From Modestobacter sp. VKM Ac-2985 (GTDB lineage Bacteria > Actinomycetota > Actinomycetes > Mycobacteriales > Geodermatophilaceae): a stretch of 64,000 nt of DNA. The DNA lies in NCBI RefSeq assembly GCF_026967925.1, contig NZ_JAPVBI010000001.1:558001-622000 (forward strand), in the 5' to 3' direction. Below are positions 1 through 64,000 of this stretch, in pieces. The first letter of the stretch is position 1. Each line of letters starts with the position of its first letter. The translations under genes and the position numbers were made by a program. The notes under the pieces are model-generated. The model had not been told where the DNA came from, did no database searches, and was given only the letters and a program-made list of their open reading frames with translations.

Positions 1-272
1 TTGCCGGCCGTGATGGCGCCGAGGGAGACGGCGTGGTGCTGCGGGTGCGGGGTGGCGATGTAGAGGACGTCGACGTCCGGGTCGGCCAGGACGTCGGCGT
101 AGGACCCGTGCGCCCGGTCGATGCCGTGCCGGTCGGCGAAGGCCTGCGCGCGGTCCAGCGAGCGGGAGGCGACGGCGACCGCCCGCGCGCCCTCCACGTG
201 GGCGAAGTCCTTCACCACCTGCTCGGCGATGCGGCCCGGCCCGACGACTCCCCAGCGGATCTCCTCAGTCAC
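1..272 (-). CDS. Gfo/Idh/MocA family oxidoreductase, N-terminal part (gene runs off the window)
   Basis: Only the first 90 residues are visible; the rest lies beyond base 1. They form a Rossmann fold: a beta strand with GVVGPGRIAEQ (about residues 8-18, the GxGxxA-type dinucleotide site), then a basic residue after strand 2 (ASRS), then the YIATPHPQHH stretch typical of the family. Such enzymes oxidise or epimerise sugars, inositols or related polyols with NAD(P). The substrate cannot be told. The GTG start at 272 has no Shine-Dalgarno site, but TACGGT lies on the minus strand at 279-284, exactly 6 nt upstream, so the mRNA is probably leaderless. It is divergent from the DUF4031 gene. Confidence 0.85.
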   Translation of the reverse strand, partial: MTEEIRWGVVGPGRIAEQVVKDFAHVEGARAVAVASRSLDRAQAFADRHGIDRAHGSYADVLADPDVDVLYIATPHPQHHAVSLGAITAG

Positions 273-303
273 GCCCTGACCGTAGCCGGGGCACACTGTC
301 GGA

Positions 304-579
304 GTGGCACTGCTGATCGACACCCCCGTCTGGCCGTGGCGGGGGCGGAGGTGGTCGCACCTGGTCAGCGACACCGGCTACGACGAGCTGCACGCCTTCG
401 TGGCCGAGCACCTGGGCATCCCACGCCGGGCGTTCCAGGGCGACCACTACGACGTCCCCGAGGAGCTGTACGCCGAGGCGGTCGCCGCGGGCGCCGAACC
501 GGTCGGCTCCCGCGAGCTGCTGCAGCGGCTGCTCGCCGCCGGTCTGCGGATCAGGAAGACGAGAGTCGCCTCGTCCTAG
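304..579 (+). CDS. DUF4031 domain-containing protein
   Basis: This 91-aa protein has the whole DUF4031 pattern: an N-terminal LLIDTPVWPWRGRRWSHLVSD segment, a central HLGIPRRAFQGDHYDVPEE segment, and a basic C-terminal helix with SRELLQRLLAAGLR. The family is small, soluble, widespread in actinomycetes and has no established biochemical role. The GTG start at 304 is preceded by CACACT at 292-297 with a 6-nt gap, which fits a leaderless transcript. Its TAG stop (577-579) overlaps the TAG stop of the convergent DUF6458 gene (576-578), so the two genes meet with no terminator between them. Confidence 0.85.
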   Translation: MALLIDTPVWPWRGRRWSHLVSDTGYDELHAFVAEHLGIPRRAFQGDHYDVPEELYAEAVAAGAEPVGSRELLQRLLAAGLRIRKTRVASS

Positions 580-812
580 TAGGTCTCCTCCGTGGTGGAC
601 CGGCGGACCGGCCCGCCCTCGTAGCCGTCGGTGCGCACCACGCGCCGGCGGCGCGGTGCCCACACGGCCAGCTCGACGACGATGCCCAAGGCACCGACGG
701 CCATCAGGATCCAGCCGACGACGTCGAGGTCGACGCCGCTGACCTGCGCGCTCACCGCGAAGGTGAGGACGGCGCCGACGGCGAGCAGGACGATGCTGGT
801 TCCGAGACGCAC
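576..812 (-). CDS. DUF6458-type small membrane protein
   Basis: I chose the GTG at 812 because an AGGAGCTC Shine-Dalgarno stretch sits just upstream; a longer upstream reading adds low-complexity sequence unlike the family. The 78-aa product begins RLGTSIVLLAVGAVLTFAV (first membrane helix), has a short VSGVDLDVVG turn, then WILMAVGALGIVVELAVW (second helix), and ends in a basic RRRR tail. Two helices around a GVDLD loop are the DUF6458 pattern of actinomycete inner-membrane proteins of unknown role. The stop codon overlaps that of the convergent DUF4031 gene. Confidence 0.7.
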   Translation of the reverse strand: MRLGTSIVLLAVGAVLTFAVSAQVSGVDLDVVGWILMAVGALGIVVELAVWAPRRRRVVRTDGYEGGPVRRSTTEETY

Positions 813-930
813 GAGGAGCTCCTCTGTCTGGCGACCGGTCCCCTGGGGGAGCCACCGGGACGATGGCGGGTCGCCGGGCAACTCTGGGTCACCGGACGGG
901 TACGCGCGAGCCCCTCGTCACCCGATCGGG

Positions 931-1557
931 TCATGCGGAGCGCGCGCGCAGCAGGGTGAGCTCGGCGGTCAGGTTGGCCCGGGCCGGCTCGGTCCACCGC
1001 TCGGCCGCCATGGGCACCCGGAAGAGCTCCGGCAGGGCCAGCAGCTGCTCCAGCACGGCGATCCGGCCGGCGGTGAAGTCGGCGTCGGAGAGGTGGCCGT
1101 ACTCGGCGCGCACCGCCGACGCGTAGCCGGCGTAGGCCGCCGGGGGGCTGGCCAGCACCGCGAGGTCGGCGTCGCAGAGCACCGCGCCGTTGGCGTCGTC
1201 CGGCTCGGGGTCGTGCCCGGCGGTCAGCGTCACCAGCCGCTCGACCTCGGTGACCGTGGCGTCGTCCACCAGCCCGAGCAGGCCGATCCGCGCCCGCGCG
1301 GCGCTGACGTGCTCGTTGTCGCTGCGCTGCGGGTCGTAGGCGACGTCGTGGTACCAGGCGGCCAGCCGGACGGCGACCGGGTCGGCAGCGTGCCCGGCGA
1401 GCTCGTCCACGATGCCCAGCACCGCCGCCAGGTGCGCGAGGTCGTGGTAGCTGCGGTGCGGTTCGGACCAGGCGCCGACGACGGCGGCCCACTCGGTGCG
1501 TGAGGTGGGGGAGTCGTCGACCAGCGCCGTCCACGCGTCGAAGTCCACGCCGCTCAT
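931..1557 (-). CDS. HD superfamily metal-dependent phosphohydrolase (COG4339 type)
   Basis: The 208-aa protein shows the metal-binding pattern of the predicted HD phosphohydrolases: YHDLAHL near residues 38-44, WYHDVAYDP near 68-76 (the HD pair), and a later CDADLAVL aspartate near 127. The central ERLVTLTAGHDPEPDDANGA segment is typical of this branch. Members probably hydrolyse a phosphoester or nucleotide, but substrates are not known. The ATG at 1557 lacks a Shine-Dalgarno site. CAGACT (minus strand, 1565-1570) lies 7 nt upstream, suggesting a leaderless message. The gene is monocistronic, downstream of the zwf terminator region. Confidence 0.8.
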   Translation of the reverse strand: MSGVDFDAWTALVDDSPTSRTEWAAVVGAWSEPHRSYHDLAHLAAVLGIVDELAGHAADPVAVRLAAWYHDVAYDPQRSDNEHVSAARARIGLLGLVDDATVTEVERLVTLTAGHDPEPDDANGAVLCDADLAVLASPPAAYAGYASAVRAEYGHLSDADFTAGRIAVLEQLLALPELFRVPMAAERWTEPARANLTAELTLLRARSA

Positions 1558-1797
1558 GCGCCGGAGTCTGGCACGCGGTGCGGCCGGTCCGGCCGGGAGT
1601 TCGGACTGAGGTCCTCGCCACGTGTGTCGGGCCGGACCGCACGGGTACGGTGGACGACGTCCGGGCCGGGCGACCTGTGTCCCCGGGCTCCACTAGATAA
1701 CTGCCGCCGTGGACTACCGCCCCGACCTCGGTCGGGGGCTGGAGCCGCGGATGTGCAAACCGCCGCGAGGCGACCAGCGTCCGGTCCGGACCCACGC

Positions 1798-1840
1798 ACG
1801 ACGAAGCCCCCGCTCTCGGTGAGAGCGGGGGCTTCGTCGT
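1798..1840 (-). terminator. Strong intrinsic terminator of zwf
   Basis: This is a perfect inverted repeat with 20-bp arms (1798-1817 and 1821-1840) and a GGT loop, starting two bases after the zwf stop codon. It has no long T-run, as is usual in high-GC actinomycetes. A second small hairpin (CCCCGACC/GGTCGGGG, 1720-1737) lies about 60 nt further on and may act as a backup. Confidence 0.9.
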
Positions 1841-1842
1841 GC

Positions 1843-3267
1843 TCACTCCTCGGTCTCGCCCAGCAACCAGCCGTGCTCGCCGGCCAGCGCGCTGGCCGCC
1901 ACCGGACCCCAGGTACCCGGGGCATAGGGGTGCACCTCGGGTCGGTGGTCCAGCACCGGCTGCAGCGCCCGCCAGGTCTGGGCCAGGCCCTCGCTGGTGG
2001 TGAACAGCGACCGGTCGCCGACCAGCACGTCGTGGATCAGGGAGACGTAGGGCGCCAGCGGCCGACCCCCGGGCACCTTCGACAGGTCCAGCGACACCCG
2101 CGCCGGGGCCATCGCCAGGTCCGGGCCGGGGCGCTTGGCCATGATGTCCACGTCGAGGGAACCGGCGCCGGCCAGGGACAGCGAGATGACGTTGCCGTTC
2201 GGGGGCACGTCGTGCACCGGCCCCTTCGGGCGGTGCAGCACCAGGCTGACCCGCTGCTGCTTGTCGGCCAGTCGCTTGCCGGTGCGCAGCAGGAACGGCA
2301 CGCCGCGCCACCGGCCGGAGTCGATGAACAGCCGGGCCGCCACGAACGTGTCGGTCTGGCTGTCGTCGGGCACGCCGTCCAGCTCGCGGTAGCCCTCGAA
2401 CTGCCCCAGGACCACGTCCTCCGGCGCGAGCGGGCGGAAGTGCTTCAGCACCGATTCGCGCGCGGAGAGGATGTCGTCGGCGGAGAAGCTGACCGGCGGC
2501 TCCATGGCGACCTCGGCGGCGACCTGGAACAGGTGGGTGACCAGCATGTCCAGGGTCGCGCCGGTGGCGTCGTAGAAGTCGGCGCGGTCAGCCACGTCGA
2601 GGTCCTCGGGGACGTCGATCTGCACCTGGGCCACGTGCTCGCGGCTCCAGATGTGCTCGAACAGCCCGTTGGCGAACCGCGCCACGTGCAGGTCCTGGGT
2701 GCCCTCCTTGCCCAGGAAGTGGTCGATCCGGAAGACCTGCTCCTCGTCGAACACCGAGTGGACGACGGCGTCCAGCTCGCGGAAGCCCTCGGGGGAGTCA
2801 CCGAAGGGCTTCTCGTAGACGACGCGGGAGCCCTCGGCCAACCCGTGCGCGCCCAGGGCGTGGGTGTAGTCGGTGAAGGCCTTGGGCGGCAGGGAGAGGT
2901 AGTGCACCAGCTGGGCGTCCTCGCCGAGCTCCTTGCGGGCGTCGGTCACCGCGTCGACCAGCTGCCCGGGGTCGTCGGGGGTGAAGCCGCCGCCGGCGAA
3001 CCGCAGCCGGCCGCAGAACTCCTCCCACGGCCCCTGGTCCGGGTCCGGCCCGAACTCCTCCAGGGCGCCGCGGACGTGCTCGACGAACTCCTCGTCGGAG
3101 CGCTCGCCGCGGCCGCTGCCGATCAGCCGCCAGTCGTCGGGCAGCAGCCCGTGCTGGGCGAGCTCGAAGAAGGCCGGCAGCACCATCCGGCGGGCCAGGT
3201 CGCCGGTCGCGCCGTAGAGCACGAACACGGTCGGGGTCAGGTCGTTCGTCGTCCCGTCGTCGGGCAC
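1843..3267 (-). CDS. zwf: Glucose-6-phosphate 1-dehydrogenase
   Basis: This enzyme oxidises glucose 6-phosphate with NAD(P)+ to 6-phosphogluconolactone, the first step of the oxidative pentose phosphate pathway. The 474-aa length is typical. Visible marks are the dinucleotide motif YGATGDLARR near residue 20, YEKPFG, the active-site block RIDHFLGKEG near residue 180, and DNA-binding-unrelated C-terminal blocks such as PFLLRTGKRL. I chose GTG at 3267 because GAGAGGAGC lies just upstream; further upstream the frame is low-complexity. The gene stands alone, without tal, tkt or opcA beside it in this window, and ends in a very strong hairpin. It is divergent from a lipoprotein gene. Confidence 0.95.
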   Translation of the reverse strand: MPDDGTTNDLTPTVFVLYGATGDLARRMVLPAFFELAQHGLLPDDWRLIGSGRGERSDEEFVEHVRGALEEFGPDPDQGPWEEFCGRLRFAGGGFTPDDPGQLVDAVTDARKELGEDAQLVHYLSLPPKAFTDYTHALGAHGLAEGSRVVYEKPFGDSPEGFRELDAVVHSVFDEEQVFRIDHFLGKEGTQDLHVARFANGLFEHIWSREHVAQVQIDVPEDLDVADRADFYDATGATLDMLVTHLFQVAAEVAMEPPVSFSADDILSARESVLKHFRPLAPEDVVLGQFEGYRELDGVPDDSQTDTFVAARLFIDSGRWRGVPFLLRTGKRLADKQQRVSLVLHRPKGPVHDVPPNGNVISLSLAGAGSLDVDIMAKRPGPDLAMAPARVSLDLSKVPGGRPLAPYVSLIHDVLVGDRSLFTTSEGLAQTWRALQPVLDHRPEVHPYAPGTWGPVAASALAGEHGWLLGETEE

Positions 3268-3564
3268 GGGGGCTCCTCTCGGGCACGGGCCGGGCCGCGG
3301 GTGGCCCGGTCCTCGTCGGCCCGTGCGCCGGTGCACGGTGTCCTGGTCATGTGCCCACGGTGCGTGTACGTGCACCTGCGCCGTGGGGTGTGTCCTGCAT
3401 GAGACCACGCGCAGCGCTGCTTTGTTCCGCTGCTGCGGCCACCTCGTGCTGACCGGCCGCGGCGAGGAGGAAGCCGAGCCGGGTGGTGTCTCCGAGGAGG
3501 ACTCCGTGCAGTGAGCCGGCGCACGGCGCGTGTCGTCCGGCGCGCTGTGGGGCAGGAGGCCGGC

Positions 3565-4074
3565 ATGACCACGTCCCGCCGGTCCCTGTGGGCCCTCCCC
3601 GCCGCCGTCCTCGTCCTGTCCGCCTGTGCGGGTGGCGAGGGTGCACCCGCCGGTGACGCGCCGCCGTCGTCGCCGGCCACCTCGGGGGCGACGACGATCG
3701 CGCCGGGCGGGGAGTCCGGCAGCGGCACCATGGCCGACCTGGAGTTCCTGGACCAGACCGGCCCGGGGAACAACGTGGTCGTCAGCACGGTCAACGCGCC
3801 CGGCGGCGGGTTCCTCGTCATCAGCGCCGAGGACGAGGTGCTCGGCGCCACGCGGCTGCAGGTCGGCACGACCCCGGACGTCGCGGTGGAGCTGGACCCG
3901 GCGCTGACCGAGGACACCGAGCTGACCGCCACCCTCTACGCGGACACCGACGCCGACGGGGAGTTCGACCCCGCTGTCGACGAGCCGGTGCCCGCACCGG
4001 TGGACGCCACCGACGACGACGCCGAGGACGTCGACGACGTGGTGGAGGAGGACGCCGAGTACACGGTGGGCTGA
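3565..4074 (+). CDS. Lipoprotein with a DUF7282-like domain
   Basis: The 169-aa product has a lipoprotein signal peptide: a basic MTTSRRS start, a hydrophobic core and an LSAC lipobox with the cysteine near residue 21. A Ser/Thr/Pro/Gly-rich linker follows. The mature domain (about residues 55-150) has GGGFLVISAEDEVLG, PDVAVELDPALTEDTEL and DTDADGEFDP, matching DUF7282-like extracytoplasmic domains. The tail is strongly acidic. It should be anchored to the outer face of the membrane; function is unknown. An AGGAGG site precedes the ATG at 3565. Confidence 0.75.
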   Translation: MTTSRRSLWALPAAVLVLSACAGGEGAPAGDAPPSSPATSGATTIAPGGESGSGTMADLEFLDQTGPGNNVVVSTVNAPGGGFLVISAEDEVLGATRLQVGTTPDVAVELDPALTEDTELTATLYADTDADGEFDPAVDEPVPAPVDATDDDAEDVDDVVEEDAEYTVG

Positions 4075-4208
4075 CCGTCCACCTGAGGGCCCCTCAGACG
4101 CCGGCCGGCCACATCCGCTCCAGGACTGCGTGACCGACCGATGTGCCGGGCACCCCCTCAGGACGACCGTTCTCCTCGTTCGACACCGGACGACACGAGG
4201 AGACGGTC

Positions 4209-4340
4209 ATGGCGCTGCACTACCCGAACCCGGCACTGGAAGCAGAGCTCGCCTACCGGCAGGAGCTGGTCCGGGCGGCCTCCCGGCGGGACGGCAGCCG
4301 CCGTGGCTCCTGGTTCGGCAGCCGGCGGCGGCCCCGCTGA
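4209..4340 (+). CDS. Small basic protein of 43 aa, function unknown
   Basis: The ATG at 4209 follows an ACGAGGAGA Shine-Dalgarno stretch at good distance. The product has an N-terminal LHYPNPALEAELAYRQELVR amphipathic helix and an arginine/serine-rich tail (SRRGS, SRRRPR). There is no signal peptide or membrane helix. I do not recognise a family. The good ribosome site and the codon pattern argue for a real gene between the lipoprotein and the LuxR regulator. The ending resembles short RNA- or ribosome-binding tails, but that is only a resemblance. Confidence 0.55.
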   Translation: MALHYPNPALEAELAYRQELVRAASRRDGSRRGSWFGSRRRPR

Positions 4341-4384
4341 CCGGCCCGGCGCCGCTGTCGGTGGGCTCTGCCACCATCGGCGCC

Positions 4385-7366
4385 GTGCCGCGCTGGGAGG
4401 ACCCCCCGCTCATCGGCCGGGCCGCGGAACTGGCCCGGCTGATGGCGCACGTCGACCAGGCGGCCGAGGGGCGTCCGTCCGCCGTCCTGGTCGCCGGTGA
4501 CGCCGGGGTCGGCAAGACCCGGCTGCTGGACGAGCTGAGCCGCCGGGCCACCGGGCGCGGCGCACGCGTGCTCATCGGGCACTGCGTCGACCTCGGCGAC
4601 GTCGGCCTGCCGTACCTGCCCTTCGTCGACCTGCTCCGTCCCGTCGTCGCCGACCCGGAGCTGGCACCGGTGCTGGCCCGGCACCCGGCGCTGGCCGGCC
4701 CGCTCACCGGTGGGCCGGGTGCGCCGGTGCCCGACAGCGCGGCTGCGGAGCTGGGTCGGTCCCTGCCGCCGTCGGTGCTCCGCCCGCCGGACGACGACGG
4801 CCGCCTCCAGCTGTTCGAGTCGGTGGCCGCCGTGCTGGGTGAGCTGGCCACCCAGCGACCACTGCTCGTGGTGCTGGAGGACCTGCACTGGGCCGACCGG
4901 TCCAGCCGGGACCTGTTGCGCTACCTGCTGGCCCGGCTGGTCGACCGGCAGGTCGGCGAACCGGTCACCGTCGTCGCCTCCTACCGCGCCGACGACCTGC
5001 ACCGCCGGCACCCGCTGCGTCCGCTGCTCGCCGAGCTGGTCCGGCTCCCCGGCGTCGAGCGGCTGCAGCTCGACCCGCTGCCGGATCCCGACGTGGAGCA
5101 GCTGGTCCGCCGGCTGGCCGCCGACTCCGGGGGGACGTCCGCGGCGAGCGTCGAGGACGTCGTCGCCCGGGCCGAGGGCAACGCCTTCTACGCCGAGGAG
5201 CTGGTCGCCGCGGGGCGGACCGGGGAGGTCCTCCCGGGTGGGCTGTCCGACGTCCTGCTGGCCCGGGTCGAGCAGGTGAGCCCGGCCGCTCAGCAGGTGC
5301 TGCGGGTGGCCGCCGTCGCCGGTCGCCAGGTGCGGCACGAGCTGGTCGCCGCGGTCTCCTGGAAGAGCCCGGAGGAGACGGAGCAGGCGCTGACCGAGGC
5401 GGTGCACCACCACCTGCTGGTGGTCTCCGACGACGGCCGTTACCGGTTCCGGCACGCCCTGCTGCGGGAGGCGGTGCTGGCCGACCTGCTGCCCGGGGAG
5501 CGGGTGCGGCTGCACGCCGCCGTCGCCGCGCACCTGGCCACCCAGCCGGAGGCGGGGACGGCCGCCGAACGGGCCCACCACCTGCGCGAGAGCAACGACC
5601 TGCCCGGTGCGCTCGGCGCGTCCCTGGAGGCGGCGGACGCCGCCCGCCGGGTGGGCGCACCGGCCGAGCAGCTGCAGCACCTGGAGTCGGTGCTCGCGCT
5701 GTGGACGGCGGTGCCCGAGGCGGCCGAGCGCGCCGGGCGCCCGCAGTGGGCGGTGCTGCTGGACACGGCGGCGGCGGCCCGCGCGGTCGGGGACCTCCAT
5801 CGGGCCGTGGCGCTGCTGCGCTCGGCCCAGGAGCTGCTGGGCACCGACGGCGACCCCGAGGCGCGGGCCCGGGTGCACTACACCCTGGCCCAGGTGCTCG
5901 GCCGGATCGAGGAGGCGACGGACGCCCACCGGGAGAGCAGTGCGGCGATGCAGCTGGTGCCGGCCCAACCCCCCTCGGTGGTGCGCACCTGGGCGGCGGC
6001 GACCCATGCCCGCACCAGCTACAGCCTGGGGCTGGTGGCCGAGGCGGACGCGGCCGCGGAGGAGGCGCTGGCCGCGGCCGACGCCCTCGGCCTGGACAGC
6101 GCCTGGGCCGACACCGCCGTCTCCCTGGCCCGGGGGTCGGGCACCGGTGACCGGGCCGCGGTACGGGTCCGGTTCGCCGAGGCGCGGGCGCGGGCGCAGC
6201 GGTCCGGCGACGCCGACGTCGAGATGCGGGTGTGGTTCAGCCAGGCGATCACCGCGCACGACGCCGGGGAGGTCGGGGAGGCGCTGCAGCTCGCCACCGC
6301 CGGGCTGGCCCGGGCCCGGGCGCTGGGCGTCGAGTGGTCGTTCTACGGCGCCGAGCTGCGGCACCTGGAGGTGCTGGCCCGGTACGTCCTCGGCGACTGG
6401 GACGGCAGCCTGGCCGCGGCCGACGCGCTGGTCCGCGTGCCCGACATGGCCGCCCACGTGCGCGCCGACGGGCTGCTGGTGCTGGTCGGGCGGGGTGACC
6501 CGCGGGCCGCGGAACGGCTGGGCTGGGCGCAGGGTCCGGCCGCCCGCTGGGACAACCACGTGCTGCTGATGCTGGCCACGGTGGCGGCGGAGATCGAGCT
6601 GGCCGGCCACGCCGGGGATGCGGCGACGGCGGGGGAGCGAGCCCGCTGGGCCGATCGCCGGCTGCGTGAGCTGTGGGGGGAGGAGCGGCTCGCCTCGGTG
6701 CGGCTGGTGGCCACCGCGCTGGCGGCGGTCGCCGACGCGGCCACCTCGGCCCGCCGGGCCGGGGACGAGACGGCCGTGGCCCGCTGGGAGGTGGAGGCCG
6801 CGGAGCTGGCCGCGATCGGCCGGTCGGCGGCCGAGGTGCCGTACCCGGCCGGGATCGAGGCGCGCGCCTGGGGCACGAGGCTGGCGGCCGAACTGGCCCG
6901 GGTGCGCGGCGAGACCGGGGTGGAGCTCTGGCGGCAGGCGGTCGCGGAGTTCGGCTACGGGCACGTGTACGACCAGGCCCGCTCCCGGTTCCGGCTGGCC
7001 GAGGCGCTGCTCGCCGCCGACGACCGCCCCGGCGCCGCCGCCGAGCTGGCGGCCGCGCACGAGGTGGCCGTGCAGCTGGGTGCGGCGCCGTTGCGGACGG
7101 CGATCGAGGCACTGGCCCGCCGGGGGCGGCTGGAGCTCCCCGGGGTGCCGACGGCGGCGACCACCGTCTTCACCCCGCGTGAGACGGAGGTGCTGGCGCT
7201 GGTGGCGCAGGGCCGCACCAACCGGCAGATCGGCGCGGAGCTGTTCATCAGCGAGAAGACGGCCAGCGTGCACGTCAGCAACATCCTGGCCAAGCTCGGC
7301 GCCTCCGGCCGCACCGAGGCGGTCGCCCTCGCCGCCGCCCGCGGCCTGCTCCCCTCCCACAGTTGA
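4385..7366 (+). CDS. Large AAA-ATPase LuxR family transcriptional regulator (LAL/MalT type)
   Basis: The 993-aa protein is built as an N-terminal NTPase (Walker A GDAGVGKTRLL near residue 40, Walker B LLVVLEDLHWAD near 160), a long helical TPR-like middle rich in alanine and arginine, and a C-terminal LuxR helix-turn-helix (FTPRETEVLALVAQGRTN through NILAKLGASGRTEAV, about residues 925-985). LAL regulators bind ATP and an unknown inducer, then activate nearby or distant operons. I prefer GTG 4385: CACCAT at 4372-4377 lies 7 nt upstream, suggesting a leaderless mRNA, and the domain starts at once with PPLIGRAAEL. Its target is not evident from the neighbours. Confidence 0.9.
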   Translation: MPRWEDPPLIGRAAELARLMAHVDQAAEGRPSAVLVAGDAGVGKTRLLDELSRRATGRGARVLIGHCVDLGDVGLPYLPFVDLLRPVVADPELAPVLARHPALAGPLTGGPGAPVPDSAAAELGRSLPPSVLRPPDDDGRLQLFESVAAVLGELATQRPLLVVLEDLHWADRSSRDLLRYLLARLVDRQVGEPVTVVASYRADDLHRRHPLRPLLAELVRLPGVERLQLDPLPDPDVEQLVRRLAADSGGTSAASVEDVVARAEGNAFYAEELVAAGRTGEVLPGGLSDVLLARVEQVSPAAQQVLRVAAVAGRQVRHELVAAVSWKSPEETEQALTEAVHHHLLVVSDDGRYRFRHALLREAVLADLLPGERVRLHAAVAAHLATQPEAGTAAERAHHLRESNDLPGALGASLEAADAARRVGAPAEQLQHLESVLALWTAVPEAAERAGRPQWAVLLDTAAAARAVGDLHRAVALLRSAQELLGTDGDPEARARVHYTLAQVLGRIEEATDAHRESSAAMQLVPAQPPSVVRTWAAATHARTSYSLGLVAEADAAAEEALAAADALGLDSAWADTAVSLARGSGTGDRAAVRVRFAEARARAQRSGDADVEMRVWFSQAITAHDAGEVGEALQLATAGLARARALGVEWSFYGAELRHLEVLARYVLGDWDGSLAAADALVRVPDMAAHVRADGLLVLVGRGDPRAAERLGWAQGPAARWDNHVLLMLATVAAEIELAGHAGDAATAGERARWADRRLRELWGEERLASVRLVATALAAVADAATSARRAGDETAVARWEVEAAELAAIGRSAAEVPYPAGIEARAWGTRLAAELARVRGETGVELWRQAVAEFGYGHVYDQARSRFRLAEALLAADDRPGAAAELAAAHEVAVQLGAAPLRTAIEALARRGRLELPGVPTAATTVFTPRETEVLALVAQGRTNRQIGAELFISEKTASVHVSNILAKLGASGRTEAVALAAARGLLPSHS

Positions 7367-7424
7367 TCATCGGCGAACGGCTGCGCCCGGCGGCGTGTCA
7401 CCCAGCCGTTCGCCGATGATCAAC
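7362..7424. terminator. Bidirectional terminator carrying both stop codons
   Basis: Perfect 22-bp inverted repeat: arms 7362-7383 and 7403-7424, 19-nt loop. The left arm contains the TGA stop of the LuxR gene (7364-7366); the right arm contains the stop of the convergent pspC-like gene (7420-7422). Both arms carry TGATCA, so each strand ends its own gene inside the hairpin. Confidence 0.85.
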
Positions 7425-7767
7425 GCGCGACGTACGCGTTCTGCCGGGTGAACCGGGCGCGGAGCCGCTCGACCCACTCGTCGAGCACGTTCGTGCGGTC
7501 GGTGGGACCGGCGGGCGCGGCCGGCATCAGCAGCCACAGCGCCAGGTAGAGGAAGAACCCGGCGCCACCGGCGAACGTGAGCGCGACGAACCCGAGCCGC
7601 CAGAGCAGCACGTCGATCCCGGTGTGCCGGGCCAGCCCGGCGGCGACCCCGCCGACCATCAGGTGGGTGCGACTGCGCTCCAACGGTGGGTGGGCGGCTT
7701 CCGTGTGCGGGCTCTCGGTGCGCGGGGTCTCGGTCTGGACGCTGTCGATCGGGGTCGTCTCGGTCAT
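7420..7767 (-). CDS. PspC domain protein
   Basis: The 115-aa protein has a polar Thr/Glu/Pro-rich N-terminus followed by the PspC pattern: LMVGGVAAGLARHTGIDVLL (about residues 38-57) and a membrane helix with FVALTFAGGAGFFLYLALWLLMP. A short cytoplasmic tail follows. PspC proteins sit in the inner membrane and take part in envelope-stress signalling. No other psp gene is adjacent. The ATG at 7767 has CAGGCT (minus strand, 7774-7779) 6 nt upstream and no Shine-Dalgarno site, so it is probably leaderless. Confidence 0.85.
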   Translation of the reverse strand: MTETTPIDSVQTETPRTESPHTEAAHPPLERSRTHLMVGGVAAGLARHTGIDVLLWRLGFVALTFAGGAGFFLYLALWLLMPAAPAGPTDRTNVLDEWVERLRARFTRQNAYVAR

Positions 7768-7886
7768 GACACGAGCCTGCGCCCGACGGCGTCCCCGCGG
7801 TATCGGGGAACCCCCGGATCCGTCCCTGGTCCTGCAGCTCAGGGTCCCGGGGCCGGCCGTGCCGACGCCCACCCCACCGACGAGCG

Positions 7887-7944
7887 CCGAGTGACAGCTC
7901 AACGGGCTTCCCGGCTCCGGGATCCCCGCTCAGCTGCCACTCGG
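7887..7944 (-). terminator. Imperfect hairpin downstream of the helicase gene
   Basis: CCGAGTGACAGCT (7887-7899) pairs with AGCTGCCACTCGG (7932-7944) with one mismatch, and the loop has its own CCCGG/CCGGG stem. It begins 19 nt after the stop of the minus-strand helicase gene. Confidence 0.6.
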
Positions 7945-7962
7945 TGGGGCAGCGGTGCGCTG

Positions 7963-9750
7963 TCAGAGCATGGTGCGGAGGCGCTCGCGGCGGGCGCGGA
8001 GGACGTCGACCGACGCCGAGGCCGACGGCGGGCCGGGCACCGACTGGCGCAGTTGGGTGTGCACCACGGCCTGCGGCTGCGACGTCTTCGCGGCGACCCG
8101 GTTCACCAGCCGGTTGATCTCCCGGCGGAGCTCCGTGGCGTCGCGCCAGGAGCGGCCGGCCTCCTCCTCCTCAGGGTGGTCCTCGACGACCATGAAGTCG
8201 TCGTCCCCCCGGGCGTGCGAGGCGGCGATCCGGATCCGGAGCTCGTCGTCCCGCTTGGCCAGCAGCTCGGCGGTCTGCGCCGGGGTGAGCAGCCCGGGGA
8301 TGCCCAGGAAGTCCTCCGCGTCGGCCTCCAGCGGCACCACCACGGGGGAGCCCTCGCCGGTGTGCGCCGTCCCGCTGGACAGCACGTGCGCGAACCGGGC
8401 GTCGGCCTCCAGCGCCTCCCACTGCTTCATCTCGCCCTCGCGCGGTTCCCGCGGCGGTAGGTCGAGCGCCTCCAGCTCCTCGTCGGGCTGGCTCTTCGGC
8501 GGCGGCATGACGTGGTTGCGCTGCTCCTCCATCGACGCGGCCAGCGACAGCAGCGGGCGCACGGCGGGGAGGAAGACGGTCGCCGACTCGTGCGGCGCGC
8601 GGGCGCGCACGACGCGGCCGACGGCCTGGGCGAAGAACAGTGGCGTCCGGTAGGAGGTCATCCAGGCCAGGACGGCGGCGCGCGGGACGTCCACGCCCTC
8701 GGAGACCATCCGCACGCAGACCGCGATCCGGGCGCCGCCCTTGTTGAACTTCTCGATCTTCTTCGACGCCTTGGGGTCGTCGGAGAGGATCAGCTCCGGT
8801 GCCTTGCCGGTCACCCGGCGGACGATCTTCGCGTACTCGCGGGCGTCGTCCTGGTCACTGGCCAGTACCAGCCCGGCGGCGTCGGGCATGCCGCCCTCCT
8901 CGCGGAGGTGGGTGATCCGGTCGTCCATCGCAGCGATCACGTGCGGCACCCACTGGCCCTTGGGGTCCAGCGCGGTGCGCCACGCCTGCATCTCCACCGA
9001 GCGGGTGCCGGCCTCGCTCAGCGAGGCGGCGACGACCTCGCCGGCGGAGTTCCGCCAGCGGGACGTGCCCGTGTAGGCCGCGAAGACGACGGGGCGGACG
9101 ACGCTGTCGGCCAGCGCCTCCTTGTAGCCGTAGGTGAAGTCGGCCGTCGACATCAGGCCGCCCTGGCCCTCGAACCCGTCCTCCACGTACTTCACGAACG
9201 GGATGCGCTCATCGGCCTTGGTGCGGAACGGCGTCCCGGTCAGGCACAGCCGTCGCGCCGCCCGGCCGTAGGCCTCCTCGACCGCCTCGCCCCAGGACAG
9301 GCCGTCACCGGCGTGGTGCACCTCGTCCAGGATCACCAGCGTCTTGACCGTGGTGGCCCGCGCTGCGTGCAGCATCGGCTTGCCGGCCACCTGGGCGTAG
9401 GTGGTCACGTAGCCCTGCGTGCCGGCGCGCACCGGGCCGACGGCGTTGGTCAGGTTCGGGTCCAGCACGATGCCCATCGCATCGGCGGCGTCGGCCCACT
9501 GCATGCGCAGGTGGTCGGTCGGGCAGACCACGATCACCCGGGCGATCTCGCGCCGGGACAGCAGCCGGGCAGCCAGGGTCAGCGCGAACGTGGTCTTCCC
9601 GGCGCCCGGGGTCGCGGTGACCAGGAAGTCCTTCGGGGACTCCTCCTCGTACTTGCCGAGGGCCGCCTGCTGCCAGGCCCGGAGCGGTCGGCTGTTCGTC
9701 TGCGGGGCCCGGGCCGCCGCCTCTGTCGCAGTCGCCATGTCGGGGCCCAT
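7963..9750 (-). CDS. DEAD/DEAH-box superfamily 2 helicase
   Basis: This 595-aa protein has a Q-motif-like LRAWQQAAL, Walker A TPGAGKTTFAL near residue 50, motif II DEVHHAGD near 145, motif III LTGTPFR near 173, and C-terminal helicase blocks with RMVSEGVDVPRAAV and QAVGRVVRAR (arginine finger) near 360-390. The last 200 residues carry a charged DEEL/EEEEAG linker and a basic helical end. It is a nucleic-acid-dependent ATPase of a class common in actinomycetes; the DNA or RNA substrate is not known. ATG at 9750 is the longest plausible start; a second ATG four codons on is equally possible. Confidence 0.85.
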   Translation of the reverse strand: MGPDMATATEAAARAPQTNSRPLRAWQQAALGKYEEESPKDFLVTATPGAGKTTFALTLAARLLSRREIARVIVVCPTDHLRMQWADAADAMGIVLDPNLTNAVGPVRAGTQGYVTTYAQVAGKPMLHAARATTVKTLVILDEVHHAGDGLSWGEAVEEAYGRAARRLCLTGTPFRTKADERIPFVKYVEDGFEGQGGLMSTADFTYGYKEALADSVVRPVVFAAYTGTSRWRNSAGEVVAASLSEAGTRSVEMQAWRTALDPKGQWVPHVIAAMDDRITHLREEGGMPDAAGLVLASDQDDAREYAKIVRRVTGKAPELILSDDPKASKKIEKFNKGGARIAVCVRMVSEGVDVPRAAVLAWMTSYRTPLFFAQAVGRVVRARAPHESATVFLPAVRPLLSLAASMEEQRNHVMPPPKSQPDEELEALDLPPREPREGEMKQWEALEADARFAHVLSSGTAHTGEGSPVVVPLEADAEDFLGIPGLLTPAQTAELLAKRDDELRIRIAASHARGDDDFMVVEDHPEEEEAGRSWRDATELRREINRLVNRVAAKTSQPQAVVHTQLRQSVPGPPSASASVDVLRARRERLRTML

Positions 9751-10102
9751 TCTGGTCGGCGGGGGAGCAACACGCCCAACCGGGTGCCTCCGGCGCGCCC
9801 CTTCCGGCAGGGCGTATGGGGCCGGATCGTCACGCCGCTGAGCTGCACGTTCGCCGTCCGGTCGCGCTCACTGTGGGCCTCGTCATGCTCGGGTCGGACC
9901 GGCCCGTCACGCCCCGCCGGCCCCGTCCCTCCCAGCCGCCCCGGAGGGGCTCCGGAGCTCCGGCAGTGACGACAGTCCGCGGCGAGTCGTAAGGTGGAGG
10001 CGGCCCCTTGACCAGGAGGCCCCTCGGCGCGGATCCGGGCGGGACACCCCCCGCCCCCCAGCGCCGCCTTCCCCTCACTGCGCCGTGCCTCCTGGAGCCC
10101 TC
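9751..10102. promoter_or_regulatory. Divergent intergenic region between the helicase and aminotransferase genes
   Basis: There is no convincing gene in these 352 bases. A plausible plus-strand promoter is GTGACG (9966-9971), 18-nt spacer, TAAGGT (9990-9995), which would give an untranslated leader of about 100 nt to the aminotransferase. A 12-bp palindrome, CCGGAGCTCCGG, lies at 9952-9963 just upstream and could be an operator. I could not find a clear promoter facing the helicase. Confidence 0.35.
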
Positions 10103-11308
10103 GTGTCTGCTGCCGTCCTCGCCCCGCCCGTCCCTGCGCTCGCCCAGCGGTTGGCCGGGGTCGCCAGTTCCCCGGTCCGCGAGCTGCTGGCCCTGCTCGA
10201 CCGGCCGCAGGTCATCTCCTTCGCCGGTGGGCTGCCTGCCCCCGAGCTGTTCGACCTGGACGGCGTCCGCGCCGCCTACGACGCCGTGCTCTGGAGCCCG
10301 CACGCCCGCCGCGCCCTGCAGTACGCACCGACCGAGGGCGACCGCCAGCTCCGGGCCCGGGTCGCCGGCCGGCTGACCGCACGCGGGATGTTCAGCTCCG
10401 TCGACGACCTGCTGGTCACCTCGGGCTCGCAGCAGGCCCTCACGCTGCTGGCGACCGCGCTGGTCGACCCGGGCGCGGTCGTGCTGGTCGAGGACCCGAC
10501 GTACCTGGCCGCGCTGCAGTGCTTCCAGCTGGCCGGCGCCCGCGTCGTCCCGGTGGCCACCGACGGGGACGGCATGGACCCGGACGCGCTGGAGGAGGCG
10601 ATCCGGCGGGAGCGGCCGGCGCTGGTCTACCTGGTCCCGACGTTCGCCAACCCGACCGGCCGGACCATGCCCGCCGACCGCCGCGCCGAGGTCGTCGCGC
10701 TCACCGAGCGGCACGGGGTCTGGCTGGTCGAGGACGATCCCTACGGGGAGCTGCGCTACCGGGGTGCCGACGTCGCACCGCTGGCGGCCCAACCGGGCGC
10801 GGACGGGCACGTCGTCCACGTCGGCAGCTTCTCCAAGATCGCCGCTCCCGGGCTGCGGCTGGGCTGGCTGCGTGCACCGTCCCGGCTGCTGCCGGCGCTG
10901 ACCGTCGCCAAGCAGGCGGCCGACCTGCACACCTCGACGATCGGCCAGGCGGCCGCGGCGGCGTGGTTCGGCACGGCCGACGTCGAGACCCACCTCGCCC
11001 GGCTGCGGACGGCCTACCGGCGGCGCCGGGACGCGATGGTCGACGCGCTGCCGGCGGCCCTGCCGGCGGGCAGCAGCTGGACCGAGCCGGACGGCGGCAT
11101 GTTCGTCTGGGTCCGGCTGCCCCGCGGCGTGGACACCGCCGCGCTGCTGCCGCGGGCTCTCGCCGCCGACGTCGCGTTCGTGCCGGGAGCGGCGTTCTAC
11201 GCGGGGGTCCCCGACCGGGCCACGCTGCGGCTGTCGTTCACCACGCACGCTCCCGAGCGGATCGCCGAGGGCATGACCCGGCTCGGCGGCGTCCTGCGCG
11301 GTTGCTGA
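10103..11308 (+). CDS. PLP-dependent aminotransferase of the LysN / MocR-core type (fold type I)
   Basis: The 401-aa enzyme transfers an amino group between an amino acid and a 2-oxo acid. The fold-type-I marks are SFAGGLPAPELFD, YAPTEGDRQLR, SGSQQALTLLA (PLP phosphate site), FANPTGRTM, VEDDPYGELRY (Asp binding the pyridine N) and GSFSKIAAPGLRLGW with the Schiff-base lysine near residue 245. There is no winged-helix domain, so it is an enzyme and not a MocR regulator. The closest described activities are 2-aminoadipate, aromatic or branched-chain transaminases; specificity is open. I prefer GTG 10103, which has CTGGAG eight bases upstream; GTG 10085 is an alternative without a ribosome site. 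Confidence 0.88.
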   Translation: MSAAVLAPPVPALAQRLAGVASSPVRELLALLDRPQVISFAGGLPAPELFDLDGVRAAYDAVLWSPHARRALQYAPTEGDRQLRARVAGRLTARGMFSSVDDLLVTSGSQQALTLLATALVDPGAVVLVEDPTYLAALQCFQLAGARVVPVATDGDGMDPDALEEAIRRERPALVYLVPTFANPTGRTMPADRRAEVVALTERHGVWLVEDDPYGELRYRGADVAPLAAQPGADGHVVHVGSFSKIAAPGLRLGWLRAPSRLLPALTVAKQAADLHTSTIGQAAAAAWFGTADVETHLARLRTAYRRRRDAMVDALPAALPAGSSWTEPDGGMFVWVRLPRGVDTAALLPRALAADVAFVPGAAFYAGVPDRATLRLSFTTHAPERIAEGMTRLGGVLRGC

Positions 11309-11323
11309 AGCCTCACGGCGAAC

Positions 11324-11380
11324 GAGGAACGCCCCGTCGCCTGGGGTCCCGGACGGGGTCCCGGCAACGGGGCGTTCCTC
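11324..11380. terminator. Bidirectional terminator between the aminotransferase and xpb
   Basis: GAGGAACGCCCCGT (11324-11337) pairs perfectly with 11367-11380; the stem extends to 18 bp with one mismatch. The GC-rich loop contains repeated GGGGTCC. It lies between two converging genes. Confidence 0.8.
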
Positions 11381-11417
11381 TATGCGCCCCCTCGCCGGGG
11401 GGCGAGGGGGGCCTTCC

Positions 11418-13103
11418 TCAGTCGGCGGGCTCGTCGACCCAGTCGGGGCCGTTGACCTCGCCGGGGCCGGCCAGGTCGGCGGCGTCCACGATCGTGTACG
11501 CGTAGCCCTGCTCGGCCAGGAAGCGCTGCCGGTGGGCGGCGTACTCGCTGTCCAGGGTGTCCCGGCTGACCACGGTGTAGAAGTGCGCCTGGCGGCCGTC
11601 GGCCTTGGGGCGCAGCACCCGGCCGAGCCGCTGGGCCTCCTCCTGCCGGGAGCCGAACGTGCCCGACACCTGCACCGCGACGGCGGCCTCGGGCAGGTCG
11701 ATGGAGAAGTTCGCGACCTTGGAGACGACGAGGGTGCGGATCTCGCCGGTGCGGAACGCCTGGAACAGCCGCTCCCGCTCCTTGTTCGTCGTCGACCCCT
11801 GGATCACCGGGGCGTCGAGGGCGGCGCCCAGCTCCTCGAGCTGGTCCAGGTAGGCGCCGATCACCAGGGACGGCTCGTTGGGGTGCCGCTCCAGCACCCG
11901 GCGGATCACCGGCAGCTTCGACTGCGCGGTCGCCGCGATCCGGTAGCGCTCCTCCGGCTCGGCGACGGCGTAGGTCATCCGCTCCTCGTCGTCCAGGCTG
12001 ACCCGCACCTCGACGCACTCGGCCGGCGCGATGTGCCCCTGCGCCTCGATGTCCCGCCACGGGGCGTCGTAGCGCTTCGGCCCGATCAGGGAGAAGACGT
12101 CGTCCTCCCGCCCGTCCTCGCGCACCAGCGTCGCGGTGAGCCCCAGCCGGCGGCGGGACTGCAGGTCGGCGGTGAGCCGGAAGATCGGCGCCGGGAGCAG
12201 GTGGACCTCGTCGTAGACGATCAGGCCCCAGTCCTGGGCGTCGAAGAGGTCCAGGTGCCGGTACTCGCCCTTCCGGCGGGTGGTGATCACCTGGTAGGTC
12301 GCGATGGTGACCGGCCGGATCTCCTTGCGCTCCCCGGAGTACTCGCCGATCTCCTCCTCGGTCAGCGTGGTGCGGGCGATCAGCTCGCGCTTCCACTGCC
12401 GCCCGGAGACGGTGTTGGTGACCAGGATCAGCGTGGTCGCCTTCGCCTCGGCCATCGCCGCGGCGCCGACCAGCGTCTTCCCGGCACCACAGGGCAGCAC
12501 GACGACGCCCGAGCCGCCGGCCCAGAAGCCGTCCACGGCCTGCTGCTGGTAGTCGCGCAGGTGCCAGTCGGACTGGTCGAGCTCGATCGGGTGGGCCTGG
12601 CCGTCGACGTAGCCGGCGAGGTCCTCGGCCGGCCAGCCGATCTTCAGCAGCGCCTGCTTGAGCCGGCCGCGCTCGGAGGGGTGCACGACGACCGAGTCGG
12701 CGTCGATGCGGGCACCGAGCATCGGGGCCACCCGCTTGCTGCGGACGACCTCCTCCAGCACGGCCCGGTCGGTGCTGGTGAGGGTCAGCCCGTGCACCGG
12801 GTGGTTGGCCAGGGTGAGTCGGCCGTAGCGGTCCATCGTGTCGGCGATGTCGACGAGCAGGGCGTGCGGCACCGGGTAGCGCGAGTACCGGACGAGCGCG
12901 TCGACGACCTGCTCGGCGTCGTGGCCGGCGGCGCGGGCGTTCCACAGGGCGAGCGGGGTGACCCGGTAGGTGTGCACGTGCTCGGGTGAACGCTCCAGCT
13001 CGGCGAACGGGGCGATCGCCGCCCGGCACTCCTTGGACGACGGGTGGTCGACCTCGAGCAGCAGGGTCTTGTCCGACTGGACGATCAGGGGGCCGTCACT
13101 CAC
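11418..13103 (-). CDS. xpb: Bacterial XPB-type DNA repair helicase
   Basis: The 561-aa protein has an N-terminal XPB damage-recognition-like domain (LIVQSDKTLLLEVDHP onward), then two RecA lobes: motif I LPCGAGKTLVG near residue 207, motif II DEVH near 300, motif III LTATLVRED. The RED triplet in that last block is the hallmark of XPB/ERCC3 enzymes. Motif VI QRLGRVLRPK is near residue 495. Mycobacterial XPB of similar length is a 3'-5' ATP-dependent helicase. GTG 13103 follows AGAGGATG. In mycobacteria the XPB-associated gene lies directly upstream, as far as I recall; here a fatty-acid methyltransferase with its own terminators sits in between. Confidence 0.93.
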   Translation of the reverse strand: MSDGPLIVQSDKTLLLEVDHPSSKECRAAIAPFAELERSPEHVHTYRVTPLALWNARAAGHDAEQVVDALVRYSRYPVPHALLVDIADTMDRYGRLTLANHPVHGLTLTSTDRAVLEEVVRSKRVAPMLGARIDADSVVVHPSERGRLKQALLKIGWPAEDLAGYVDGQAHPIELDQSDWHLRDYQQQAVDGFWAGGSGVVVLPCGAGKTLVGAAAMAEAKATTLILVTNTVSGRQWKRELIARTTLTEEEIGEYSGERKEIRPVTIATYQVITTRRKGEYRHLDLFDAQDWGLIVYDEVHLLPAPIFRLTADLQSRRRLGLTATLVREDGREDDVFSLIGPKRYDAPWRDIEAQGHIAPAECVEVRVSLDDEERMTYAVAEPEERYRIAATAQSKLPVIRRVLERHPNEPSLVIGAYLDQLEELGAALDAPVIQGSTTNKERERLFQAFRTGEIRTLVVSKVANFSIDLPEAAVAVQVSGTFGSRQEEAQRLGRVLRPKADGRQAHFYTVVSRDTLDSEYAAHRQRFLAEQGYAYTIVDAADLAGPGEVNGPDWVDEPAD

Positions 13104-13210
13104 GCGTACGCATCCTCTGTTCGGGGCTCCGGCGCAGACGGGCGCGCCGGACTGTCCACGGTAACGCCGCAGGACGACGTCCCCTTCCGGACGGCGGTGT
13201 GGGCCGTGTT

Positions 13211-13270
13211 GCACGCTCTCCGGGTCCTTCGCACGCGTTGCAGCACGTGCAGAGCGCACGGAGAGCGTGC
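13211..13270 (-). terminator. Terminator of the cyclopropane-synthase-like gene
   Basis: GCACGCTCTCCG (13211-13222) pairs perfectly with 13259-13270. The 36-nt loop has its own GCACG/CGTGC stem. It starts 13 nt after the stop codon of the upstream minus-strand gene and precedes xpb. Confidence 0.7.
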
Positions 13271-13282
13271 GATCCGCCCCGG

Positions 13283-14566
13283 TCAGGTCCAGGCGGTGCG
13301 GCGGAGCGGGGGCTGCTCGCCACCGGCCTTCTGCAGCAGCACCTGGTTGACGCCCATGTCGCCGGCCTCGAAGGCGAGCGCGCAGGCGGCCATGTACAGC
13401 CGCCACACCCGTGCCCGGCCCTCGCTGGAGGCCGCGACGGCGGCGTGCCAGTTCTGCTCCAGCAGCTGCACCCAGGCGCGCAGGGTGAGCGCGTAGTGCT
13501 GGCGCAGCGCCTCCACGTCGAGCACCTCGAGGTCGGCGGACTCCAGCAGCCCGACCGTCTCGCCCAGCCCCAGCAGCTCCCCGTCGGGGAAGACGTACCG
13601 GGAGATGAAGCTGTCCGGGTCCGTGGTGGCGGTGCCGTCGTTCCAGTTGATCGCGTGGTTGAGCAGTCGGCCGCCCGGGCGCAGCAGGGCGCGCAGCTGG
13701 GCGACGTACTCGGGCATCTGCGCGCGGCCCACGTGCTCGGCCATGCCGATCGAGCTGATCGCGTCGAAGGGCCCGTCGTCCACGGTCCGGTAGTCCTGCA
13801 CCCGGATGTCGATCCGGTCGGTCAGTCCGGCCTCGGCGACCCGCTTGCGGGCCATCCGGGCCTGCTCCTCCGACAGCGTGATCCCGACGACGTCGACGCC
13901 GAAGTGCTGGGCGGCGTGGATCGCCATCGACCCCCAGCCGCAGCCGACGTCGAGCAGCCGGGCGCCGGGCACCAGCCCGAGCTTGCGGCAGACCAGGTCG
14001 AGCTTGGCCTCCTGAGCGGCGTCCAGGCCGGTCTCCGGGGTCTCCCAGACGGCGCAGGAGTAGACCATCGAGGGGCCCAGGACCAGGGAGTAGAAGTCGT
14101 TGCCCACGTCGTAGTGGTGGGAGATCGCCGCCGCGTCGCGGGACCGGGAGTGCCGCCGGCCGGCCCGCCCCAGGTCGATCTCCTCGGCGGGCGGGGCCGG
14201 CTCGGGGCCGATGGCCCCCAGCTGCAGCGCGGTGCCGAGCAGCCCGAGCCGCTCGCGCCAGGTGGGCGGGGCCATCGGACCGGTCTCGGCCAGCCGGCCG
14301 GCCGAGCGCAGGGCGGCGAAGGTGGCGAAGACGTCGCCCTCGATGTCGATGTCCCCGGCGACGTAGCCACGCGCCAGGCCCAACTGGCCGGGCGACCAGA
14401 CCAGCCGGCGCAGCGCCCGCCGGGAGCGGATCGCCAGCACCGGTGCACCGGGCGGTCCGGCCAGGGAACCGTCCCACCCGCGCAGGCGCAGGGGTGGCTG
14501 CGCCGTCCCCAGCACCGCCCCCAGAGCCGCTGCCAGCCGATCGGCCACCGTTCGCTGCCTCGTCAT
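13283..14566 (-). CDS. Cyclopropane-fatty-acyl-phospholipid synthase family methyltransferase
   Basis: The enzyme adds a methylene or methyl group from SAM to the double bond of a phospholipid-bound unsaturated acyl chain. The 427-aa length is usual. An N-terminal lipid-binding domain contains GYVAGDIDIEGDVFATF. The catalytic domain has HYDVGNDFYSLVLGPSMVYSC (the bicarbonate/acyl site, near residue 165), SAM motif LLDVGCGWGSMAIHAA near 215, GITLSEEQ, and EHVGRAQMPEY. ATG 14566 follows GAGGAGCGTGGAG. Actinomycete TmsB, which makes 10-methylene fatty acids with the partner TmsA, belongs to the same family. No TmsA-like flavoprotein is adjacent, so cyclopropanation is somewhat more likely. Confidence 0.88.
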   Translation of the reverse strand: MTRQRTVADRLAAALGAVLGTAQPPLRLRGWDGSLAGPPGAPVLAIRSRRALRRLVWSPGQLGLARGYVAGDIDIEGDVFATFAALRSAGRLAETGPMAPPTWRERLGLLGTALQLGAIGPEPAPPAEEIDLGRAGRRHSRSRDAAAISHHYDVGNDFYSLVLGPSMVYSCAVWETPETGLDAAQEAKLDLVCRKLGLVPGARLLDVGCGWGSMAIHAAQHFGVDVVGITLSEEQARMARKRVAEAGLTDRIDIRVQDYRTVDDGPFDAISSIGMAEHVGRAQMPEYVAQLRALLRPGGRLLNHAINWNDGTATTDPDSFISRYVFPDGELLGLGETVGLLESADLEVLDVEALRQHYALTLRAWVQLLEQNWHAAVAASSEGRARVWRLYMAACALAFEAGDMGVNQVLLQKAGGEQPPLRRTAWT

Positions 14567-14589
14567 CTCCACGCTCCTCAGCCCTGGCG

Positions 14590-14633
14590 GCAACCAGCGG
14601 AGAACCGGGATCTGCTGCCCGGCCGCTGGTTGC
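14590..14633 (-). terminator. Hairpin between the XPB-associated gene and the cyclopropane synthase gene
   Basis: GCAACCAGCGG (14590-14600) pairs with CCGCTGGTTGC (14623-14633); the loop holds a CCGGG/CCCGG inner stem. A shorter TTGATC/GATCAA dyad lies a few tens of bases nearer the upstream stop codon. Confidence 0.6.
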
Positions 14634-14707
14634 ACACGCCAACCGATCCGCGCAACGCCGGGCGGATGCTTGATCATCCCGGACTCACCCGATCAAGGGA
14701 ACAGAGA

Positions 14708-16969
14708 TCAGGACGGCGCGGCAGCGTCTTCCGCATCGGCCAGGGCGACCGAGGTGATCCGGTGGACGGCGAAGGTGCGGCTCTCCCCGCGCCCCTCGTC
14801 GAACCCCTGCAGGAAGCCACCGGCCAGCGAGACCGGCTGGACGATCCGCTGGCTGCCGCTGCCCTGGGCGTCGACGTAGCCGAGCCAGACCGGCACGCCC
14901 TCGCGCACCGCCCGGCTCAGCAGCTCCAGCGTGCTCGCGGTCGTCACCCCGGGCACCTGGCGCACCGGTTCGGTGCGGCGGGCGGCGAGGGCGGTGTCCC
15001 CGGCCCGGATCTCCCGCACGGTCGCCGCGACGTCGTCGGGTGCGAGCGGGCGGGGGGCGATCGCCGCAGCAGCCGCACCGGGACGGCGACCGGCCGCCCG
15101 CGGTGGCGCCTTCGGTCGGGTCAGCACCGCGCCACCGGAGGACTCCCCGGCCGGCGCGTACCCCGCCGTGCGCAGCACGGTGAGCACCTCGTCGGCGCCC
15201 AGCCCGCTGACCAGGACGCCGGGGGCCAGCCGGCGCAGCTCCGCACCCGCGGTCCGCCGGTCGCTGAGCACCTGGGAGACCAGACCGTGGTCGTCGGAGC
15301 GGACGTAGCACTCGATCGCGCCCACCCGCAGCCGGCCGTGCTGGCGGGCCACGTCGTCGATCAGGAACTCCAGCGCCTGCGGCACGGGTGTGCGGGAGGC
15401 CCGGGTGAAGAAGTCCTGCAGCTCGCCGGCCGACCAGCCGGCGTCCAGCGCCCGTCGGATGCTCCCGTCGGAGACGCGGTAGACCGTGGCCCCGCCCGAG
15501 GACTCGACGTCGGCGACGACGGCGAGGGTGCCGGCCAGGTCGGCCACGAGCGGCCCGGGGGCGATCAGCGACAGGTCGGGCTGGGCGAGCACGTGGTCGA
15601 CCGGGGCCGGCAGCAGCCCGCGCATCGCGTCCGCGGCGTCGTCCTCCCCGCCGGTGAGCAGGCCGCGCCCGCCGCTGCTCAGCACCCCGCCGACCAGCAC
15701 CCCCAGCCGCTCGGCCTCGGCGAGCAGGTCGGGCACCGGGGTCAGCCGGTCGGCCCGCCGCGGGGTGCGCCAGCGCAGCAAGGCGAGCAGTTCCGGCGCC
15801 GTCAGGCCCTGGCCGGGCGGGAACTCGGCCAGCACGCCCAGCGCCGAGCGCCGCAGCGTGGGCGCGGTCTGCCGGACGACGTCGGGGGAGAGCACGTTGA
15901 CCGCCTTGCCGGCCACGTCGCGCTGACCGACCAGCGAGATCAGCCGGACGCTGGTCAGCCAGCCGGCGGCCAGCAGCGCCCACCGGTCGGCGAGGTCCTG
16001 CTCCCGCCACGCGTCGTACCCGCGGGTCGGCAGCCACTCGTCGCGCTGCGCGCCGCCGACGTCCAGCAGGCCGGCGGCGTGCGCGACCTCGACCAGGAAG
16101 GCGAGGTCGGCCTCCCCGATGCGCAGCTCCTTGGCCAGCCGCTTCTGGTCCCGCACGCCCAGCCCGCCGCTGCGCAGCAGCCCGGCCGGCTCCTCCTCCA
16201 GCGCGGTGAGCACGTCGTTCACCCGGCTGAGCACCTCGAGTGCGGCACCCGCGGCCTGCCGGTCGGCGATCGCCGGGTCGCGCTCGCTGACCTCCGGCTC
16301 GGGCCGCAGCCGCGGCGGGCCGAGCGGGCGGTCGCCGCGCAGGGCCAGGCCGATCTCGCGGGGCAGCTCCACGTTGACCGCGTCGATCCGGGCGAGCAGC
16401 CCGGCCTGCAGCAGCCGGCGGGCCGGGCTGAGCGACCCGGCGGTGGTGTCGGGGAGGTGGCCGACCGGGCGGTCACCGGCCAGCCGGTCGAGCACCGTGC
16501 GCTCGTCGGGGGCCAGGTCGGCCAGCGTGCCTGGCAGGTCGCGGGGGAGGGGGACCCGCAGGTCGGTGGCCCGGCGCCCGAGCCCGGCGGGGTAGCGGAC
16601 CGCCCGGCGCACCGGCTCGGGCGCGTGCAGGTCGTCGTCGCCCCAGAGCAGCGCCCGGGTGGTCAGCGTCCCGACCGCGGCGTCGACCACCTCGGTCGGG
16701 ACGTCGGGCAGCAGCGCGGGCAGCCCGGTGCGCGGGACGCCGTCGGTGGGGGAGAGCAGGACCGCGTCCAGCACCTGCAGGGTCGCCGCGTCGAGCTCGT
16801 CGAGCGCGCGGTCGACCGAGACGGGCACCGCGAGCCGGGTCGCCAACCCCACCACGTCCGACGGCGCCGGGCGCGCGACGTCGGGCCGGGCCACCAGGAG
16901 GGCGCCCAGCTGCTCGTCGGTGCGGGTGCGCAGCCAGGCGGCGAGCGTGGCGGGCTGGTCCGGGGGCAT
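14708..16969 (-). CDS. XPB/Ssl2-like N-terminal domain protein (helicase-associated)
   Basis: The 753-aa protein begins ATLAAWLRTRTDEQLGALL, a helical domain with many wHTH-like repeats, and carries the XPB/Ssl2-like conserved C-terminal region (LEFLIDDVARQHGRLRVGAIECYVRSDD, then QRIVQPVSLAGGFLQGFDEGRGESRTFAVHRI with a WYL-like feel). It has no Walker A or DEAD motif, so it is not a helicase itself. Homologues sit beside xpb in other actinomycetes, so a role as an XPB partner in DNA repair or transcription is a reasonable inference. TAGCGT (minus strand, 16977-16982) lies 7 nt before the ATG, fitting a leaderless mRNA. Confidence 0.8.
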   Translation of the reverse strand: MPPDQPATLAAWLRTRTDEQLGALLVARPDVARPAPSDVVGLATRLAVPVSVDRALDELDAATLQVLDAVLLSPTDGVPRTGLPALLPDVPTEVVDAAVGTLTTRALLWGDDDLHAPEPVRRAVRYPAGLGRRATDLRVPLPRDLPGTLADLAPDERTVLDRLAGDRPVGHLPDTTAGSLSPARRLLQAGLLARIDAVNVELPREIGLALRGDRPLGPPRLRPEPEVSERDPAIADRQAAGAALEVLSRVNDVLTALEEEPAGLLRSGGLGVRDQKRLAKELRIGEADLAFLVEVAHAAGLLDVGGAQRDEWLPTRGYDAWREQDLADRWALLAAGWLTSVRLISLVGQRDVAGKAVNVLSPDVVRQTAPTLRRSALGVLAEFPPGQGLTAPELLALLRWRTPRRADRLTPVPDLLAEAERLGVLVGGVLSSGGRGLLTGGEDDAADAMRGLLPAPVDHVLAQPDLSLIAPGPLVADLAGTLAVVADVESSGGATVYRVSDGSIRRALDAGWSAGELQDFFTRASRTPVPQALEFLIDDVARQHGRLRVGAIECYVRSDDHGLVSQVLSDRRTAGAELRRLAPGVLVSGLGADEVLTVLRTAGYAPAGESSGGAVLTRPKAPPRAAGRRPGAAAAAIAPRPLAPDDVAATVREIRAGDTALAARRTEPVRQVPGVTTASTLELLSRAVREGVPVWLGYVDAQGSGSQRIVQPVSLAGGFLQGFDEGRGESRTFAVHRITSVALADAEDAAAPS

Positions 16970-17035
16970 CCGCTCCACGCTACGTCGCGGGCCGGCGGGC
17001 CTGCTCGGGCGGCCGGGCTCTGTCACCATCCCGGG

Positions 17036-17554
17036 GTGCCCGCCCTCGACGACCCGCAGACCCGCACCGACCTGGCCGCGCTCCGGGCCGGCGCGCTGCG
17101 CTGGCTGGTCGGTGGCGTGGTCGCCGTCGTCCTGGGCTGGCTGCTGGGGGCCGCCGTCGTCCGGATCGCCGCCGACGGGGGTGCTCGGCCGCCGTTCGCC
17201 GGGCTGATGGCCGTGCTGCTCGTCGTCGGCGGGGTCGTCGTGGCGGTCATCGGGCTGGGTGCCTGGCTGCGCGCCCGCCGCTGGACCGCCGCCCTGGCCC
17301 GCGAGCCGTGGCAGCACGGGCGGTTGCGGATCGCCGGCCCGGCGCTGCTGCAGGTCGAGCCGGCCGGCTACGACGAGCTGACCGACGAGCCGCTGCGGCT
17401 GCGGCTGGTGTCCACGGCCGTCTGGCGCACCCGTGCCGTGCAGCGGCTGGACGGCGCCGAGGTGCGCTACGCCGAGGCCTCCCCGCGGGAGTGGCTGCTG
17501 ACCGCCGACGGCGCCGGCACGGTCTACGGCGCCCGGCGGGCCGACCGGCGGTGA
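17036..17554 (+). CDS. Two-helix membrane protein, function unknown
   Basis: The 172-aa product has two predicted membrane helices: WLVGGVVAVVLGWLLGAAVV near residues 23-42 and GLMAVLLVVGGVVVAVIGLGAW near 57-78. A cytoplasmic domain follows, with LRIAGPALLQVEPAGYDEL and REWLLTADGAGTVYGARRA, which looks beta-rich. I do not recognise the family. The GTG at 17036 has CACCAT at 17024-17029 six bases upstream and no Shine-Dalgarno site, so it is probably leaderless. It is divergent from the XPB-associated gene with about 65 bp between starts. Confidence 0.7.
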   Translation: MPALDDPQTRTDLAALRAGALRWLVGGVVAVVLGWLLGAAVVRIAADGGARPPFAGLMAVLLVVGGVVVAVIGLGAWLRARRWTAALAREPWQHGRLRIAGPALLQVEPAGYDELTDEPLRLRLVSTAVWRTRAVQRLDGAEVRYAEASPREWLLTADGAGTVYGARRADRR

Positions 17555-17670
17555 CCCCTCCCAGCGACACGGTGGCCCCGCGGCGTGCGTGAGGCGGGTG
17601 TCACACGGGAAGATGGCGGACGAGACACCCGGGCAGCACTCCGTGGCCCGGCAGAGCAACTGGAGGCGTC

Positions 17671-17892
17671 ATGTCCAAGCGCAAGGCCAAGCACGCCCAC
17701 CTGGTCGAGCCGACCTGGGGGACGTCGGAGGGCGACGGCCCGCCGGTCACCGAGCTGATCAGCGAGATGGCCGGTGGGCTCTCGCCGTTCGGTGAGGACC
17801 ACGCCTTCCCGCTCCCGCCGGAGCGGCTGCGCTACGCCCACCCGCAGGACAAGCCCAACCGGGCCGGTCTGATGGCGGGCGAGGGCAGGTGA
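17671..17892 (+). CDS. Conserved small protein of 73 aa, function unknown
   Basis: ATG 17671 follows a CTGGAGGC ribosome site. The product starts with a basic SKRKAKHAH stretch and continues through [23 protein letters not shown] to a polar end. There is no membrane helix or known motif. Its TGA overlaps the GTG of the acyl-CoA ligase by 4 bp, so the two are cotranslated. That makes a role tied to fatty acid activation possible but unproven. Confidence 0.65.
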
Positions 17893-19544
17893 CGGCGCCC
17901 GCGCTGCCGTCCTACAGCAGCGGCACCTCCACGGTGCCCCTGCTGGGCGACACGATCGGGGACGACCTCGATCGGACGGCAGCGCGGGTGGGCGACCACG
18001 AGGCGCTCGTCGAGTGCGCCACGGGCCGCCGCTGGACCTATCCCGAGCTGGTCGCCGAGGTCGACGCCTGCGCGCTCGGCCTGGACGCCCTCGGCGTGGC
18101 CAAGGGCGACCGGGTCGGCATCTGGGCGCCGAACTGCGCCGAGTGGGTCTTCGTGCAGTACGGGACGGCGAAGCTCGGCGCCGTCCTGGTCACCATCAAC
18201 CCCGCCTACCGCACCCACGAGCTGTCCTACGTGCTGCGCCAGGCGGGCATCTCGGTGCTGGTGGCGGCGCCGGAGTTCAAGGGCAGCGACTACCGCGCGA
18301 TGGTCGAGGAGGTCCGGGCGGACTGTCCCGCGCTGCGGGAGGTCGTCGTCCTCGGTGACCCGCAGTGGCAGCAGCTGCTGGAGACTGGCCGGGCGGGCGA
18401 CCGCGCCCGGCTCGTCGAGCGGGCGGCGCAGCTCTCCCCCGACGACCCGATCAACATCCAGTACACCTCCGGGACGACGGGCTTCCCCAAGGGCGCCACG
18501 CTCACCCACCACAACCTGCTCAACAACGCGTTCTTCGTCGGCGAGGGCTGCGGCTACACCGAGGCCGACCGGGTCTGCATCCCGGTGCCCTACTACCACT
18601 GCTTCGGCATGGGGATGGGCAACCTCGGCTGCACCTCGCACGGGGCGACGATGGTCGTCCCGGCGCCCGGGTTCGACCCCGCGGCCACCCTGCGGGCGGT
18701 GCAGGAGGAGCGGTGCACCTCGCTCTACGGCGTCCCCACCATGTTCATCGCCGAGCTGGCGCTGCCGGACTTCGGCTCCTACGACCTGTCCAGCCTGCGC
18801 ACCGGGATCATGGCCGGTTCACCGTGCCCGGTGGAGGTGATGAAGCGGGTGGTCGACGAGATGGGGATGGCCGAGGTGACCATCTGCTACGGCATGACCG
18901 AGACCTCGCCGGTCTCCACCCAGACCGGCGCCGAGGACGACCTCGACCGGCGGACGTCGACCGTCGGGCGGGTGCACCCGCACCTGGAGGTCAAGGTGGT
19001 CGACCCGCGGACCGGGCTGACCGTCCCGCGCGGGCAGACCGGCGAGTTCTGCACCCGCGGTTACTCGGTGATGCTGGGCTACTGGGGCGAGCCGGAGAAG
19101 ACCGCCGAGGTGCTGGACGCCGCCCGCTGGATGCACACCGGCGACCTCGCCGTGATGGACGACGCCGGCTACCTCAACATCGTCGGCCGGATCAAGGACA
19201 TGGTCATCCGCGGCGGGGAGAACGTGTACCCGCGCGAGATCGAGGAGTTCCTCTTCACCCACCCCGACGTCGTCGAGGCCCAGGTGATCGGCGTCCCGGA
19301 CGCGCGGTTCGGCGAGGAGCTGATGGCCTGGGTGCGGCTGCGCGACGGTGCCGAGCACCTCACCGCGGACGGGCTGCGGGCCTTCTGCGCCGGCAAGCTG
19401 GCCCACTACAAGGTGCCCCGGTACGTGAAGGTCGTCGATGCGTTCCCGATGACGGTGACCGGCAAGGTGCGCAAGGTCGAGATGCGTGAGGTGTCGATCG
19501 AGGAGCTGGGTCTGCAGGCGGAGGCCGCCGTCCGGAACGCCTGA
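17889..19544 (+). CDS. Fatty-acid/acyl-CoA ligase (AMP-forming)
   Basis: This 551-aa ANL-superfamily enzyme activates a carboxylic acid with ATP to an acyl-AMP and then to the CoA thioester. Motifs in order: [18 protein letters not shown] (P-loop, near residue 195), [26 protein letters not shown] (A5, near 338), [14 protein letters not shown] (A7, near 418), [20 protein letters not shown] (hinge A8, near 435), and the C-terminal catalytic lysine block [14 protein letters not shown] (near 525). It resembles medium/long-chain FadD ligases used in beta-oxidation. It starts inside the stop codon of the 73-aa gene (GTGA overlap). Confidence 0.9.
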
Positions 19545-19669
19545 ACGGCTCCCCCGGGCCCGGAAAGGGGTGGCCGACCGTGGCTAACCTGGGAGACGTT
19601 CAGCCCACCGTGGCTGACGCCGCCGGCCGCGACGGCCGGGACCCGGAGACGACTGACTGAGGGATCGAC

Positions 19670-20053
19670 GTGCCCAGCGGCAAGGTGAAGTGGTTCAACC
19701 CGGAGAAGGGCTTCGGCTTCCTCGCACACGACGGCGGGCCCGACGTGTTCGTGCACAAGGACGCGCTGCCCGCCGGCACCACCGAGCTCAAGCCGGGCCA
19801 GCGCGTGGAGTTCGGCATCGTCCAGGGCCGTCGGGGTGACCAGGCGCTGCAGGTGCAGGTGCTCGACCCGCTGCCGTCCGCGGTCGCCGGTACCCGCAAG
19901 AAGCCCGACGACATGGTGCCGATCCTCGAGGACCTGATCAAGCTGCTGGACGACGTCTCGGAGGGCATGCGGCACGGGCGCCACCCCGACAAGCCGACGG
20001 CCCGCAAGGTCGCTGCGGTGCTCCGCGCGGTCGCCACCGACCTGGACGCCTGA
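19670..20053 (+). CDS. Cold-shock domain protein with C-terminal helical extension (CspB type)
   Basis: Residues 1-66 are a complete cold-shock domain: GKVKWFNPEKGFGFLAHDGG (RNP1) and DVFVHKDALP (RNP2), binding single-stranded RNA or DNA. Instead of stopping near 67 residues, the protein continues to 127, with KKPDDMVPILEDLIKLLDDVSEGM and a C-terminal AARKVAAVLRA-like helix. Long Csp forms of this kind occur in actinomycetes, including mycobacterial CspB. The GTG follows GAGGGA. It is monocistronic and ends in a strong hairpin. Confidence 0.9.
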   Translation: MPSGKVKWFNPEKGFGFLAHDGGPDVFVHKDALPAGTTELKPGQRVEFGIVQGRRGDQALQVQVLDPLPSAVAGTRKKPDDMVPILEDLIKLLDDVSEGMRHGRHPDKPTARKVAAVLRAVATDLDA

Positions 20054-20058
20054 CGACG

Positions 20059-20085
20059 GGCCCCGCTGCCGCCGGCAGCGGGGCC
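20059..20085. terminator. Bidirectional terminator between the csp gene and the DUF2771 gene
   Basis: GGCCCCGCTGCC (20059-20070) pairs perfectly with 20074-20085 around a GCC loop. It lies between two convergent stop codons, 6 nt past the first and 2 nt before the second. Confidence 0.85.
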
Positions 20086-20086
20086 G

Positions 20087-20611
20087 TCAGCCGGTGGTCG
20101 TCCCGGCGACGCCGTCGGCGCGGATGAACCCCACCGGCCAGGCACCGGACAGCCCCGAGCAGGCGTCGGTGTCGGAGTCCTCCACGACCACCAGGTAGTA
20201 GGTCGCGGGCACGACGTCGGAGGTGTTGATCTCGTTGAACACGGGGGTGCCCGCCGGCACGTCGATCTCGCCGATCCGCTCCTCGAGCTGGTCGTCGAAC
20301 ACCTGGACGCTCCAGCCGGCGTCGGCCACCACATCGGGCACCCGCAGCACGATCTCGGTGTCCGGGGCGACCTCCACGTACGTGGGGTCGGTCCGGTAGC
20401 GCTGACCCTCCCCGTCCAGGCAGTACTGGGTCGGGTCGACGGTGATCTCGTCCCCTCCGGCCTGCACGGTGATCGAGGGGACGGTCCCGCCCCCGCCGGC
20501 AGGGGCGGTCCCGCCGGCGCCGGCAGCGGTTCCGCCGGAGTCGCCGCACCCGGCGAGCAGCAGCACCCCGCTCAGCAGTGCCGTCCCCGGTGCTCGTCCT
20601 GCGCCGTTCAC
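20087..20611 (-). CDS. DUF2771 family lipoprotein
   Basis: The 174-aa product has a signal peptide (ALLSGVLLLAGC, lipobox LAGC with the cysteine near residue 22), a Gly/Ala/Thr-rich linker and one beta-rich domain with ITVDPTQYCLDGEGQRYR, VLRVPDVVADAGWSVQVFDD and YYLVVVEDSDTD. These are typical of DUF2771, an actinomycete extracytoplasmic family without known function. The cysteine at QYC and the later DAC pair may form a disulfide. A strong AGGAGG site precedes the GTG start. Confidence 0.85.
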   Translation of the reverse strand: MNGAGRAPGTALLSGVLLLAGCGDSGGTAAGAGGTAPAGGGGTVPSITVQAGGDEITVDPTQYCLDGEGQRYRTDPTYVEVAPDTEIVLRVPDVVADAGWSVQVFDDQLEERIGEIDVPAGTPVFNEINTSDVVPATYYLVVVEDSDTDACSGLSGAWPVGFIRADGVAGTTTG

Positions 20612-20815
20612 GTCGTTGCCTCCTGGTCGGGGTGCGGATGACCCGCCGGTGTGGTCTCGTCCCGGCCGCCTCGTGCGGACCGCAGCCGCCGTCGGGCGCG
20701 CGGGGCGGGGTGGTCGGGCACGCGCCCATGGTGCCGCAGCCGCCTGTGCGCCCGACGGGGCGGACGGACCTCCCTGGCCGGGACGGCCTTGCCGTCATCG
20801 GCGACAATGGGGGAC

Positions 20816-21628
20816 GTGTCCGACTCAGCTCCCACCGCCGCGTCCCCTGGCTCCTCTCCCGACGAGGTGCTGGCCGCTGCGGTCGAGCAGGCCCGGGCCG
20901 CCGCGATCGAGGTGGCTGGTGACCCGGCGGCGGTCGGTGAGCACCTGGGGGTGACCCCGGAGGTGCTGGCCGAGCAGGCGGACCCGGCACTCGGCGTCGT
21001 CGGCACGCACTCCTTCGCCGCCACCCTGCCCGGCTACGCCGGCTGGCACTGGGCCGTGACGCTGGCCGCGGTGCCCGGCGCGGACGAGGTCACCCTCGAC
21101 GAGGTCGTGCTGCTCCCGGGCGACTCGGCGCTGCTCGCCCCGGCCTGGGTGCCGTGGCACGAGCGGCTGCGGCCCGGGGACCTGTCGGTGGGCGACGTGT
21201 TGCCCTCCACCGAGGACGACGCCCGGCTGGTGCCCGCGTACCTGGCCGACGACGACTCCGCCGAGGACCCGGCCGGCCGCATCGTCGCCGAGGAGCTGGG
21301 CATCGGCCGGGAGCGGGTGCTCTCCCCCGAGGGGCGCATCGAGGCCGCGCAGCGCTGGCGCGACGGGGACTTCGGGCCGCGCTCGTCGATGGCCCGGCAC
21401 GCGCCCGGTCCGTGCGCGACCTGTGGCTTCTACCTGCCGCTGGCCGGCTCGCTCCGCCTGTCGCTCGGCGCGTGCAGCAACGCCTACGCCCCGGCCGACG
21501 GGCACGTCGTCGCCGCCGACTACGGCTGCGGCGCGCACAGCCAGGCCAGCCTGGAGCGCATCGACGGCGAGCCGGCCGAGTTCACCCCCACGGCCCGCTA
21601 CGACACCGCGGACTTCGACGTCATCTGA
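20816..21628 (+). CDS. DUF3027 family protein
   Basis: The 270-aa protein shows the DUF3027 pattern: an AVEQARAAAIEVAGDPAAVGEHLG start region, HSFAATLPGYAGWHWAVTLAAVP, a PAWVPWHERLRPGDLSVGDVL core, and a C-terminal CATCGFYLPLAGSLRLSLGACSN segment with four cysteines and HVVAADYGCGAHSQ, suggesting a metal site. The role is unknown. I take GTG 20816 because GACAAT (20803-20808) is 7 nt upstream (leaderless pattern). ATG 20807 is the alternative. It is divergent from the DUF2771 gene. Confidence 0.82.
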   Translation: MSDSAPTAASPGSSPDEVLAAAVEQARAAAIEVAGDPAAVGEHLGVTPEVLAEQADPALGVVGTHSFAATLPGYAGWHWAVTLAAVPGADEVTLDEVVLLPGDSALLAPAWVPWHERLRPGDLSVGDVLPSTEDDARLVPAYLADDDSAEDPAGRIVAEELGIGRERVLSPEGRIEAAQRWRDGDFGPRSSMARHAPGPCATCGFYLPLAGSLRLSLGACSNAYAPADGHVVAADYGCGAHSQASLERIDGEPAEFTPTARYDTADFDVI

Positions 21629-21637
21629 GCCGCGGTG

Positions 21638-21847
21638 TCAGCGCTGGCCCTGCCAGCGCATGAGCAACAGACCGAGGCCGGGCAGCACGACGCCGGCCAC
21701 GCAGGTCCAGGTCCAGACCGGGTCGACCCGGTCGCCGAGGAAGAGCAGCACCACCAGGGCGATCACCCACAGCGCGGTGCCGGCCAGGACCACCCGGACC
21801 GTGTCGACCTGCAGGGGCGGGGGAGAGGGCCGGGTCGGGGCGGGCAC
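21638..21847 (-). CDS. DUF2530 family small membrane protein
   Basis: The 69-aa protein has a proline-rich N-terminus, then two membrane helices: VRVVLAGTALWVIALVVLLFL and WTWTCVAGVVLPGLGLLLMRW, the DUF2530 pattern. Function is unknown. TAGGGT (minus strand, 21854-21859) lies 6 nt before the GTG, so translation is probably leaderless. A hairpin (GCGCTGGC/GCCAGCGC, 21641-21659) inside its last codons lies just after the convergent DUF3027 stop and may terminate that gene. Confidence 0.8.
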   Translation of the reverse strand: MPAPTRPSPPPLQVDTVRVVLAGTALWVIALVVLLFLGDRVDPVWTWTCVAGVVLPGLGLLLMRWQGQR

Positions 21848-22011
21848 GCTCCGACCCTAGGCCGCTGCACCGCAGGTCGGCACGGTGGTCCCTCCGACGC
21901 GCCCGGGCGGTGTGGCACGCTGACGCCGCTCGATGCCACCCGCACCGGGCGGCCCGCCGGGACGTCGACCCCGCCGGAGCTGCGCCGGTCGCCGTCCCCG
22001 GGGGTCCACCC

Positions 22012-23559
22012 ATGCCCGACAAGTCCCGCGGCCGTGCCCGCAAGTCAGCCGGCGGCACCGGTGCGACCGCCGTCGGTGCCGCGCCCGCCGGGACGCCCGC
22101 CGAGGTCGTGACCGGCCCGCGGCGCAGCCCCGGGCCGAAGGTGCGCCCCAAGAACGGGTTGGACCGGTACTTCTCGATCACCGAGCGCCGGTCCACGGTC
22201 GGCCGTGAGGTGCGCGGTGGTGTCACCACGTTCTTCGCGATGGCCTACATCGTCGTCCTGAACCCGATCATCCTGTCCGGCGCGGACATCAACGGGAACA
22301 CGCTGCCGTTCGCCTCGGTCGCCGCCGTCACCGCCTTCGTCGCCGGTGTGCTGACCATCGCGATGGGCGCCATCGGTCGCTACCCGTTCGCGCTGGCCAC
22401 CGGTCTGGGCATCAACGCGATCGTCGCCGTCTACGCCGCCACCCAGCTCACCTGGCCCGAGGTGATGGGGCTGGTCGTGCTGTCCGGCCTGCTCATCGCC
22501 CTGCTGGTGCTCACCGGCTTCCGGCGGGCGGTGTTCGAGGCGATCCCGGCCCAGCTGAAGATCGCCATCGCGGTCGGGATCGGCTTCTTCCTGACCATCA
22601 TCGGGCTGTCCGACGCCGGGGTCATCCGGCCTGGGGCGCCACTGATCAGCTTCGGTGTCGGTGGCCAGCTCGCGGGGTGGCCGATGCTCACCTTCGTCGT
22701 CGGCCTGCTGCTCACCAGCGTGCTCGTCGTCCGCAAGGTCCGGGGCGGCCTGCTCCTGGGCATCGTGATCACGACGCTGTTCGCCATCGTGGTCGAGGCG
22801 ATCGCCGACGTCGGGCCGCGCCTGGGTCCCGACGGCAACGAGCTGGACCCGCGGGGCTGGGCGCTCCAGGTGCCGTCGTGGCCCGCCGACTGGTTCGGCC
22901 TGCCCGACCTGTCGCTGATCGGCAACTTCTCGCTGTTCGGCGGCTTCGAGCGGATCGGCGTCCTCGCCGCCCTCCTGATCGTCTTCTCGATCATGATCGC
23001 GGACTTCTTCGACACCGTCGGGACCGTGACGGCGGTGGGCGCCGAGGGTGACCTGCTCGACTCCGACCGCAACCTGCCGCGCTCCCAGCCGGTCCTGCTG
23101 GTCGACTCGCTGGCCGCCGCCGCCGGTGGCGCCTCGAGCATCTCCTCGAACACCACCTACATCGAGAGCGCCGCCGGCGTCGGGGACGGCGCCCGCACCG
23201 GCCTGGCCAGCGTCGTCACTGGTGTCGTCTTCCTGGTGGCCGCCTTCTTCACCCCGCTGGTGCAGGTGGTGCCCTCCGAGGCCGCGGCGCCGGTGCTGGT
23301 GATCGTGGGCGCCATGTTGATCAGCCAGATCCGGGACCTGTCCTGGGACGACATGTCGCTGGTCATCCCCGCGTTCCTGACGATCGCGCTGATGCCGTTC
23401 ACCTACTCGATCACCAACGGGATCGGGGCCGGGGTGGTCAGCTTCGTGCTGCTGCGGCTGGCGGTCGGCCGCCGTCGCGACGTGCACCCGCTCATGTGGG
23501 TGGTGGCCGCCGTCTTCGTCGTCTACTTCGCGCTCGACCCGATCCAGCAGCTCCTCTGA
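22012..23559 (+). CDS. NCS2 purine permease (AzgA-like)
   Basis: The 515-aa inner-membrane transporter carries about 12-14 hydrophobic helices after a 50-residue polar N-terminal tail. It has the AzgA marks: GLDRYFSITERRSTVGREVRGGVTTFFAMAYI, ATGLGINAIVAVY, MIADFFDTVGTVTAVG and SSISSNTTYIESAAGVGDGARTG (the substrate helix). This subfamily takes up adenine, guanine or hypoxanthine with protons. ATG 22012 is the only start that keeps the tail short; its ribosome site is weak. No purine enzymes are adjacent. Confidence 0.88.
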   Translation: MPDKSRGRARKSAGGTGATAVGAAPAGTPAEVVTGPRRSPGPKVRPKNGLDRYFSITERRSTVGREVRGGVTTFFAMAYIVVLNPIILSGADINGNTLPFASVAAVTAFVAGVLTIAMGAIGRYPFALATGLGINAIVAVYAATQLTWPEVMGLVVLSGLLIALLVLTGFRRAVFEAIPAQLKIAIAVGIGFFLTIIGLSDAGVIRPGAPLISFGVGGQLAGWPMLTFVVGLLLTSVLVVRKVRGGLLLGIVITTLFAIVVEAIADVGPRLGPDGNELDPRGWALQVPSWPADWFGLPDLSLIGNFSLFGGFERIGVLAALLIVFSIMIADFFDTVGTVTAVGAEGDLLDSDRNLPRSQPVLLVDSLAAAAGGASSISSNTTYIESAAGVGDGARTGLASVVTGVVFLVAAFFTPLVQVVPSEAAAPVLVIVGAMLISQIRDLSWDDMSLVIPAFLTIALMPFTYSITNGIGAGVVSFVLLRLAVGRRRDVHPLMWVVAAVFVVYFALDPIQQLL

Positions 23560-23583
23560 GGGGGCCCCGTCGGGCACGGTTCG

Positions 23584-23619
23584 TTAGGCAGGCTTTCTAC
23601 TCCGGTTAAGGTGGCAGAC
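23584..23619 (+). promoter_or_regulatory. Leaderless promoter of the MarR-MFS operon
   Basis: TTAGGC (23584-23589), 17-nt spacer, TAAGGT (23607-23612), then 7 nt to the GTG at 23620. The weak -35 and good -10 fit a start of transcription at or next to the first codon. Any MarR operator would have to overlap this stretch. Confidence 0.55.
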
Positions 23620-24054
23620 GTGGCTCGGACGACGCTGGACACCGCGGCGCTCGCCCACGACCTGCGACTGGCGGTCATGCGGTTCTCCCGGCGGCTGCGC
23701 AACCAGCGGGTGGACACCTCGGTGACGCTGACCCACCTGGCCGCCCTGTCGACCCTCAAGCGGCACGGCGCGATGAGCCCGGGTGAACTGGCGGCGCACG
23801 AGCGGGTGCAGCCGCCGTCGATGACCCGGGTGGTCGTCGCGCTGGAGTCCCGGGGCCTGGTCACCCGCACCCCGCACCCCACCGACGGTCGGCAGGTGGT
23901 CATCGACCTGACCCCGGCGGCCGAGGAGCTGCTGGGCGAGGAGGTCCGGGCCCGCGAGGCCTGGCTGGCCGGCCGGCTCCAGGAGCTGTCGGGCGAGGAC
24001 CGGGCCGTGCTGCGCGAAGCCGCGGTGATCATGGAGAAGCTCGCCAGTGGGTGA
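23620..24054 (+). CDS. MarR family transcriptional regulator
   Basis: The 144-aa protein has the MarR winged-helix fold: dimerisation helices at both ends, the DNA-recognition region MSPGELAAHERVQPPSMTRVVVALESRG (about residues 48-75) and the wing PHPTDGRQVVIDL with the conserved Asp-x-Arg. Such regulators usually repress a neighbouring exporter and release DNA on binding a small aromatic or drug-like ligand. It shares a GTGA overlap with the MFS gene, so the two form a regulator-transporter pair that is likely autoregulated. The GTG 23620 is leaderless by position. Confidence 0.9.
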   Translation: MARTTLDTAALAHDLRLAVMRFSRRLRNQRVDTSVTLTHLAALSTLKRHGAMSPGELAAHERVQPPSMTRVVVALESRGLVTRTPHPTDGRQVVIDLTPAAEELLGEEVRAREAWLAGRLQELSGEDRAVLREAAVIMEKLASG

Positions 24055-25430
24055 CCTCGACGGCTCCTGACCCCACCCCCCGCGCCGGGATGTTCCGGGC
24101 GTTGCGCGTCCGCAACTTCCGGCTCTACGTCTCGGCCAACCTGGTCAGCCAGACCGGGACCTGGATGCAGCGCATCGGCCAGGACTGGCTGGTGCTGCAG
24201 CTGTCCGGGGACAGTGGTGTCGCGCTGGGCATCACCACCGCACTGCAGTTCGGGCCGACGCTCTTCTTCAGCTTCTACGGCGGGGTGCTGGCGGACCGGT
24301 ACGACAAGCGCCGGGTGCTGATGCTCACCCAGGCGGTCATGGGCGTGCTCGCCCTGGGTCTGGGCCTGCTGGTCGCCACCGACTCGATCGCGCTGTGGCA
24401 CGTCTACCTGCTGGCCCTGGGGCTGGGTGTGGTCTCCTCCCTCGACGTCCCGGTGCGCCAGTCGTTCGTCTCGGAGATGGTGGGCTCGGACCTGCTGGCC
24501 AACGCGGTCAGCCTCAACTCCACGGTGTTCAACGGCGCCCGGCTGGTGGGGCCCGCGGTCGCCGGTGCGCTGATCGCGGTCTCGGGCGGGGACACCGCCC
24601 CGGCGTTCCTGGTCAACGCCGCCACGTTCGCCTGCACGATCGCCTCGCTGGCCGCGATGCGGGTCGGGGAGCTGAGCCGCAGCACCCCGGTCGCCCGCTC
24701 GCGCGGGCAGCTGCGGGAGACGCTGCTCTACACCCGGCAGCACCCGGACCTGCAGCTGGCGATGCTGCTGGCCTTCGTCGTGGGCACGTTCGGCTTCAAC
24801 TCCCAGATCACCATCGCGCTGATGGCCCGCGAGGTCTTCGACCTGGGCGCCGGCGCGTTCGGGCTGCTGTCCACCACCTTCGCCGTCGGCTCCCTGTCCG
24901 GGGCGCTGCTGTCGACCCGGCGCAGCACCCGGCCGCTACAGCGGTTCCTCATCGTCTCCGCGGTGGCCTTCGGGCTGCTGCTGATCGTGAGCGGGCTGAT
25001 GGGCAACTACTACGCCTTCGCCGTCGTGCTGATCCCGACCGGCGCCGCCGCGCTGGTCTTCAGCGTGGCCTGCAACAGCTTCGTGCAGCTGGGCGTCGAG
25101 CCGCGGATGCGTGGCCGGGTGCTGGCGCTGTACTTCATGTGCTTCATGGGCGGGACGCCGGTCGGTGCGCCACTGATCGGCTGGGTCTCCGAGCGCTTCG
25201 GTGCGCCCTGGGGCTTCATCGGCGGTGGCCTGGTCGTCGTGGTGGTGGCGGCCGCGGCCGGCGCGGTGCTCGCCCGCGGCCGGCGGGTGCGGCTGGAGCT
25301 GCACGTCCGCCCGCCGAGCATGCAGCTGCACGTCGCTGCCGCCACGACGCCGACCCGCGCCGCCGGGCTGGCCGCCCTGGCCGACGACCAGGTGCCGGGG
25401 GAGCCCGTCGTCCGCGATCAGGCGCGCTGA
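24051..25430 (+). CDS. MFS efflux transporter (EntS-like)
   Basis: The 459-aa protein has 12 predicted membrane helices. It starts with MFRALRVRNFRLYVSANLVSQTG, which with ADRYDKRRVLM (loop 2-3 signature) and SLNSTVFNGARLVGPAVAG marks the enterobactin-exporter-like MFS branch. It carries a His/Arg-rich 60-residue C-terminal tail. It should export a drug or metabolite controlled by the coupled MarR protein. The start codon overlaps the MarR stop by 4 bp. A short inverted repeat (CTGAGTG/CACTCAG, 25463-25489) follows the stop. Confidence 0.88.
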   Translation: MTSTAPDPTPRAGMFRALRVRNFRLYVSANLVSQTGTWMQRIGQDWLVLQLSGDSGVALGITTALQFGPTLFFSFYGGVLADRYDKRRVLMLTQAVMGVLALGLGLLVATDSIALWHVYLLALGLGVVSSLDVPVRQSFVSEMVGSDLLANAVSLNSTVFNGARLVGPAVAGALIAVSGGDTAPAFLVNAATFACTIASLAAMRVGELSRSTPVARSRGQLRETLLYTRQHPDLQLAMLLAFVVGTFGFNSQITIALMAREVFDLGAGAFGLLSTTFAVGSLSGALLSTRRSTRPLQRFLIVSAVAFGLLLIVSGLMGNYYAFAVVLIPTGAAALVFSVACNSFVQLGVEPRMRGRVLALYFMCFMGGTPVGAPLIGWVSERFGAPWGFIGGGLVVVVVAAAAGAVLARGRRVRLELHVRPPSMQLHVAAATTPTRAAGLAALADDQVPGEPVVRDQAR

Positions 25431-25462
25431 GCAGGTCACGCTGCGGTGATGACGCATGAGCA

Positions 25463-25489
25463 CTGAGTGTGCGACGCGGTTGCACTCAG
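25463..25489 (+). terminator. Weak hairpin after the MFS gene
   Basis: A 7-bp stem (25463-25469 with 25483-25489) and a 13-nt loop. It lies between the MFS stop and the next promoter. Being short, it may be a weak terminator. Confidence 0.4.
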
Positions 25490-25497
25490 CGTTCGCA

Positions 25498-25532
25498 TTG
25501 TCACAGCGGGATGTGCGACGTACCGTCGGCCC
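25498..25532 (+). promoter_or_regulatory. Good sigma-70-type leaderless promoter
   Basis: TTGTCA (25498-25503), exactly 17 nt, TACCGT (25521-25526), then 6 nt to the GTG at 25533. This is the best-matched -35/-10 pair I found on the plus strand and supports that GTG as both transcription and translation start. Confidence 0.7.
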
Positions 25533-26081
25533 GTGCCCGAGGGAGGGTCTGTCTCCGCGGAAGTAGGGGCGTCGTTGCTGCAGTTGGGTGGCACCGTCGT
25601 CCTCGTGGTCGTGGGCGTGGCCCTGCTCGTCCTGCTGCTCCGCTGGGCGACGGGTCAGCTGCAGGCAGACCTCGCCGCCCGACGCCGTGCCCGGACCGCC
25701 GCCGAGTCCGTCGATGCCCCGGCGGCCCCCCTCCCGACTGCTCTCCCGCCGCGCCGTCGCCCCACCGGCGCCCATCCCGCGGGCCGTCGCGTCCCGCGGG
25801 AGACGGTGGCGACCGGGTCGGTCGACCGGCCGCGCCGGCCGCTGGAACGGGTCGCGGCCGACCTGCGCCGGCTCGCCCGCGAGCTCGCCATGGTCCCGGG
25901 GGGCATGCCGATGGAGCGGCGCCGTGGCCTGCTGGCCGCCTACGACGACCTGCTCGTGGAGGCCGCCGTGCTGCTCGAGGTGCCCCAGCAGCTGACCTCC
26001 GTGCCCCCGGAGGCCCGTGAGCTCGAGCGGATCCGGCTGCTCGGGGGCCTGGAGGCCGCGGGGCTGGTGGTGACCGGCTGA
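25533..26081 (+). CDS. Single-pass membrane protein of unknown function
   Basis: The 182-aa product has one N-terminal membrane helix (GGTVVLVVVGVALLVLLLRW, about residues 19-38), a Pro/Arg-rich middle, and a helical C-terminal half with LERVAADLRRLARELAMVPGG and RRRGLLAAYDDLLVEAAVLLEVP. The latter half looks soluble and cytoplasmic. I do not recognise it, although similar short actinomycete proteins exist next to ThpR genes. It appears leaderless and overlaps thpR by 4 bp (CTGA). Confidence 0.7.
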   Translation: MPEGGSVSAEVGASLLQLGGTVVLVVVGVALLVLLLRWATGQLQADLAARRRARTAAESVDAPAAPLPTALPPRRRPTGAHPAGRRVPRETVATGSVDRPRRPLERVAADLRRLARELAMVPGGMPMERRRGLLAAYDDLLVEAAVLLEVPQQLTSVPPEARELERIRLLGGLEAAGLVVTG

Positions 26082-26659
26082 CCGAGTCGGCACCCCGGCC
26101 CCCCTCGGCCGGCCGGCTCTTCCTCGCCGTCGACCCGCCCGCAGCCGCCGCGGCCGATCTGGACCGAGCGCTCGAGCCACTGCGGTCGGCCCCCGGCGCG
26201 CCCCGCTGGACGCCGACCTCCCGGTGGCACCTGACCCTGGTGTTCCTCGGCGAGGTGCCGGCGCCGCTGCTCACGCCCCTGCGCGCGGCGGTCACCCCGG
26301 CGGCCGACGGCACACCACCGTTGTCCCTGCAGCTGGCCGGCGCCGGTCGGTTCGGGTCGCGCCGTCGTCCCTCGGTCTGCTGGGCCGGGCTGACCGGCGA
26401 CGTGCCCGAGCTGACCGCGCTCGCCGGCCGGCTGGCCGCCGCCGCGCGCAGCGTCGGCCTGACCGTCGAGGACCGGCCGTTCCGGGCACACCTGACCGTG
26501 GGGCGGTGGCGACCCGGGCAGCCGGCCGACGGGGACCTGCCCGAACGGCTCGCCGGGTACCGGGGGCCGGTCTGGCCGGTGACCGGGGTGGTGCTGTGGC
26601 GCAGCCACCTCGGGCCCGAGCCGCGCTACGAGCGGGTGGCCGCCTGGCCCGTCGGCTGA
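26078..26659 (+). CDS. thpR: RNA 2',3'-cyclic phosphodiesterase (2H family) with a probable CTG start
   Basis: The 193-aa protein is a 2H phosphoesterase: RLFLAVDPPA near residue 13, first HxT motif (RWHLTLVFLGEV) near residue 49, second HxT motif (AHLTVGRW) near residue 137. The family opens 2',3'-cyclic phosphates and has been called 2'-5' RNA ligase. The conserved domain begins well before the first ATG/GTG (26240), and no ATG, GTG or TTG occurs in frame upstream. CTG 26078, overlapping the previous stop as CTGA, is the only sensible start. The ribosome site is weak, so coupling to the upstream gene is likely. Confidence 0.82.
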   Translation: MTESAPRPPSAGRLFLAVDPPAAAAADLDRALEPLRSAPGAPRWTPTSRWHLTLVFLGEVPAPLLTPLRAAVTPAADGTPPLSLQLAGAGRFGSRRRPSVCWAGLTGDVPELTALAGRLAAAARSVGLTVEDRPFRAHLTVGRWRPGQPADGDLPERLAGYRGPVWPVTGVVLWRSHLGPEPRYERVAAWPVG

Positions 26660-26669
26660 GCCGCGCCGG

Positions 26670-26749
26670 GATCAGGTCACCTGGTCGTGCGGGGACCCAC
26701 CCGGTGGTCTGCCGCCAGGTAGGTGCCCACGGGACCAGGTGACCTGATC
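26670..26749 (+). terminator. Long inverted repeat after thpR
   Basis: A 17-bp perfect stem, 26670-26686 with 26733-26749, 46-nt structured loop, ending in TGATCAT. It should terminate thpR transcription before the thioesterase gene. The TGATCA element recurs in the terminator at 7362-7424. Confidence 0.7.
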
Positions 26750-26818
26750 ATCGGCAGCCGGCGCAGTGGCGCACCGCGGCCGACGGGAAGGGGCCGCGGG
26801 CCTGGCACCCTGTCAGCC

Positions 26819-27643
26819 GTGCCGCTGACCGATCCCCGCTCTGCCTTCGACACCGCGACCGCCGTCGCCCGGACCGAGGGGGGCGGGCTGACCACCGAGC
26901 TGGACCCGGGGTGGGACGTCGGTGGCGGGATCCTGAACGGCGGGTACCTGCTGGCCGTCGCTGCGCGGGCCGCCGTGCTCGAGTCGCCGCACCCCCACCC
27001 GGTCGCCCTGTCGGCCAGCTACCTGCACGCCGCCGCGGCCGGTCCGGCGACGCTGACCGTCACCCCGGGACCGGCCGGGCGGACGCTGGCCCACTCGGCG
27101 GTGGTGCTGGCCGACGCCGCTGGGCCCGCGGTGACCGTCCAGGCGACGACGGCGACGCTCACGGCCGACGCCGCGGCCTTCTCCTCACCGATGCCGGCCG
27201 CGACTCCCGTGCAGGACTGTGTCTCCATCGCCGAGAACGCGCACCTGGCGCCGTCGTCGGTGTCGGTGCCGGGGCTCACCCAGCGGGTCGACGTCCGGCT
27301 GGACCCGCTGACGGCCGGCTGGGCGCTGGGGCAGCCGGCCGAGGAGCCGGTGCTGCGGGCCTGGCTGCGCTTCGCCGACGGCCGCGAGCCGGACCCGCTG
27401 GCGCTGGTCACCTTCGCCGACGCGCTGCCGCCGACGCCCTGGGCGATGGGGGTGTTCGGCTGGGCACCCACGGTGCAGCTGCAGGTCCTGGTCCGCGCGC
27501 TCCCGGCACCGGGCTGGTGCCTGGTCGAGGCCCGGTCGAGCGAGATCGCCGGCGGCTGGCTGGACGAGGACTACCGGATCTGGGACTCCACCGGCCGGCT
27601 GGTCGCGCAGAGCCGCCAGCTCGCCCGGGCTCCGCGCAGCTGA
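26819..27643 (+). CDS. Thioesterase family protein (double hotdog, acyl-CoA thioesterase-like)
   Basis: The 274-aa protein has two hotdog repeats. The N-terminal one contains DPGWDVGGGILNGGYLLAVAARAAV (NGGY active-site turn, residue 38 region) and HPVALSASYLHAAAAG. The C-terminal one has WLRFADGREPDPLALVTFADALPP and the closing DEDYRIWDSTGRLVAQSRQLA. It fits PF13622-like acyl-CoA thioesterases. Substrate chain length is unknown. GTG 26819 is preceded by CACCCT (26806-26811) at 7 nt, a leaderless layout. It converges with the permease gene with only one base between the stop codons. Confidence 0.85.
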   Translation: MPLTDPRSAFDTATAVARTEGGGLTTELDPGWDVGGGILNGGYLLAVAARAAVLESPHPHPVALSASYLHAAAAGPATLTVTPGPAGRTLAHSAVVLADAAGPAVTVQATTATLTADAAAFSSPMPAATPVQDCVSIAENAHLAPSSVSVPGLTQRVDVRLDPLTAGWALGQPAEEPVLRAWLRFADGREPDPLALVTFADALPPTPWAMGVFGWAPTVQLQVLVRALPAPGWCLVEARSSEIAGGWLDEDYRIWDSTGRLVAQSRQLARAPRS

Positions 27644-27644
27644 C

Positions 27645-30332
27645 TCACGCGTCCTCGCGGAGGACGGTGGCGGGGTCGGCCCGGTCGGCGGCCCGCTGGG
27701 CGTACAGCGCCGCGAGGCAGGCGACGACGACGGTGGCCGCCGCCGTCCCGGCGATCGCCGGCCACGGGACGTCCAGCAGCGGCGTGGGCGGGCGCACCCG
27801 GTCGACGTCCAGCCGCCGGTACACCAGCGCCACCGCCCCGGCGGCCAGCAGCACGCCCAGCAGCAGCCCGGCCATGGCCACCCCGACCAGCTCGACGAGC
27901 AGCGAGCGCAGGTGCGCGCCCCGGGACAGCCCCAGCCGGCGGGCCATCACGTAGCCGGAGACGCGGCTGCGTGAGCGGGCCTCCAGGTACAGCAGCAGCC
28001 CGCCGACGGCGATCACCCCGACGAAGACGGCGAGCGCGGAGAGGTACCCGAAGGTCCAGGTGATGCCCAGGAAGTTGGCGCTCTCCTGCACCCCGCCTGG
28101 GGTCAGCACCCGGATGTTCTGTGCGCCGGCGTCGGTCAGGGCGTCGATCCCCGCGCCGAGGTCACCGTTCGTCCAGAGCTCGGCGGCGGGTGCGGCCCCG
28201 GCGTTCCGGCTGATCTCCGGGAGCCGATCGGCGTCGACGAGGACGACCGGGTCACCGCTGCGGCGGCCGGGCAGCACCCGTGCGGTGGCGGTCACCTCGG
28301 CCGGCACCGCCGTGCTGCCCAGCCGGAGGTCGGGGTCGCCGACCGGGAGCCCGGCGGCGACCACCGGCAGCCGCCCGTCGACCTCCGGGCCGGTCAGGGC
28401 GGCCAGCAGCTCGGTGAGCGGGCGGTCGGCGAAGGAGTCGTCCCAGAAGGCGGTGTCGGCGAAGTCGTCGGGGTCGACGGCCAGCACCTGGACGTCCGAC
28501 CGCCCGCCGTCGCGGGCCACGGCGCTGCCGTCGTAGCGGACGACGTAGGTGCCGGCCGCCTCGATCGCCGGCGTCGCCTCGAAGCGGGTGACCGTGACGG
28601 CCGCTGCCGCAGCGCCGATCTGCACGCCGACCTTGGCGTCCAGGGTGGTCTGCGAGCTGGCGGTCAGCGTCGCGGTGTAGCCGAGCACGGCGACCGGGAG
28701 GGTGACCGCGACCAGGAGGGTGGCGGTGGCGAGCCGGGCCGCGGAGAGCCGGTTGACGGCGAGGAAGACGGCGGGGGAGCGGCGGCCGGCCCAGCGGCGC
28801 AGCCGGGGCAGCAGCGCGGTGACCCCCCGGCCGAGCAGGACGGCGGTGCCGGCGATCGCCAGCAGCGGGAAGGCGACCAGCAGCCCGTTGACCTGGGCCA
28901 CGTAGGCGACGCTGACCACCGCGTCGCGCGACTGCAGCAGCAGCCAGCACCAGGCCGCGCCGAGCAGCAGGGCCAGCTCCCACGGCACCCGGGCCGGCCA
29001 GCGCGGGGCGGCGCCGAGCGGCCGCTCCGCGGTGCCGCGCGCCCGCAGCCCGGCCACGGCCGAGGCAGCGGCCAGACCGACCACGAAGGCGGCGACCCCG
29101 GCCCAGGCCGCAGCGGTGGTGGCGGAGGGGTCGAGGTCGTCGGCGGGTCCGAGGCCGGCGATCAGCAGCCGGGACGCCGCCCAGCCCAGTGCCGCCCCGG
29201 CCAGCGCGGGCAGCCCCAGCTCCAGCGCCGCCTTGCCGGCCAGCGGCACCGGCCCGACCCCGCGGGCGGCGAGCAACCGCACCTCGGTGGCCCGCCGGTC
29301 GGCCCAGAAGCTGCCGGCGGAGGCGACGAGGACGAGGGCGAGCAGCGCGCCGGCCACCGCGACCGGGACGACGGGTCCGCGCAGCCCGGACTCGATCAGC
29401 CCGGCACGCTCCAGCACGTCGGGCAGCCGGTCGTTGGGCACGGCGATCGCGCGGACGCCCGGCGCGAACTCCGACGCCAGGCCACTGGCTGCGACGATCC
29501 GTTCCTGGGTCTCCCGCTGATCGCGCACGTCGCTGACCGAGAGCGAGGAGGCGTCCACCGGCACCTGCTGGAGCCGGGTCGCCCCGCCGGCCGCGGCCGT
29601 GGCGAGCCGGTAGAAGGTGCTCTCGTCGGTGACCAGGAGCATCGCCGGCGGGGCGCGGTTCGCGGAGGCCTCGTTGGAGAACAGCAGCCGGTAGTCGCAC
29701 CAGTAGGGGTCGTCGGCGTTCGCGACGGCGAGGTCGCGGTAGATGCCGGCGACCGGTGCCTGCTGGGTGCCGAAGGTGAGTTGGTCCCCGACGGAGAGGC
29801 CGTCCTGCTCGGCAACGCTCACCGGCACCCAGACCCCTGGTCCGTCGCCGGCCTCGACCACCTCGACGTTGTCCAGTGCGGTCGGGCGGTGGAACAGGGT
29901 GACCGGCTGCGCCAGCGCAGCGCCGTCCGGGCCGCGGGCGAGGGCGCCGTCGGAGCCCGGGGAGGACGAGCCGATCCAGGCCGTGGCCAGCACCGGTTCG
30001 GCCGGCAGTCCGGCGTCCGCCCAGGCCTGCAGCAGCGACTCGTCGAGCTCCGGCCGGGTGCTGCCGTCGCCGCCGTCCTGCGGCTGCCCCTGCTGATCGA
30101 CGAGAGCCGAGCTGACACCGGTCTGCGGGCGGGCCACCTCGTCGCAGCGCTGGGAGAGCTGCTGCTGCAGCGCCGCGGAGCGGGCCGAGGAGAGGAACAG
30201 CGGGGCGGAGGCGACCGCGCAGGCCAGGATCGCCGAGGTCACCAGCACGGCGAGGACGGCGGCCGGCTGCCGCAGCCCGAGCCACGGCGCCCGGGTCCAC
30301 GGCGCCAGGCGCCACAGCGGTGGCCGGCTCAC
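27645..30332 (-). CDS. FtsX-like ABC transporter permease
   Basis: The 895-aa protein begins with a membrane helix (VLAVLVTSAILACAVASAPLFL, near residues 28-50), has a large extracytoplasmic part with a CDEV-to-CDY cysteine pair, then several groups of helices including two FtsX/MacB domains (ADRRATEVRLLAARGVG near 345, and YVMARRLGLSRGAHLRSLLVELVGVAMAGLL near 785). It is a mechanotransmission-type permease that may move lipoproteins, antibiotics or lipids. It is cotranslated with its ATPase (GTGA overlap). It is the last gene of a six-gene operon. Confidence 0.85.
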   Translation of the reverse strand: MSRPPLWRLAPWTRAPWLGLRQPAAVLAVLVTSAILACAVASAPLFLSSARSAALQQQLSQRCDEVARPQTGVSSALVDQQGQPQDGGDGSTRPELDESLLQAWADAGLPAEPVLATAWIGSSSPGSDGALARGPDGAALAQPVTLFHRPTALDNVEVVEAGDGPGVWVPVSVAEQDGLSVGDQLTFGTQQAPVAGIYRDLAVANADDPYWCDYRLLFSNEASANRAPPAMLLVTDESTFYRLATAAAGGATRLQQVPVDASSLSVSDVRDQRETQERIVAASGLASEFAPGVRAIAVPNDRLPDVLERAGLIESGLRGPVVPVAVAGALLALVLVASAGSFWADRRATEVRLLAARGVGPVPLAGKAALELGLPALAGAALGWAASRLLIAGLGPADDLDPSATTAAAWAGVAAFVVGLAAASAVAGLRARGTAERPLGAAPRWPARVPWELALLLGAAWCWLLLQSRDAVVSVAYVAQVNGLLVAFPLLAIAGTAVLLGRGVTALLPRLRRWAGRRSPAVFLAVNRLSAARLATATLLVAVTLPVAVLGYTATLTASSQTTLDAKVGVQIGAAAAAVTVTRFEATPAIEAAGTYVVRYDGSAVARDGGRSDVQVLAVDPDDFADTAFWDDSFADRPLTELLAALTGPEVDGRLPVVAAGLPVGDPDLRLGSTAVPAEVTATARVLPGRRSGDPVVLVDADRLPEISRNAGAAPAAELWTNGDLGAGIDALTDAGAQNIRVLTPGGVQESANFLGITWTFGYLSALAVFVGVIAVGGLLLYLEARSRSRVSGYVMARRLGLSRGAHLRSLLVELVGVAMAGLLLGVLLAAGAVALVYRRLDVDRVRPPTPLLDVPWPAIAGTAAATVVVACLAALYAQRAADRADPATVLREDA

Positions 30333-31015
30333 GAGGGCACGCCCTCGGTGACCACGCCGTCCCGCATGGACAGCACCCGGTCGGCGCGGCCCCAGGCGAT
30401 CTCGTCGTGGGTGGCGATGAGCACCGCCGACCCCTCGCGGGCCGCGTCGGTGACGGCGTCGAGCAGCCGGTCGGCGTGGCCGCGGTCCTGGTGCGCGGTG
30501 GGCTCGTCGGCCAGCAGCACCGCCGGGCGCAGCAGCAGGGCCCGGGCGACGGCGACCCGCTGCTGCTCGCCGAGGGAGGCCTGGTGCGGGTAGCGGTCGG
30601 CGAGGTGCTCGACGCCGAACGCGGTCAGCAGCGACCGGGCGCGGTCCTCCTCGGCCGCCAGCGTGCCGCTCAGCCGGGCGGGCAGCAACACGTTGTCGGC
30701 GAGGCTGAGGTCGGCGACCAGCCCGAGGGCCTGGGGCACCAGGGCCAGGTCCCGCCAGCCGAAGCCCGCGGGACGCCGTCCGGCGAGCGGGCCGAGGTAC
30801 GCGAGCTCGCCCTCGTCGGCGGCCTCCCATCCGCACAGCAGCGCGAGCAGGGTGCTCTTCCCGGACCCGGACGGGCCGACCAGGGCGACGAACTCCCCGG
30901 AGTCGACCTCCAGATCGACCCCGGCCAGCGCCGAGACCGTCTCCGCGCCACGCCGGAACCGCTTGACCAGCCCCGCGCCGGTGAACCCGCCGGCCGGCTC
31001 CAGCCGTGGGCTCAC
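30329..31015 (-). CDS. ABC transporter ATP-binding protein with degenerate signature motif
   Basis: The 228-aa ATPase has Walker A GPSGSGKSTLL near residue 43, Q-loop VPQALG, Walker B VLLADEPTAHQD near 160, and H-loop ATHD near 197. The usual LSGGQ signature reads ASLGEQQR, so the half-site it contributes may bind or hydrolyse ATP poorly. It belongs to the MacB/LolD-like group that serves FtsX-type permeases. GTGA overlaps link it to both neighbours. Confidence 0.88.
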   Translation of the reverse strand: MSPRLEPAGGFTGAGLVKRFRRGAETVSALAGVDLEVDSGEFVALVGPSGSGKSTLLALLCGWEAADEGELAYLGPLAGRRPAGFGWRDLALVPQALGLVADLSLADNVLLPARLSGTLAAEEDRARSLLTAFGVEHLADRYPHQASLGEQQRVAVARALLLRPAVLLADEPTAHQDRGHADRLLDAVTDAAREGSAVLIATHDEIAWGRADRVLSMRDGVVTEGVPS

Positions 31016-31743
31016 GAGGCGACCAGCCGGCCGTGGTCGAGCCGGACGAAGCCGTCGGCGATCGCCATCACCCGGGGGTCGTGCGAGGAGATGACGAACC
31101 CGACCCCGGCCGCGGCGAGGTCCTCCATCGCGACCAGCACCCGCTCGGCGGCCGCGGTGTCCAGCTCGGCCGTGGGCTCGTCGGCGACGACCAGCGCCGG
31201 GTCGCCGACGACGCCGCACGCCACCGCCAGCCGCTGCTGCTCGCCGCCGGACAGCTGCGCGGGTTGGTGGTCGGCGCGTCCGGCCAGCCCGAGCCGCTCC
31301 AGCAGCTCGGTCGCCGCGGCCGCGGTGACCGGGGCGCCGCGCAGCGACGCGGCCAGCCGGATCTGGGCGACCGCGTCCAGGTAGGGGAGCAGGTTCTCGC
31401 CGGGGCGCTGGAAGAGGTAGGCGACCTGCCGCTGCCGCAGTGCCCGACGGGCCCGGGCGCCCAGCTGGTCGACCCGCTGGCCGGCGATGAGCACCTCCCC
31501 GGAGTCGGGGGAGTCGGTGCAGGCCAGCAGGCGCAGCAGCGAGGATTTGCCCGAACCCGAGGGGCCGACGACCACGGTCACCCGCGCGCGGGGGATGTCC
31601 ACGGTGACGTCGTCCAGCGCGGTCACCGACTCCGTCGCCGTCCGGTAGGTCTTCCGGACCCGCCGGCAGACGGCGGCCGGCGGCGCGTCCGGCGCGGTGG
31701 GCAGCCGGTCCGGACCGGCGGAGGAGCCGTCGTCGCTGGTCAT
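31012..31743 (-). CDS. ABC transporter ATP-binding protein (MacB/LolD type)
   Basis: This 243-aa ATPase is complete: Walker A GPSGSGKSSLL near residue 60, Q-loop LFQRPGENL, signature LSGGEQQRLAV near 167, Walker B ALVVADEPTAELD near 190, H-loop SSHD near 220. With the following ATPase (degenerate signature) it could form an asymmetric pair energising the single FtsX-like permease. Its start lies 12 nt after the TetR stop, inside the same transcription unit. Confidence 0.88.
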   Translation of the reverse strand: MTSDDGSSAGPDRLPTAPDAPPAAVCRRVRKTYRTATESVTALDDVTVDIPRARVTVVVGPSGSGKSSLLRLLACTDSPDSGEVLIAGQRVDQLGARARRALRQRQVAYLFQRPGENLLPYLDAVAQIRLAASLRGAPVTAAAATELLERLGLAGRADHQPAQLSGGEQQRLAVACGVVGDPALVVADEPTAELDTAAAERVLVAMEDLAAAGVGFVISSHDPRVMAIADGFVRLDHGRLVAS

Positions 31744-31755
31744 CGAGGCGAGAGC

Positions 31756-32403
31756 CTAGGTGGTGGGTGCAACGATCCCAGGGAGGTCGACGTCGCCGGT
31801 CAGGTACCGCTGGACGGTGGGGCCGACGGCGGCGACCAGCTCGTCGGCCGACGCCGACGCCAGGGGCTCCACCCGGAGCACGTACCGGGCCATCACCACC
31901 CCGATCAGCTGGGAGGCGACCAGCGAGCCGCGGGCGTCGGCCTCGGCGGCCGGGAGGTCCAGCGTGCCGACCACGCGGCGCAGCACCTGGGCGACCAGGA
32001 ACTCGCGCAGCAGCCGGGCGGTCCACTCGTTGCTGACCGCGGAGCGCACCAGGGCCAACCCGGCGGCGCGGCCGGGGCCGTCCCAGACCCGCAGCAGCAG
32101 CCGGACGACGTTGGCGCCGAGCTCCGTGGGCCCACCGGCCAGCGCCTCGGGCAGCAGGTCCGCGGGGTCGTACGGGGCCTCGATGGCAGCGACGAAGAGC
32201 TTGTCCTTGCTGCCGAAGTAGTGGTGCACCAGCGCCGGGTCGACGCCCGCCGCCGTCGCGATGACCCGGATGGAGGCGGCGTCGAACCCCCGCTCGGCGA
32301 AGGTGGCCCGGGCCGCGGCGAGCACCGCCTCCCGGGTGTCGGGGTTGCCCGGACGACGTCCGGTCGGTCGGCTGCGCCGTGGTCGTGCTGCCGGGTCGCT
32401 CAG
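31756..32403 (-). CDS. TetR family transcriptional regulator with a CTG start
   Basis: The 215-aa regulator has a TetR N-terminal domain: TREAVLAAARATFAERGFDAASIRVIATAAGVDPALVHHYFGSKD split by the HTH at about residues 40-60. A helical ligand domain follows. The CTG at 32403 overlaps the permease stop (CTGA) and has a strong GGAGGAGG ribosome site 5 nt upstream. The next GTG would delete part of helix 1, and an upstream start would overlap the permease by about 80 nt. It likely represses its own operon through the dyad at 33914-33933. Confidence 0.85.
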   Translation of the reverse strand: MSDPAARPRRSRPTGRRPGNPDTREAVLAAARATFAERGFDAASIRVIATAAGVDPALVHHYFGSKDKLFVAAIEAPYDPADLLPEALAGGPTELGANVVRLLLRVWDGPGRAAGLALVRSAVSNEWTARLLREFLVAQVLRRVVGTLDLPAAEADARGSLVASQLIGVVMARYVLRVEPLASASADELVAAVGPTVQRYLTGDVDLPGIVAPTT

Positions 32404-33167
32404 CTGGTCCTCCTCCGCAGGGTGGCCGCGGCCAGCCCCAGGGCCAGCAGCGTCGCGCCGGCGACCACACCGACGTCGACCCACATGGTGCCCGTCGCCT
32501 CCGCCGAGGCGCCGACCTCCTGGAGGGCCGCGACGGCGTAGCTCAGCGGCAGGACGTCGCTGACCGCCTGCAGCCAGCCGGTCAGCTGGTCCCGCGGGAC
32601 CAGCAGCCCGCAGAGGAAGAACTGGGGGAGGACGACCACCGGCATGAGCTGCACCGCCTGGAACTCGCTGCGGGCGAATGCGCTGGCCAGCAGCCCGAGC
32701 GCCACCCCGAGCGCAGCGTCGACGACGGCGATCAGCACGACCAGGGACAGCGACCCGGTGACGTCCAGGTCGTAGACCGTGGTCGCGATCGTCACGGTGA
32801 CCACCGCCTGGAGCGCAGCGGCCAGCCCGAAGGCGAGGCCGTAGCCGAGCAGCAGGTCCAGCCGGGACAGCGGGGTGGTGAGGAGCCGCTCCAACGTGCC
32901 CGAGGTGCGCTCGCGCAGCATCGCGATGCTCGTCACCAGGAACATGACCACGAACGGGAAGACCCCGAGCATGGTCAGCCCGACCCGGTCGAAGGTGTCC
33001 GGCTGCCCGGGCGGGGTGGGCACCTCGGCCCAGAGCAGGTACAGCAGCCCCAGCAGTGCGCTGGGCAGCACCAGCATCATCGCGACCGTGCGGTGGTCGT
33101 GTCGCAGCTGGCGGAGCACCCGGCCGGCGGTGGCGGAGGCCAGCCGTGGGGAGAGCGCGGTGGTCAC
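32400..33167 (-). CDS. ABC-2 type transporter permease
   Basis: The 255-aa protein has six predicted membrane helices and the ABC-2 pattern: VMFLVTSIAMLRERTSGTLERLLTTPLSRLDLLLGYG near residues 75-115 and LPQFFLCGLLVPRDQLTGWLQAVSDVLPLSYAVAAL near 185-220. It forms the channel of a drug, lipid or polyketide exporter with the ATPase gene just upstream, which it overlaps by GTGA. GTG 33167 gives the best start. Confidence 0.9.
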   Translation of the reverse strand: MTTALSPRLASATAGRVLRQLRHDHRTVAMMLVLPSALLGLLYLLWAEVPTPPGQPDTFDRVGLTMLGVFPFVVMFLVTSIAMLRERTSGTLERLLTTPLSRLDLLLGYGLAFGLAAALQAVVTVTIATTVYDLDVTGSLSLVVLIAVVDAALGVALGLLASAFARSEFQAVQLMPVVVLPQFFLCGLLVPRDQLTGWLQAVSDVLPLSYAVAALQEVGASAEATGTMWVDVGVVAGATLLALGLAAATLRRRTS

Positions 33168-33883
33168 GACGACGCTCCCTCGGTGGTGCGGACCAGGGAG
33201 AGGAAGGCCTGCTCCAGGTCGTCGGTGCCGGTCCGGGCGCGCAGCTCGGCCGGGGAGGAGTCGCTGAGCAGTCGCCCGTCGCGGAGCAGGAGCAGCCGGT
33301 CGCAGCGACCGGCCTCGTCCATCACGTGGCTGGAGACCAGCAACGTCGTACCGGCCGCGGCCAGGGCGTGGAACCGGCTCCACAGCTCGACCCGCAGCAC
33401 CGGGTCCAGCCCGACCGTGGGCTCGTCGAGCACCAGCAGCTCCGGCTCGCCGACGAGGGCGCAGGCCAGCGACGCCCGGCCCCGCTGGCCGCCGGAGAGG
33501 TCACCGACCAGCTGGCCGGCCGCCTCGGCGAGGCCGACGTCGGCGATCGCCGCATCGGCGGCCGCCGTCCCCCGGCCGTACAGCGCCGCGAAGTGGCGGG
33601 CGTTCTCCCGCACGGTGAGGTCGGCGTAGACGCTGGGCGCCTGGGTGACGTACCCGACCCGGGAACGCAGCTCGGCCGAGCCGGCGGGGTGGCCGAGCAC
33701 GGTCACGGTGCCCGACCGGACCCGCTGGGCCCCGACCAGGGCGCGCAGCAGCGTGCTCTTGCCGCTGCCGCTGGGCCCGAGCAGGCCGGTGACCTGCCCG
33801 GACGGGACCGAGCAGCCCACCTCGTGCAGGACCGGCCGGGCACCGCGGTGCACGACGAGATCGGTGACGGTGACGGCGTCCAC
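33164..33883 (-). CDS. ABC-2 transporter ATP-binding protein
   Basis: The 239-aa ATPase has Walker A GPSGSGKSTLL near residue 37, Q-loop VTQAPSVYADLTVREN, signature LSGGQRGRASLA near 130, Walker B LLVLDEPTVGLDP near 150, H-loop SSHVMDE near 183. It matches the DrrA/CcmA-like group. I prefer GTG 33883 (CGGAGG just upstream) over TTG 33904. It is the first gene of the six-gene operon and lies 30 nt after the inferred transcription start. Confidence 0.9.
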   Translation of the reverse strand: MDAVTVTDLVVHRGARPVLHEVGCSVPSGQVTGLLGPSGSGKSTLLRALVGAQRVRSGTVTVLGHPAGSAELRSRVGYVTQAPSVYADLTVRENARHFAALYGRGTAAADAAIADVGLAEAAGQLVGDLSGGQRGRASLACALVGEPELLVLDEPTVGLDPVLRVELWSRFHALAAAGTTLLVSSHVMDEAGRCDRLLLLRDGRLLSDSSPAELRARTGTDDLEQAFLSLVRTTEGASS

Positions 33884-33913
33884 GGCGGCCTCCGAAGAAC
33901 TCAACAGCTGATG

Positions 33914-33948
33914 AACTCAACGCTAGATGAGTTGTCCGCCCGCGACAA
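33914..33948 (-). promoter_or_regulatory. Operon promoter with overlapping TetR-type operator
   Basis: On the minus strand, TTGTCG (33943-33948), 17-nt spacer, TAGCGT (33920-33925). A dyad AACTCA-N8-TGAGTT (33914-33933) covers the -10 box, and a further AACTCAAC copy lies at 33898-33905, 16 bp from the first. The dyad size is typical of TetR sites, so the operon-encoded TetR protein is the obvious candidate repressor. Confidence 0.65.
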
Positions 33949-33972
33949 GGGCGGATCGGGCGCCCGAGGGGG

Positions 33973-35301
33973 TCAGTTGTGGCCGAGCTCGGTGAGCAGG
34001 CGGCGCCTGCGGTCGTGCTGGTCGGTCGCGAGGTCGTACAGCTCGACGCCGCTGCGGCGTTCCTTGGCCACGTACATGGCGACGTCGGCCTGGCGCAGCA
34101 GGGCGCCGATCTCCGTCGGGTCCGCCCCGGAGACGGAGGCGCCGATGCTGACGCCGACGTCCAGCAGCAGGTCGTCGACCGGGAACGGGGTGCGCAGGGC
34201 GTCGCGCAGCCGCAGGGCCGCGCTGCAGGCGTCCTCTGCCGTCGCGCCGGGCAGCAGCACGGCGAACTCGTCGCCACCGAGCCGGGCGAGCAGGTCGACG
34301 TCCCTCAGGACGGGCTGCAGTCGCGGTCCGACCTGGGCGAGCAGCCGGTCGCCGTAGCTGTGTCCGAGGGTGTCGTTGACCTCCTTGAACCGGTCGAGGT
34401 CCAGCAGCAGCACGGCGAGCGGGGTCAGCTCGGCGAGCAGTTCGGCGCCCCGGGCGAGCAGCGCTGCCCGGTTCGGCAGGCCGGTCAGCCCGTCGTGGGT
34501 CGCCTGGAACGCCAGCCGGCGCTGCAGTTCCAGACGCTCGGTCACGTCCCGTGCGGTCACCAGCAGTCCGCCGATGACGGGGTCCTCGCGCCGGTCCGAG
34601 GAGCTGACCTCCAGGTGCCGCCAGCCGCCGTCCCGGTGCCGGGCCTGGACGAGGAAGACCTGGGACGGGGCCTCGGCATTGGTGATCGGCGCACCGTCGG
34701 CGGTGAACAGGTCGGCGTCCTCCAGGTGCAGCAGCTCGTGCACCTGCCGGCCCAGCAGCTCCTCGCGCGACCAGCCCAGCACGTCGGAGACCGAGTCGGA
34801 GACGAAGGAGACGGATCCGCTCGGGGTGAGCAGCGCCAGGACGTCGTTGGTGGCCTGCACCACGGAGCGGAAGCGGCGCTCCCGGTCCAGGGCCGCCAGC
34901 AGGGCGTTGAAGGCGGCTGCGGTGGTGCCCAGGTCGTCCGTCGAGCCCACCGGGAGAGCCAGCGCGGCAGCCGGCGGGGCCGGGGCCTGGGCAGTGCTCA
35001 CCGGGTTGCCGACCGTGTCGGCGACATCGGCGATCCGCTCGGCCAGCAGTCGCAGCCGGCTGCCGATGACCCGCCGGGCCAGCAGCCAGTTGGCCGCGCC
35101 GAGCACCAGCCCGGCGGCGAGGCAGGCGGCACGGAACGTCGGGTCGGCGGCATACCGCGCGGGCACGCCCAGCAGCTCGGCGAAGAGCGGGAAGACGGCG
35201 CCCACGGCGATGCCCAGGAGGGCCATCCCGGCAGCGAGGCGGCCGAACGCCGACCACCGGGCAGGGGTGCCCCCCCGACCTGTCGTCCGCCGTGGCGCCA
35301 T
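33973..35301 (-). CDS. Membrane diguanylate cyclase with PAS domain
   Basis: The 442-aa protein has two membrane helices (AAGMALLGIAVGAVFPLFAELL near 20-40 and CLAAGLVLGAANWLL near 58-75), a HAMP-like helix, a PAS domain (RFRSVVQATNDVLALL through LVTARDVTERLELQ, about 140-265) and a GGDEF domain with RLGGDEFAVLL near 340. The active-site GGDEF is intact, and the RxxD inhibitory site (RDVD) lies five residues before it, so it should make cyclic di-GMP and be product-inhibited. No EAL domain is attached. ATG 35301 is chosen; an upstream in-frame start adds a proline-rich tail. Confidence 0.88.
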   Translation of the reverse strand: MAPRRTTGRGGTPARWSAFGRLAAGMALLGIAVGAVFPLFAELLGVPARYAADPTFRAACLAAGLVLGAANWLLARRVIGSRLRLLAERIADVADTVGNPVSTAQAPAPPAAALALPVGSTDDLGTTAAAFNALLAALDRERRFRSVVQATNDVLALLTPSGSVSFVSDSVSDVLGWSREELLGRQVHELLHLEDADLFTADGAPITNAEAPSQVFLVQARHRDGGWRHLEVSSSDRREDPVIGGLLVTARDVTERLELQRRLAFQATHDGLTGLPNRAALLARGAELLAELTPLAVLLLDLDRFKEVNDTLGHSYGDRLLAQVGPRLQPVLRDVDLLARLGGDEFAVLLPGATAEDACSAALRLRDALRTPFPVDDLLLDVGVSIGASVSGADPTEIGALLRQADVAMYVAKERRSGVELYDLATDQHDRRRRLLTELGHN

Positions 35302-35377
35302 GCCACCAGGTCGGCAGCGGAGAGCGTCGGCTGCACCTCCGGGGGGCCGGTCTCCCCCGGGTGGGGGAGAGCCGGGT

Positions 35378-36415
35378 TCAGGCACCGGGGGGACCCGTGC
35401 GGCGCCGACGGCGCACGGCGTCCAGCGCGGCGATCAACAGCAGCGGCACGATCGCCCACGATGTCAGCACCCACAAGGCCCGGGTGACGCCGTCGTCCGC
35501 GAAGTAGGAGGCGCCGCGCAACGCCCGTACCGCCACCCCGGGAGGGAGGATGCCGGCCAGCGGCTCCATCCACGGCGGCAGGTACGCCGCCGGCAGGTTC
35601 CCGGTGCTGGTGGCGTTGCCCAGGATGATCAGGCCGAGCGAGGTCACGAACGTGCCGCCGGAGCCGATCGTCCGCAGCAGCAGGGCGGCTGGTGCGCCGA
35701 CCGCCAGCGCCAGCAACCCGACCAGCAGGGCGAGCACCCCGAAGTCGGCGGGGACGGCGTCGAACAGCACCCCCGCTGCCCAGGCGACCAGCAGCCCGGA
35801 GGCCACCGCGAACAGCAGGATGCTCACCACCCGCCAGCGCAGCGGCAGCTTCGGGGCGGCCTGGTAGGAGTTGATCCCGAACAGGAAGCCGCCCAGCACC
35901 ACCCCGAACGCGCCGTAGAAGATGCCCAGGCCACGGGTGTCGCCAGGGGAGAGCGGCTGCACGTCCTCCACCTGCAGGTCCTCGGTGACCGGCTGGAACG
36001 CCTCGGTGAGGGTGGTGGTGACGCCCTGCCCATGGGCCCCGGCGACGAGCAGCTGCGGCTGCGGGCCCGTCAGCAGCAGGGCCCCGTAGACGTCGGCCTG
36101 CCGGACGGCGGCCCGGGCGGCGGCCTCGTCGGGCAGCGGCCGGGGAGCCAGCCGGCCGGGCAGCCGTTCCTCCAGGGCGTCGGTCACCGCGGCCACCTCC
36201 TGCTGGCTGCCCACCACGGCCACCGGCAGGTCGTGCGGCACGGCGGCGTGGAAGGCGGCGAGGAAGACCACCACGAAGGCCAGGCCGATGAGGGTGGCGA
36301 CCAGCGCGGGGACGCCGACGCCCCGGGCGAGCGCCGCCGTGCGCGAACCGCCCGACCGCTCCCGTTCGACCCCGGCCTCGGCCGGTCCGGGCGGTGGGCT
36401 GAAGCCCCCGGGCAC
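35378..36415 (-). CDS. ABC-2/YhgE-like multi-pass membrane protein
   Basis: The 345-aa protein has one N-terminal helix (LVATLIGLAFVVVFLAAFHAAV), an extracytoplasmic domain of about 110 residues (DLPVAVVGSQQEVAAVTDALEERL, then VYGALLLTGPQPQLLVAGAHG), and five C-terminal helices. This layout is typical of ABC-2-like/YhgE-Pip proteins. No ATPase gene is adjacent, so it may act alone or with a distant ATPase. Function is unknown. Start at 36415 (GTG) has no clear ribosome site. Confidence 0.72.
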   Translation of the reverse strand: MPGGFSPPPGPAEAGVERERSGGSRTAALARGVGVPALVATLIGLAFVVVFLAAFHAAVPHDLPVAVVGSQQEVAAVTDALEERLPGRLAPRPLPDEAAARAAVRQADVYGALLLTGPQPQLLVAGAHGQGVTTTLTEAFQPVTEDLQVEDVQPLSPGDTRGLGIFYGAFGVVLGGFLFGINSYQAAPKLPLRWRVVSILLFAVASGLLVAWAAGVLFDAVPADFGVLALLVGLLALAVGAPAALLLRTIGSGGTFVTSLGLIILGNATSTGNLPAAYLPPWMEPLAGILPPGVAVRALRGASYFADDGVTRALWVLTSWAIVPLLLIAALDAVRRRRRTGPPGA

Positions 36416-36445
36416 GTGGGCCCCCGATCCGGGTCGGCGGGCCGG

Positions 36446-37411
36446 TCAGGCGGTCGCGTCGGCCAGGGCGCTGCCCAGGGCGTCCCCGGAACGCCAGGCG
36501 CTCTCCACCTTGGACGGTGCCGCCCAGCCGTCGCCGCACAGCCCGACACCGTCGACGAGGGCGAACGGCGCCTCGCGCGGGGCGGTCGGCTTCGCGAACG
36601 TCCAGCGGTGGAGGTGCGTCCACTCCGGCTCGCCCGACAGGCCGAGCAGGGCGCGCAGGGCGGCGACGACCGCGGGGGCGGCCCGCTCGGGCTGGGCCAG
36701 GTGCTCGGCGGCGAAGGCGGGCGTCGTGTGTGCGACGAGCACCGGAGCGCCGTCCCCGCGCCGGTCGCCGTCGTCGGCGACCCAGTCCAGGACGGGGGAG
36801 TCGTGCACGAAGACACCGTGCAGGTCGGCCGGCCAGCTCCGCTCGGGGAAGCCGACGGCCACCGCGAGCGTGGGCTGCCACTCGGCGTCCTGCAGGCTCC
36901 CGGCGATCTCCGCACCCGGGTCCAGCAGCCGGGCGGCCTGCGGGTCGGGCATCGCGAGCACGACGGCGGCGGCCGGGTCCCCGTCCACCGTCGGGCTCCC
37001 GCTGACGCCGACGCGGGTGACCGCCCGATCCAGCTGCACGTCCAGGCCCCCGGCGAGGTCGACGACCAGGCCGCGGAGGCCGCCGGCGGTGCCGTAGCGC
37101 AGCGGGCCGGACGTCGTCCGCTCGATGCCGTCCGGTCCGGCGACCGCGAACGTGTCGGTCCACGGCCGGACCAGGCCGCGGTCCACCCACCCGGCGACGA
37201 CGCGTGCGAACCCGTCGTCCTCACCCACGGTGAAGTAGGAGGCGCCCAGGTCGACGGCGCGGCCGTGCAGGGTGCGGCCGCCCATCCGGCCACCGAGTCG
37301 GCGGCCCCGGTCCAGGACCTGCACCGGCAGCCCCCGGTCGGCCAGGGCCCGGGCGCAGGCGATGCCGGCGATGCCGCCGCCGACGACGGTCGTGGTGTCC
37401 GCGGTGTTCAC
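36446..37411 (-). CDS. FAD-dependent oxidoreductase (renalase-like / NAD(P)-binding)
   Basis: The 321-aa protein has the FAD Rossmann start TTVVGGGIAGIACARALADRG with GxGxxG (near residue 8), VLDRGRRLGGRMGGR (second FAD site, near 35) and a C-terminal ATG-like GLCGDGWAAPSKVESAWRSG that closes the flavin site. It resembles COG3380 amine-oxidase-like proteins, whose substrates are mostly unknown. GTG 37411 is preceded by CAGGAT (minus strand, 37419-37424) at 7 nt, so probably leaderless. It is divergent from the TrmH-type gene. Confidence 0.82.
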   Translation of the reverse strand: MNTADTTTVVGGGIAGIACARALADRGLPVQVLDRGRRLGGRMGGRTLHGRAVDLGASYFTVGEDDGFARVVAGWVDRGLVRPWTDTFAVAGPDGIERTTSGPLRYGTAGGLRGLVVDLAGGLDVQLDRAVTRVGVSGSPTVDGDPAAAVVLAMPDPQAARLLDPGAEIAGSLQDAEWQPTLAVAVGFPERSWPADLHGVFVHDSPVLDWVADDGDRRGDGAPVLVAHTTPAFAAEHLAQPERAAPAVVAALRALLGLSGEPEWTHLHRWTFAKPTAPREAPFALVDGVGLCGDGWAAPSKVESAWRSGDALGSALADATA

Positions 37412-37476
37412 CCGGTCGATCCTGCTGGCCCCCACCGGATCGTGCGCGTCGGGGGTCGCCGGGGATGATCGTCGGC

Positions 37477-38286
37477 GTGCCCGTCCCCCCTGTGCTGATC
37501 ACCGACCCGGCCGACGAGCGGGTGGCCGACTTCCGCGACCTGGTCGCCGGCGACCGCAAGCCCGGGACCGAACGCGGCACCGGACCGGTGATCGTGGAGG
37601 GGGTGCCGGCGGTCCAGCGGCTGCTCGCCTCGGACTACCCGGTGCGCAGCGTCTTCGGCATCCCCGGGCGCGTGGCCGACCTGCAGCTCCCCGACGACGT
37701 GCCGGCCTACGAGGCCGACCGGTGGGTGCTCTCCGACGTCATCGGCTTCCGGCTGACCCGCGGCGTGCTCGCCTCCGCCGACCGACTCCCCCCGGCGGAC
37801 CTGGACGAGCTGCTGACCGGTCCCGACCCGGCCGCGCCGCGCCGGCTGGCGGTGCTGGAGGGGCTGAACGACCACGAGAACATCGGCTCGATCGCCCGGT
37901 CGGCGATGGCCCTCGGGGTCGACGGGCTGCTGCTGGACCCCACCTGCGCCGACCCGCTCTACCGGCGGTGCGTGCGGGTGTCGATGGGGCACGTGCTGTC
38001 CCTGCCGATCGCGGTGCTGGGCAGCTGGCCGACGGACCTGGACCGGCTGCGCGACGCCGGCTACCTGACGGTGGCGCTGACCCCGGCCGCCGACGCCGTG
38101 GACCTCGGCGACGTCGATCTCGCCGCCCACCCGCGCACCGCCGTCCTGCTCGGCGCCGAGGGCCCGGGGCTCACCCCCGCGGCGAAGACGGCCGCCCGGG
38201 TACGGGCCCGCATCCCGATGCGCAGCGGGGTGGACTCCCTCGGCGTGGCCGCTGCCGCGGCGGTCGCCTTCGCCACGCTGCGCTGA
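37477..38286 (+). CDS. TrmH/SpoU family RNA 2'-O-methyltransferase
   Basis: The 269-aa enzyme methylates ribose 2'-OH in tRNA or rRNA. SPOUT motifs: RRLAVLEGLNDHENIGSIARSAMALG (motif 1, NIG with the asparagine, near 130), VLLGAEGPGLT (motif 2, near 220) and RIPMRSGVDSLGVAAAAAVAF (motif 3, near 245). The N-terminal RNA-binding region has VIVEGVPAVQRLLASDYPV. I favour GTG 37477 because GATGAT (37464-37469) is 7 nt upstream. ATG 37465 is an alternative that adds four residues. Confidence 0.88.
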   Translation: MPVPPVLITDPADERVADFRDLVAGDRKPGTERGTGPVIVEGVPAVQRLLASDYPVRSVFGIPGRVADLQLPDDVPAYEADRWVLSDVIGFRLTRGVLASADRLPPADLDELLTGPDPAAPRRLAVLEGLNDHENIGSIARSAMALGVDGLLLDPTCADPLYRRCVRVSMGHVLSLPIAVLGSWPTDLDRLRDAGYLTVALTPAADAVDLGDVDLAAHPRTAVLLGAEGPGLTPAAKTAARVRARIPMRSGVDSLGVAAAAAVAFATLR

Positions 38287-38339
38287 GCTCTCGCGGCGAG
38301 GGGCTCGCGCTGCGCCGTTCCGGCCCCTACGGTTCCGCC

Positions 38340-38576
38340 ATGACGTTCCTGATCGTGACCGGGGCCATCCTGGTGGCCCTGCTCGCCGCGGCGGCTCTGC
38401 TGGACCACCGCGCCAGGGCCCGTCGTGCCCGGATGTCCGCCGACGGTCCCCGGCTGCCCGGTGACGCGGGCTCCAGGCTCCGTGGGGCCGCCGTCCACGG
38501 CAACGCAGACGCCTACCGCGGCATCGACGGCCCGGGGCAGCGCACCGGGCTGGGGGGCACCGGCGGCGGCACGTGA
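38340..38576 (+). CDS. Small membrane-anchored protein of 78 aa, function unknown
   Basis: The protein has one N-terminal membrane helix (FLIVTGAILVALLAAAALL), a basic DHRARARRARM stop-transfer stretch and a disordered Gly-rich tail with GNADAYRGIDGPGQRTGLGG. ATG 38340 has TACGGT (38328-38333) 6 nt upstream, the leaderless pattern. I know no family. It follows the methyltransferase after 53 bp and converges with the stress gene. Confidence 0.55.
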   Translation: MTFLIVTGAILVALLAAAALLDHRARARRARMSADGPRLPGDAGSRLRGAAVHGNADAYRGIDGPGQRTGLGGTGGGT

Positions 38577-38598
38577 TGCCGGCGGTGCGCCCGCTGCC

Positions 38599-39072
38599 TC
38601 AGCCGCGCAGGGAGAGCTTGGCGAGCTCGGCGCGGGCCTGCTCGGCGTGCTGCGGCGCGCACATCACGTCGTAGCGGCTGGCCACCACCTTGCTGGTGCT
38701 GGTGAAGTCACGCTGCCCGCGGCTGGTCGAGTAGCCGACCGCCCCGAACACAGCGCCGAACACGAGCCCGATCAGCAGGCCGGTGAGCACCGAGCCGATC
38801 CAGCCGCCGCCGTCGGCGGCGAAGATGCCGAGCAGCAGGCCGACGAAGAGCCCGAACCAGGCGCCGCTGGCCGCACCCGCGGCGATCGCCCGGCCCCAGC
38901 TGAGCCGGCCGGTGACCCGCTCGACCATCCGCAGGTCGGTGCCGATGATCGTCACGTTCTCGACCGGGAACTTCTCGTCGGAGAGGAAGTCCACCGCCCG
39001 CTGGGCCTGCTGGTAGTCCTCGTAGGAGCCGACCTGGACGCCGCCGAGCGGCATGGACACCGAAGCTGACAT
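38599..39072 (-). CDS. General stress protein 17M-like (YflT-type) membrane protein
   Basis: The 157-aa protein begins with the PF11181-like domain (GSYEDYQQAQRAVDFLSDEKFPVENVTIIG, LRMVERVTGRLSWGRA), followed by two glycine-rich membrane helices (GAWFGLFVGLLLGIFAAD and SVLTGLLIGLVFGAVFGAVGY) and a C-terminal domain with YDVMCAPQHAEQARAELAKL. Such proteins are induced by heat, salt or sigma factors in other Gram-positive bacteria; their activity is unknown. ATG 39072 has GGAG 8 nt upstream. Confidence 0.82.
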   Translation of the reverse strand: MSASVSMPLGGVQVGSYEDYQQAQRAVDFLSDEKFPVENVTIIGTDLRMVERVTGRLSWGRAIAAGAASGAWFGLFVGLLLGIFAADGGGWIGSVLTGLLIGLVFGAVFGAVGYSTSRGQRDFTSTSKVVASRYDVMCAPQHAEQARAELAKLSLRG

Positions 39073-39194
39073 GTCTGTCTCCGTTCTGTGCCGGCCTGTT
39101 GGCGGAGGCCGGACGTTCCGGCCACCCCTCGCATCCCGCAGGACGACGACCGGCGTACTACCCGGAACGATCTTCACGGACACCCTGTTCCGCC

Positions 39195-39254
39195 GGCCCC
39201 CTTGCAGGGGCCCGCCCTGAGCCTGCGAAGGGTGGGGGGCATGGGGGTCCTTCG
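39195..39254 (-). terminator. Two small hairpins after the ABC exporter operon
   Basis: GGCCCC-N6-GGGGCC (39195-39212) and CGAAGG/CCTTCG (39226-39231, 39249-39254) directly follow the stop codon on the minus strand. Together they could end the exporter operon, though each stem is short. Confidence 0.4.
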
Positions 39255-41123
39255 TCACACCAGGCTGTCGGCCCAGGCGCGGTGCAGGTCGGCGAACCGG
39301 CCGGCACCGCCGACCAGCTCGGCGGGGGAGCCGTCCTCGACGACCCGGCCGGCCTCCATCACCAGCACCCGGTCGGCGATCTCCACCGTGGACAGCCGGT
39401 GGGCGATGATCAGCGCCGTCCGGTCGGCCAGCAGCGTCTGCAGCGCCCGCTGCACCAGCACCTCGCTGGGCACGTCGAGGGAGCTGGTGGCCTCGTCGAG
39501 GACCAGCACCGCGGGGTCGGCGAGGAACGCCCGGGCGAAGCTGACCAGCTGGCGCTGACCGGCCGACAGCCGCCCGCCCCGCTTGGCGACCTCGGTGTCG
39601 TAGCCCTCCGGCAGCGCCCGGATGAAGGCGTCCGCCCCGATCGCCCGGGCCGCTGCCACGATCTCGTCCCGGGTGGCGTCCGGCTTGCCGAAGGAGATGT
39701 TGTCGGCGATCGACCCGGAGAACAGGAAGCTCTCCTGGGTCACCATCACCACCGCCCGGCGCAGGTCGGCGTCGGCGAGCCGGTCCAGCGGGATGCCGTC
39801 CAGCCGCACCTGGCCGGCGCCCGGGTCGTAGAACCGGGCGGCGAGCCGGGCCAGGGTGGACTTGCCCGCCCCGGTCGCGCCGACGAGCGCGACGGTCTGC
39901 CCGGCCGGGATGGCCAGGTCCAGCTGCGGGAGGACGGTCGCGCCGCCGTAGCCGAACCGGACGCCGTCGAAGACGACCTCCCCGGCGGCCGGCGAGGGCA
40001 GCGGCAGCGGATCGGCCGGCTCCGGCACGCTGGAGCCCTCCTCCAGGACGCCGGACAGCTTCTCCAGTGCGGCGCTGGCCGACTGGTAGCTGTTGTAGAA
40101 CATCGCGACGTCCTGCAGCGGGTCGAAGAAGCGGCGCAGGTAGACCAGGAACGACAGCAGGAAGCCGACCTCCAGGTCGCCGTCCATCACCCGCAGCGCG
40201 CCGTAGCCGAGCACCGCGACGGTGACCAGGTTGCCGATCATCGTCACGCTCGGCACGAAGACGGCGATCAGCCAGAAGGCACGGTGGTGGGCCCTCCGGT
40301 TGGCCTCGTTCAGCTCGGCGTGCAGGTCGTCGTTGCGCGGCTCCCGGCGGAAGGCCTGCACCGCCCGGATGCCACCGAAGCTCTCGGTGAACTGCACGAT
40401 CAGCGCGGCGACGGTCTGCCGGGTGTGCCGGTAGGCGACCGTCGAGCCGCGCTGGAACCAGCGGCCGACGAGGTAGAGCGCCGGGAGGCCGAGCAGCGCC
40501 ACGAGGCCCAGGGGCAGGTCGAGCACCAGCATCAGGGCGCCGATGGACACGACGCTGAACAGGGCGGTGAGCAGCCCGTCCAGGCCCTCGTCCAGCAGCT
40601 CGGCGAGCGCCTCGACGTCGCTGGTGAGCCGGCTGATCGTCTTGCCCGACGTGTACCGCTCGTGGAAGGACAGCGGCAGTGCCTGGACGTGGGTGAACAC
40701 CCGCCGCCGCAGGGTGAGCAGCACCGCCTGGCCGACCCGCCCGGAGCCGATGAGGAACCGGTAGCGCAGTGCGGCGTCCAGCACGGCTGCGGTGACCATG
40801 GCCGACGTCGTCCAGACCAGCGGCCACGGATCGCCGTCCAGCAGCGCCGGGACGGCGACGTCGATGCCGATCCCGATCAGCAGCGGGCCGGCCAGCCAGG
40901 CGAGGTTCTGCACGACGATCACGGCCAGCAGCTGCCACAGCACCCGCCGGTGCGGGTGCAGCAGCTCACCGAGCAGCCGCCGGGAACGACCGCGGAGGAA
41001 CGAACTGGCCGAGGTGTCGAGGTCGTCGGCGTCCTCGCCGGCCACGCCCCGCCAGTCGGCGTGCGCGTCGGCCGGTGCGCCGGCGGTGGTGGTCACCGCC
41101 GTGCCGGTGCCCGGGGTGGTCAT
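39255..41123 (-). CDS. Heterodimeric ABC exporter, second half (catalytic-site subunit)
   Basis: The 622-aa half transporter has six membrane helices (about residues 60-350) and an NBD with Walker A GATGAGKSTLARL near 410, Walker B AVLVLDEATSSLD near 535 with intact catalytic glutamate, H-loop IIAHRLSTV near 568. Its signature motif is altered to LSAGQRQL. In heterodimeric exporters such as TM287/288 this combination marks the subunit that supplies the catalytic Walker B but an altered signature. Start ATG overlaps the first subunit's stop (ATGA). Likely substrate: a drug or lipid. Confidence 0.9.
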   Translation of the reverse strand: MTTPGTGTAVTTTAGAPADAHADWRGVAGEDADDLDTSASSFLRGRSRRLLGELLHPHRRVLWQLLAVIVVQNLAWLAGPLLIGIGIDVAVPALLDGDPWPLVWTTSAMVTAAVLDAALRYRFLIGSGRVGQAVLLTLRRRVFTHVQALPLSFHERYTSGKTISRLTSDVEALAELLDEGLDGLLTALFSVVSIGALMLVLDLPLGLVALLGLPALYLVGRWFQRGSTVAYRHTRQTVAALIVQFTESFGGIRAVQAFRREPRNDDLHAELNEANRRAHHRAFWLIAVFVPSVTMIGNLVTVAVLGYGALRVMDGDLEVGFLLSFLVYLRRFFDPLQDVAMFYNSYQSASAALEKLSGVLEEGSSVPEPADPLPLPSPAAGEVVFDGVRFGYGGATVLPQLDLAIPAGQTVALVGATGAGKSTLARLAARFYDPGAGQVRLDGIPLDRLADADLRRAVVMVTQESFLFSGSIADNISFGKPDATRDEIVAAARAIGADAFIRALPEGYDTEVAKRGGRLSAGQRQLVSFARAFLADPAVLVLDEATSSLDVPSEVLVQRALQTLLADRTALIIAHRLSTVEIADRVLVMEAGRVVEDGSPAELVGGAGRFADLHRAWADSLV

Positions 41124-42940
41124 GGGCAGCCCACCCCGGTCAGGTCGGTGCCCGCCCGGTCGGCGCCGGCCAGCTCCGATTCCGAGGAGAGCAGGGCCCG
41201 GTAGGCGGGCACCTGGGCGAGCAGGTCGGTGTGCCGCCCGACGGCGGTGATCCGGCCCTGCTCCAGCAGGGCCACCCGGTCGGCGAGCAGCACGGTGGAG
41301 GCCCGGTGGGCGACCACCAGTGCGGTCGTCTCGGCGAGCACCTCGCGCAGGGCGCGTTCGACCAGCGCCTCGGTGTGCACGTCGAGGGCGGACAGCGGGT
41401 CGTCGAGCACCAGCACCGACGGCCGCCCGAGCACCGCCCGGGCAAGGGCCAGCCGCTGCCGCTGCCCACCGGACAGCGACAGGCCCTGCTCGCCGATCCG
41501 GGTGTCGAGCCCCCAGGGCAGGTCGTGCACGAAGTCGGCCTGCGCCACCCGCAGCGCCTCGGCCACGTCGGCGTCCCCGGCGTCCGGCCGGCCCAGCGTG
41601 ACGTTCTCCCGGACGCTCATCGAGAACAGCGTGGCCTCCTCGAACGCCGTGGCCACCACGGTGCGCAGCTGCGCGAGCGGGAGGTCGCGGACGTCGTGCC
41701 CGTCCAGGGTGACCCGCCCGCTGGTGACGTCGTGGAGCCGGGCGACCAGGGCGGTCATCGTCGTCTTGCCCGACCCGGTGGCACCCACCAGCGCCACCGT
41801 CTCGCCGGGCTCGACCACCAGGTCGACGTCGGTGAGCACCGGGTCGGCCGAGCCGGGGAAGCGGAAGCCCACGTGCTCGAACCGCAGCCGGGCCGGCGTG
41901 CCCACCGCGGCGGGGCGGGCGCCGGGGGAGTCGGTGACGGTGAGCGGGGCGTCGAGCAGCTCGCCGATCCGGTCGCAGGCGCTGGCCGTCTCCTGCGCCT
42001 GGGCGAGCAGGAAGCCCAGGGAGAGGATCGGCCACAGCAGCACGGTGAACAGCGCGACGAAGCCGATCAGCCCGCCGACGGTCAGGGCGCCGCTGCTGAT
42101 CGCGAGCGAGCCGCCCACCAGGATCACCGCGAGGGTGATCTGCGGCTGGAACTCGAACAGGCACCAGATCAGCGCGAGCGTGCGGACCCTGCCCAGCTCC
42201 AGGTCGCGCAGCCGCAGCGCCTTGCGGTCGTAGCGGCCGAACACCATCCCGCTGCGGCCGAGGGACTTGACCACCCGGATGCCCTGGACGGCCTCCTCGA
42301 CGTCGGTGGCCAGCTCGCCCTGCTCGTCCTGGATCAGCCGGGACTCGACGTTGTACTGCTTCTCCAGCCTCATCCCGAAGAAGACCAGCGGCAGGGTCGT
42401 GGCCAGCACCGCGATGCCGAGCGGCCACCAGGTGACCACCAGCAGCACGCCGACGACGACGCAGGTGAGCAGGTTGACGACCAGGAAGACGGCGCCGAAA
42501 CCGACGAAGCGCCGGATGGTGGAGACGTCGGAGGTCGCCCGGGAGAGCAGCTGACCCGAGGACCAGTGGTCGTGGAAGGCGACCGGCAGCCGCTGCAGCC
42601 GCTGGTACAGGGTGTCGCGGAGGTCGCGTTCGATCTGCAGGCTGCTGATGTTCATCGCCCAGCGGCGCAGGAAGAACAGCGCTGCCTCGGCGACGCCGAA
42701 CATCAGCGCCAGGCCGAGCAGCGGGACGAGCGCGGCCCGGTCGCCGCGGGCGATCGGCCCCTCGACGATGGCCGGCGTGAGCAGGGGGACGGCCAGCTGG
42801 GCGAGGGTGGCGAGCAGGGCGCCGGTGAAGGTCAGCGCGATCAGCCCGCGATAGGGACGGGCGAAGGGCAGCAGCCGGGTGAGCGAGGAGAGCCGGCCCC
42901 GGGTGTCGTCGGCAGCGGGGGCGGCGGCGGTCTCGGTCAT
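41120..42940 (-). CDS. Heterodimeric ABC exporter, first half (degenerate-site subunit)
   Basis: The 606-aa half transporter has six membrane helices (about 30-310) with the coupling sequence QRLPVAFHDHWSSGQLLSRATSD, and an NBD with Walker A GATGSGKTTMTAL near 375, signature LSLSGGQRQRLAL near 480, and H-loop VVAHRASTV. The residue after Walker B aspartate is Asp (LVLDDPLSALD) instead of the catalytic Glu, so its own ATP site is degenerate. Its intact LSGGQ completes the active site of the partner. ATG 42940 is the start; TAGCCT lies 9 nt upstream. Confidence 0.9.
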   Translation of the reverse strand: MTETAAAPAADDTRGRLSSLTRLLPFARPYRGLIALTFTGALLATLAQLAVPLLTPAIVEGPIARGDRAALVPLLGLALMFGVAEAALFFLRRWAMNISSLQIERDLRDTLYQRLQRLPVAFHDHWSSGQLLSRATSDVSTIRRFVGFGAVFLVVNLLTCVVVGVLLVVTWWPLGIAVLATTLPLVFFGMRLEKQYNVESRLIQDEQGELATDVEEAVQGIRVVKSLGRSGMVFGRYDRKALRLRDLELGRVRTLALIWCLFEFQPQITLAVILVGGSLAISSGALTVGGLIGFVALFTVLLWPILSLGFLLAQAQETASACDRIGELLDAPLTVTDSPGARPAAVGTPARLRFEHVGFRFPGSADPVLTDVDLVVEPGETVALVGATGSGKTTMTALVARLHDVTSGRVTLDGHDVRDLPLAQLRTVVATAFEEATLFSMSVRENVTLGRPDAGDADVAEALRVAQADFVHDLPWGLDTRIGEQGLSLSGGQRQRLALARAVLGRPSVLVLDDPLSALDVHTEALVERALREVLAETTALVVAHRASTVLLADRVALLEQGRITAVGRHTDLLAQVPAYRALLSSESELAGADRAGTDLTGVGCP

Positions 42941-43009
42941 GGCCGGGTCAGGCTATGCCGGGGGACCGACCGGGACGAACGGATTACGGGCCGGGTCGAG
43001 CCGCCGGGC

Positions 43010-44011
43010 TCAGCGGTTCCGGCGGACCCCGAAGACGATGTCCTCCCAGGCGGGGATGCGGGCGCGCGGGTCCTCGGTCTCGCCGTCGAGCAACGTGCCC
43101 AGCACCGCGGTGTCCTGGCTGTCGGGGTCGACGGCGTCGTAGGCGCTGCGACGCGGGGGGCCGTCGGCCGGGCGCTCCTCGCCGGGGACGACGACGTCCT
43201 CGGCAGGCACCTCGTCGACGGGAGCGTCGTCGGGGAGGGACACGTCCTCGGGGAGCGCGTCGCCCGGGCCCGCCGTCCACGCCTCGTCGTCCGTCCCGGG
43301 GTCGTGTTCGGCGCCGTCGTCACCGGCCGCCTCGACCTCGGCGTCCTCCCCGTCATGCAGCACCGAGATCCCCCGGCGGGCGACCGGCGCGGCGGGCAGG
43401 CCGGCCGGGACGTCGGGGACCACCCGGACCAGCCGGGTGCCCTCGGCGAAGTCCATCGTCGCGGCGTCGACCGGGGTGACCGTGCGGGCGGGCAGGTCGT
43501 AGCTCCAGCGGGTGCTGCCGGACTTGTGGTCGGCCTCCCAGTCCGCCTGCACCTGCCAGGTGCCGTCCTCGGCGCGGTGGGCGTCCCAGCGGACGGCCTC
43601 CAGGTCGGCGCCGAGCAGCCGCAGCCGCTCGGACATGAAGTGCTCCAGGGGCACGCTGGGCGTGCCCTCGGACAGTCGCACCCGGGCACCGCGGGCCTGC
43701 TCGGCGACCCGGGCACGCTCCTGCAGCACCGGGTGGGCGAAGCGCATGATCCGCTCGACCCGGGTGCCGGAGGCGTGCGCCACCTGCTCGGGGGTCTCGC
43801 CGGCCCGGATCCGGGCCTGGATGACCCGCGGGGGCAGCTCGTGGGCCACCTCGGCCGGGGGCTGGGCCGGGGCGCCGGCACGCAGGAGCTGCCGCAGCCG
43901 GTCGTCCACGGGCAGCTCGAAGCGCCCGCCGTCGGTCGAGTCGGGCGCGTCCGCGGCGAGCACCAGGTGCGTGCCGTCCTCGGAGAGCGCCACGAGGCGC
44001 AGTGAGCGCAT
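43010..44011 (-). CDS. sepH: Septation protein SepH
   Basis: The 333-aa protein has the DUF3071/SepH N-terminal domain (MRSLRLVALSEDGTHLVLAA, GGRFELPVDDRLRQLLRAG) followed by the helix-turn-helix ELPPRVIQARIRAGETPEQVAHASGTRVERIMRFAHPVLQER split around residues 58-98. An acidic, disordered middle and a conserved C-terminal RIPAWEDIVFGVRRNR tail follow. SepH stimulates FtsZ polymerisation through the HTH region in Streptomyces and mycobacteria. ATG 44011 has CTGGAGG upstream. It is divergent from asnO. Confidence 0.9.
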   Translation of the reverse strand: MRSLRLVALSEDGTHLVLAADAPDSTDGGRFELPVDDRLRQLLRAGAPAQPPAEVAHELPPRVIQARIRAGETPEQVAHASGTRVERIMRFAHPVLQERARVAEQARGARVRLSEGTPSVPLEHFMSERLRLLGADLEAVRWDAHRAEDGTWQVQADWEADHKSGSTRWSYDLPARTVTPVDAATMDFAEGTRLVRVVPDVPAGLPAAPVARRGISVLHDGEDAEVEAAGDDGAEHDPGTDDEAWTAGPGDALPEDVSLPDDAPVDEVPAEDVVVPGEERPADGPPRRSAYDAVDPDSQDTAVLGTLLDGETEDPRARIPAWEDIVFGVRRNR

Positions 44012-44297
44012 GGGAGCGACCTCCAGGACGGTTCGGCGCAGTTCGCAGACCGACACAACGCTAACGGCGCACCCGCGGGCCCGCGCCGCCGACACGCCCG
44101 GTACGGCGCGTCGGCTCGACAGCGGCGCCGGAGAGCTCCTCGTGCTCACCGCCAGGCCCGGTCGCCGCGCCCCGTCGCAACGACCAGAATGGGCACCTCG
44201 GCAGCCTGCGGACCCTCGGCCACGTGCCGAGGGGGACGGCGGGACAGTGAGCCGGCGCAGCGCGGCGCCGCACCACAGGAACAGGGGAGGGGCGCAC

Positions 44298-46082
44298 GTG
44301 TGCGGCATCTCGGGTGAGGTCCGGTTCGACGGGGGCGTCGCCGACATGGCGGCGGTCAGCGCCATGTGCGACCAGCTGCAGCGACGGGGGCCGGACGGCT
44401 CCGGCGGCTGGCAGGCCGGGCCGGTCGCGCTCGGTCACCGGCGGCTGAAGATCATCGACCTGACCGACGCCGGCGCCCAGCCGATGGTCGACCCGGAGCT
44501 CGGGCTGACGATGGTCTTCAACGGGATCATCTACAACTACAAGGAGCTGCGCGCCGAGCTGCAGGGCGCCGGCTACCGCTTCTTCTCCACCTCCGACACC
44601 GAGGTGGTGCTCAAGGCCTACCACCGGTGGGGTGCGGCCTGCGTCGAGCGCTTCCTGGGCATGTTCGCCTTCGCCGTCGTCGAGCGGGACTCCGGCCGGG
44701 TGGTCCTGGCCCGCGACCGCTTCGGGATCAAGCCGCTGTACCTCAGCCGCGGGCCGGGGCGGGTGCGGTTCGCCTCCTCGCTGCCCGCGCTGGTGCGCGC
44801 CGGTGGCGTGGACACCAGCATCGACCCGGTCGCGCTGCACCACTACATGTCCTTCCACGCCGTCGTCCCGGCGCCGCGGACGATCCTGGCCGGGGTGGGC
44901 AAGCTGCCGCCGGCCACGGTGCGCACCTACGAGGCCGACGGCCGGGAGTCCGACTGGGAGTACTGGCGCCCGGTCCACGAGCGGCGGGCCGAGTTCGCCG
45001 GCCTCGACGCGGTCGAGTGGCAGGAGCGGGTGCTGGAGTCGCTGCGCGTGGCCGTGCGCCGGCGGATGGTCGCCGACGTCCCGGTGGGCGTGCTGCTGTC
45101 CGGGGGCATCGACTCGAGCCTCGTCGTCGGGCTGCTGGCCGAGGAGGGGCAGAAGGGGCTGGCCACGTTCTCCATCGGCTTCGAGGCCGTGGGCGAGCGG
45201 TCCGGTGACGAGTTCGCCTACTCCGACGTCGTCGCCGAGACCTTCGGCACCGACCACCACCGGCTGATGGTGCCCAGTGCCGACGTGCACGCCGGCCTCG
45301 ACGGCGCGGTCGCGGCGATGAGCGAGCCGCAGGTCAGCCACGACGCGGTCGCCTTCTACCTGCTCTCCCAGCAGGTCAGCCAGCACGTCAAGGTGGTGCA
45401 GAGCGGGCAGGGCGCCGACGAGGTGATGGCCGGCTACGACTGGTACCCGCCGCTGGACGGCGTCCCGGCCGAGGAGGCCGTCGACGCCTACGCGCGGGTC
45501 TTCGTCGACCGGTCGCACGCCGAGCTGACCACCCAGCTCGCCGACCGCTGGATGGTGACCGACGACGTCAGCCGGGCGCTGATCGCCGAGCACTTCGCCC
45601 GGCCCGGCGCGGACACCACCCTGGACAAGGCGCTGCGGCTGGACTCGACGATCATGCTGGTCGACGACCCGGTCAAGCGGGTCGACAACATGACGATGGC
45701 CTGGGGCCTGGAGGCCCGCGTGCCGTTCCTGGACCACGAGTTCGTGGAGCTGGCCGCCGCCGTCCCGCCGGAGCTCAAGCTGGCCCACGGCGGGAAGGGC
45801 GTGCTCAAGGACGCGGCCCGCTCGGTCATCCCCGCCGACGTGATCGACCGGCCGAAGGGCTACTTCCCGGTGCCGGCGATCACCGACCTGCACGGTGACT
45901 ACCTGGAGACGGTGCGCGCGGCGCTGCACGCACCGGAGGCCCGGGAACGCGGCCTGTTCCGCACCGACTACGTGGAACGGCTGCTCGCCGACCCGAACAG
46001 CCACCGCACCACGCTGGGTGCCAACCAGCTGTGGCAGGTCGGCCTGCTGGAGCTGTGGCTGCAGCGGCACGGCATCCGCTGA
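44298..46082 (+). CDS. N-acetylglutaminylglutamine amidotransferase homologue (AsnO / TIGR03104-like asparagine synthase)
   Basis: The 594-aa enzyme has an N-terminal glutamine amidotransferase class II domain with the nucleophile Cys2 (VCGISGEVRFDGG), RRGPDGSG and FNGIIYNYKELR, and a C-terminal asparagine synthase domain with the PP-loop LLSGGIDSSLVV near residue 268. Strings such as VSHDAVAFYLLSQQVSQHVKVVQSGQGADE and DNMTMAWGLEARVPFLDHEFVELA match the subgroup that amidates N-acetylglutaminylglutamine to NAGGN, an osmoprotectant. The expected dipeptide synthetase with GNAT and ATP-grasp domains is not in this window. AGGGGAGG precedes the GTG. Ordinary asparagine synthetase is less likely but possible. 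Confidence 0.85.
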   Translation: MCGISGEVRFDGGVADMAAVSAMCDQLQRRGPDGSGGWQAGPVALGHRRLKIIDLTDAGAQPMVDPELGLTMVFNGIIYNYKELRAELQGAGYRFFSTSDTEVVLKAYHRWGAACVERFLGMFAFAVVERDSGRVVLARDRFGIKPLYLSRGPGRVRFASSLPALVRAGGVDTSIDPVALHHYMSFHAVVPAPRTILAGVGKLPPATVRTYEADGRESDWEYWRPVHERRAEFAGLDAVEWQERVLESLRVAVRRRMVADVPVGVLLSGGIDSSLVVGLLAEEGQKGLATFSIGFEAVGERSGDEFAYSDVVAETFGTDHHRLMVPSADVHAGLDGAVAAMSEPQVSHDAVAFYLLSQQVSQHVKVVQSGQGADEVMAGYDWYPPLDGVPAEEAVDAYARVFVDRSHAELTTQLADRWMVTDDVSRALIAEHFARPGADTTLDKALRLDSTIMLVDDPVKRVDNMTMAWGLEARVPFLDHEFVELAAAVPPELKLAHGGKGVLKDAARSVIPADVIDRPKGYFPVPAITDLHGDYLETVRAALHAPEARERGLFRTDYVERLLADPNSHRTTLGANQLWQVGLLELWLQRHGIR

Positions 46083-46220
46083 CCTGAGGTGGCCGCGCTC
46101 ACGGCGCGGCGTGGAACAGCACCACGGGGGCATCTGCTGCACTCGGGGGCGAGGGACGGCGTGGTCCAGGCGGCCTCACCCCGACGCGCCGACCCACCGA
46201 TCCCCGACCGAGGAGGTGCC

Positions 46221-48077
46221 GTGACCGACGTGCTGCGCGAGGCAGGGCTCCCCACGGGGGTGCGCCTCGCCGTCGCCGAGATCGCCGGAGCGCCGGGCGC
46301 CTGGTGCCCCAGCCTGGCGCCGACGGGGGGCCGGGTCGCCTACGTCAGCGACCGCTCTGGCGTCCCCCGGCTGGAGGTCGCGGCGCTGGACCAGCAGACC
46401 CCGCCCGCGGTGCTGTCCGGTGCCGAGGAGGAGGTCGTCTCGGTCGCGTGGTCGCCGGACGGCGAGTGGCTGGCCTACCTGGTGAGCCCCGGCGGCTCCA
46501 TCTGCGCGCAGCTGTGGGCCGTGCGGCCCGACGGCACCGACCGGCACCTGGTCGCCGGGCAGGACCCACGCGCCACCGTCTTCGCCGGCGGGTGGACCGC
46601 CGGTGGCCACTACGTCTGCTCGATCGCCCCCGGGGACGGCCCGGGCGCCGACGTCGTCCTGGTCGACGTGGTCAGCGGTGCCCACCGCACCCTGGCCACC
46701 GGCGGCTTCCTCGCCGTCACCGCGGTCTCCGCGGACGAGCGGACCGTGCTCGCCCGGCGGGGTCCGCGCGGGCACCGGCACATCGTGCTGGTCGACGTCG
46801 CCACCGGCGTCCAACGGCGGGTCATCCCGCTCACCGCCCCCGGGGGCGGCGCCTCCGAGGACGGCCGGTTCGCCCCGGACGGCTCGGCGGTCTTCCTCCG
46901 CGCCGCCCTCCCGGCGCGGCCCGGGCTGCCACGCAGCGACCGCACGGGGCTGGTCCGCGTCCCGCTGGACGCCGACCGGCAGCCGGGCCCGGCCCAGGTG
47001 GTCCTCGCCCGCCCCGACGCCGACCTGGACTCCTACGCCGTGCGCGCCGACGGGACGGTGCTGTGCGTCTGGAACGCCGACGGGGTCACCGAGCTGGAGC
47101 TGCGGGACCTCACTGACGGCGGCCGGCTGCGTGCCGTCGCGCTGCCGCACCCGGTCATGCCCGGCTGGTCCCTGTCGGCCGACGGCGGGACGCTGCTCGC
47201 CGAGCTGACCGGCCCCACCTCCCCCCGGTCGCTGTGGTCGGTCCCGCTGGACCGCGACGGGGAGCCGGTGCCGCTGCCCAGCACGCCCCGCCACCCCGAC
47301 CCGCGCCTGCTGGTCACGCCGGTCCGGCTGCGTTACCCGGCCGCCGACGGGACCGAGCTGGACGGCTGGCTCTACACCCCGGCAGGGCTGGCCGGCCCCA
47401 ACCGGACGGTGGTGAGCTTCCACGGCGGCCCGGAGGGGCAGGAACGGCCGGACTACCACCCGGTGGCGCAGTCGCTGGTCGCAGCCGGGCTGACGGTCTT
47501 CGCGCCGAACGTGCGCGGCTCGGGCGGGTACGGCCGGGCGTTCATGGCCGCCGACGACCTCGCCGCCCGCGAGGAGTCGTTCACCGACGTCGTCGCCACC
47601 GTCGAGCACCTGGTGGCCGAGGGGATCGCGCTGCCCGGCCGGGTCGGTGCGCACGGCTGGTCCTACGGCGGCTACCTGACGCTGGTGGCGCTCACCCGCT
47701 GGCCGGACCTGTTCGCCGCCGGCGCGACGCTGGCCGGGATGAGCGACCTGCGCACCTTCTTCGCGGGCACCGAGCCGTGGATGGCCGCGGCCTCGGTCAC
47801 CGAGTACGGCGACCCGGTGACCGACCGGGACATGCTGGCCGCGATCTCCCCGATGACCGTGCTGGACCGGCTCCGGTCCCCGGTGCTGCTCACCCACGGC
47901 GACCGGGACACCAACGTGCCGGTGCTGGAGTCGATCCAGGCGCACCAGGAGCTGACCGCCCTCGGTGCCCCGGTCGAGCTGCTCCTCCTGCGGGGTGAGG
48001 GTCACACGATCGTGGGACGGGAGAACCTGCTGCACCTGTCGGAGCGGGTCGCGGAGTGGTTCGATCGCTGGCTGTGA
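46221..48077 (+). CDS. S9 family prolyl oligopeptidase / acylaminoacyl peptidase
   Basis: The 618-aa enzyme cleaves small peptides. An N-terminal beta-propeller (WD-like repeats with WSPDGEWLAYLV, about 30-370) is followed by an alpha/beta hydrolase domain with HGGPEGQERPDY (oxyanion region), catalytic serine in AHGWSYGGYLTL near 479, aspartate in THGDRDTNVP near 558 and histidine in GEGHTIVG near 594. No signal peptide, so cytoplasmic. GAGGAGGTG precedes GTG 46221. It follows asnO by 138 bp and is followed after 7 nt by the ATP-grasp gene. Confidence 0.88.
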   Translation: MTDVLREAGLPTGVRLAVAEIAGAPGAWCPSLAPTGGRVAYVSDRSGVPRLEVAALDQQTPPAVLSGAEEEVVSVAWSPDGEWLAYLVSPGGSICAQLWAVRPDGTDRHLVAGQDPRATVFAGGWTAGGHYVCSIAPGDGPGADVVLVDVVSGAHRTLATGGFLAVTAVSADERTVLARRGPRGHRHIVLVDVATGVQRRVIPLTAPGGGASEDGRFAPDGSAVFLRAALPARPGLPRSDRTGLVRVPLDADRQPGPAQVVLARPDADLDSYAVRADGTVLCVWNADGVTELELRDLTDGGRLRAVALPHPVMPGWSLSADGGTLLAELTGPTSPRSLWSVPLDRDGEPVPLPSTPRHPDPRLLVTPVRLRYPAADGTELDGWLYTPAGLAGPNRTVVSFHGGPEGQERPDYHPVAQSLVAAGLTVFAPNVRGSGGYGRAFMAADDLAAREESFTDVVATVEHLVAEGIALPGRVGAHGWSYGGYLTLVALTRWPDLFAAGATLAGMSDLRTFFAGTEPWMAAASVTEYGDPVTDRDMLAAISPMTVLDRLRSPVLLTHGDRDTNVPVLESIQAHQELTALGAPVELLLLRGEGHTIVGRENLLHLSERVAEWFDRWL

Positions 48078-48084
48078 GCCCGCG

Positions 48085-49569
48085 ATGACCGACGCCTCCG
48101 GCGTCTTCGCGCCCTACCCCGGCTCGGCACGCGATGAGGCGGTGGGCGCAGCAGGGTCGCTCCGGCCGGCCTACCGGCCCGTGCTGCAGGTGCTCGACGA
48201 GCTCGGCCCCGGCGGGATCAGCGCGCTCGTCGACGAGGTCGCCCGGGAACGCCGGGACCGCGGGGTGGTGGTCGGCGGCCACGTCGACGGCCGGTTGCAG
48301 GAGCGGCCGCTCCCGCTGTGCCCGGTGCCCCGCCTGCTCTCCGCCGCCGACTGGTCCTCCGTCGCCCGCGGCGCCGAGCAGCGGCACCGGGCGCTGAACG
48401 CCTTCCTCGCCGACGTCTACCGCCCGGCCGGGCGGCGGCGCACCGACCCCGACCGGCATGCTGAGGTGGTCCGCGCCGGCGTCGTGCCGGCATGGGTGGT
48501 CGCCGCCAGCCCGGGGCTCCGCGCCTCGGCGGCCGGCCTGGCCGCGCCGGGCCAGCCGCGGGTCACCGTCTCCGGGCTGGACCTGCGGCACGGCCCCGGC
48601 GGATGGGTGGCGGTCGCGGACGACCTGTCGACGCCCTCGGGCATCGGGCACGCGATCAGCGACCGGGTCAGCAGCCGGGCCGCGCTGCCGGAGCTGCACG
48701 CCGCGGCGGAGGCCGCGGGGCTCACCGACCCGGGCGAGGCGGTGCCGCTGCTGCGCGCGGCGCTGGCCGAGGCCGCGCCGCCGGCGTGCACCGGCACCCC
48801 CCAGCTGGCCCTGCTCTCCGAGGGGCCGCACAGCAGCAGCTGGTTCGAGCACCGGTTGCTGGCCGCGGCGATGGACGTCCCGATCGCCACGCCGGACACC
48901 CTCTGGCCGGCTCGCGGTGGCGGCGTGGCGGTGCAGGTGGACGGGCAGCGGCTGCGGGTCGACGTCCTCCACCGTCAGCTGGACGAGGCCGGGCTGGCCG
49001 CGCACCTGACCCCCAGCGGCGCGCCGCTGGACGCGCTGCTCGGTGCCGCGGTGCGGGCCGGGGAGCTGGCGCTGGCGAACGTCCCCGGCAACGGTGTGGC
49101 CGACGGCGAGGTCACCTACCGGTACGTGCCGGAGCTGATCCGCTTCTACCTCGGTGAGGAGCCGGTGCTGGACACCGTGCGCACCTGGCTGCTGGCCGAC
49201 GACGCCGACCTCGCCGAGGTGCGTGACCGGCTGCACGAACTGGTCGTGCGGCCGGTCGACGGGTACGGCGGTTCCGGGGTGGTGGTCGGGCCTCGCTGCT
49301 CCGCGGCCGAGCTCGCCGAGCTGCAGGCGGAGGTGGCGGCCACCCCGCACCGCTTCATCGCCCAGGAGCCGGTCGACGGCTCCACGGTGCCCACCGTCGT
49401 CGACGGCGCCCTCGTGCCGCGGGCCGCCGGCCTGCGGGTGTTCACCGTCGCCGGGTCCACCACCCGGGCACTGCCCGCGCCGTGGACCCGGGTGGCGCCC
49501 GTGGAGGGCCCCGCCGCGCTGGACGGCCCGTACGGGAGCAAGGACACCTGGCTCCTGCCGCCGTCCTGA
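48085..49569 (+). CDS. Circularly permuted ATP-grasp protein (CP_ATPgrasp_1 / DUF404-407 type)
   Basis: The 494-aa protein fits the permuted ATP-grasp family: an N-terminal domain with YRPVLQVLDELGPGGISALVDEV and PLPLCPVPRLLSAADW, a central PQLALLSEGPHSSSWFEHRLLAAAMD, and a C-terminal VVRPVDGYGGSGVVVG loop (ATP site) with SKDTWLLPPS ending. The family is thought to ligate carboxylates to amines, making peptide bonds. It usually sits with a DUF403 alpha-E protein and a transglutaminase; neither is here. Placement after the peptidase and asnO suggests a peptide ligase in that set. Start at ATG 48085, 7 nt after the previous stop. Confidence 0.82.
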   Translation: MTDASGVFAPYPGSARDEAVGAAGSLRPAYRPVLQVLDELGPGGISALVDEVARERRDRGVVVGGHVDGRLQERPLPLCPVPRLLSAADWSSVARGAEQRHRALNAFLADVYRPAGRRRTDPDRHAEVVRAGVVPAWVVAASPGLRASAAGLAAPGQPRVTVSGLDLRHGPGGWVAVADDLSTPSGIGHAISDRVSSRAALPELHAAAEAAGLTDPGEAVPLLRAALAEAAPPACTGTPQLALLSEGPHSSSWFEHRLLAAAMDVPIATPDTLWPARGGGVAVQVDGQRLRVDVLHRQLDEAGLAAHLTPSGAPLDALLGAAVRAGELALANVPGNGVADGEVTYRYVPELIRFYLGEEPVLDTVRTWLLADDADLAEVRDRLHELVVRPVDGYGGSGVVVGPRCSAAELAELQAEVAATPHRFIAQEPVDGSTVPTVVDGALVPRAAGLRVFTVAGSTTRALPAPWTRVAPVEGPAALDGPYGSKDTWLLPPS

Positions 49570-49578
49570 GCCCGTGGG

Positions 49579-49595
49579 CGGTCCGGCAGGGACCG
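49579..49595. terminator. Small bidirectional hairpin between converging operons
   Basis: CGGTCC (49579-49584) pairs with GGACCG (49590-49595) around a 5-nt loop, between the stop of the ATP-grasp gene and that of the galE-like gene. The stem is short. Confidence 0.5.
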
Positions 49596-49600
49596 ACCGC

Positions 49601-50572
49601 TCACCGCGGTTGGAGCAGGCGCCAGGCGGTCCAGGCGCTGGTGACCATGTCCCGCAGGTCGCGTCGCGCGCGGAAGCCGAGCTCCCGCTCGATCCGGTCG
49701 ACCGCGGCCACGACACGGGCCGGGTCCCCGGGCCGGCGGGCGGCGACGACCGGCGTGGTGTCCGCGCCGGTCACGTCCGCGATGACGCGGAGGACGTCGC
49801 GCACGCTGCAACCGGCCCCGGTGCCCACGTTGTAGGTGCCGCCGGGCGAGCCGGCGCTCAGCGCCCGCGCCGCGGCCAGGTGGGCGGCGGCGATGTCGGA
49901 GACGTGCACGTAGTCCCGGACGCCGGTGCCGTCGGGGGTGGCGTGGTCGTCGCCGAACACCACCGGGGGGTCGCCGGCGTCCAGGGCGGCGAAGACCATC
50001 GGCACCAGGTTGGCCGCGCCGGTGTCCCCGAGCCGGGGGTGCGCGGCGCCGGCCACGTTGAAGTAGCGCAGCGAGGTGGCGGCCAGCCCGTGCGCGGTGG
50101 CGCAGTCGCGCAGCACCCACTCGCTGATGAGCTTCGTCTGCCCGTAGGGCGAGAGCGGGAGGCACGGCGTGTCCTCGGTGACCGGGTCGGCGTCCGGGGC
50201 GCCGTAGACCGCGGCGCTGCTGGAGAACACGAACCGGCTCACCCCCGTGGCCCGGCAGCTCTCCAGCAGGGCGACCAGGCCCTCGACGTTCTCCGCGAAG
50301 TACCGGAGCGGATCGGCCACCGACTCCGCGACCGCCTTCTTGCCGGCCACGTGCACCACGCCCTGCACCGCGTGCTCGCGCAGCACCCGGCGGACCAGGC
50401 CACGGTCGCGGACCGACCCGACCTCCAGCGGGACCTCGGGCAGCCCGTCGAGCCTGCCGGCGTCGCCGCTGGACAGGTCGTCGAGCACCACCAGGCGCTC
50501 GCCCGCGGCGGCCATCGCGTGCACCACGTGTGCGCCGATGTAGCCGGCGCCGCCGGTGACCAGCCAGGTCAT
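49601..50572 (-). CDS. UDP-glucose 4-epimerase-like SDR enzyme (GalE type)
   Basis: The 323-aa protein is a short-chain dehydrogenase/reductase of the extended type: NAD motif TGGAGYIGAHV near residue 5, catalytic SSSAAVYG near 118 with YGQTK (Tyr-x-x-x-Lys) near 143, then LRYFNVAGAAHPRLGD, typical of GalE. It probably epimerises a UDP-sugar donor for the glycosyltransferase encoded two genes upstream. It is the last gene of the ten-gene operon and overlaps the PIG-L gene (ATGA). Confidence 0.88.
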   Translation of the reverse strand: MTWLVTGGAGYIGAHVVHAMAAAGERLVVLDDLSSGDAGRLDGLPEVPLEVGSVRDRGLVRRVLREHAVQGVVHVAGKKAVAESVADPLRYFAENVEGLVALLESCRATGVSRFVFSSSAAVYGAPDADPVTEDTPCLPLSPYGQTKLISEWVLRDCATAHGLAATSLRYFNVAGAAHPRLGDTGAANLVPMVFAALDAGDPPVVFGDDHATPDGTGVRDYVHVSDIAAAHLAAARALSAGSPGGTYNVGTGAGCSVRDVLRVIADVTGADTTPVVAARRPGDPARVVAAVDRIERELGFRARRDLRDMVTSAWTAWRLLQPR

Positions 50573-51279
50573 GCCCGGACCGCCAGCACGTCCAGCGCCG
50601 CCGACCCCGCCAGCAGCACCTCCGGCAGGTCGGCCAGCGCGGCGGCCATGCCGGCCTCGCCGCCGAACTGGAAGCCCAGCTGGCTGGCGTAGCACGCGCA
50701 GGCCTCGGCCCGCCGGGCCGGCACCTGGGGCAGCTCCACAGGGGAGAGGCCCGCGGGCAGCGCCTCCCCGGGGACGGCGTCGGGCCGGCGGAGCACGTAG
50801 GGGCTGTCCCGCCACCACAGCGTGGGCCGGTCCAGCGCTGCCACCGCGCGCAGCACCTGGAGGTGGTCCACGTGCGCGCCGAGGGCCTGCGGGGCCAGCC
50901 ACAGGTCGGCGTCCCGACCGGCGAGCTGCGCCGCGACCTCGCGCCAGACGTCGTCGCCGGGGTGCACGCCGGCGAAGAGGTCCGGCGCGCTGGTGTAGCC
51001 GCGGTGCGGGGCCTCGGGCAGGTCCAGGTCGACCGCCGTCGCGTCCAGCACGGCCATCGCCGCGGCGTTCTCCGCCCGGCGCAGGGCCAGGTAGTCGACG
51101 TCGGCGGGCAGGCCCTTGTCCAGCTGGCAGGCCAGCGCGAAGCCGGTGGGGTCGGGCACGCTGCGGGTGAAGCAGGTGACCACGGTGACGTCGTGACCCG
51201 CGTCGGCGAGCCCGGCCAGGGTCGCCCCGGCGGAGAAGGCGGCGTCGTCCAGGTGCGGGCTGACCGCGAGCACGCGCAT
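50569..51279 (-). CDS. PIG-L family N-acetyl-sugar deacetylase
   Basis: The 236-aa enzyme has SPHLDDAAFSAGA near residue 7, the zinc-binding H-x-D-D motif, and ALGAHVDHLQVLRAV with the second His-x-x-His group near 130. PIG-L/LmbE enzymes deacetylate N-acetylglucosaminyl compounds, for example MshB in mycothiol synthesis. In this operon it should remove an acetyl group from the product of the glycosyltransferase gene upstream, whose stop codon it overlaps (TGATG). Confidence 0.88.
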   Translation of the reverse strand: MRVLAVSPHLDDAAFSAGATLAGLADAGHDVTVVTCFTRSVPDPTGFALACQLDKGLPADVDYLALRRAENAAAMAVLDATAVDLDLPEAPHRGYTSAPDLFAGVHPGDDVWREVAAQLAGRDADLWLAPQALGAHVDHLQVLRAVAALDRPTLWWRDSPYVLRRPDAVPGEALPAGLSPVELPQVPARRAEACACYASQLGFQFGGEAGMAAALADLPEVLLAGSAALDVLAVRA

Positions 51280-52487
51280 CAGAGCAGGTGCGCCGCGGAC
51301 CGGAACCGGCAGGTCGGGTCCACCGTCGCCGGGAGCGTCCAGTCCAGGTCCGGGGCCGTGCCGGCCAGCTCGGTGTAGACGGCGTCGATGCTGCGGGCCA
51401 GCACCGGCCAGGAGTAGAGCCGGCGCACCTCCTCCAGCGCGGTGGTGGCCAGCCGGGTGCGCAGCGCGGCGTCGCCGAGCAGCCGGTCCAGCTCCTTCCG
51501 CAGGCCGGCGACGTCGCCGGGTTCGTGCAGCAGCCCGTTCTCCTCGTGTCGGAGGCAGTCCACGACGCCGACGCTGTCGGTGCTCACCGTGGGCAGTCCG
51601 CTGGCCATCGCCTCCAGCAGGGTGTTGCTGAACCCCTCGCTGTAGGTCGGGCTGACGAAGACGTCGGCCGCGCGGTAGACCGCCGGCGCGTCGTCCGGGG
51701 GCACGTAGCCGAGGAAGGTGGTGCGCCCGTCGGCGCGGGCCCTGGCCTCGTCCAGGTCCGGGCCGATGCCGGAGACGACCAGCCGGACTCCCTCGGGCAG
51801 CGCCTCCAGCAGGTCGAGCACGCCCTTGCGCCGGTCGACCCGGCCGTGGAAGAGCAGCACCGGCGGGTCGGCCAGGCTGCCCAGCGGCCGGTCGCCCGGG
51901 GTGAAGCGGTCGGTGTCGGTGGCGCCGGGCACGATCCGGAACCGCGCCGGGTCGGTGCCCAGGTTGCCGACCACCTCGTCCCGGAAGCTGGCGCTGCCGA
52001 TCAGCACCGCGCCGGCGTGGTCGAGGACGGTGTGCATCGCGTCGGCGTGCGTGCTGCAGCAGGTGCCCACCCAGTGCCCGTCCCCGCCCTGGATGCTCAC
52101 CAGGTTCGGCAGGCCGGTCCGCCGGGACGCCTCCAGCACGGCCAGCCCCGGCGGGTAGCCGTACTGGGCGTGCAGCACGTCGAAGGGACGCTGCTCGTGC
52201 AACTCGACGACGGTGCGCACGATCTCGGCGATGTCGCCCTCCCAGTCGGCGGGGACGACGGTCTCGCCGCGGCTGGGCAGGGCGTGCACCTCGACGCCGG
52301 CGGGCACCCGGTCGGCGGGTGGGACGCCGCCGCCGTAGACCCGGGTGCCGGCCTCGTCGTCCCGGTACTGGCTCACCAGGGTGACGTCGTGGCCCAGCGC
52401 CACCAGCTCGCGGAGCAGGTTCTCCGCGTAGACGCTCATCCCGCTGACCGCCGGCCAGTAGCGGCGGCTGACGAAGCAGATCCTCAT
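51279..52487 (-). CDS. Glycosyltransferase family 4 (MshA-like)
   Basis: The 402-aa GT-B protein begins MRICFVSRRYWPAVSGMSVYAENL, has the Rossmann hinge VLLFHGRVDRRKGVLDLLEAL near residue 210, and the nucleotide-sugar loop SPTYSEGFSNTLLEAMASGLPTV near 288 with the E-x7-E motif. The closest well-known relatives of this layout attach N-acetylglucosamine to inositol phosphate (MshA). With Ino1 and PIG-L in one operon, an inositol glycoside is a natural guess, but the acceptor is not shown by the sequence. A 10-nt gap separates it from the isomerase gene. Confidence 0.85.
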   Translation of the reverse strand: MRICFVSRRYWPAVSGMSVYAENLLRELVALGHDVTLVSQYRDDEAGTRVYGGGVPPADRVPAGVEVHALPSRGETVVPADWEGDIAEIVRTVVELHEQRPFDVLHAQYGYPPGLAVLEASRRTGLPNLVSIQGGDGHWVGTCCSTHADAMHTVLDHAGAVLIGSASFRDEVVGNLGTDPARFRIVPGATDTDRFTPGDRPLGSLADPPVLLFHGRVDRRKGVLDLLEALPEGVRLVVSGIGPDLDEARARADGRTTFLGYVPPDDAPAVYRAADVFVSPTYSEGFSNTLLEAMASGLPTVSTDSVGVVDCLRHEENGLLHEPGDVAGLRKELDRLLGDAALRTRLATTALEEVRRLYSWPVLARSIDAVYTELAGTAPDLDWTLPATVDPTCRFRSAAHLL

Positions 52488-52497
52488 GATGCTGTCC

Positions 52498-53328
52498 TCA
52501 TGACTCGGCCTTCCTCAGCAGCTCGATGGAGCGGGGCACCATCTGGTGCGCCCGGTGACCGTCCCGGGAGAGCTCGAGGGTGACCAGCCGCTGGTAGCCG
52601 GCTGCGCTGAGTGCAGCCAGCACCGCCGGCAGGTCGACGTCGCCCTCGTCCAGCGGCAGGTGGTCGTGCACGCCGCGGCGCATCCCCTCGACCGCGACCG
52701 TGCCCAGGCGGTCGGCGAACGCGGCCACCGCCTCCTCCGGGGCGTACCGGCCGCTGACCACGCAGTGCCCGGTGTCCAGCGCGAGGGTCAGCCCCGGCAC
52801 CTCGGCGGCGAGCCGGGCCCAGTCGTCGGCGTCCTCGACGAGCATCCCCGGCTCCGGTTCGACGGCCAGGTCGTAGGAGCGCCCGCCGTGGCTGTCGACC
52901 AGGGCCCGGACGCCGTCGACCAGCCAGCGCCACGCGTCAGCCCGGTCGACCCCGGGCTGGGGCACGCCGGCCCAGAAGCTCACCGCCTCGGCCCGCAGCA
53001 CCTCGGCCAGGTCGCAGGCCAGTCGCAGGTAGGCCAGCCGGCGCTCCCGGCCCGCGGAGCTGGGGTTGACCAGCGTGGGCTCGTGCTTGACCCGCGGGTC
53101 GAGCAGGAAGCGCGCGCCGGTCTCGACGACCACGTCCAGGCCGAGGGCGTCGCAGCGGGCCCGCACCCGCTCGGCCTGGGCGAAGGCGTCCTCGGCGAAC
53201 GGGTCCAGGTGGACCACGTCCAGGGTGAGGGCCACCCCGGCGTAGCCGGTGTCGGCGAGGAAGGTCAGCGCGTCGTCGAGCCGGTGGGAGGTGAGCCCGT
53301 TCGTGTTGTAGGCGTACCGCAGGCTCAT
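52498..53328 (-). CDS. TIM-barrel sugar phosphate isomerase/epimerase
   Basis: The 276-aa protein is an AP-endonuclease-2-like TIM barrel: SLRYAYNTNGLTSHRLDDAL start, YAGVALTLDVVH, the metal ligand region DLAVEPEPGMLVED near residue 165, LALDTGHCVVSG near 190, and LVTLELSRDGHRAH with the final Glu and His near 255. Such enzymes isomerise or epimerise sugars and inositols (IolE, IolI, EboE-like). It starts within the YcaO stop codon (ATGA). The likely substrate is a keto-sugar or keto-inositol made by the operon's dehydrogenase. Confidence 0.82.
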   Translation of the reverse strand: MSLRYAYNTNGLTSHRLDDALTFLADTGYAGVALTLDVVHLDPFAEDAFAQAERVRARCDALGLDVVVETGARFLLDPRVKHEPTLVNPSSAGRERRLAYLRLACDLAEVLRAEAVSFWAGVPQPGVDRADAWRWLVDGVRALVDSHGGRSYDLAVEPEPGMLVEDADDWARLAAEVPGLTLALDTGHCVVSGRYAPEEAVAAFADRLGTVAVEGMRRGVHDHLPLDEGDVDLPAVLAALSAAGYQRLVTLELSRDGHRAHQMVPRSIELLRKAES

Positions 53329-54767
53329 GAGGCCACCGCCAGCGCCGCCACGTGCCGGCCGGGTTCGCGGTAGAGCGCGTACAGCTCGCCGACGGCGCGG
53401 TCGGCGCCGGCCCGGTCGAACCAGGCCGGTCCGCCCAGCCGGTCCTCCGCCTCGGCGGTCAGGTGCACGCGTGCCCAGCCGCCCGGGTCGGCGCCCACGA
53501 CGGCGAGCCCGGCACCCGGGCCCTCCCGGTCGAGCAGCCGGCGGACGCCGCGCTCGCCGATCCGGCCGTAGGACATCGTCTCGGCCTCCAGGCCGGGGAC
53601 GAGCACCTTGGCCGCGACCGCCTCGCCGATCGAGGGCTGCAGGTCGACCAGCACGTCGAGGCCCTCGGCGGCCAGCACGTCGGCCGGGTCGCCGCCGCCG
53701 GCGGGCAGGTCGGTGAACGCGACGGTGCGGCGGCGGGAGAACACCGACCCCCGCAGCAGGTCGGTCAGCCGGTCGGTGCCCAGCCGGGTCCAGCCGAGCA
53801 TCGCCTGCAGGGCGCGGTCCTCCTCGACCATCCGCTCCGGTGGGTGCCCGTGCAGCCACTGGTCCAGGTAGCCCGGTGGGGTCGCCGCGGCGACCGCGTC
53901 CAGCGGGCCGTGCATGAACGCCTTGCGGGCGCGGGCGGCGGCGAACTCGTACAGCGCCTTGCGGACGGCGGCGTCCGGGTCGGGGGAGGCGGCCTCCCCA
54001 CACGCGGTGACCATCATCGGCGCGGGCTCGGACCCGTCCCGCGAGCAGCCGACGGCGTAGACGGAGACGACGCCGTGCTCGGTGCTCGCCAGCTTGACCA
54101 GGACGTCGATGCCGGCTGCGTCCAGCCGGTCGAGCAGCGCCAGCGCGTCGGGATCGCGCAGCCCGGCGAGGTCGAGCACCACGCCCTGGTCCAGCGCGCG
54201 GAAGGTGGTGGCGTTGCCGTCGCGCTGCAGCAGCTCCAGCAGCGCGTGCGAGACCGCCCGGTCGGCGTCGAAGGCCGCGCCCTGGCCGTTGGTGATCACG
54301 GTGGTGAGCCAGCCGTCGGGCGGCGGGTCGCCGGGCAGCTCCTCCGGGGCGGAGACGACCAGCTCGGCGGGGACGAGCACCTGCTCGCCGTCCCGGGTGC
54401 GGGCCATCGGCAGCCACTGCAGCGGCCGGTCGTCGTCGTAGGCGCTGCCGGCCTCGAGGCACAACGTGCGGGGGTCGACCACCCGGTCGCGGCCCTCGGT
54501 GCGGGCCAGCTCGCGGTAGGAGCCGTGCACCCGGTCGAGGCAGGCGTGCGCGCGGATCGACAGCGCCATCTCGGCCATCTCGCCGAGCGCGCCGGTGCGG
54601 GCCTCCTCGCGAGTGGCGCCGTAGCCCAGCCCGCTGCCGCCGGGGTGCGCCGGGCTCGTGGCCAGGAAGGCGCTGTGCAGCGGCACGTCGAGGACGTCCA
54701 GCCCCTCGATCGGGAACTCCTCGACGCCGGGCGGGAACGAGTCGAGGTACCGCTGGGCGGTGCTCAC
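53325..54767 (-). CDS. YcaO-domain enzyme without a precursor peptide
   Basis: The 480-aa protein has the three YcaO ATP-binding blocks: GYGATREEARTGALGEMAEM (about residues 48-67), SHALLELLQRDGNAT with ExxxRD (about 170-184), and AVRKALYEFAAARARKAF (about 260-277). YcaO enzymes use ATP to activate an amide or carboxylate oxygen, making azolines, thioamides or amidines, and in 6-thioguanine synthesis they act on a small molecule. No precursor peptide, E1-like or dehydrogenase partner is nearby, so a small-molecule substrate is likely. Overlaps: GTGA with the MBL gene, ATGA with the isomerase gene. Confidence 0.85.
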   Translation of the reverse strand: MSTAQRYLDSFPPGVEEFPIEGLDVLDVPLHSAFLATSPAHPGGSGLGYGATREEARTGALGEMAEMALSIRAHACLDRVHGSYRELARTEGRDRVVDPRTLCLEAGSAYDDDRPLQWLPMARTRDGEQVLVPAELVVSAPEELPGDPPPDGWLTTVITNGQGAAFDADRAVSHALLELLQRDGNATTFRALDQGVVLDLAGLRDPDALALLDRLDAAGIDVLVKLASTEHGVVSVYAVGCSRDGSEPAPMMVTACGEAASPDPDAAVRKALYEFAAARARKAFMHGPLDAVAAATPPGYLDQWLHGHPPERMVEEDRALQAMLGWTRLGTDRLTDLLRGSVFSRRRTVAFTDLPAGGGDPADVLAAEGLDVLVDLQPSIGEAVAAKVLVPGLEAETMSYGRIGERGVRRLLDREGPGAGLAVVGADPGGWARVHLTAEAEDRLGGPAWFDRAGADRAVGELYALYREPGRHVAALAVAS

Positions 54768-55648
54768 AGCTCGGCCAGCGGGATCGGGGCGGCGTCCGGC
54801 CGGCCGGCGAGCAGCCGCTGCACCAGGTGCACGACGTGGTCGGTGGTCACGCCGGGCACCAGCTCGAACGGCGTGGCCACGGCGCCGAACTCCAGCTCGG
54901 CGACGACCGCCAGGTACTCGCGCAGCTCGCCGTGGGAGAGCGGGATCTGGGCGTGGAACGCCTTGTGCGCGCTCAGGCCCACCGGGTTGCCGTCGCCGTC
55001 CAGGTCGACCTTGAGCGAGTCACCGCAGAACAGCACCCCGCGCCGGCTGTCGTGCAGCACCGAGTGCCCGGGGAAGTGCCCGCCGGTGCGGTGCAGGGTC
55101 AGGTCGGGGGCCAGCTCCAGGACGTCGTCGGCGGGCCAGGTGACCCGGAAGGCCTTGGTCCACTCCAGGTCGCGCACCCCCACGCAGACCGTGGCCGGCT
55201 CCAGCTCCAGCTGCAGCTGCCACAACGCGCCGTAGCCGTGCACGTGGCTGGAGGCCAGCACGTCGAACCCGCCCAGTTCGGTCGCCATCCGGCGCAGCTC
55301 GGCCAGCATCTCCGGCGTGTACCAGGGGGCGCACTCGAAACCGACCAGCCCGGCGTCGGTCTCGATCACCCAGCCGCGGCTGTCCAGCCCGAACCGCGGT
55401 TCGGTGCCGAACTCGGTGATGCCGGCGAGTGCGGTGGGCCGCCAGAAGCCGGTCACCAGCTCGTCGGCCTGCTTGGGCGTGACGAACTCGAAGCCGTGCT
55501 CGGGGAGGGCGTTGCGCACGTCGGCGCAGACCGGGCAGACCTGCGGGCCGGGGGCCGGCCAGCGCTGCCAGTGCCCGCAGTTGGTGCAGGCGAAGGCGGG
55601 CAGGTCCGGCAGCAGGCCGCGGTAGGGGTTGGTGGCTGGTGCGCTCAT
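54764..55648 (-). CDS. MBL-fold metallohydrolase with N-terminal zinc ribbon
   Basis: The 294-aa protein starts with a rubredoxin-like zinc ribbon, FACTNCGHWQRW and QVCPVCADVRNALP (two CxxC pairs, near 19-45), then an MBL domain with SSHVHGYGALWQLQ near 130 and HRTGGHFPGHSVLHDSRRGVLFCGDSLKVD near 185. The HxHxDH motif is incomplete: SSHVHGYG has H-x-H, but the usual following D-H is replaced by G-Y. This may be a one-metal or altered enzyme, or a redox or sulfur-handling variant. Substrate unknown. ATGA overlaps with its upstream partner. Confidence 0.8.
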   Translation of the reverse strand: MSAPATNPYRGLLPDLPAFACTNCGHWQRWPAPGPQVCPVCADVRNALPEHGFEFVTPKQADELVTGFWRPTALAGITEFGTEPRFGLDSRGWVIETDAGLVGFECAPWYTPEMLAELRRMATELGGFDVLASSHVHGYGALWQLQLELEPATVCVGVRDLEWTKAFRVTWPADDVLELAPDLTLHRTGGHFPGHSVLHDSRRGVLFCGDSLKVDLDGDGNPVGLSAHKAFHAQIPLSHGELREYLAVVAELEFGAVATPFELVPGVTTDHVVHLVQRLLAGRPDAAPIPLAEL

Positions 55649-56676
55649 GCGGGCAGCTCTTCTCGGGCGGGGACGGGCAGGGCAGTTCGATCCAGGGCGG
55701 CCCGGTCCAGGGCGGTGACCAGCAGCCGGTGCAGCGCCAGGTCGCGGGCAGCGGGGAACGGCCAGGGCGTCGTCCCGGCGACGGCGGCGCCGAAGCCGGC
55801 GAACTGGGCGGTGAACGGGTCGGTGCCGGCGAACGGGACGTCGACCGGCTCGGGGCGGAACAGGGTGAGCGAGCCGCCGGCGGTCTGGCCCATCGTGTCC
55901 ACGGCGACCGCGGTGCCCCGGGTGCCGACCACCTCCAGCCGGCGTCGGGGGAGGGCGTCGGGGCAGTTGTAGGCGACGTGCAGGTCGACCAGCACGCCAC
56001 CGGTGGTGCGGCCGATGAGCAGCGCGCCGTCGTCGACCGGGTAGCGCTGCACCCGGCGCTGCAGCAGCGCGGTGAGCTCGACGACGTCCTCACCGAGCAG
56101 GACGCCGGCCAGGTCCAGGCCGTGCGGGGCGAGGTCGATCGCGGCGCCGCCACCGGCCCGTACCGGGTCGACGCGCCAGTTGTCGTGCGGCCGGCCGTCG
56201 GGTGACCAGTCGGCCGGCAGCCAGCAGCAGTAGACGACCCGCACGGCGGTGACCGTGCCCAGCTCGGGCACCAGCTCGCGCAGCCGCACGTGCGCGGGGT
56301 GCCAGCGCTGGTCGTAGGCGGTGCCGAGCAGCACGCCGGCCCGGTCGGCCGCGGCGACCGCGGCCTCGGCGTCGAGGACGTCGGCGGCCAGCGGCTTCTC
56401 GCACAGCACCGCGACGCCCGCCGCGGCGGCCGCCTCGACCACCTGCCGGTGCGCGGAGTTCGGCACCGCCACGTAGACGGCGTCGAGCCCGGGTGTGGCG
56501 AGGAAGGCCGCCAGGTCGGTCGTCGCCCGTGAGCCGGCGGGCATCCGCGCCAGGGCGTCGGGGTCGCGGTCGTGCAGGGCGACCAGGCGGGCACCGGGCA
56601 CCTGCCGCAGCCCGGGGACGGCGTGGTCGCGGGCCACCCAGCCGCAGCCGGCCACACCCCAGCCGACGTCGCTCAC
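55645..56676 (-). CDS. Gfo/Idh/MocA family dehydrogenase
   Basis: The 343-aa protein has GVAGCGWVARDHAVPGLRQV (NAD site, near residue 6), CEKPLAADVLDAEAAV with the EKP motif near 90, and DLAPHGLDLAGVLLGED, where the family's active-site His lies near 180. It is a likely inositol or UDP-sugar dehydrogenase. The substrate is not defined, but Ino1 in the same operon supports an inositol derivative. GTG 56676 overlaps the methyltransferase stop (GTGA); GTG 56679 would add one residue. Confidence 0.85.
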   Translation of the reverse strand: MSDVGWGVAGCGWVARDHAVPGLRQVPGARLVALHDRDPDALARMPAGSRATTDLAAFLATPGLDAVYVAVPNSAHRQVVEAAAAAGVAVLCEKPLAADVLDAEAAVAAADRAGVLLGTAYDQRWHPAHVRLRELVPELGTVTAVRVVYCCWLPADWSPDGRPHDNWRVDPVRAGGGAAIDLAPHGLDLAGVLLGEDVVELTALLQRRVQRYPVDDGALLIGRTTGGVLVDLHVAYNCPDALPRRRLEVVGTRGTAVAVDTMGQTAGGSLTLFRPEPVDVPFAGTDPFTAQFAGFGAAVAGTTPWPFPAARDLALHRLLVTALDRAALDRTALPVPAREELPA

Positions 56677-57716
56677 CACTCCTCCGGCAGGTCGACGAGC
56701 AGTCGTCGGCGGGCGGCGTCGGCGGGCAGCAGCTCGGGCCAGCGGGCCGGCAGGTGACCCGAGCGGGGGCCGTACTCGGCGGCGTACCGGTCGCTGGGCC
56801 AGCGCAGCTCGCCGCCGACGTAGAGCGGGTTGGCCCGCAGCGGCCCGAGCGGCTCACCCAGGTCGACCGGCGCGGGTGCGCGCAGGTCACCGGCGACCAG
56901 GGCGATGGCCTCGCTGCTGGTCAGCCGGTCGGCCGGAGCCGGCACGGGCGGGCGCGCGGCCAGCAGCGCGGCGGTGAGCTCCGCGTCGTCGTAGAGCACG
57001 CTCGCGCCGAGCAGCCCGGCGTACTCCTGCGGGCTGAGCGGCTCACCGGCCGACACCGTGTCGGCGACGTGCGCGTGCCCGACGACGACGGTGCCGCCGG
57101 GCCCGGCGAGTGCGTGCATCGCGGCCGCCGCGGCCGGCTTGTCCCGCAGGAAGTAGAACGCGTCGTGACAGGTGACGTACGCCGGGCGGGGCACCTGCAG
57201 GTCCGGCGCCGCGGTCAGGTCGGCGCACACGTACCGGGCGCCGGGGCAGACGAAGCGCTGGGCGAGCCACAGCTTGGACCACACGACGTCCACGCCGACC
57301 AGCTCCGGCACACCGCGCCGGGACAGCTCGCGCAGCTGGGTGCCGATCCCGCAGGCGACGTCGACCACCGGCCGGTCGCCCGGCCAGTGCTGCCCGAGCA
57401 GCGCCAGCGTCGCCAGGTGTGTGGGGTCGGACCAGCGGTGGGCGAAGTAGTCGCCCACCCGCCCCATGCCCAGCAGCGCCATCGCCTCGCGCAGGCTGCG
57501 CGCGGCAGGCACCCGGGCCAGCTGCTCCGGCGGGGGTGCGGGCTGGGTCCACCAGTCGTCGGCGTCGGCGAACAGCGCGATCCGGGCCCGGTCGACCTCG
57601 CCGTCGGCCAGCAGGCGGGCGACCCGGTCCTGCAGCTCCTCCCGGCCGGCCCGGGCGAACGGGATGCCGTCGACGACCGGCACCCCGGTCGCGGTCAGGC
57701 CCGTCGCCGTGCTCAC
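56673..57716 (-). CDS. SAM-dependent methyltransferase
   Basis: The 347-aa protein has a class I fold: motif I VVDVACGIGTQLRELSRRGVPELVGVDV near residue 118, YVCADLTAAPDL (motif II), AYVTCHDAFYFLRDKPAAAAAMHAL (motif III) and GGTVVVGHAHVADTVSAGEPLSP. The 90-residue N-terminal part (DRARIALFADADDWWTQPAPP) and C-terminal AEYGPRSGHLPARWPELL are family-specific. It presumably methylates O, N or S of the product. GTGA overlaps on both sides. Confidence 0.8.
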   Translation of the reverse strand: MSTATGLTATGVPVVDGIPFARAGREELQDRVARLLADGEVDRARIALFADADDWWTQPAPPPEQLARVPAARSLREAMALLGMGRVGDYFAHRWSDPTHLATLALLGQHWPGDRPVVDVACGIGTQLRELSRRGVPELVGVDVVWSKLWLAQRFVCPGARYVCADLTAAPDLQVPRPAYVTCHDAFYFLRDKPAAAAAMHALAGPGGTVVVGHAHVADTVSAGEPLSPQEYAGLLGASVLYDDAELTAALLAARPPVPAPADRLTSSEAIALVAGDLRAPAPVDLGEPLGPLRANPLYVGGELRWPSDRYAAEYGPRSGHLPARWPELLPADAARRRLLVDLPEEW

Positions 57717-58615
57717 AACCCGGCCGCGGTGAGGACGTCGAGGTGGAAGGCCTGCACGGGTCCGGCGTGCACGAGCTCCAGGTCGTCCAGCGCCTGGGCG
57801 GCGGTGAAGGCGGCCGCCTGCGCGTGGTGGTGCACCTGGAGCACCCGGTCGAGCACGTCGGCGGCGTGGAAGGCCTGCGACTCCGGTGCCACGGCGTCGC
57901 CCCGCAGCAGCAGCACCTCACGCAGCCGGGCCGCCAGTGGGGTCGGCAGCGCCGCGAGCTCGCGTTCCTCCAGCGTGCCGATCACCCGGTCCAGGGCGCC
58001 GCCGAGCAGCACCTCCCCGGCGAAGCCGGCGTCGGGCAGCGCCACGTTGTGCAGGTGGTGGGCCAGCCCGACCAGGAAGGGTGCGACCGGGTCCGCGCCC
58101 ACCACCGGCGCCAGCAGGCAGCCGTAGACGGCGACGGTGAGGCAGTGGTCGCCGTGGCTCTCCGGGGGCTCCACGACCACCCGCGGCTTGCCGGGGCTGG
58201 TCGCGCCGGCCCGCGGCTGGGCGTTCAGCGACACCGCCAGGGGCGGCGGCGGACCGGCCGGGCGCTGGGCGGCCAGGGCCGTCCGCAGCTGCTCGGCCAG
58301 CCCAGCGTCGACCGCCCCGGCGACCTCGTCGAATGCCCGCCGCAGCACCTGCTGCGCCTCGTCCTCGGCGAGCCCCGCCCCGGTCAGCACCGTCGCGTCG
58401 ATGCCGGCCAGCCGGACCCGGGCCACGGCCGCCGCCGTCTCGGACAGGGCGACCGAGGCAGCGTCCTCACCCTGGACCAGCCGGGCCCAGGCCCGGCCGA
58501 ACGCCTGCTCGGCCAGCGAGCCGTGCGCCCCTGCCACCCGGATCCGCTTGGCGTCCCCGATCCCGGCGAGCAGCGGGCGCAGCGCCGCGAGGGCCGGCAG
58601 CGCCGTCGTCGTCAC
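57713..58615 (-). CDS. HD-domain-like protein (degenerate HD motif), function unknown
   Basis: The 300-aa protein has an all-helical fold. The N-terminal third is alanine-rich with repeated helices (LAEQAFGRAWARLVQGEDAASVALSE, about 30-60). The metal region near 165-205 has SHGDHCLTVAVYG and FLVGLAHHLHNVALPDAGF; the HD pair reads HH/HN, so catalytic activity may be altered. A final AADVLDRVLQVHHHAQA supplies the last aspartate. It may be a phosphatase acting on the inositol phosphate, but this is inference. GTG 58615 overlaps the Ino1 stop. Confidence 0.6.
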   Translation of the reverse strand: MTTTALPALAALRPLLAGIGDAKRIRVAGAHGSLAEQAFGRAWARLVQGEDAASVALSETAAAVARVRLAGIDATVLTGAGLAEDEAQQVLRRAFDEVAGAVDAGLAEQLRTALAAQRPAGPPPPLAVSLNAQPRAGATSPGKPRVVVEPPESHGDHCLTVAVYGCLLAPVVGADPVAPFLVGLAHHLHNVALPDAGFAGEVLLGGALDRVIGTLEERELAALPTPLAARLREVLLLRGDAVAPESQAFHAADVLDRVLQVHHHAQAAAFTAAQALDDLELVHAGPVQAFHLDVLTAAGL

Positions 58616-59862
58616 CGGGAGCCGGTGACGACGTCGCTCCCGGTCTGCGGTGCCCCGCTGCTCAGCCACTCCATGAGGACGGACTCCTGGCGGTGCAGCG
58701 CGTGCTCGGGGGTGCTGCCGTCAGCGGTGATCGGGGCCTTGAAGAACCAGCCCAGGTGCCGCTGGATGCCGCCCTCACCGCGCTGCTGGGCCAGGTCGAG
58801 CAGCCGGACGATCTCCACCGCGAGCGGGGCGGCCAGGATCGAGTCCCGGCACTGGAAGTCGACCTTGATCTGCATCCGCTGGCCGAGGAAGCCGATCAGG
58901 TCGATGGCGTCCCAGGCCTCCTTCTGGTCACCGCGGGGCCGGTAGTAGTCGATCCGCACGACGTGGTCCTCGACCGGGTAGCCGAGGATCGAGTCGAGCA
59001 CCTTGCCCTTGGTCTGCAGCTTGCTCTCCAGCGACGACGGGTCGTCCAGCGCGAGCCCGTCCCGGTTGCCCAGGATGTTCGTGGAGTACCAGCCCTCGAC
59101 GGTCAGCGCGCGGCTGCGGAAGGCCGGCGCGAGCACCGTCTTCATCATCGTCTGGCCGGTCTTGCCGTCCTTGCCCGCGATCGGGACGTTGCGCTGCTCG
59201 GCCAGCTGGACCAGCGCCGGCACGTCGGCCGACAGCGAGGGGGTGAAGTTGGCGTACCCGACGTCCTCGCAGATCGCGGCGTAGGCGTAGACCATCGCCG
59301 GGGTGATGGCCCCGTCGTCGGCGTCCAGCCCGGCCTCGAAGGCCTCCGGGGTCTGCAGTGCGGGCGCCGCGGGGTCGGGCCAGCGCTCGGTGGAGGCGAG
59401 GTTCATCAGCACCAGGCCGTCGAGCTGCCGCTCCTCCCGGAACCGGCGCAGGTCGGCACGGACGGCGTCGGCCTGGGCGCGCCGGCCCTCGGCCAGCACG
59501 ACGTTGCCGCCGGTGACGTTGCGGCAGAAGTCGGCGTCCCCGGCCGCGGGCCACGGGGTGATCTCGGACAGGAGTGGCTGGGCCTGTCGCAGCTGGCGGT
59601 CGTCCAGGACGCCGTGCTGCTCGGCCGCCTTGTAGAGGTCGGACCCGTCGAGGTCCCAGCCGCCGACGACCAGGTCGTCGTAGGCCACGAGGCCGGTGGC
59701 CTCCTCGACGGGGACGTCGCCGATCTTCAGACCGGCGAGAGGGAGGCCGTCGGCGGCGACGGCACCGAGCCGCAGCAGCTCGAGGCCGGCGATCGCGGTG
59801 GTCGCGACCGCACCTCCGAGCCCGACGATGGCGATGCCGACGCGGCGTGGGGACTGTGTCAC
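58612..59862 (-). CDS. Inositol-3-phosphate synthase family protein
   Basis: The 416-aa enzyme converts glucose 6-phosphate to myo-inositol 3-phosphate. The N-terminal NAD site is GIAIVGLGGAVATTAIAG near residue 10. Further blocks: DGLVLMNLASTERWPDP near 168, IAGKDGKTGQTMMKTVLAPAF (phosphate loop with conserved lysines) near 245, and GWYSTNILGNRDG. Sequence blocks match bacterial Ino1 proteins, but exact substrate needs test. GTG 59862 has AGGAGCTCC upstream and is the first gene of the operon. The genome should have another Ino1 for mycothiol and phosphatidylinositol. Confidence 0.88.
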   Translation of the reverse strand: MTQSPRRVGIAIVGLGGAVATTAIAGLELLRLGAVAADGLPLAGLKIGDVPVEEATGLVAYDDLVVGGWDLDGSDLYKAAEQHGVLDDRQLRQAQPLLSEITPWPAAGDADFCRNVTGGNVVLAEGRRAQADAVRADLRRFREERQLDGLVLMNLASTERWPDPAAPALQTPEAFEAGLDADDGAITPAMVYAYAAICEDVGYANFTPSLSADVPALVQLAEQRNVPIAGKDGKTGQTMMKTVLAPAFRSRALTVEGWYSTNILGNRDGLALDDPSSLESKLQTKGKVLDSILGYPVEDHVVRIDYYRPRGDQKEAWDAIDLIGFLGQRMQIKVDFQCRDSILAAPLAVEIVRLLDLAQQRGEGGIQRHLGWFFKAPITADGSTPEHALHRQESVLMEWLSSGAPQTGSDVVTGSR

Positions 59863-60269
59863 GGGAGCTCCTCGGCGCTCAGGACCCGGCTGCATCCCGG
59901 GACTGTGCGGAGCCTCACACGACACAGTGGATCGTGCGACCAGAAGATGACGCACAACAAGGTTGTCATCGCCACCGATGTCCCTGCGGAGGTTGCTGGA
60001 GAGCCCGGGGCAGCAGGCAGATCGGTGAGACGGTGCAGGTCGACGCGCCGTCTCGGCTCGGAAGAGCCGCGTCGTCATTCCGCCCGGAGCGCGACACGCC
60101 GATGTAGATGACACGCCCAGAGCTCACCACCACGCGGGGTCACCAACGGCGCGCGTGGGCGCCGCCGGACCGACCGAGGGGGCAGGTCGGGCCCGACGGG
60201 CGCAGCGCAGCGGTGGTGTGGGACGGGGGCCGGCCGCCCGTCAGCTGGGGCGGGGGACCGGCCCGGGCG
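59863..60269. promoter_or_regulatory. Upstream control region of the inositol/YcaO operon and serC 3' end
   Basis: I see no convincing gene in these 407 bases. The stretch 59920-59990 is less GC-rich than its surroundings. It has a nested dyad at 59946-59970: GATGAC to GTCATC outside, ACAAC-AAG-GTTGT inside, and another CACACGA/TCGTGCG dyad at 59916-59938. Either could be an operator for the ino1 operon. The serC terminator is at 60187-60242. A 54-codon frame at 59947-60111 has poor codon usage and is not accepted as a gene. Confidence 0.4.
60187..60242 (-). terminator. Hairpins after serC
   Basis: A 12-bp palindrome GTCGGGCCCGAC (60187-60198) and a GACGGG/CCCGTC stem with 9-nt loop (60222-60242) lie 27-83 nt past the serC stop. 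Confidence 0.5.
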
Positions 60270-62517
<2,248 letters not shown>

Positions 62518-62660
62518 CTCGCATGCTCCTCTGCGCGCGGGTGGGGACGGACGCTGGTCAGCGCACGACGAGCCTCAACCTAGGGGCTGGCCGGCCCCGA
62601 GGTGCACCCCGGCTCCCGGCCAGCGGGCGGTGCGCGCTGCAACGGTGACAGCATGGGCCG

Positions 62661-63308
62661 GTGGCCGACCTGATCCGCATGCGCAGGGACTACGACGACA
62701 GCGGCTTCGGCGAGGAGGGCCTCGCGGCCACCTGGGTCGAGCAGTTCGACCGCTGGTTCGCCGACGCCGTCACCGCCGAGCTCCCCGAGCCCAACGCCAT
62801 GGTGGTGGCCACTGCCGACGCCGACGGCATGCCCGATGCCCGCGTCGTGCTGATGAAGGGCTACGACGTCGACGGCTTCGTCTTCGGCACCAACTACGCC
62901 TCGGCCAAGGCCGCCCAGCTCGCCGTCAACCCCCGGGCGGCGCTGGTCTTCCCCTGGCACGCCCAGCAGCGGCAGGTCCGGGTCTCCGGTGCCGTCGAGC
63001 GGATCGGGCCGACCGCCTCGGACCTGCTGTGGGACCCGCGGCCCCGCGGCTCGCAGCTGGCCGCCGCCGCCTCGATCCAGTCGACCGTGGTGGAGTCCCG
63101 CGAGCTGCTGCGCACCCGGGTGGCCGAGCTGGACGCCCAGACCCCGCCCGGGCAGCTGCCGCGCCCGGAGAACTGGGGCGGCTACCGGGTGCTGCCCGAG
63201 CGGGTGGAGTTCTGGCAGGGCGGCCATGACCGCCTGCACGACCGGCTGGTGTTCGTGCGCGATGACGAGGAAGGCGGCGGCTGGGTCGTGCAGCGCCTCG
63301 CCCCGTGA
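62661..63308 (+). CDS. pdxH: Pyridoxamine 5'-phosphate oxidase
   Basis: The 215-aa FMN enzyme converts pyridoxine or pyridoxamine phosphate to PLP, the cofactor used by SerC next door. Motifs: DLIRMRRDYDDSGF start, NAMVVATADADGMPDARVVLMKGYDVDGFVF (FMN site), FPWHAQQRQVRVSG, SRGSQLAAAASIQST and the C-terminal PERVEFWQGGHDRLHDRLVF substrate loop. GTG 62661 has CAGCAT (62649-62654) 6 nt upstream and no ribosome site, so probably leaderless. It overlaps the MFS gene (GTGA). Confidence 0.95.
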   Translation: MADLIRMRRDYDDSGFGEEGLAATWVEQFDRWFADAVTAELPEPNAMVVATADADGMPDARVVLMKGYDVDGFVFGTNYASAKAAQLAVNPRAALVFPWHAQQRQVRVSGAVERIGPTASDLLWDPRPRGSQLAAAASIQSTVVESRELLRTRVAELDAQTPPGQLPRPENWGGYRVLPERVEFWQGGHDRLHDRLVFVRDDEEGGGWVVQRLAP

Positions 63309-64000
63309 CGGACCCGCACCACGCTGACCACCACAATGGCCATTTCGGTGGCTCGGTGGACCCGGTGGACCCGGTGGACCCGGTCGAGGGCGGGCTGCCG
63401 GTGGAGCAGCCGCAGCCGGTGACCCGCCGGCGCGGCTGGGCGCTGGACACCACGCCGCTGCGCAACCGCGCCTTCCGCCGGGTCTTCGGTGGCGTCGCGG
63501 TCACGATGCTGGGCCAGCAGATGACGCTGGTCGCCGTCCCGTACCAGGTCTACGAGCTGACCGGCTCCTCGCTGATGGTCGGGCTCACCTCGGTGGTCGC
63601 GCTGGTGCCGCTGGTCGTCTTCGGCCTGCTCGGCGGGGCGATCGCCGACGCCATGGACCGCCGCGTGCTCATGTTGATCAGCTCCACGGGTGCCGCGGTC
63701 ACCAGTGCGCTGCTCGCCCTGCAGGCGCTGCTGCCCGGGGACGGGCACATCAGCGTGCTGTGGCTGCTGGTCGCCGCCGTCTCCGGGTTCGCCGCGGTCA
63801 ACCAACCCGCTCGCAGTGCGGTGATCCCGGCGCTGGTGGGGCGGGACCAGGTCGCGGCGGCGAACGCGCTGGCGATGACGGTGCGTCAGGCGGGCGTGGT
63901 CGTCGGGCCGCTGCTGGCCGGTCTGCTGATCGGCCTGGGCGACCTCTCGGTCGTCTACACGATCGACGCCATCGGCTTCGTCGTCGCCGTCCTGCTGCTG
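63305..64000 (+). CDS. MFS transporter, N-terminal part (gene runs off the window)
   Basis: 232 codons are visible. A polar N-terminus with many His and Asp residues includes a VDPVDPVDP tandem repeat (near residues 18-27). It is followed by membrane helices: FRRVFGGVAVTMLGQQMTLVAV, MVGLTSVVALVPLVVFGLLGG, the loop signature AIADAMDRRVLML, then VLWLLVAAVSGFAAVNQPARSAVIPALVGR and AGVVVGPLLAGLLIG. It belongs to the same MFS branch as the MarR-linked exporter at 24 kb. Probably exports a small molecule; its tie to pdxH is by overlap only. Confidence 0.85.
   Translation, partial: MTDPHHADHHNGHFGGSVDPVDPVDPVEGGLPVEQPQPVTRRRGWALDTTPLRNRAFRRVFGGVAVTMLGQQMTLVAVPYQVYELTGSSLMVGLTSVVALVPLVVFGLLGGAIADAMDRRVLMLISSTGAAVTSALLALQALLPGDGHISVLWLLVAAVSGFAAVNQPARSAVIPALVGRDQVAAANALAMTVRQAGVVVGPLLAGLLIGLGDLSVVYTIDAIGFVVAVLLL
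63356..63383 (+). repeat. Tandem 9-bp repeat in the MFS gene
   Basis: GTGGACCCG occurs three times in a row followed by a partial GTC copy, coding VDPVDPVDPV. Being a multiple of three, it can change length without breaking the frame. Confidence 0.8.

Follow-up and report, generated by a model that had tools for sequence, protein, structure and literature searches.

The described systems closest to the locus examined here are the ebo operons, the pathways for mycothiol and bacillithiol (MshA/MshB and BshA/BshB) and the YcaO enzymes that form thioamides, amidines or azolines. YcaO enzymes are best known for tailoring peptides and proteins, and residues E199, E202 and R203 of the E. coli YcaO presumably have Mg/ATP roles. 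In MshA the acceptor-phosphate residues are, we assume, Lys78, Tyr110, Thr134 and Arg154. Mycosporine-like sunscreens involve a DHQ-synthase-family sugar phosphate cyclase and an ATP-grasp ligase, and Gfo/Idh and xylose-isomerase-like proteins are frequent in pathways that break down sugars and inositol. The gene order of actinobacterial ebo clusters, taken from two Streptomyces loci, is ino1, SCO3242 prenyltransferase, TIM, EboA, TatD, EboE and phosphodiesterase; in Nostoc, ebo is linked to scytonemin, a sunscreen (PMC6282210).

The window, a stretch of 64,000 nucleotides from Modestobacter sp. VKM Ac-2985, contains ten minus-strand open reading frames that form an operon with no gap above 10 nt, as given in the preliminary description and borne out by the ORF coordinates (all positions below are on the minus strand). 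Overlaps of 4 nt between stop and next start link ino1/HD, HD/MT, Gfo/MBL, MBL/YcaO, YcaO/TIM and PIG-L/galE; MT and Gfo overlap by 7 nt, or by 4 nt from a second GTG, GT4 and PIG-L overlap by 1 nt, and 10 nt separate TIM from GT4. Scanning for sigma-70 promoters gave no site, and the single terminator-like site is within what chance would give. When the family names of the preliminary description were checked against Pfam and NCBIfam, nine were supported, whereas the "HD-like" protein reached HD_3 at only E 0.16.

Nine of these genes constitute a fixed block (ino1-HD-MT-Gfo/Idh-MBL-YcaO-TIM-GT4-PIG-L) which moves as a whole among distant bacteria. Genes in the compared loci were called with a codon model, a third-position-GC caller having missed most core genes, and counts are based on the 72 of 83 distinct loci that are not truncated by contig ends. 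The complete block occurs in a single order at 58 of these 72 loci, in Actinomycetota, Pseudomonadota and Acidobacteriota; the proposal of one conserved unit, beyond chance adjacency, is thereby sustained, and of the ten-gene order sought across genomes all but galE is recovered. A Bacteroidota plasmid carries eight block genes, two of them fragmented. Three genes are accessory, each being missing at 3 of the 72 uncut loci: ino1 (two Kineococcus loci and a Goekera locus), MT (Hymenobacter, Quadrisphaera and one Kineococcus) and MBL. Methylobacterium aquaticum 22A carries the block on its plasmid and lacks MBL there. Spacing is within 60 nt for 190 of 208 neighbouring gene pairs at 26 loci, with six gaps of 183–413 nt, and pairwise distances of the nine block proteins correlate at 0.79–0.93 among 24 representatives. 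The block genes co-occur even when apart, since the TIM-GT4-PIG-L segment missing from split Actinomycetospora loci forms a second block elsewhere in 5/5 genomes fetched. The block is mobile: four plasmid records carry it, and 8 of the 10 Modestobacter genomes devoid of it have its flanking genes side by side or parted only by galE.

The tenth gene, galE (49601..50572), encodes a UDP-glucose 4-epimerase (TIGR01179, 340.4 bits, above cut-off). Although it overlaps PIG-L by 4 nt here, in other genera it is missing from the neighbourhood, reversed or distant, and it was rejected as the fixed member originally proposed; galE alone occupies the same site in 3/10 block-free Modestobacter genomes. 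It is better described as a frequent neighbour, epimerase-type genes being the commonest flanking family (10/149 flanking proteins). The ATP-grasp-like gene adjoining galE, named from reading, is also a flanking gene and is kept in block-free genomes. Among families of at least 50 aa, plasmid loci left out, no flanking gene family recurs in more than four lineage groups, and neither a precursor peptide nor a transporter or regulator was found as a fixed companion of the block; the product may nevertheless be exported, as MFS transporters account for 7/149 flanking proteins. DNA-repair genes flank 8/29 scanned loci, an association noted post hoc, and include in some lineages uvsE, spore photoproduct lyase and UDG- and Fpg/Nei-type glycosylases; three named repair families were found beside the block at 0/15 loci in the class Actinomycetes. 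Judged by names only, some hosts come from desert, crust, stone or air (Hymenobacter was isolated from air), whereas a tick isolate, a marine Rubrobacter and soil Streptomyces are among several hosts that do not fit such habitats.

The Ino1 protein (58612..59862) is an inositol-3-phosphate synthase according to Pfam (8.5e-63 and 8.4e-35) and to its profile (best solved match 7nwr, 1.4e-121), in agreement with the preliminary description, and is not of the mycothiol type (42 of 638 bits with the mycothiol_INO1 model). The block-ino1 profile found no match in four ino1-less genomes; a mycothiol-type Ino1 could be missed there because the profile scores the second, mycothiol-type Ino1 of the Modestobacter genome itself at only 36.6 bits. 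At loci devoid of ino1 the cyclitol would come from elsewhere or would not be inositol. TIM (52498..53328; Pfam 3.8e-34) is a xylose-isomerase-like barrel of isomerase/epimerase/dehydratase type, with an IolE protein as best solved profile match and ketose 3-epimerases as best structural matches; it is about 50% identical to TIM in two actinobacterial ebo clusters. The Gfo/Idh/MocA oxidoreductase (55645..56679), supported by Pfam, has 1,5-anhydro-D-fructose reductase as best profile match (8.6e-52) and inositol dehydrogenases among its other matches.

Searched against the PDB, the profile of the HD-like family (57713..58615) picks out HD-domain proteins (best E 2.4e-5), and the second half of its predicted model (pLDDT 89.9) matches human HDDC2 (Foldseek probability 1.00, E 0.12). 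In the H...HD...D metal site H157, H186 and D253 are invariant and the Asp of the HD pair is His (HH) in 20/20 aligned relatives. A MIOX- or PhnZ-like oxygenase was considered and set aside, the oxygenase TmpB being matched only at E 1.7 and probability 0.16; because HDDC2 matches better, the protein is kept as phosphatase-like. The SAM methyltransferase MT (56673..57716; Methyltransf_25, 2.5e-7) is missing at the three loci cited above, so that methylation as a necessary step is not supported. MBL (54764..55648) has a metallo-beta-lactamase fold (Lactamase_B, 1.8e-6) in which the first metal motif reads HxH..G instead of HxHxDH; the alignment shows N-terminal Cys pairs, but the zinc ribbon ascribed to it stays under the Pfam cut-off.

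The GT4 glycosyltransferase (51279..52487) carries a conserved C-terminal tail, CR[FY]....HLL (17/17 aligned), and among solved structures it is closest to Tll1590, followed by 3c4q/3c48, which we take to be MshA, and BshA. PIG-L (50569..51279; Pfam 2.6e-13) keeps PHLDD and HxDH in the 16 sequences aligned, and its best solved relatives are antibiotic-sugar deacetylases. Both the likeness of GT4 to the MshA family and the deacetylase assignment are thus upheld, whereas a direct MshA-like reaction is not: the MshA acceptor region is not conserved, since, when MshA sequences from three hosts are aligned with GT4, HAQY offers a counterpart to the HSHY Tyr and the GLGK and AHTLAKVKN stretches are without one. 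A glucosaminyl-inositol product is therefore not assured. Against the MshA model the block GT4 scores 69.8 bits (curated cut-off 462.5), while the genome's own MshA, encoded elsewhere, scores 637.7 bits; MshA is above cut-off in 7/12 hosts and not in 5/12. Neither the MshC cysteine ligase nor the MshD acetyltransferase family occurs among the ten genes (Pfam/NCBIfam). A mycothiol variant was rejected on the different acceptor region, the missing ligase and the hosts with no MshA above cut-off.

The YcaO domain (53325..54767; PF02624, 1.4e-50) is complete (172.9 bits, Pfam cut-off 25.7), which confirms the family call. Its nearest solved structure is MJ1094 (2.5e-26), uncharacterised in its database entry and presumably a thioamidation YcaO; among NCBIfam models SagD (peptide-cyclising) scores 79.9 bits and TIGR03266 (McrA-glycine thioamidation) 68.4 bits, both below cut-off. 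In the ExxER motif E178 and R182 are kept and the last Glu is replaced by Gln in 18/18 block YcaOs, while the other YcaOs aligned keep Glu at this place, that of E202. Judged from the alignment, this Gln is a changed residue in a domain that is not lost. The intergenic gaps in the window leave no room inside the block for a precursor peptide gene, and the many matches among short ORFs in the 1.2-kb flanks apparently reflect GC-rich low-complexity sequence. TfuA is not found among the ten genes (Pfam) and occurs anywhere in the genome of only 2/16 hosts. With no linked precursor found among flanking families of at least 50 aa and with TfuA rare, the block is probably not a recognisable RiPP cluster. 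According to PMC13063428, E. coli has a thioamide-forming YcaO that works without TfuA, which makes the missing TfuA weak evidence; an E202A variant is used in that paper.

From these data we infer the product, chemistry and role of the block, and lean towards reading it as a mobile, self-contained cassette whose product is a small metabolite of cyclitol-aminosugar type that probably stays inside the cell. Ino1 would convert glucose 6-phosphate to inositol phosphate and the HD protein would be the likely phosphatase; the cyclitol may then be oxidised by Gfo/Idh and isomerised or dehydrated by TIM; Ino1 is likewise paired with a related TIM in actinobacterial ebo clusters. GT4 would add a sugar, most likely N-acetylglucosamine, from which PIG-L would take off the acetyl group. 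YcaO could spend ATP on the N-acetyl amide, the sole amide of the proposed route, or on a keto/enol group of the cyclitol, and MT and MBL would tailor the product in most lineages. The thioamide, amidine or azoline suggested in the preliminary description is treated here as conjecture. The metabolite possibly gives protection from UV, from desiccation or from related damage to DNA, a role which is directly testable given the four phyla, the plasmids and the repair-gene neighbours in some lineages. A bolder version, that the block is a cross-phylum, plasmid-borne shield against UV/desiccation DNA damage in which a YcaO with an altered ATP/Mg site acts on a non-peptide sugar-cyclitol, and that several lineages pair it with DNA glycosylases or with spore photoproduct lyases, is speculative and on the unlikely side.

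The likeness of GT4 and PIG-L to MshA/BshA and the deacetylase steps, together with MJ1094 and the TIGR03266 score, would also suit an inositol-based low-molecular-weight sulfur compound (a mycothiol-like thiol or thioamide antioxidant) in which YcaO adds sulfur to a pseudo-disaccharide. We regard this as unlikely: an MshC-like ligase, a sulfur carrier and TfuA are all missing from the ten genes, TfuA is rare in the hosts (weak evidence, as noted), most of the 12 hosts already have MshA and the SagD model scores higher. The IolE match of TIM, the UV-repair genes adjoining the block on a Roseomonas plasmid and in Rubrobacter marinus and the desert, crust, stone or air names of some hosts bring to mind a mycosporine-type UV screen, with an inosose dehydrated to an enol-ketone, O-methylated and condensed by YcaO with an amine. 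Such a product is very unlikely, as MT is lacking in three hosts, Hymenobacter included, and TIM is structurally closest to ketose 3-epimerases; neither a DHQ-synthase-family cyclase nor an ATP-grasp ligase is found among the ten genes (Pfam).

Since the YcaO relatives named (SagD, the McrA-glycine model, MJ1094 and the E. coli enzyme) act on peptides or proteins, YcaO might instead modify a protein of the host, or a peptide encoded elsewhere, that the sugar genes decorate; with the tight gaps of the window and no widely recurring flanking family, there is little likelihood of this, although the six wider gaps among the 208 pairs and the low-complexity matches of the short ORFs limit the argument. 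An operon for the breakdown of inositol or glycosides, to which the IolE and inositol dehydrogenase matches could point, is highly improbable given the biosynthetic Ino1, the GT4, the ATP-using YcaO and flanks in which neither a fixed uptake system nor a fixed regulator was found.

The block looks like an undescribed pathway. Among the matches listed (titles and abstract starts), no description of this gene set was found in the open-licence literature, as the preliminary description had supposed, and nothing was found there for YcaO together with inositol-3-phosphate synthase or for Geodermatophilaceae with YcaO. If the cyclitol-aminosugar reading is true, a sugar-cyclitol pathway that includes YcaO and no recognisable peptide would widen the chemistry of this family.

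That the block stands outside the known kinds considered rests on the features of each that it lacks. With the thioamide, amidine and azoline YcaOs it shares a full domain and the MJ1094 relationship, and it differs in that a linked peptide gene was not found, TfuA is missing and Gln replaces the second Glu in ExxER (18/18). As in mycothiol and bacillithiol synthesis, GT4 and PIG-L are present, along with an inositol phosphate synthase, and the donor-side residues of GT4 are kept; unlike mycothiol loci, the block has neither the MshA acceptor region nor a ligase, its Ino1 belongs to another branch and it occurs in hosts with no MshA above cut-off. The block is not an ebo cluster, as only Ino1 and TIM are related and the other ebo proteins are missing: it is devoid of the prenyltransferase, EboA, TatD (EboB), EboE and EboF, and the two Streptomyces ebo loci have no annotated YcaO, GT4, PIG-L, HD or MBL. 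When the seven proteins of one ebo locus were compared with block proteins of 31 representatives, only Ino1 and TIM matched, apart from a weak EboE-TIM match (1.6e-6). In the matches listed, ebo Ino1 is 37–42% and ebo TIM 47–51% identical to the block proteins, and ebo and the block are both operons spread over phyla; the shared Ino1-TIM pair offers a handle on the ebo product as well.

All ten open reading frames of the operon set out in the preliminary description, together with their strand and tight packing, were borne out in the window sequence. Searches of Pfam and NCBIfam identified the ino1 product as an inositol-3-phosphate synthase that falls far short of the mycothiol equivalog (42 of 638 bits), placed galE above its family cut-off and assigned the remaining proteins to the methyltransferase (MT), Gfo/Idh/MocA, metallo-beta-lactamase-fold (MBL), YcaO, xylose-isomerase-like TIM barrel (TIM), GT4 and PIG-L families; the HD-like protein by itself had no significant match in these collections.

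The HD-like protein, taken as the marker for block searches, was found in 18 of 117 related genomes and in 13 of 396 sampled from the phylum (seven strong and six weak matches), this strain's own genome being counted in both, in four of 337 genomes of the class of Skermanella (two strong, the centre counted) and in one of 347 from the phylum of the Pyrinomonadaceae genome, that one being the centre itself. A pattern scan of 84,980 species, one genome each, gave at least 67 loci, a lower bound since it uses two exact eight-residue patterns. With 17 fetched, five further and four plasmid loci, and after merging 11 duplicate pairs, 83 distinct loci were obtained (window counted), 11 of which are truncated by a contig end; gene content was counted in the other 72. 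The ordered set proposed for the operon was recovered, without galE, as all nine genes in a single order in 58 of these 72. The exceptions are six Actinomycetospora loci holding ino1 through YcaO only, three without MBL (two Methylobacterium plasmids and genome G808, which is perhaps of the same species as one of the two), Hymenobacter without MT, Quadrisphaera without MT and with MBL at another position, Goekera without ino1, and two Kineococcus loci, one without ino1 and the other without ino1 and MT, both with TIM reversed and upstream. It follows from this locus-by-locus content that HD, Gfo/Idh, YcaO, TIM, GT4 and PIG-L are present in all 72 except the six from Actinomycetospora.

The reversed Kineococcus TIM genes, upstream of HD (L063:8711-9682 and L087:8762-9709), encode proteins only about 35% identical to that of the window. 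Where the locus shows no ino1, the ino1 profile had no match in the four genomes searched, those of Goekera and of three Kineococcus, one locus of the latter being truncated at that end; as it gives the second Ino1 of the strain's own genome just 36.6 bits, a mycothiol-type enzyme could escape it in those four. In the Hymenobacter plasmid locus Gfo/Idh is annotated as two pieces (L149:11927-12975) and GT4 is called as two (L149:16196-17436); this copy may be decaying or contain sequence errors; Gfo/Idh of Rubrobacter marinus is likewise called as two overlapping pieces (L077:12102-13129). Among the six split-block Actinomycetospora genomes the TIM profile had a strong match in five and none in the sixth, a metagenome assembly, and TIM, GT4 and PIG-L adjoin one another in all five stretches fetched, so that the block genes co-occur even when split. 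The gene after YcaO at the split (L068:15512-16393, L088:15473-16396) is regulator-like and looks, by reading, like an IclR member; IclR_C is present in the flank tally.

The gene block is real and mobile. In the window it is flanked by an ATP-grasp-like gene and galE on one side and by serC on the other. In ten Modestobacter genomes in which the HD protein search found none, the outer flanking genes adjoin directly in five (L134-L137, L140), enclose galE alone in three (L138, L139, L141) and enclose other DNA of 3.9 or 1.2 kb in two (L142, L143), the 3.9 kb lying at L142:2707-6638. Thus galE is present independently of the block, and since it is absent nearby, on the opposite strand or far off in other genera carrying the block, its proposed standing as a fixed operon member was abandoned. 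The HD protein was found on four of 72,556 plasmid records (two of Methylobacterium, one of Roseomonas haemaphysalidis and one of Hymenobacter volaticus, a member of the Bacteroidota from air), and searches with YcaO at 1e-5 and GT4 at 1e-40 returned the same four, YcaO no others. A tree built from six core proteins does not join the two alphaproteobacterial groups as sisters, although the relevant branch has a support of just 84 by a quick method, with two long branches meeting. Between the nine proteins, pairwise distances among 24 representatives show correlations of 0.79-0.93, which vertical descent would also yield and which therefore indicates joint inheritance, not transfer.

Flanks were sampled at up to three genes per side (30 loci, 155 proteins), and 149 proteins of 29 loci, the window left out, were scanned; of 197 families found, the tally covers the 25 most frequent. 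Epimerase-type proteins head it with 10 of the 149, making a loose link to sugar-nucleotide supply possible; MFS transporters account for seven. UDG-superfamily proteins lie close to the block on the two Methylobacterium plasmids and in Paeniroseomonas and Skermanella. Six divergent alphaproteobacterial members beside the block (L150:18835-19464, overlapping PIG-L; L152:18840-19352; L154:17258-17914; L101:18222-18842; L072:7858-8391; L081:7817-8476) show 54-70% identity to the L150 copy, and all six carry the motif PHPSPT[YF]VCTSP. For Skermanella, Paeniroseomonas and G808, the UDG next to the block has the lowest score among those of its genome, a hint that it may belong to a distinct subfamily. 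Two spore photoproduct lyases adjoin the block on the Roseomonas plasmid (L151:20592-22716), with uvsE about 10 kb away on the other side, and one does so in R. marinus (L077:5139-6191); Fpg/Nei-type glycosylases immediately follow PIG-L in two further genomes of the R. marinus family group. Counting these three families only, which were picked post hoc, and loci that are not independent, repair neighbours occur at 8 of 29 loci, namely 8 of 14 outside the class Actinomycetes and 0 of 15 within it. Chance neighbours are expected to be rare, as eleven host genomes have only 4-7 UDG, 0-2 spore photoproduct lyase and 1-5 H2TH matches apiece.

Mycothiol biosynthesis was rejected as the function of the block: MshA is above cut-off in seven of 12 hosts, no MshA over cut-off was found in the other five (Aerophototrophica, Skermanella, R. 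marinus, whose top match reaches 323 bits against a cut-off of 462.5, Pyrinomonadaceae and Paeniroseomonas), and the strain's own MshA sits away from the block. A recognisable RiPP appears unlikely from the packing, the lack of a widely common flanking family and the occurrence of TfuA in just two of 16 hosts. The largest intergenic gap in the window block is 10 nt, and 190 of 208 neighbouring gene pairs in 26 loci are at most 60 nt apart, with six gaps of 183-413 nt and a few pairs including a non-block gene; among loci collected before the plasmid ones, no flanking family of at least 50 aa was common to more than four lineage groups.

The block is likely a sugar-cyclitol pathway, of which no description was found among the titles and abstract openings listed from the open-licence literature. 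The closest solved relative of Ino1 is 7nwr (1.4e-121, by profile). Gfo/Idh matches 1,5-anhydro-D-fructose reductase best, inositol dehydrogenases ranking lower. TIM resembles IolE, MJ1311, UlaE and Art22 by sequence and, as a predicted structure (pLDDT 95.1), ketose 3-epimerases. The best solved relatives of GT4 are Tll1590, then 3c4q/3c48 (MshA) and BshA; when GT4 is lined up with the MshA proteins found in three hosts, GRxxxxK keeps its Arg and Lys and the ExxxxxxxE motif is also conserved, but the acceptor region is not. PIG-L matches the deacetylase 6iiy (2.5e-29) and teicoplanin deacetylase (1e-28), MshB no better than 6e-4. The HD profile matches HD proteins, its model matches HDDC2 in structure (with a poor E-value), and His replaces the Asp of the HD pair in 20 of 20 aligned. 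MT shows weak similarity to small-molecule methyltransferases; MBL matches are all weak, with an incomplete first metal motif. YcaO matches MJ1094 (2.5e-26) and falls under the cut-offs of the SagD (79.9 bits) and McrA-thioamidation (68.4 bits) models, with Gln aligned to Glu E202 of Escherichia coli YcaO in 18 of 18.

Relatives of TIM about 50% identical occur on Streptomyces linear plasmids, where the two loci examined (L163, L164) are actinobacterial ebo clusters with ino1, prenyltransferase, TIM, EboA, TatD, EboE and phosphodiesterase genes, only a few genes away from large NRPS genes. The ebo product is proposed to be a cyclitol-derived compound (PMC5133447), and a part in moving the scytonemin monomer is proposed for ebo (PMC6282210). 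Among the matches listed, cassette and ebo proteins share 37-42% identity for Ino1 and 47-51% for TIM. That two clusters which differ in other respects both pair Ino1 with this TIM suggests that the cyclitol may be the substrate of TIM; however, TIM of Actinomycetospora groups with GT4 and PIG-L, not with ino1.
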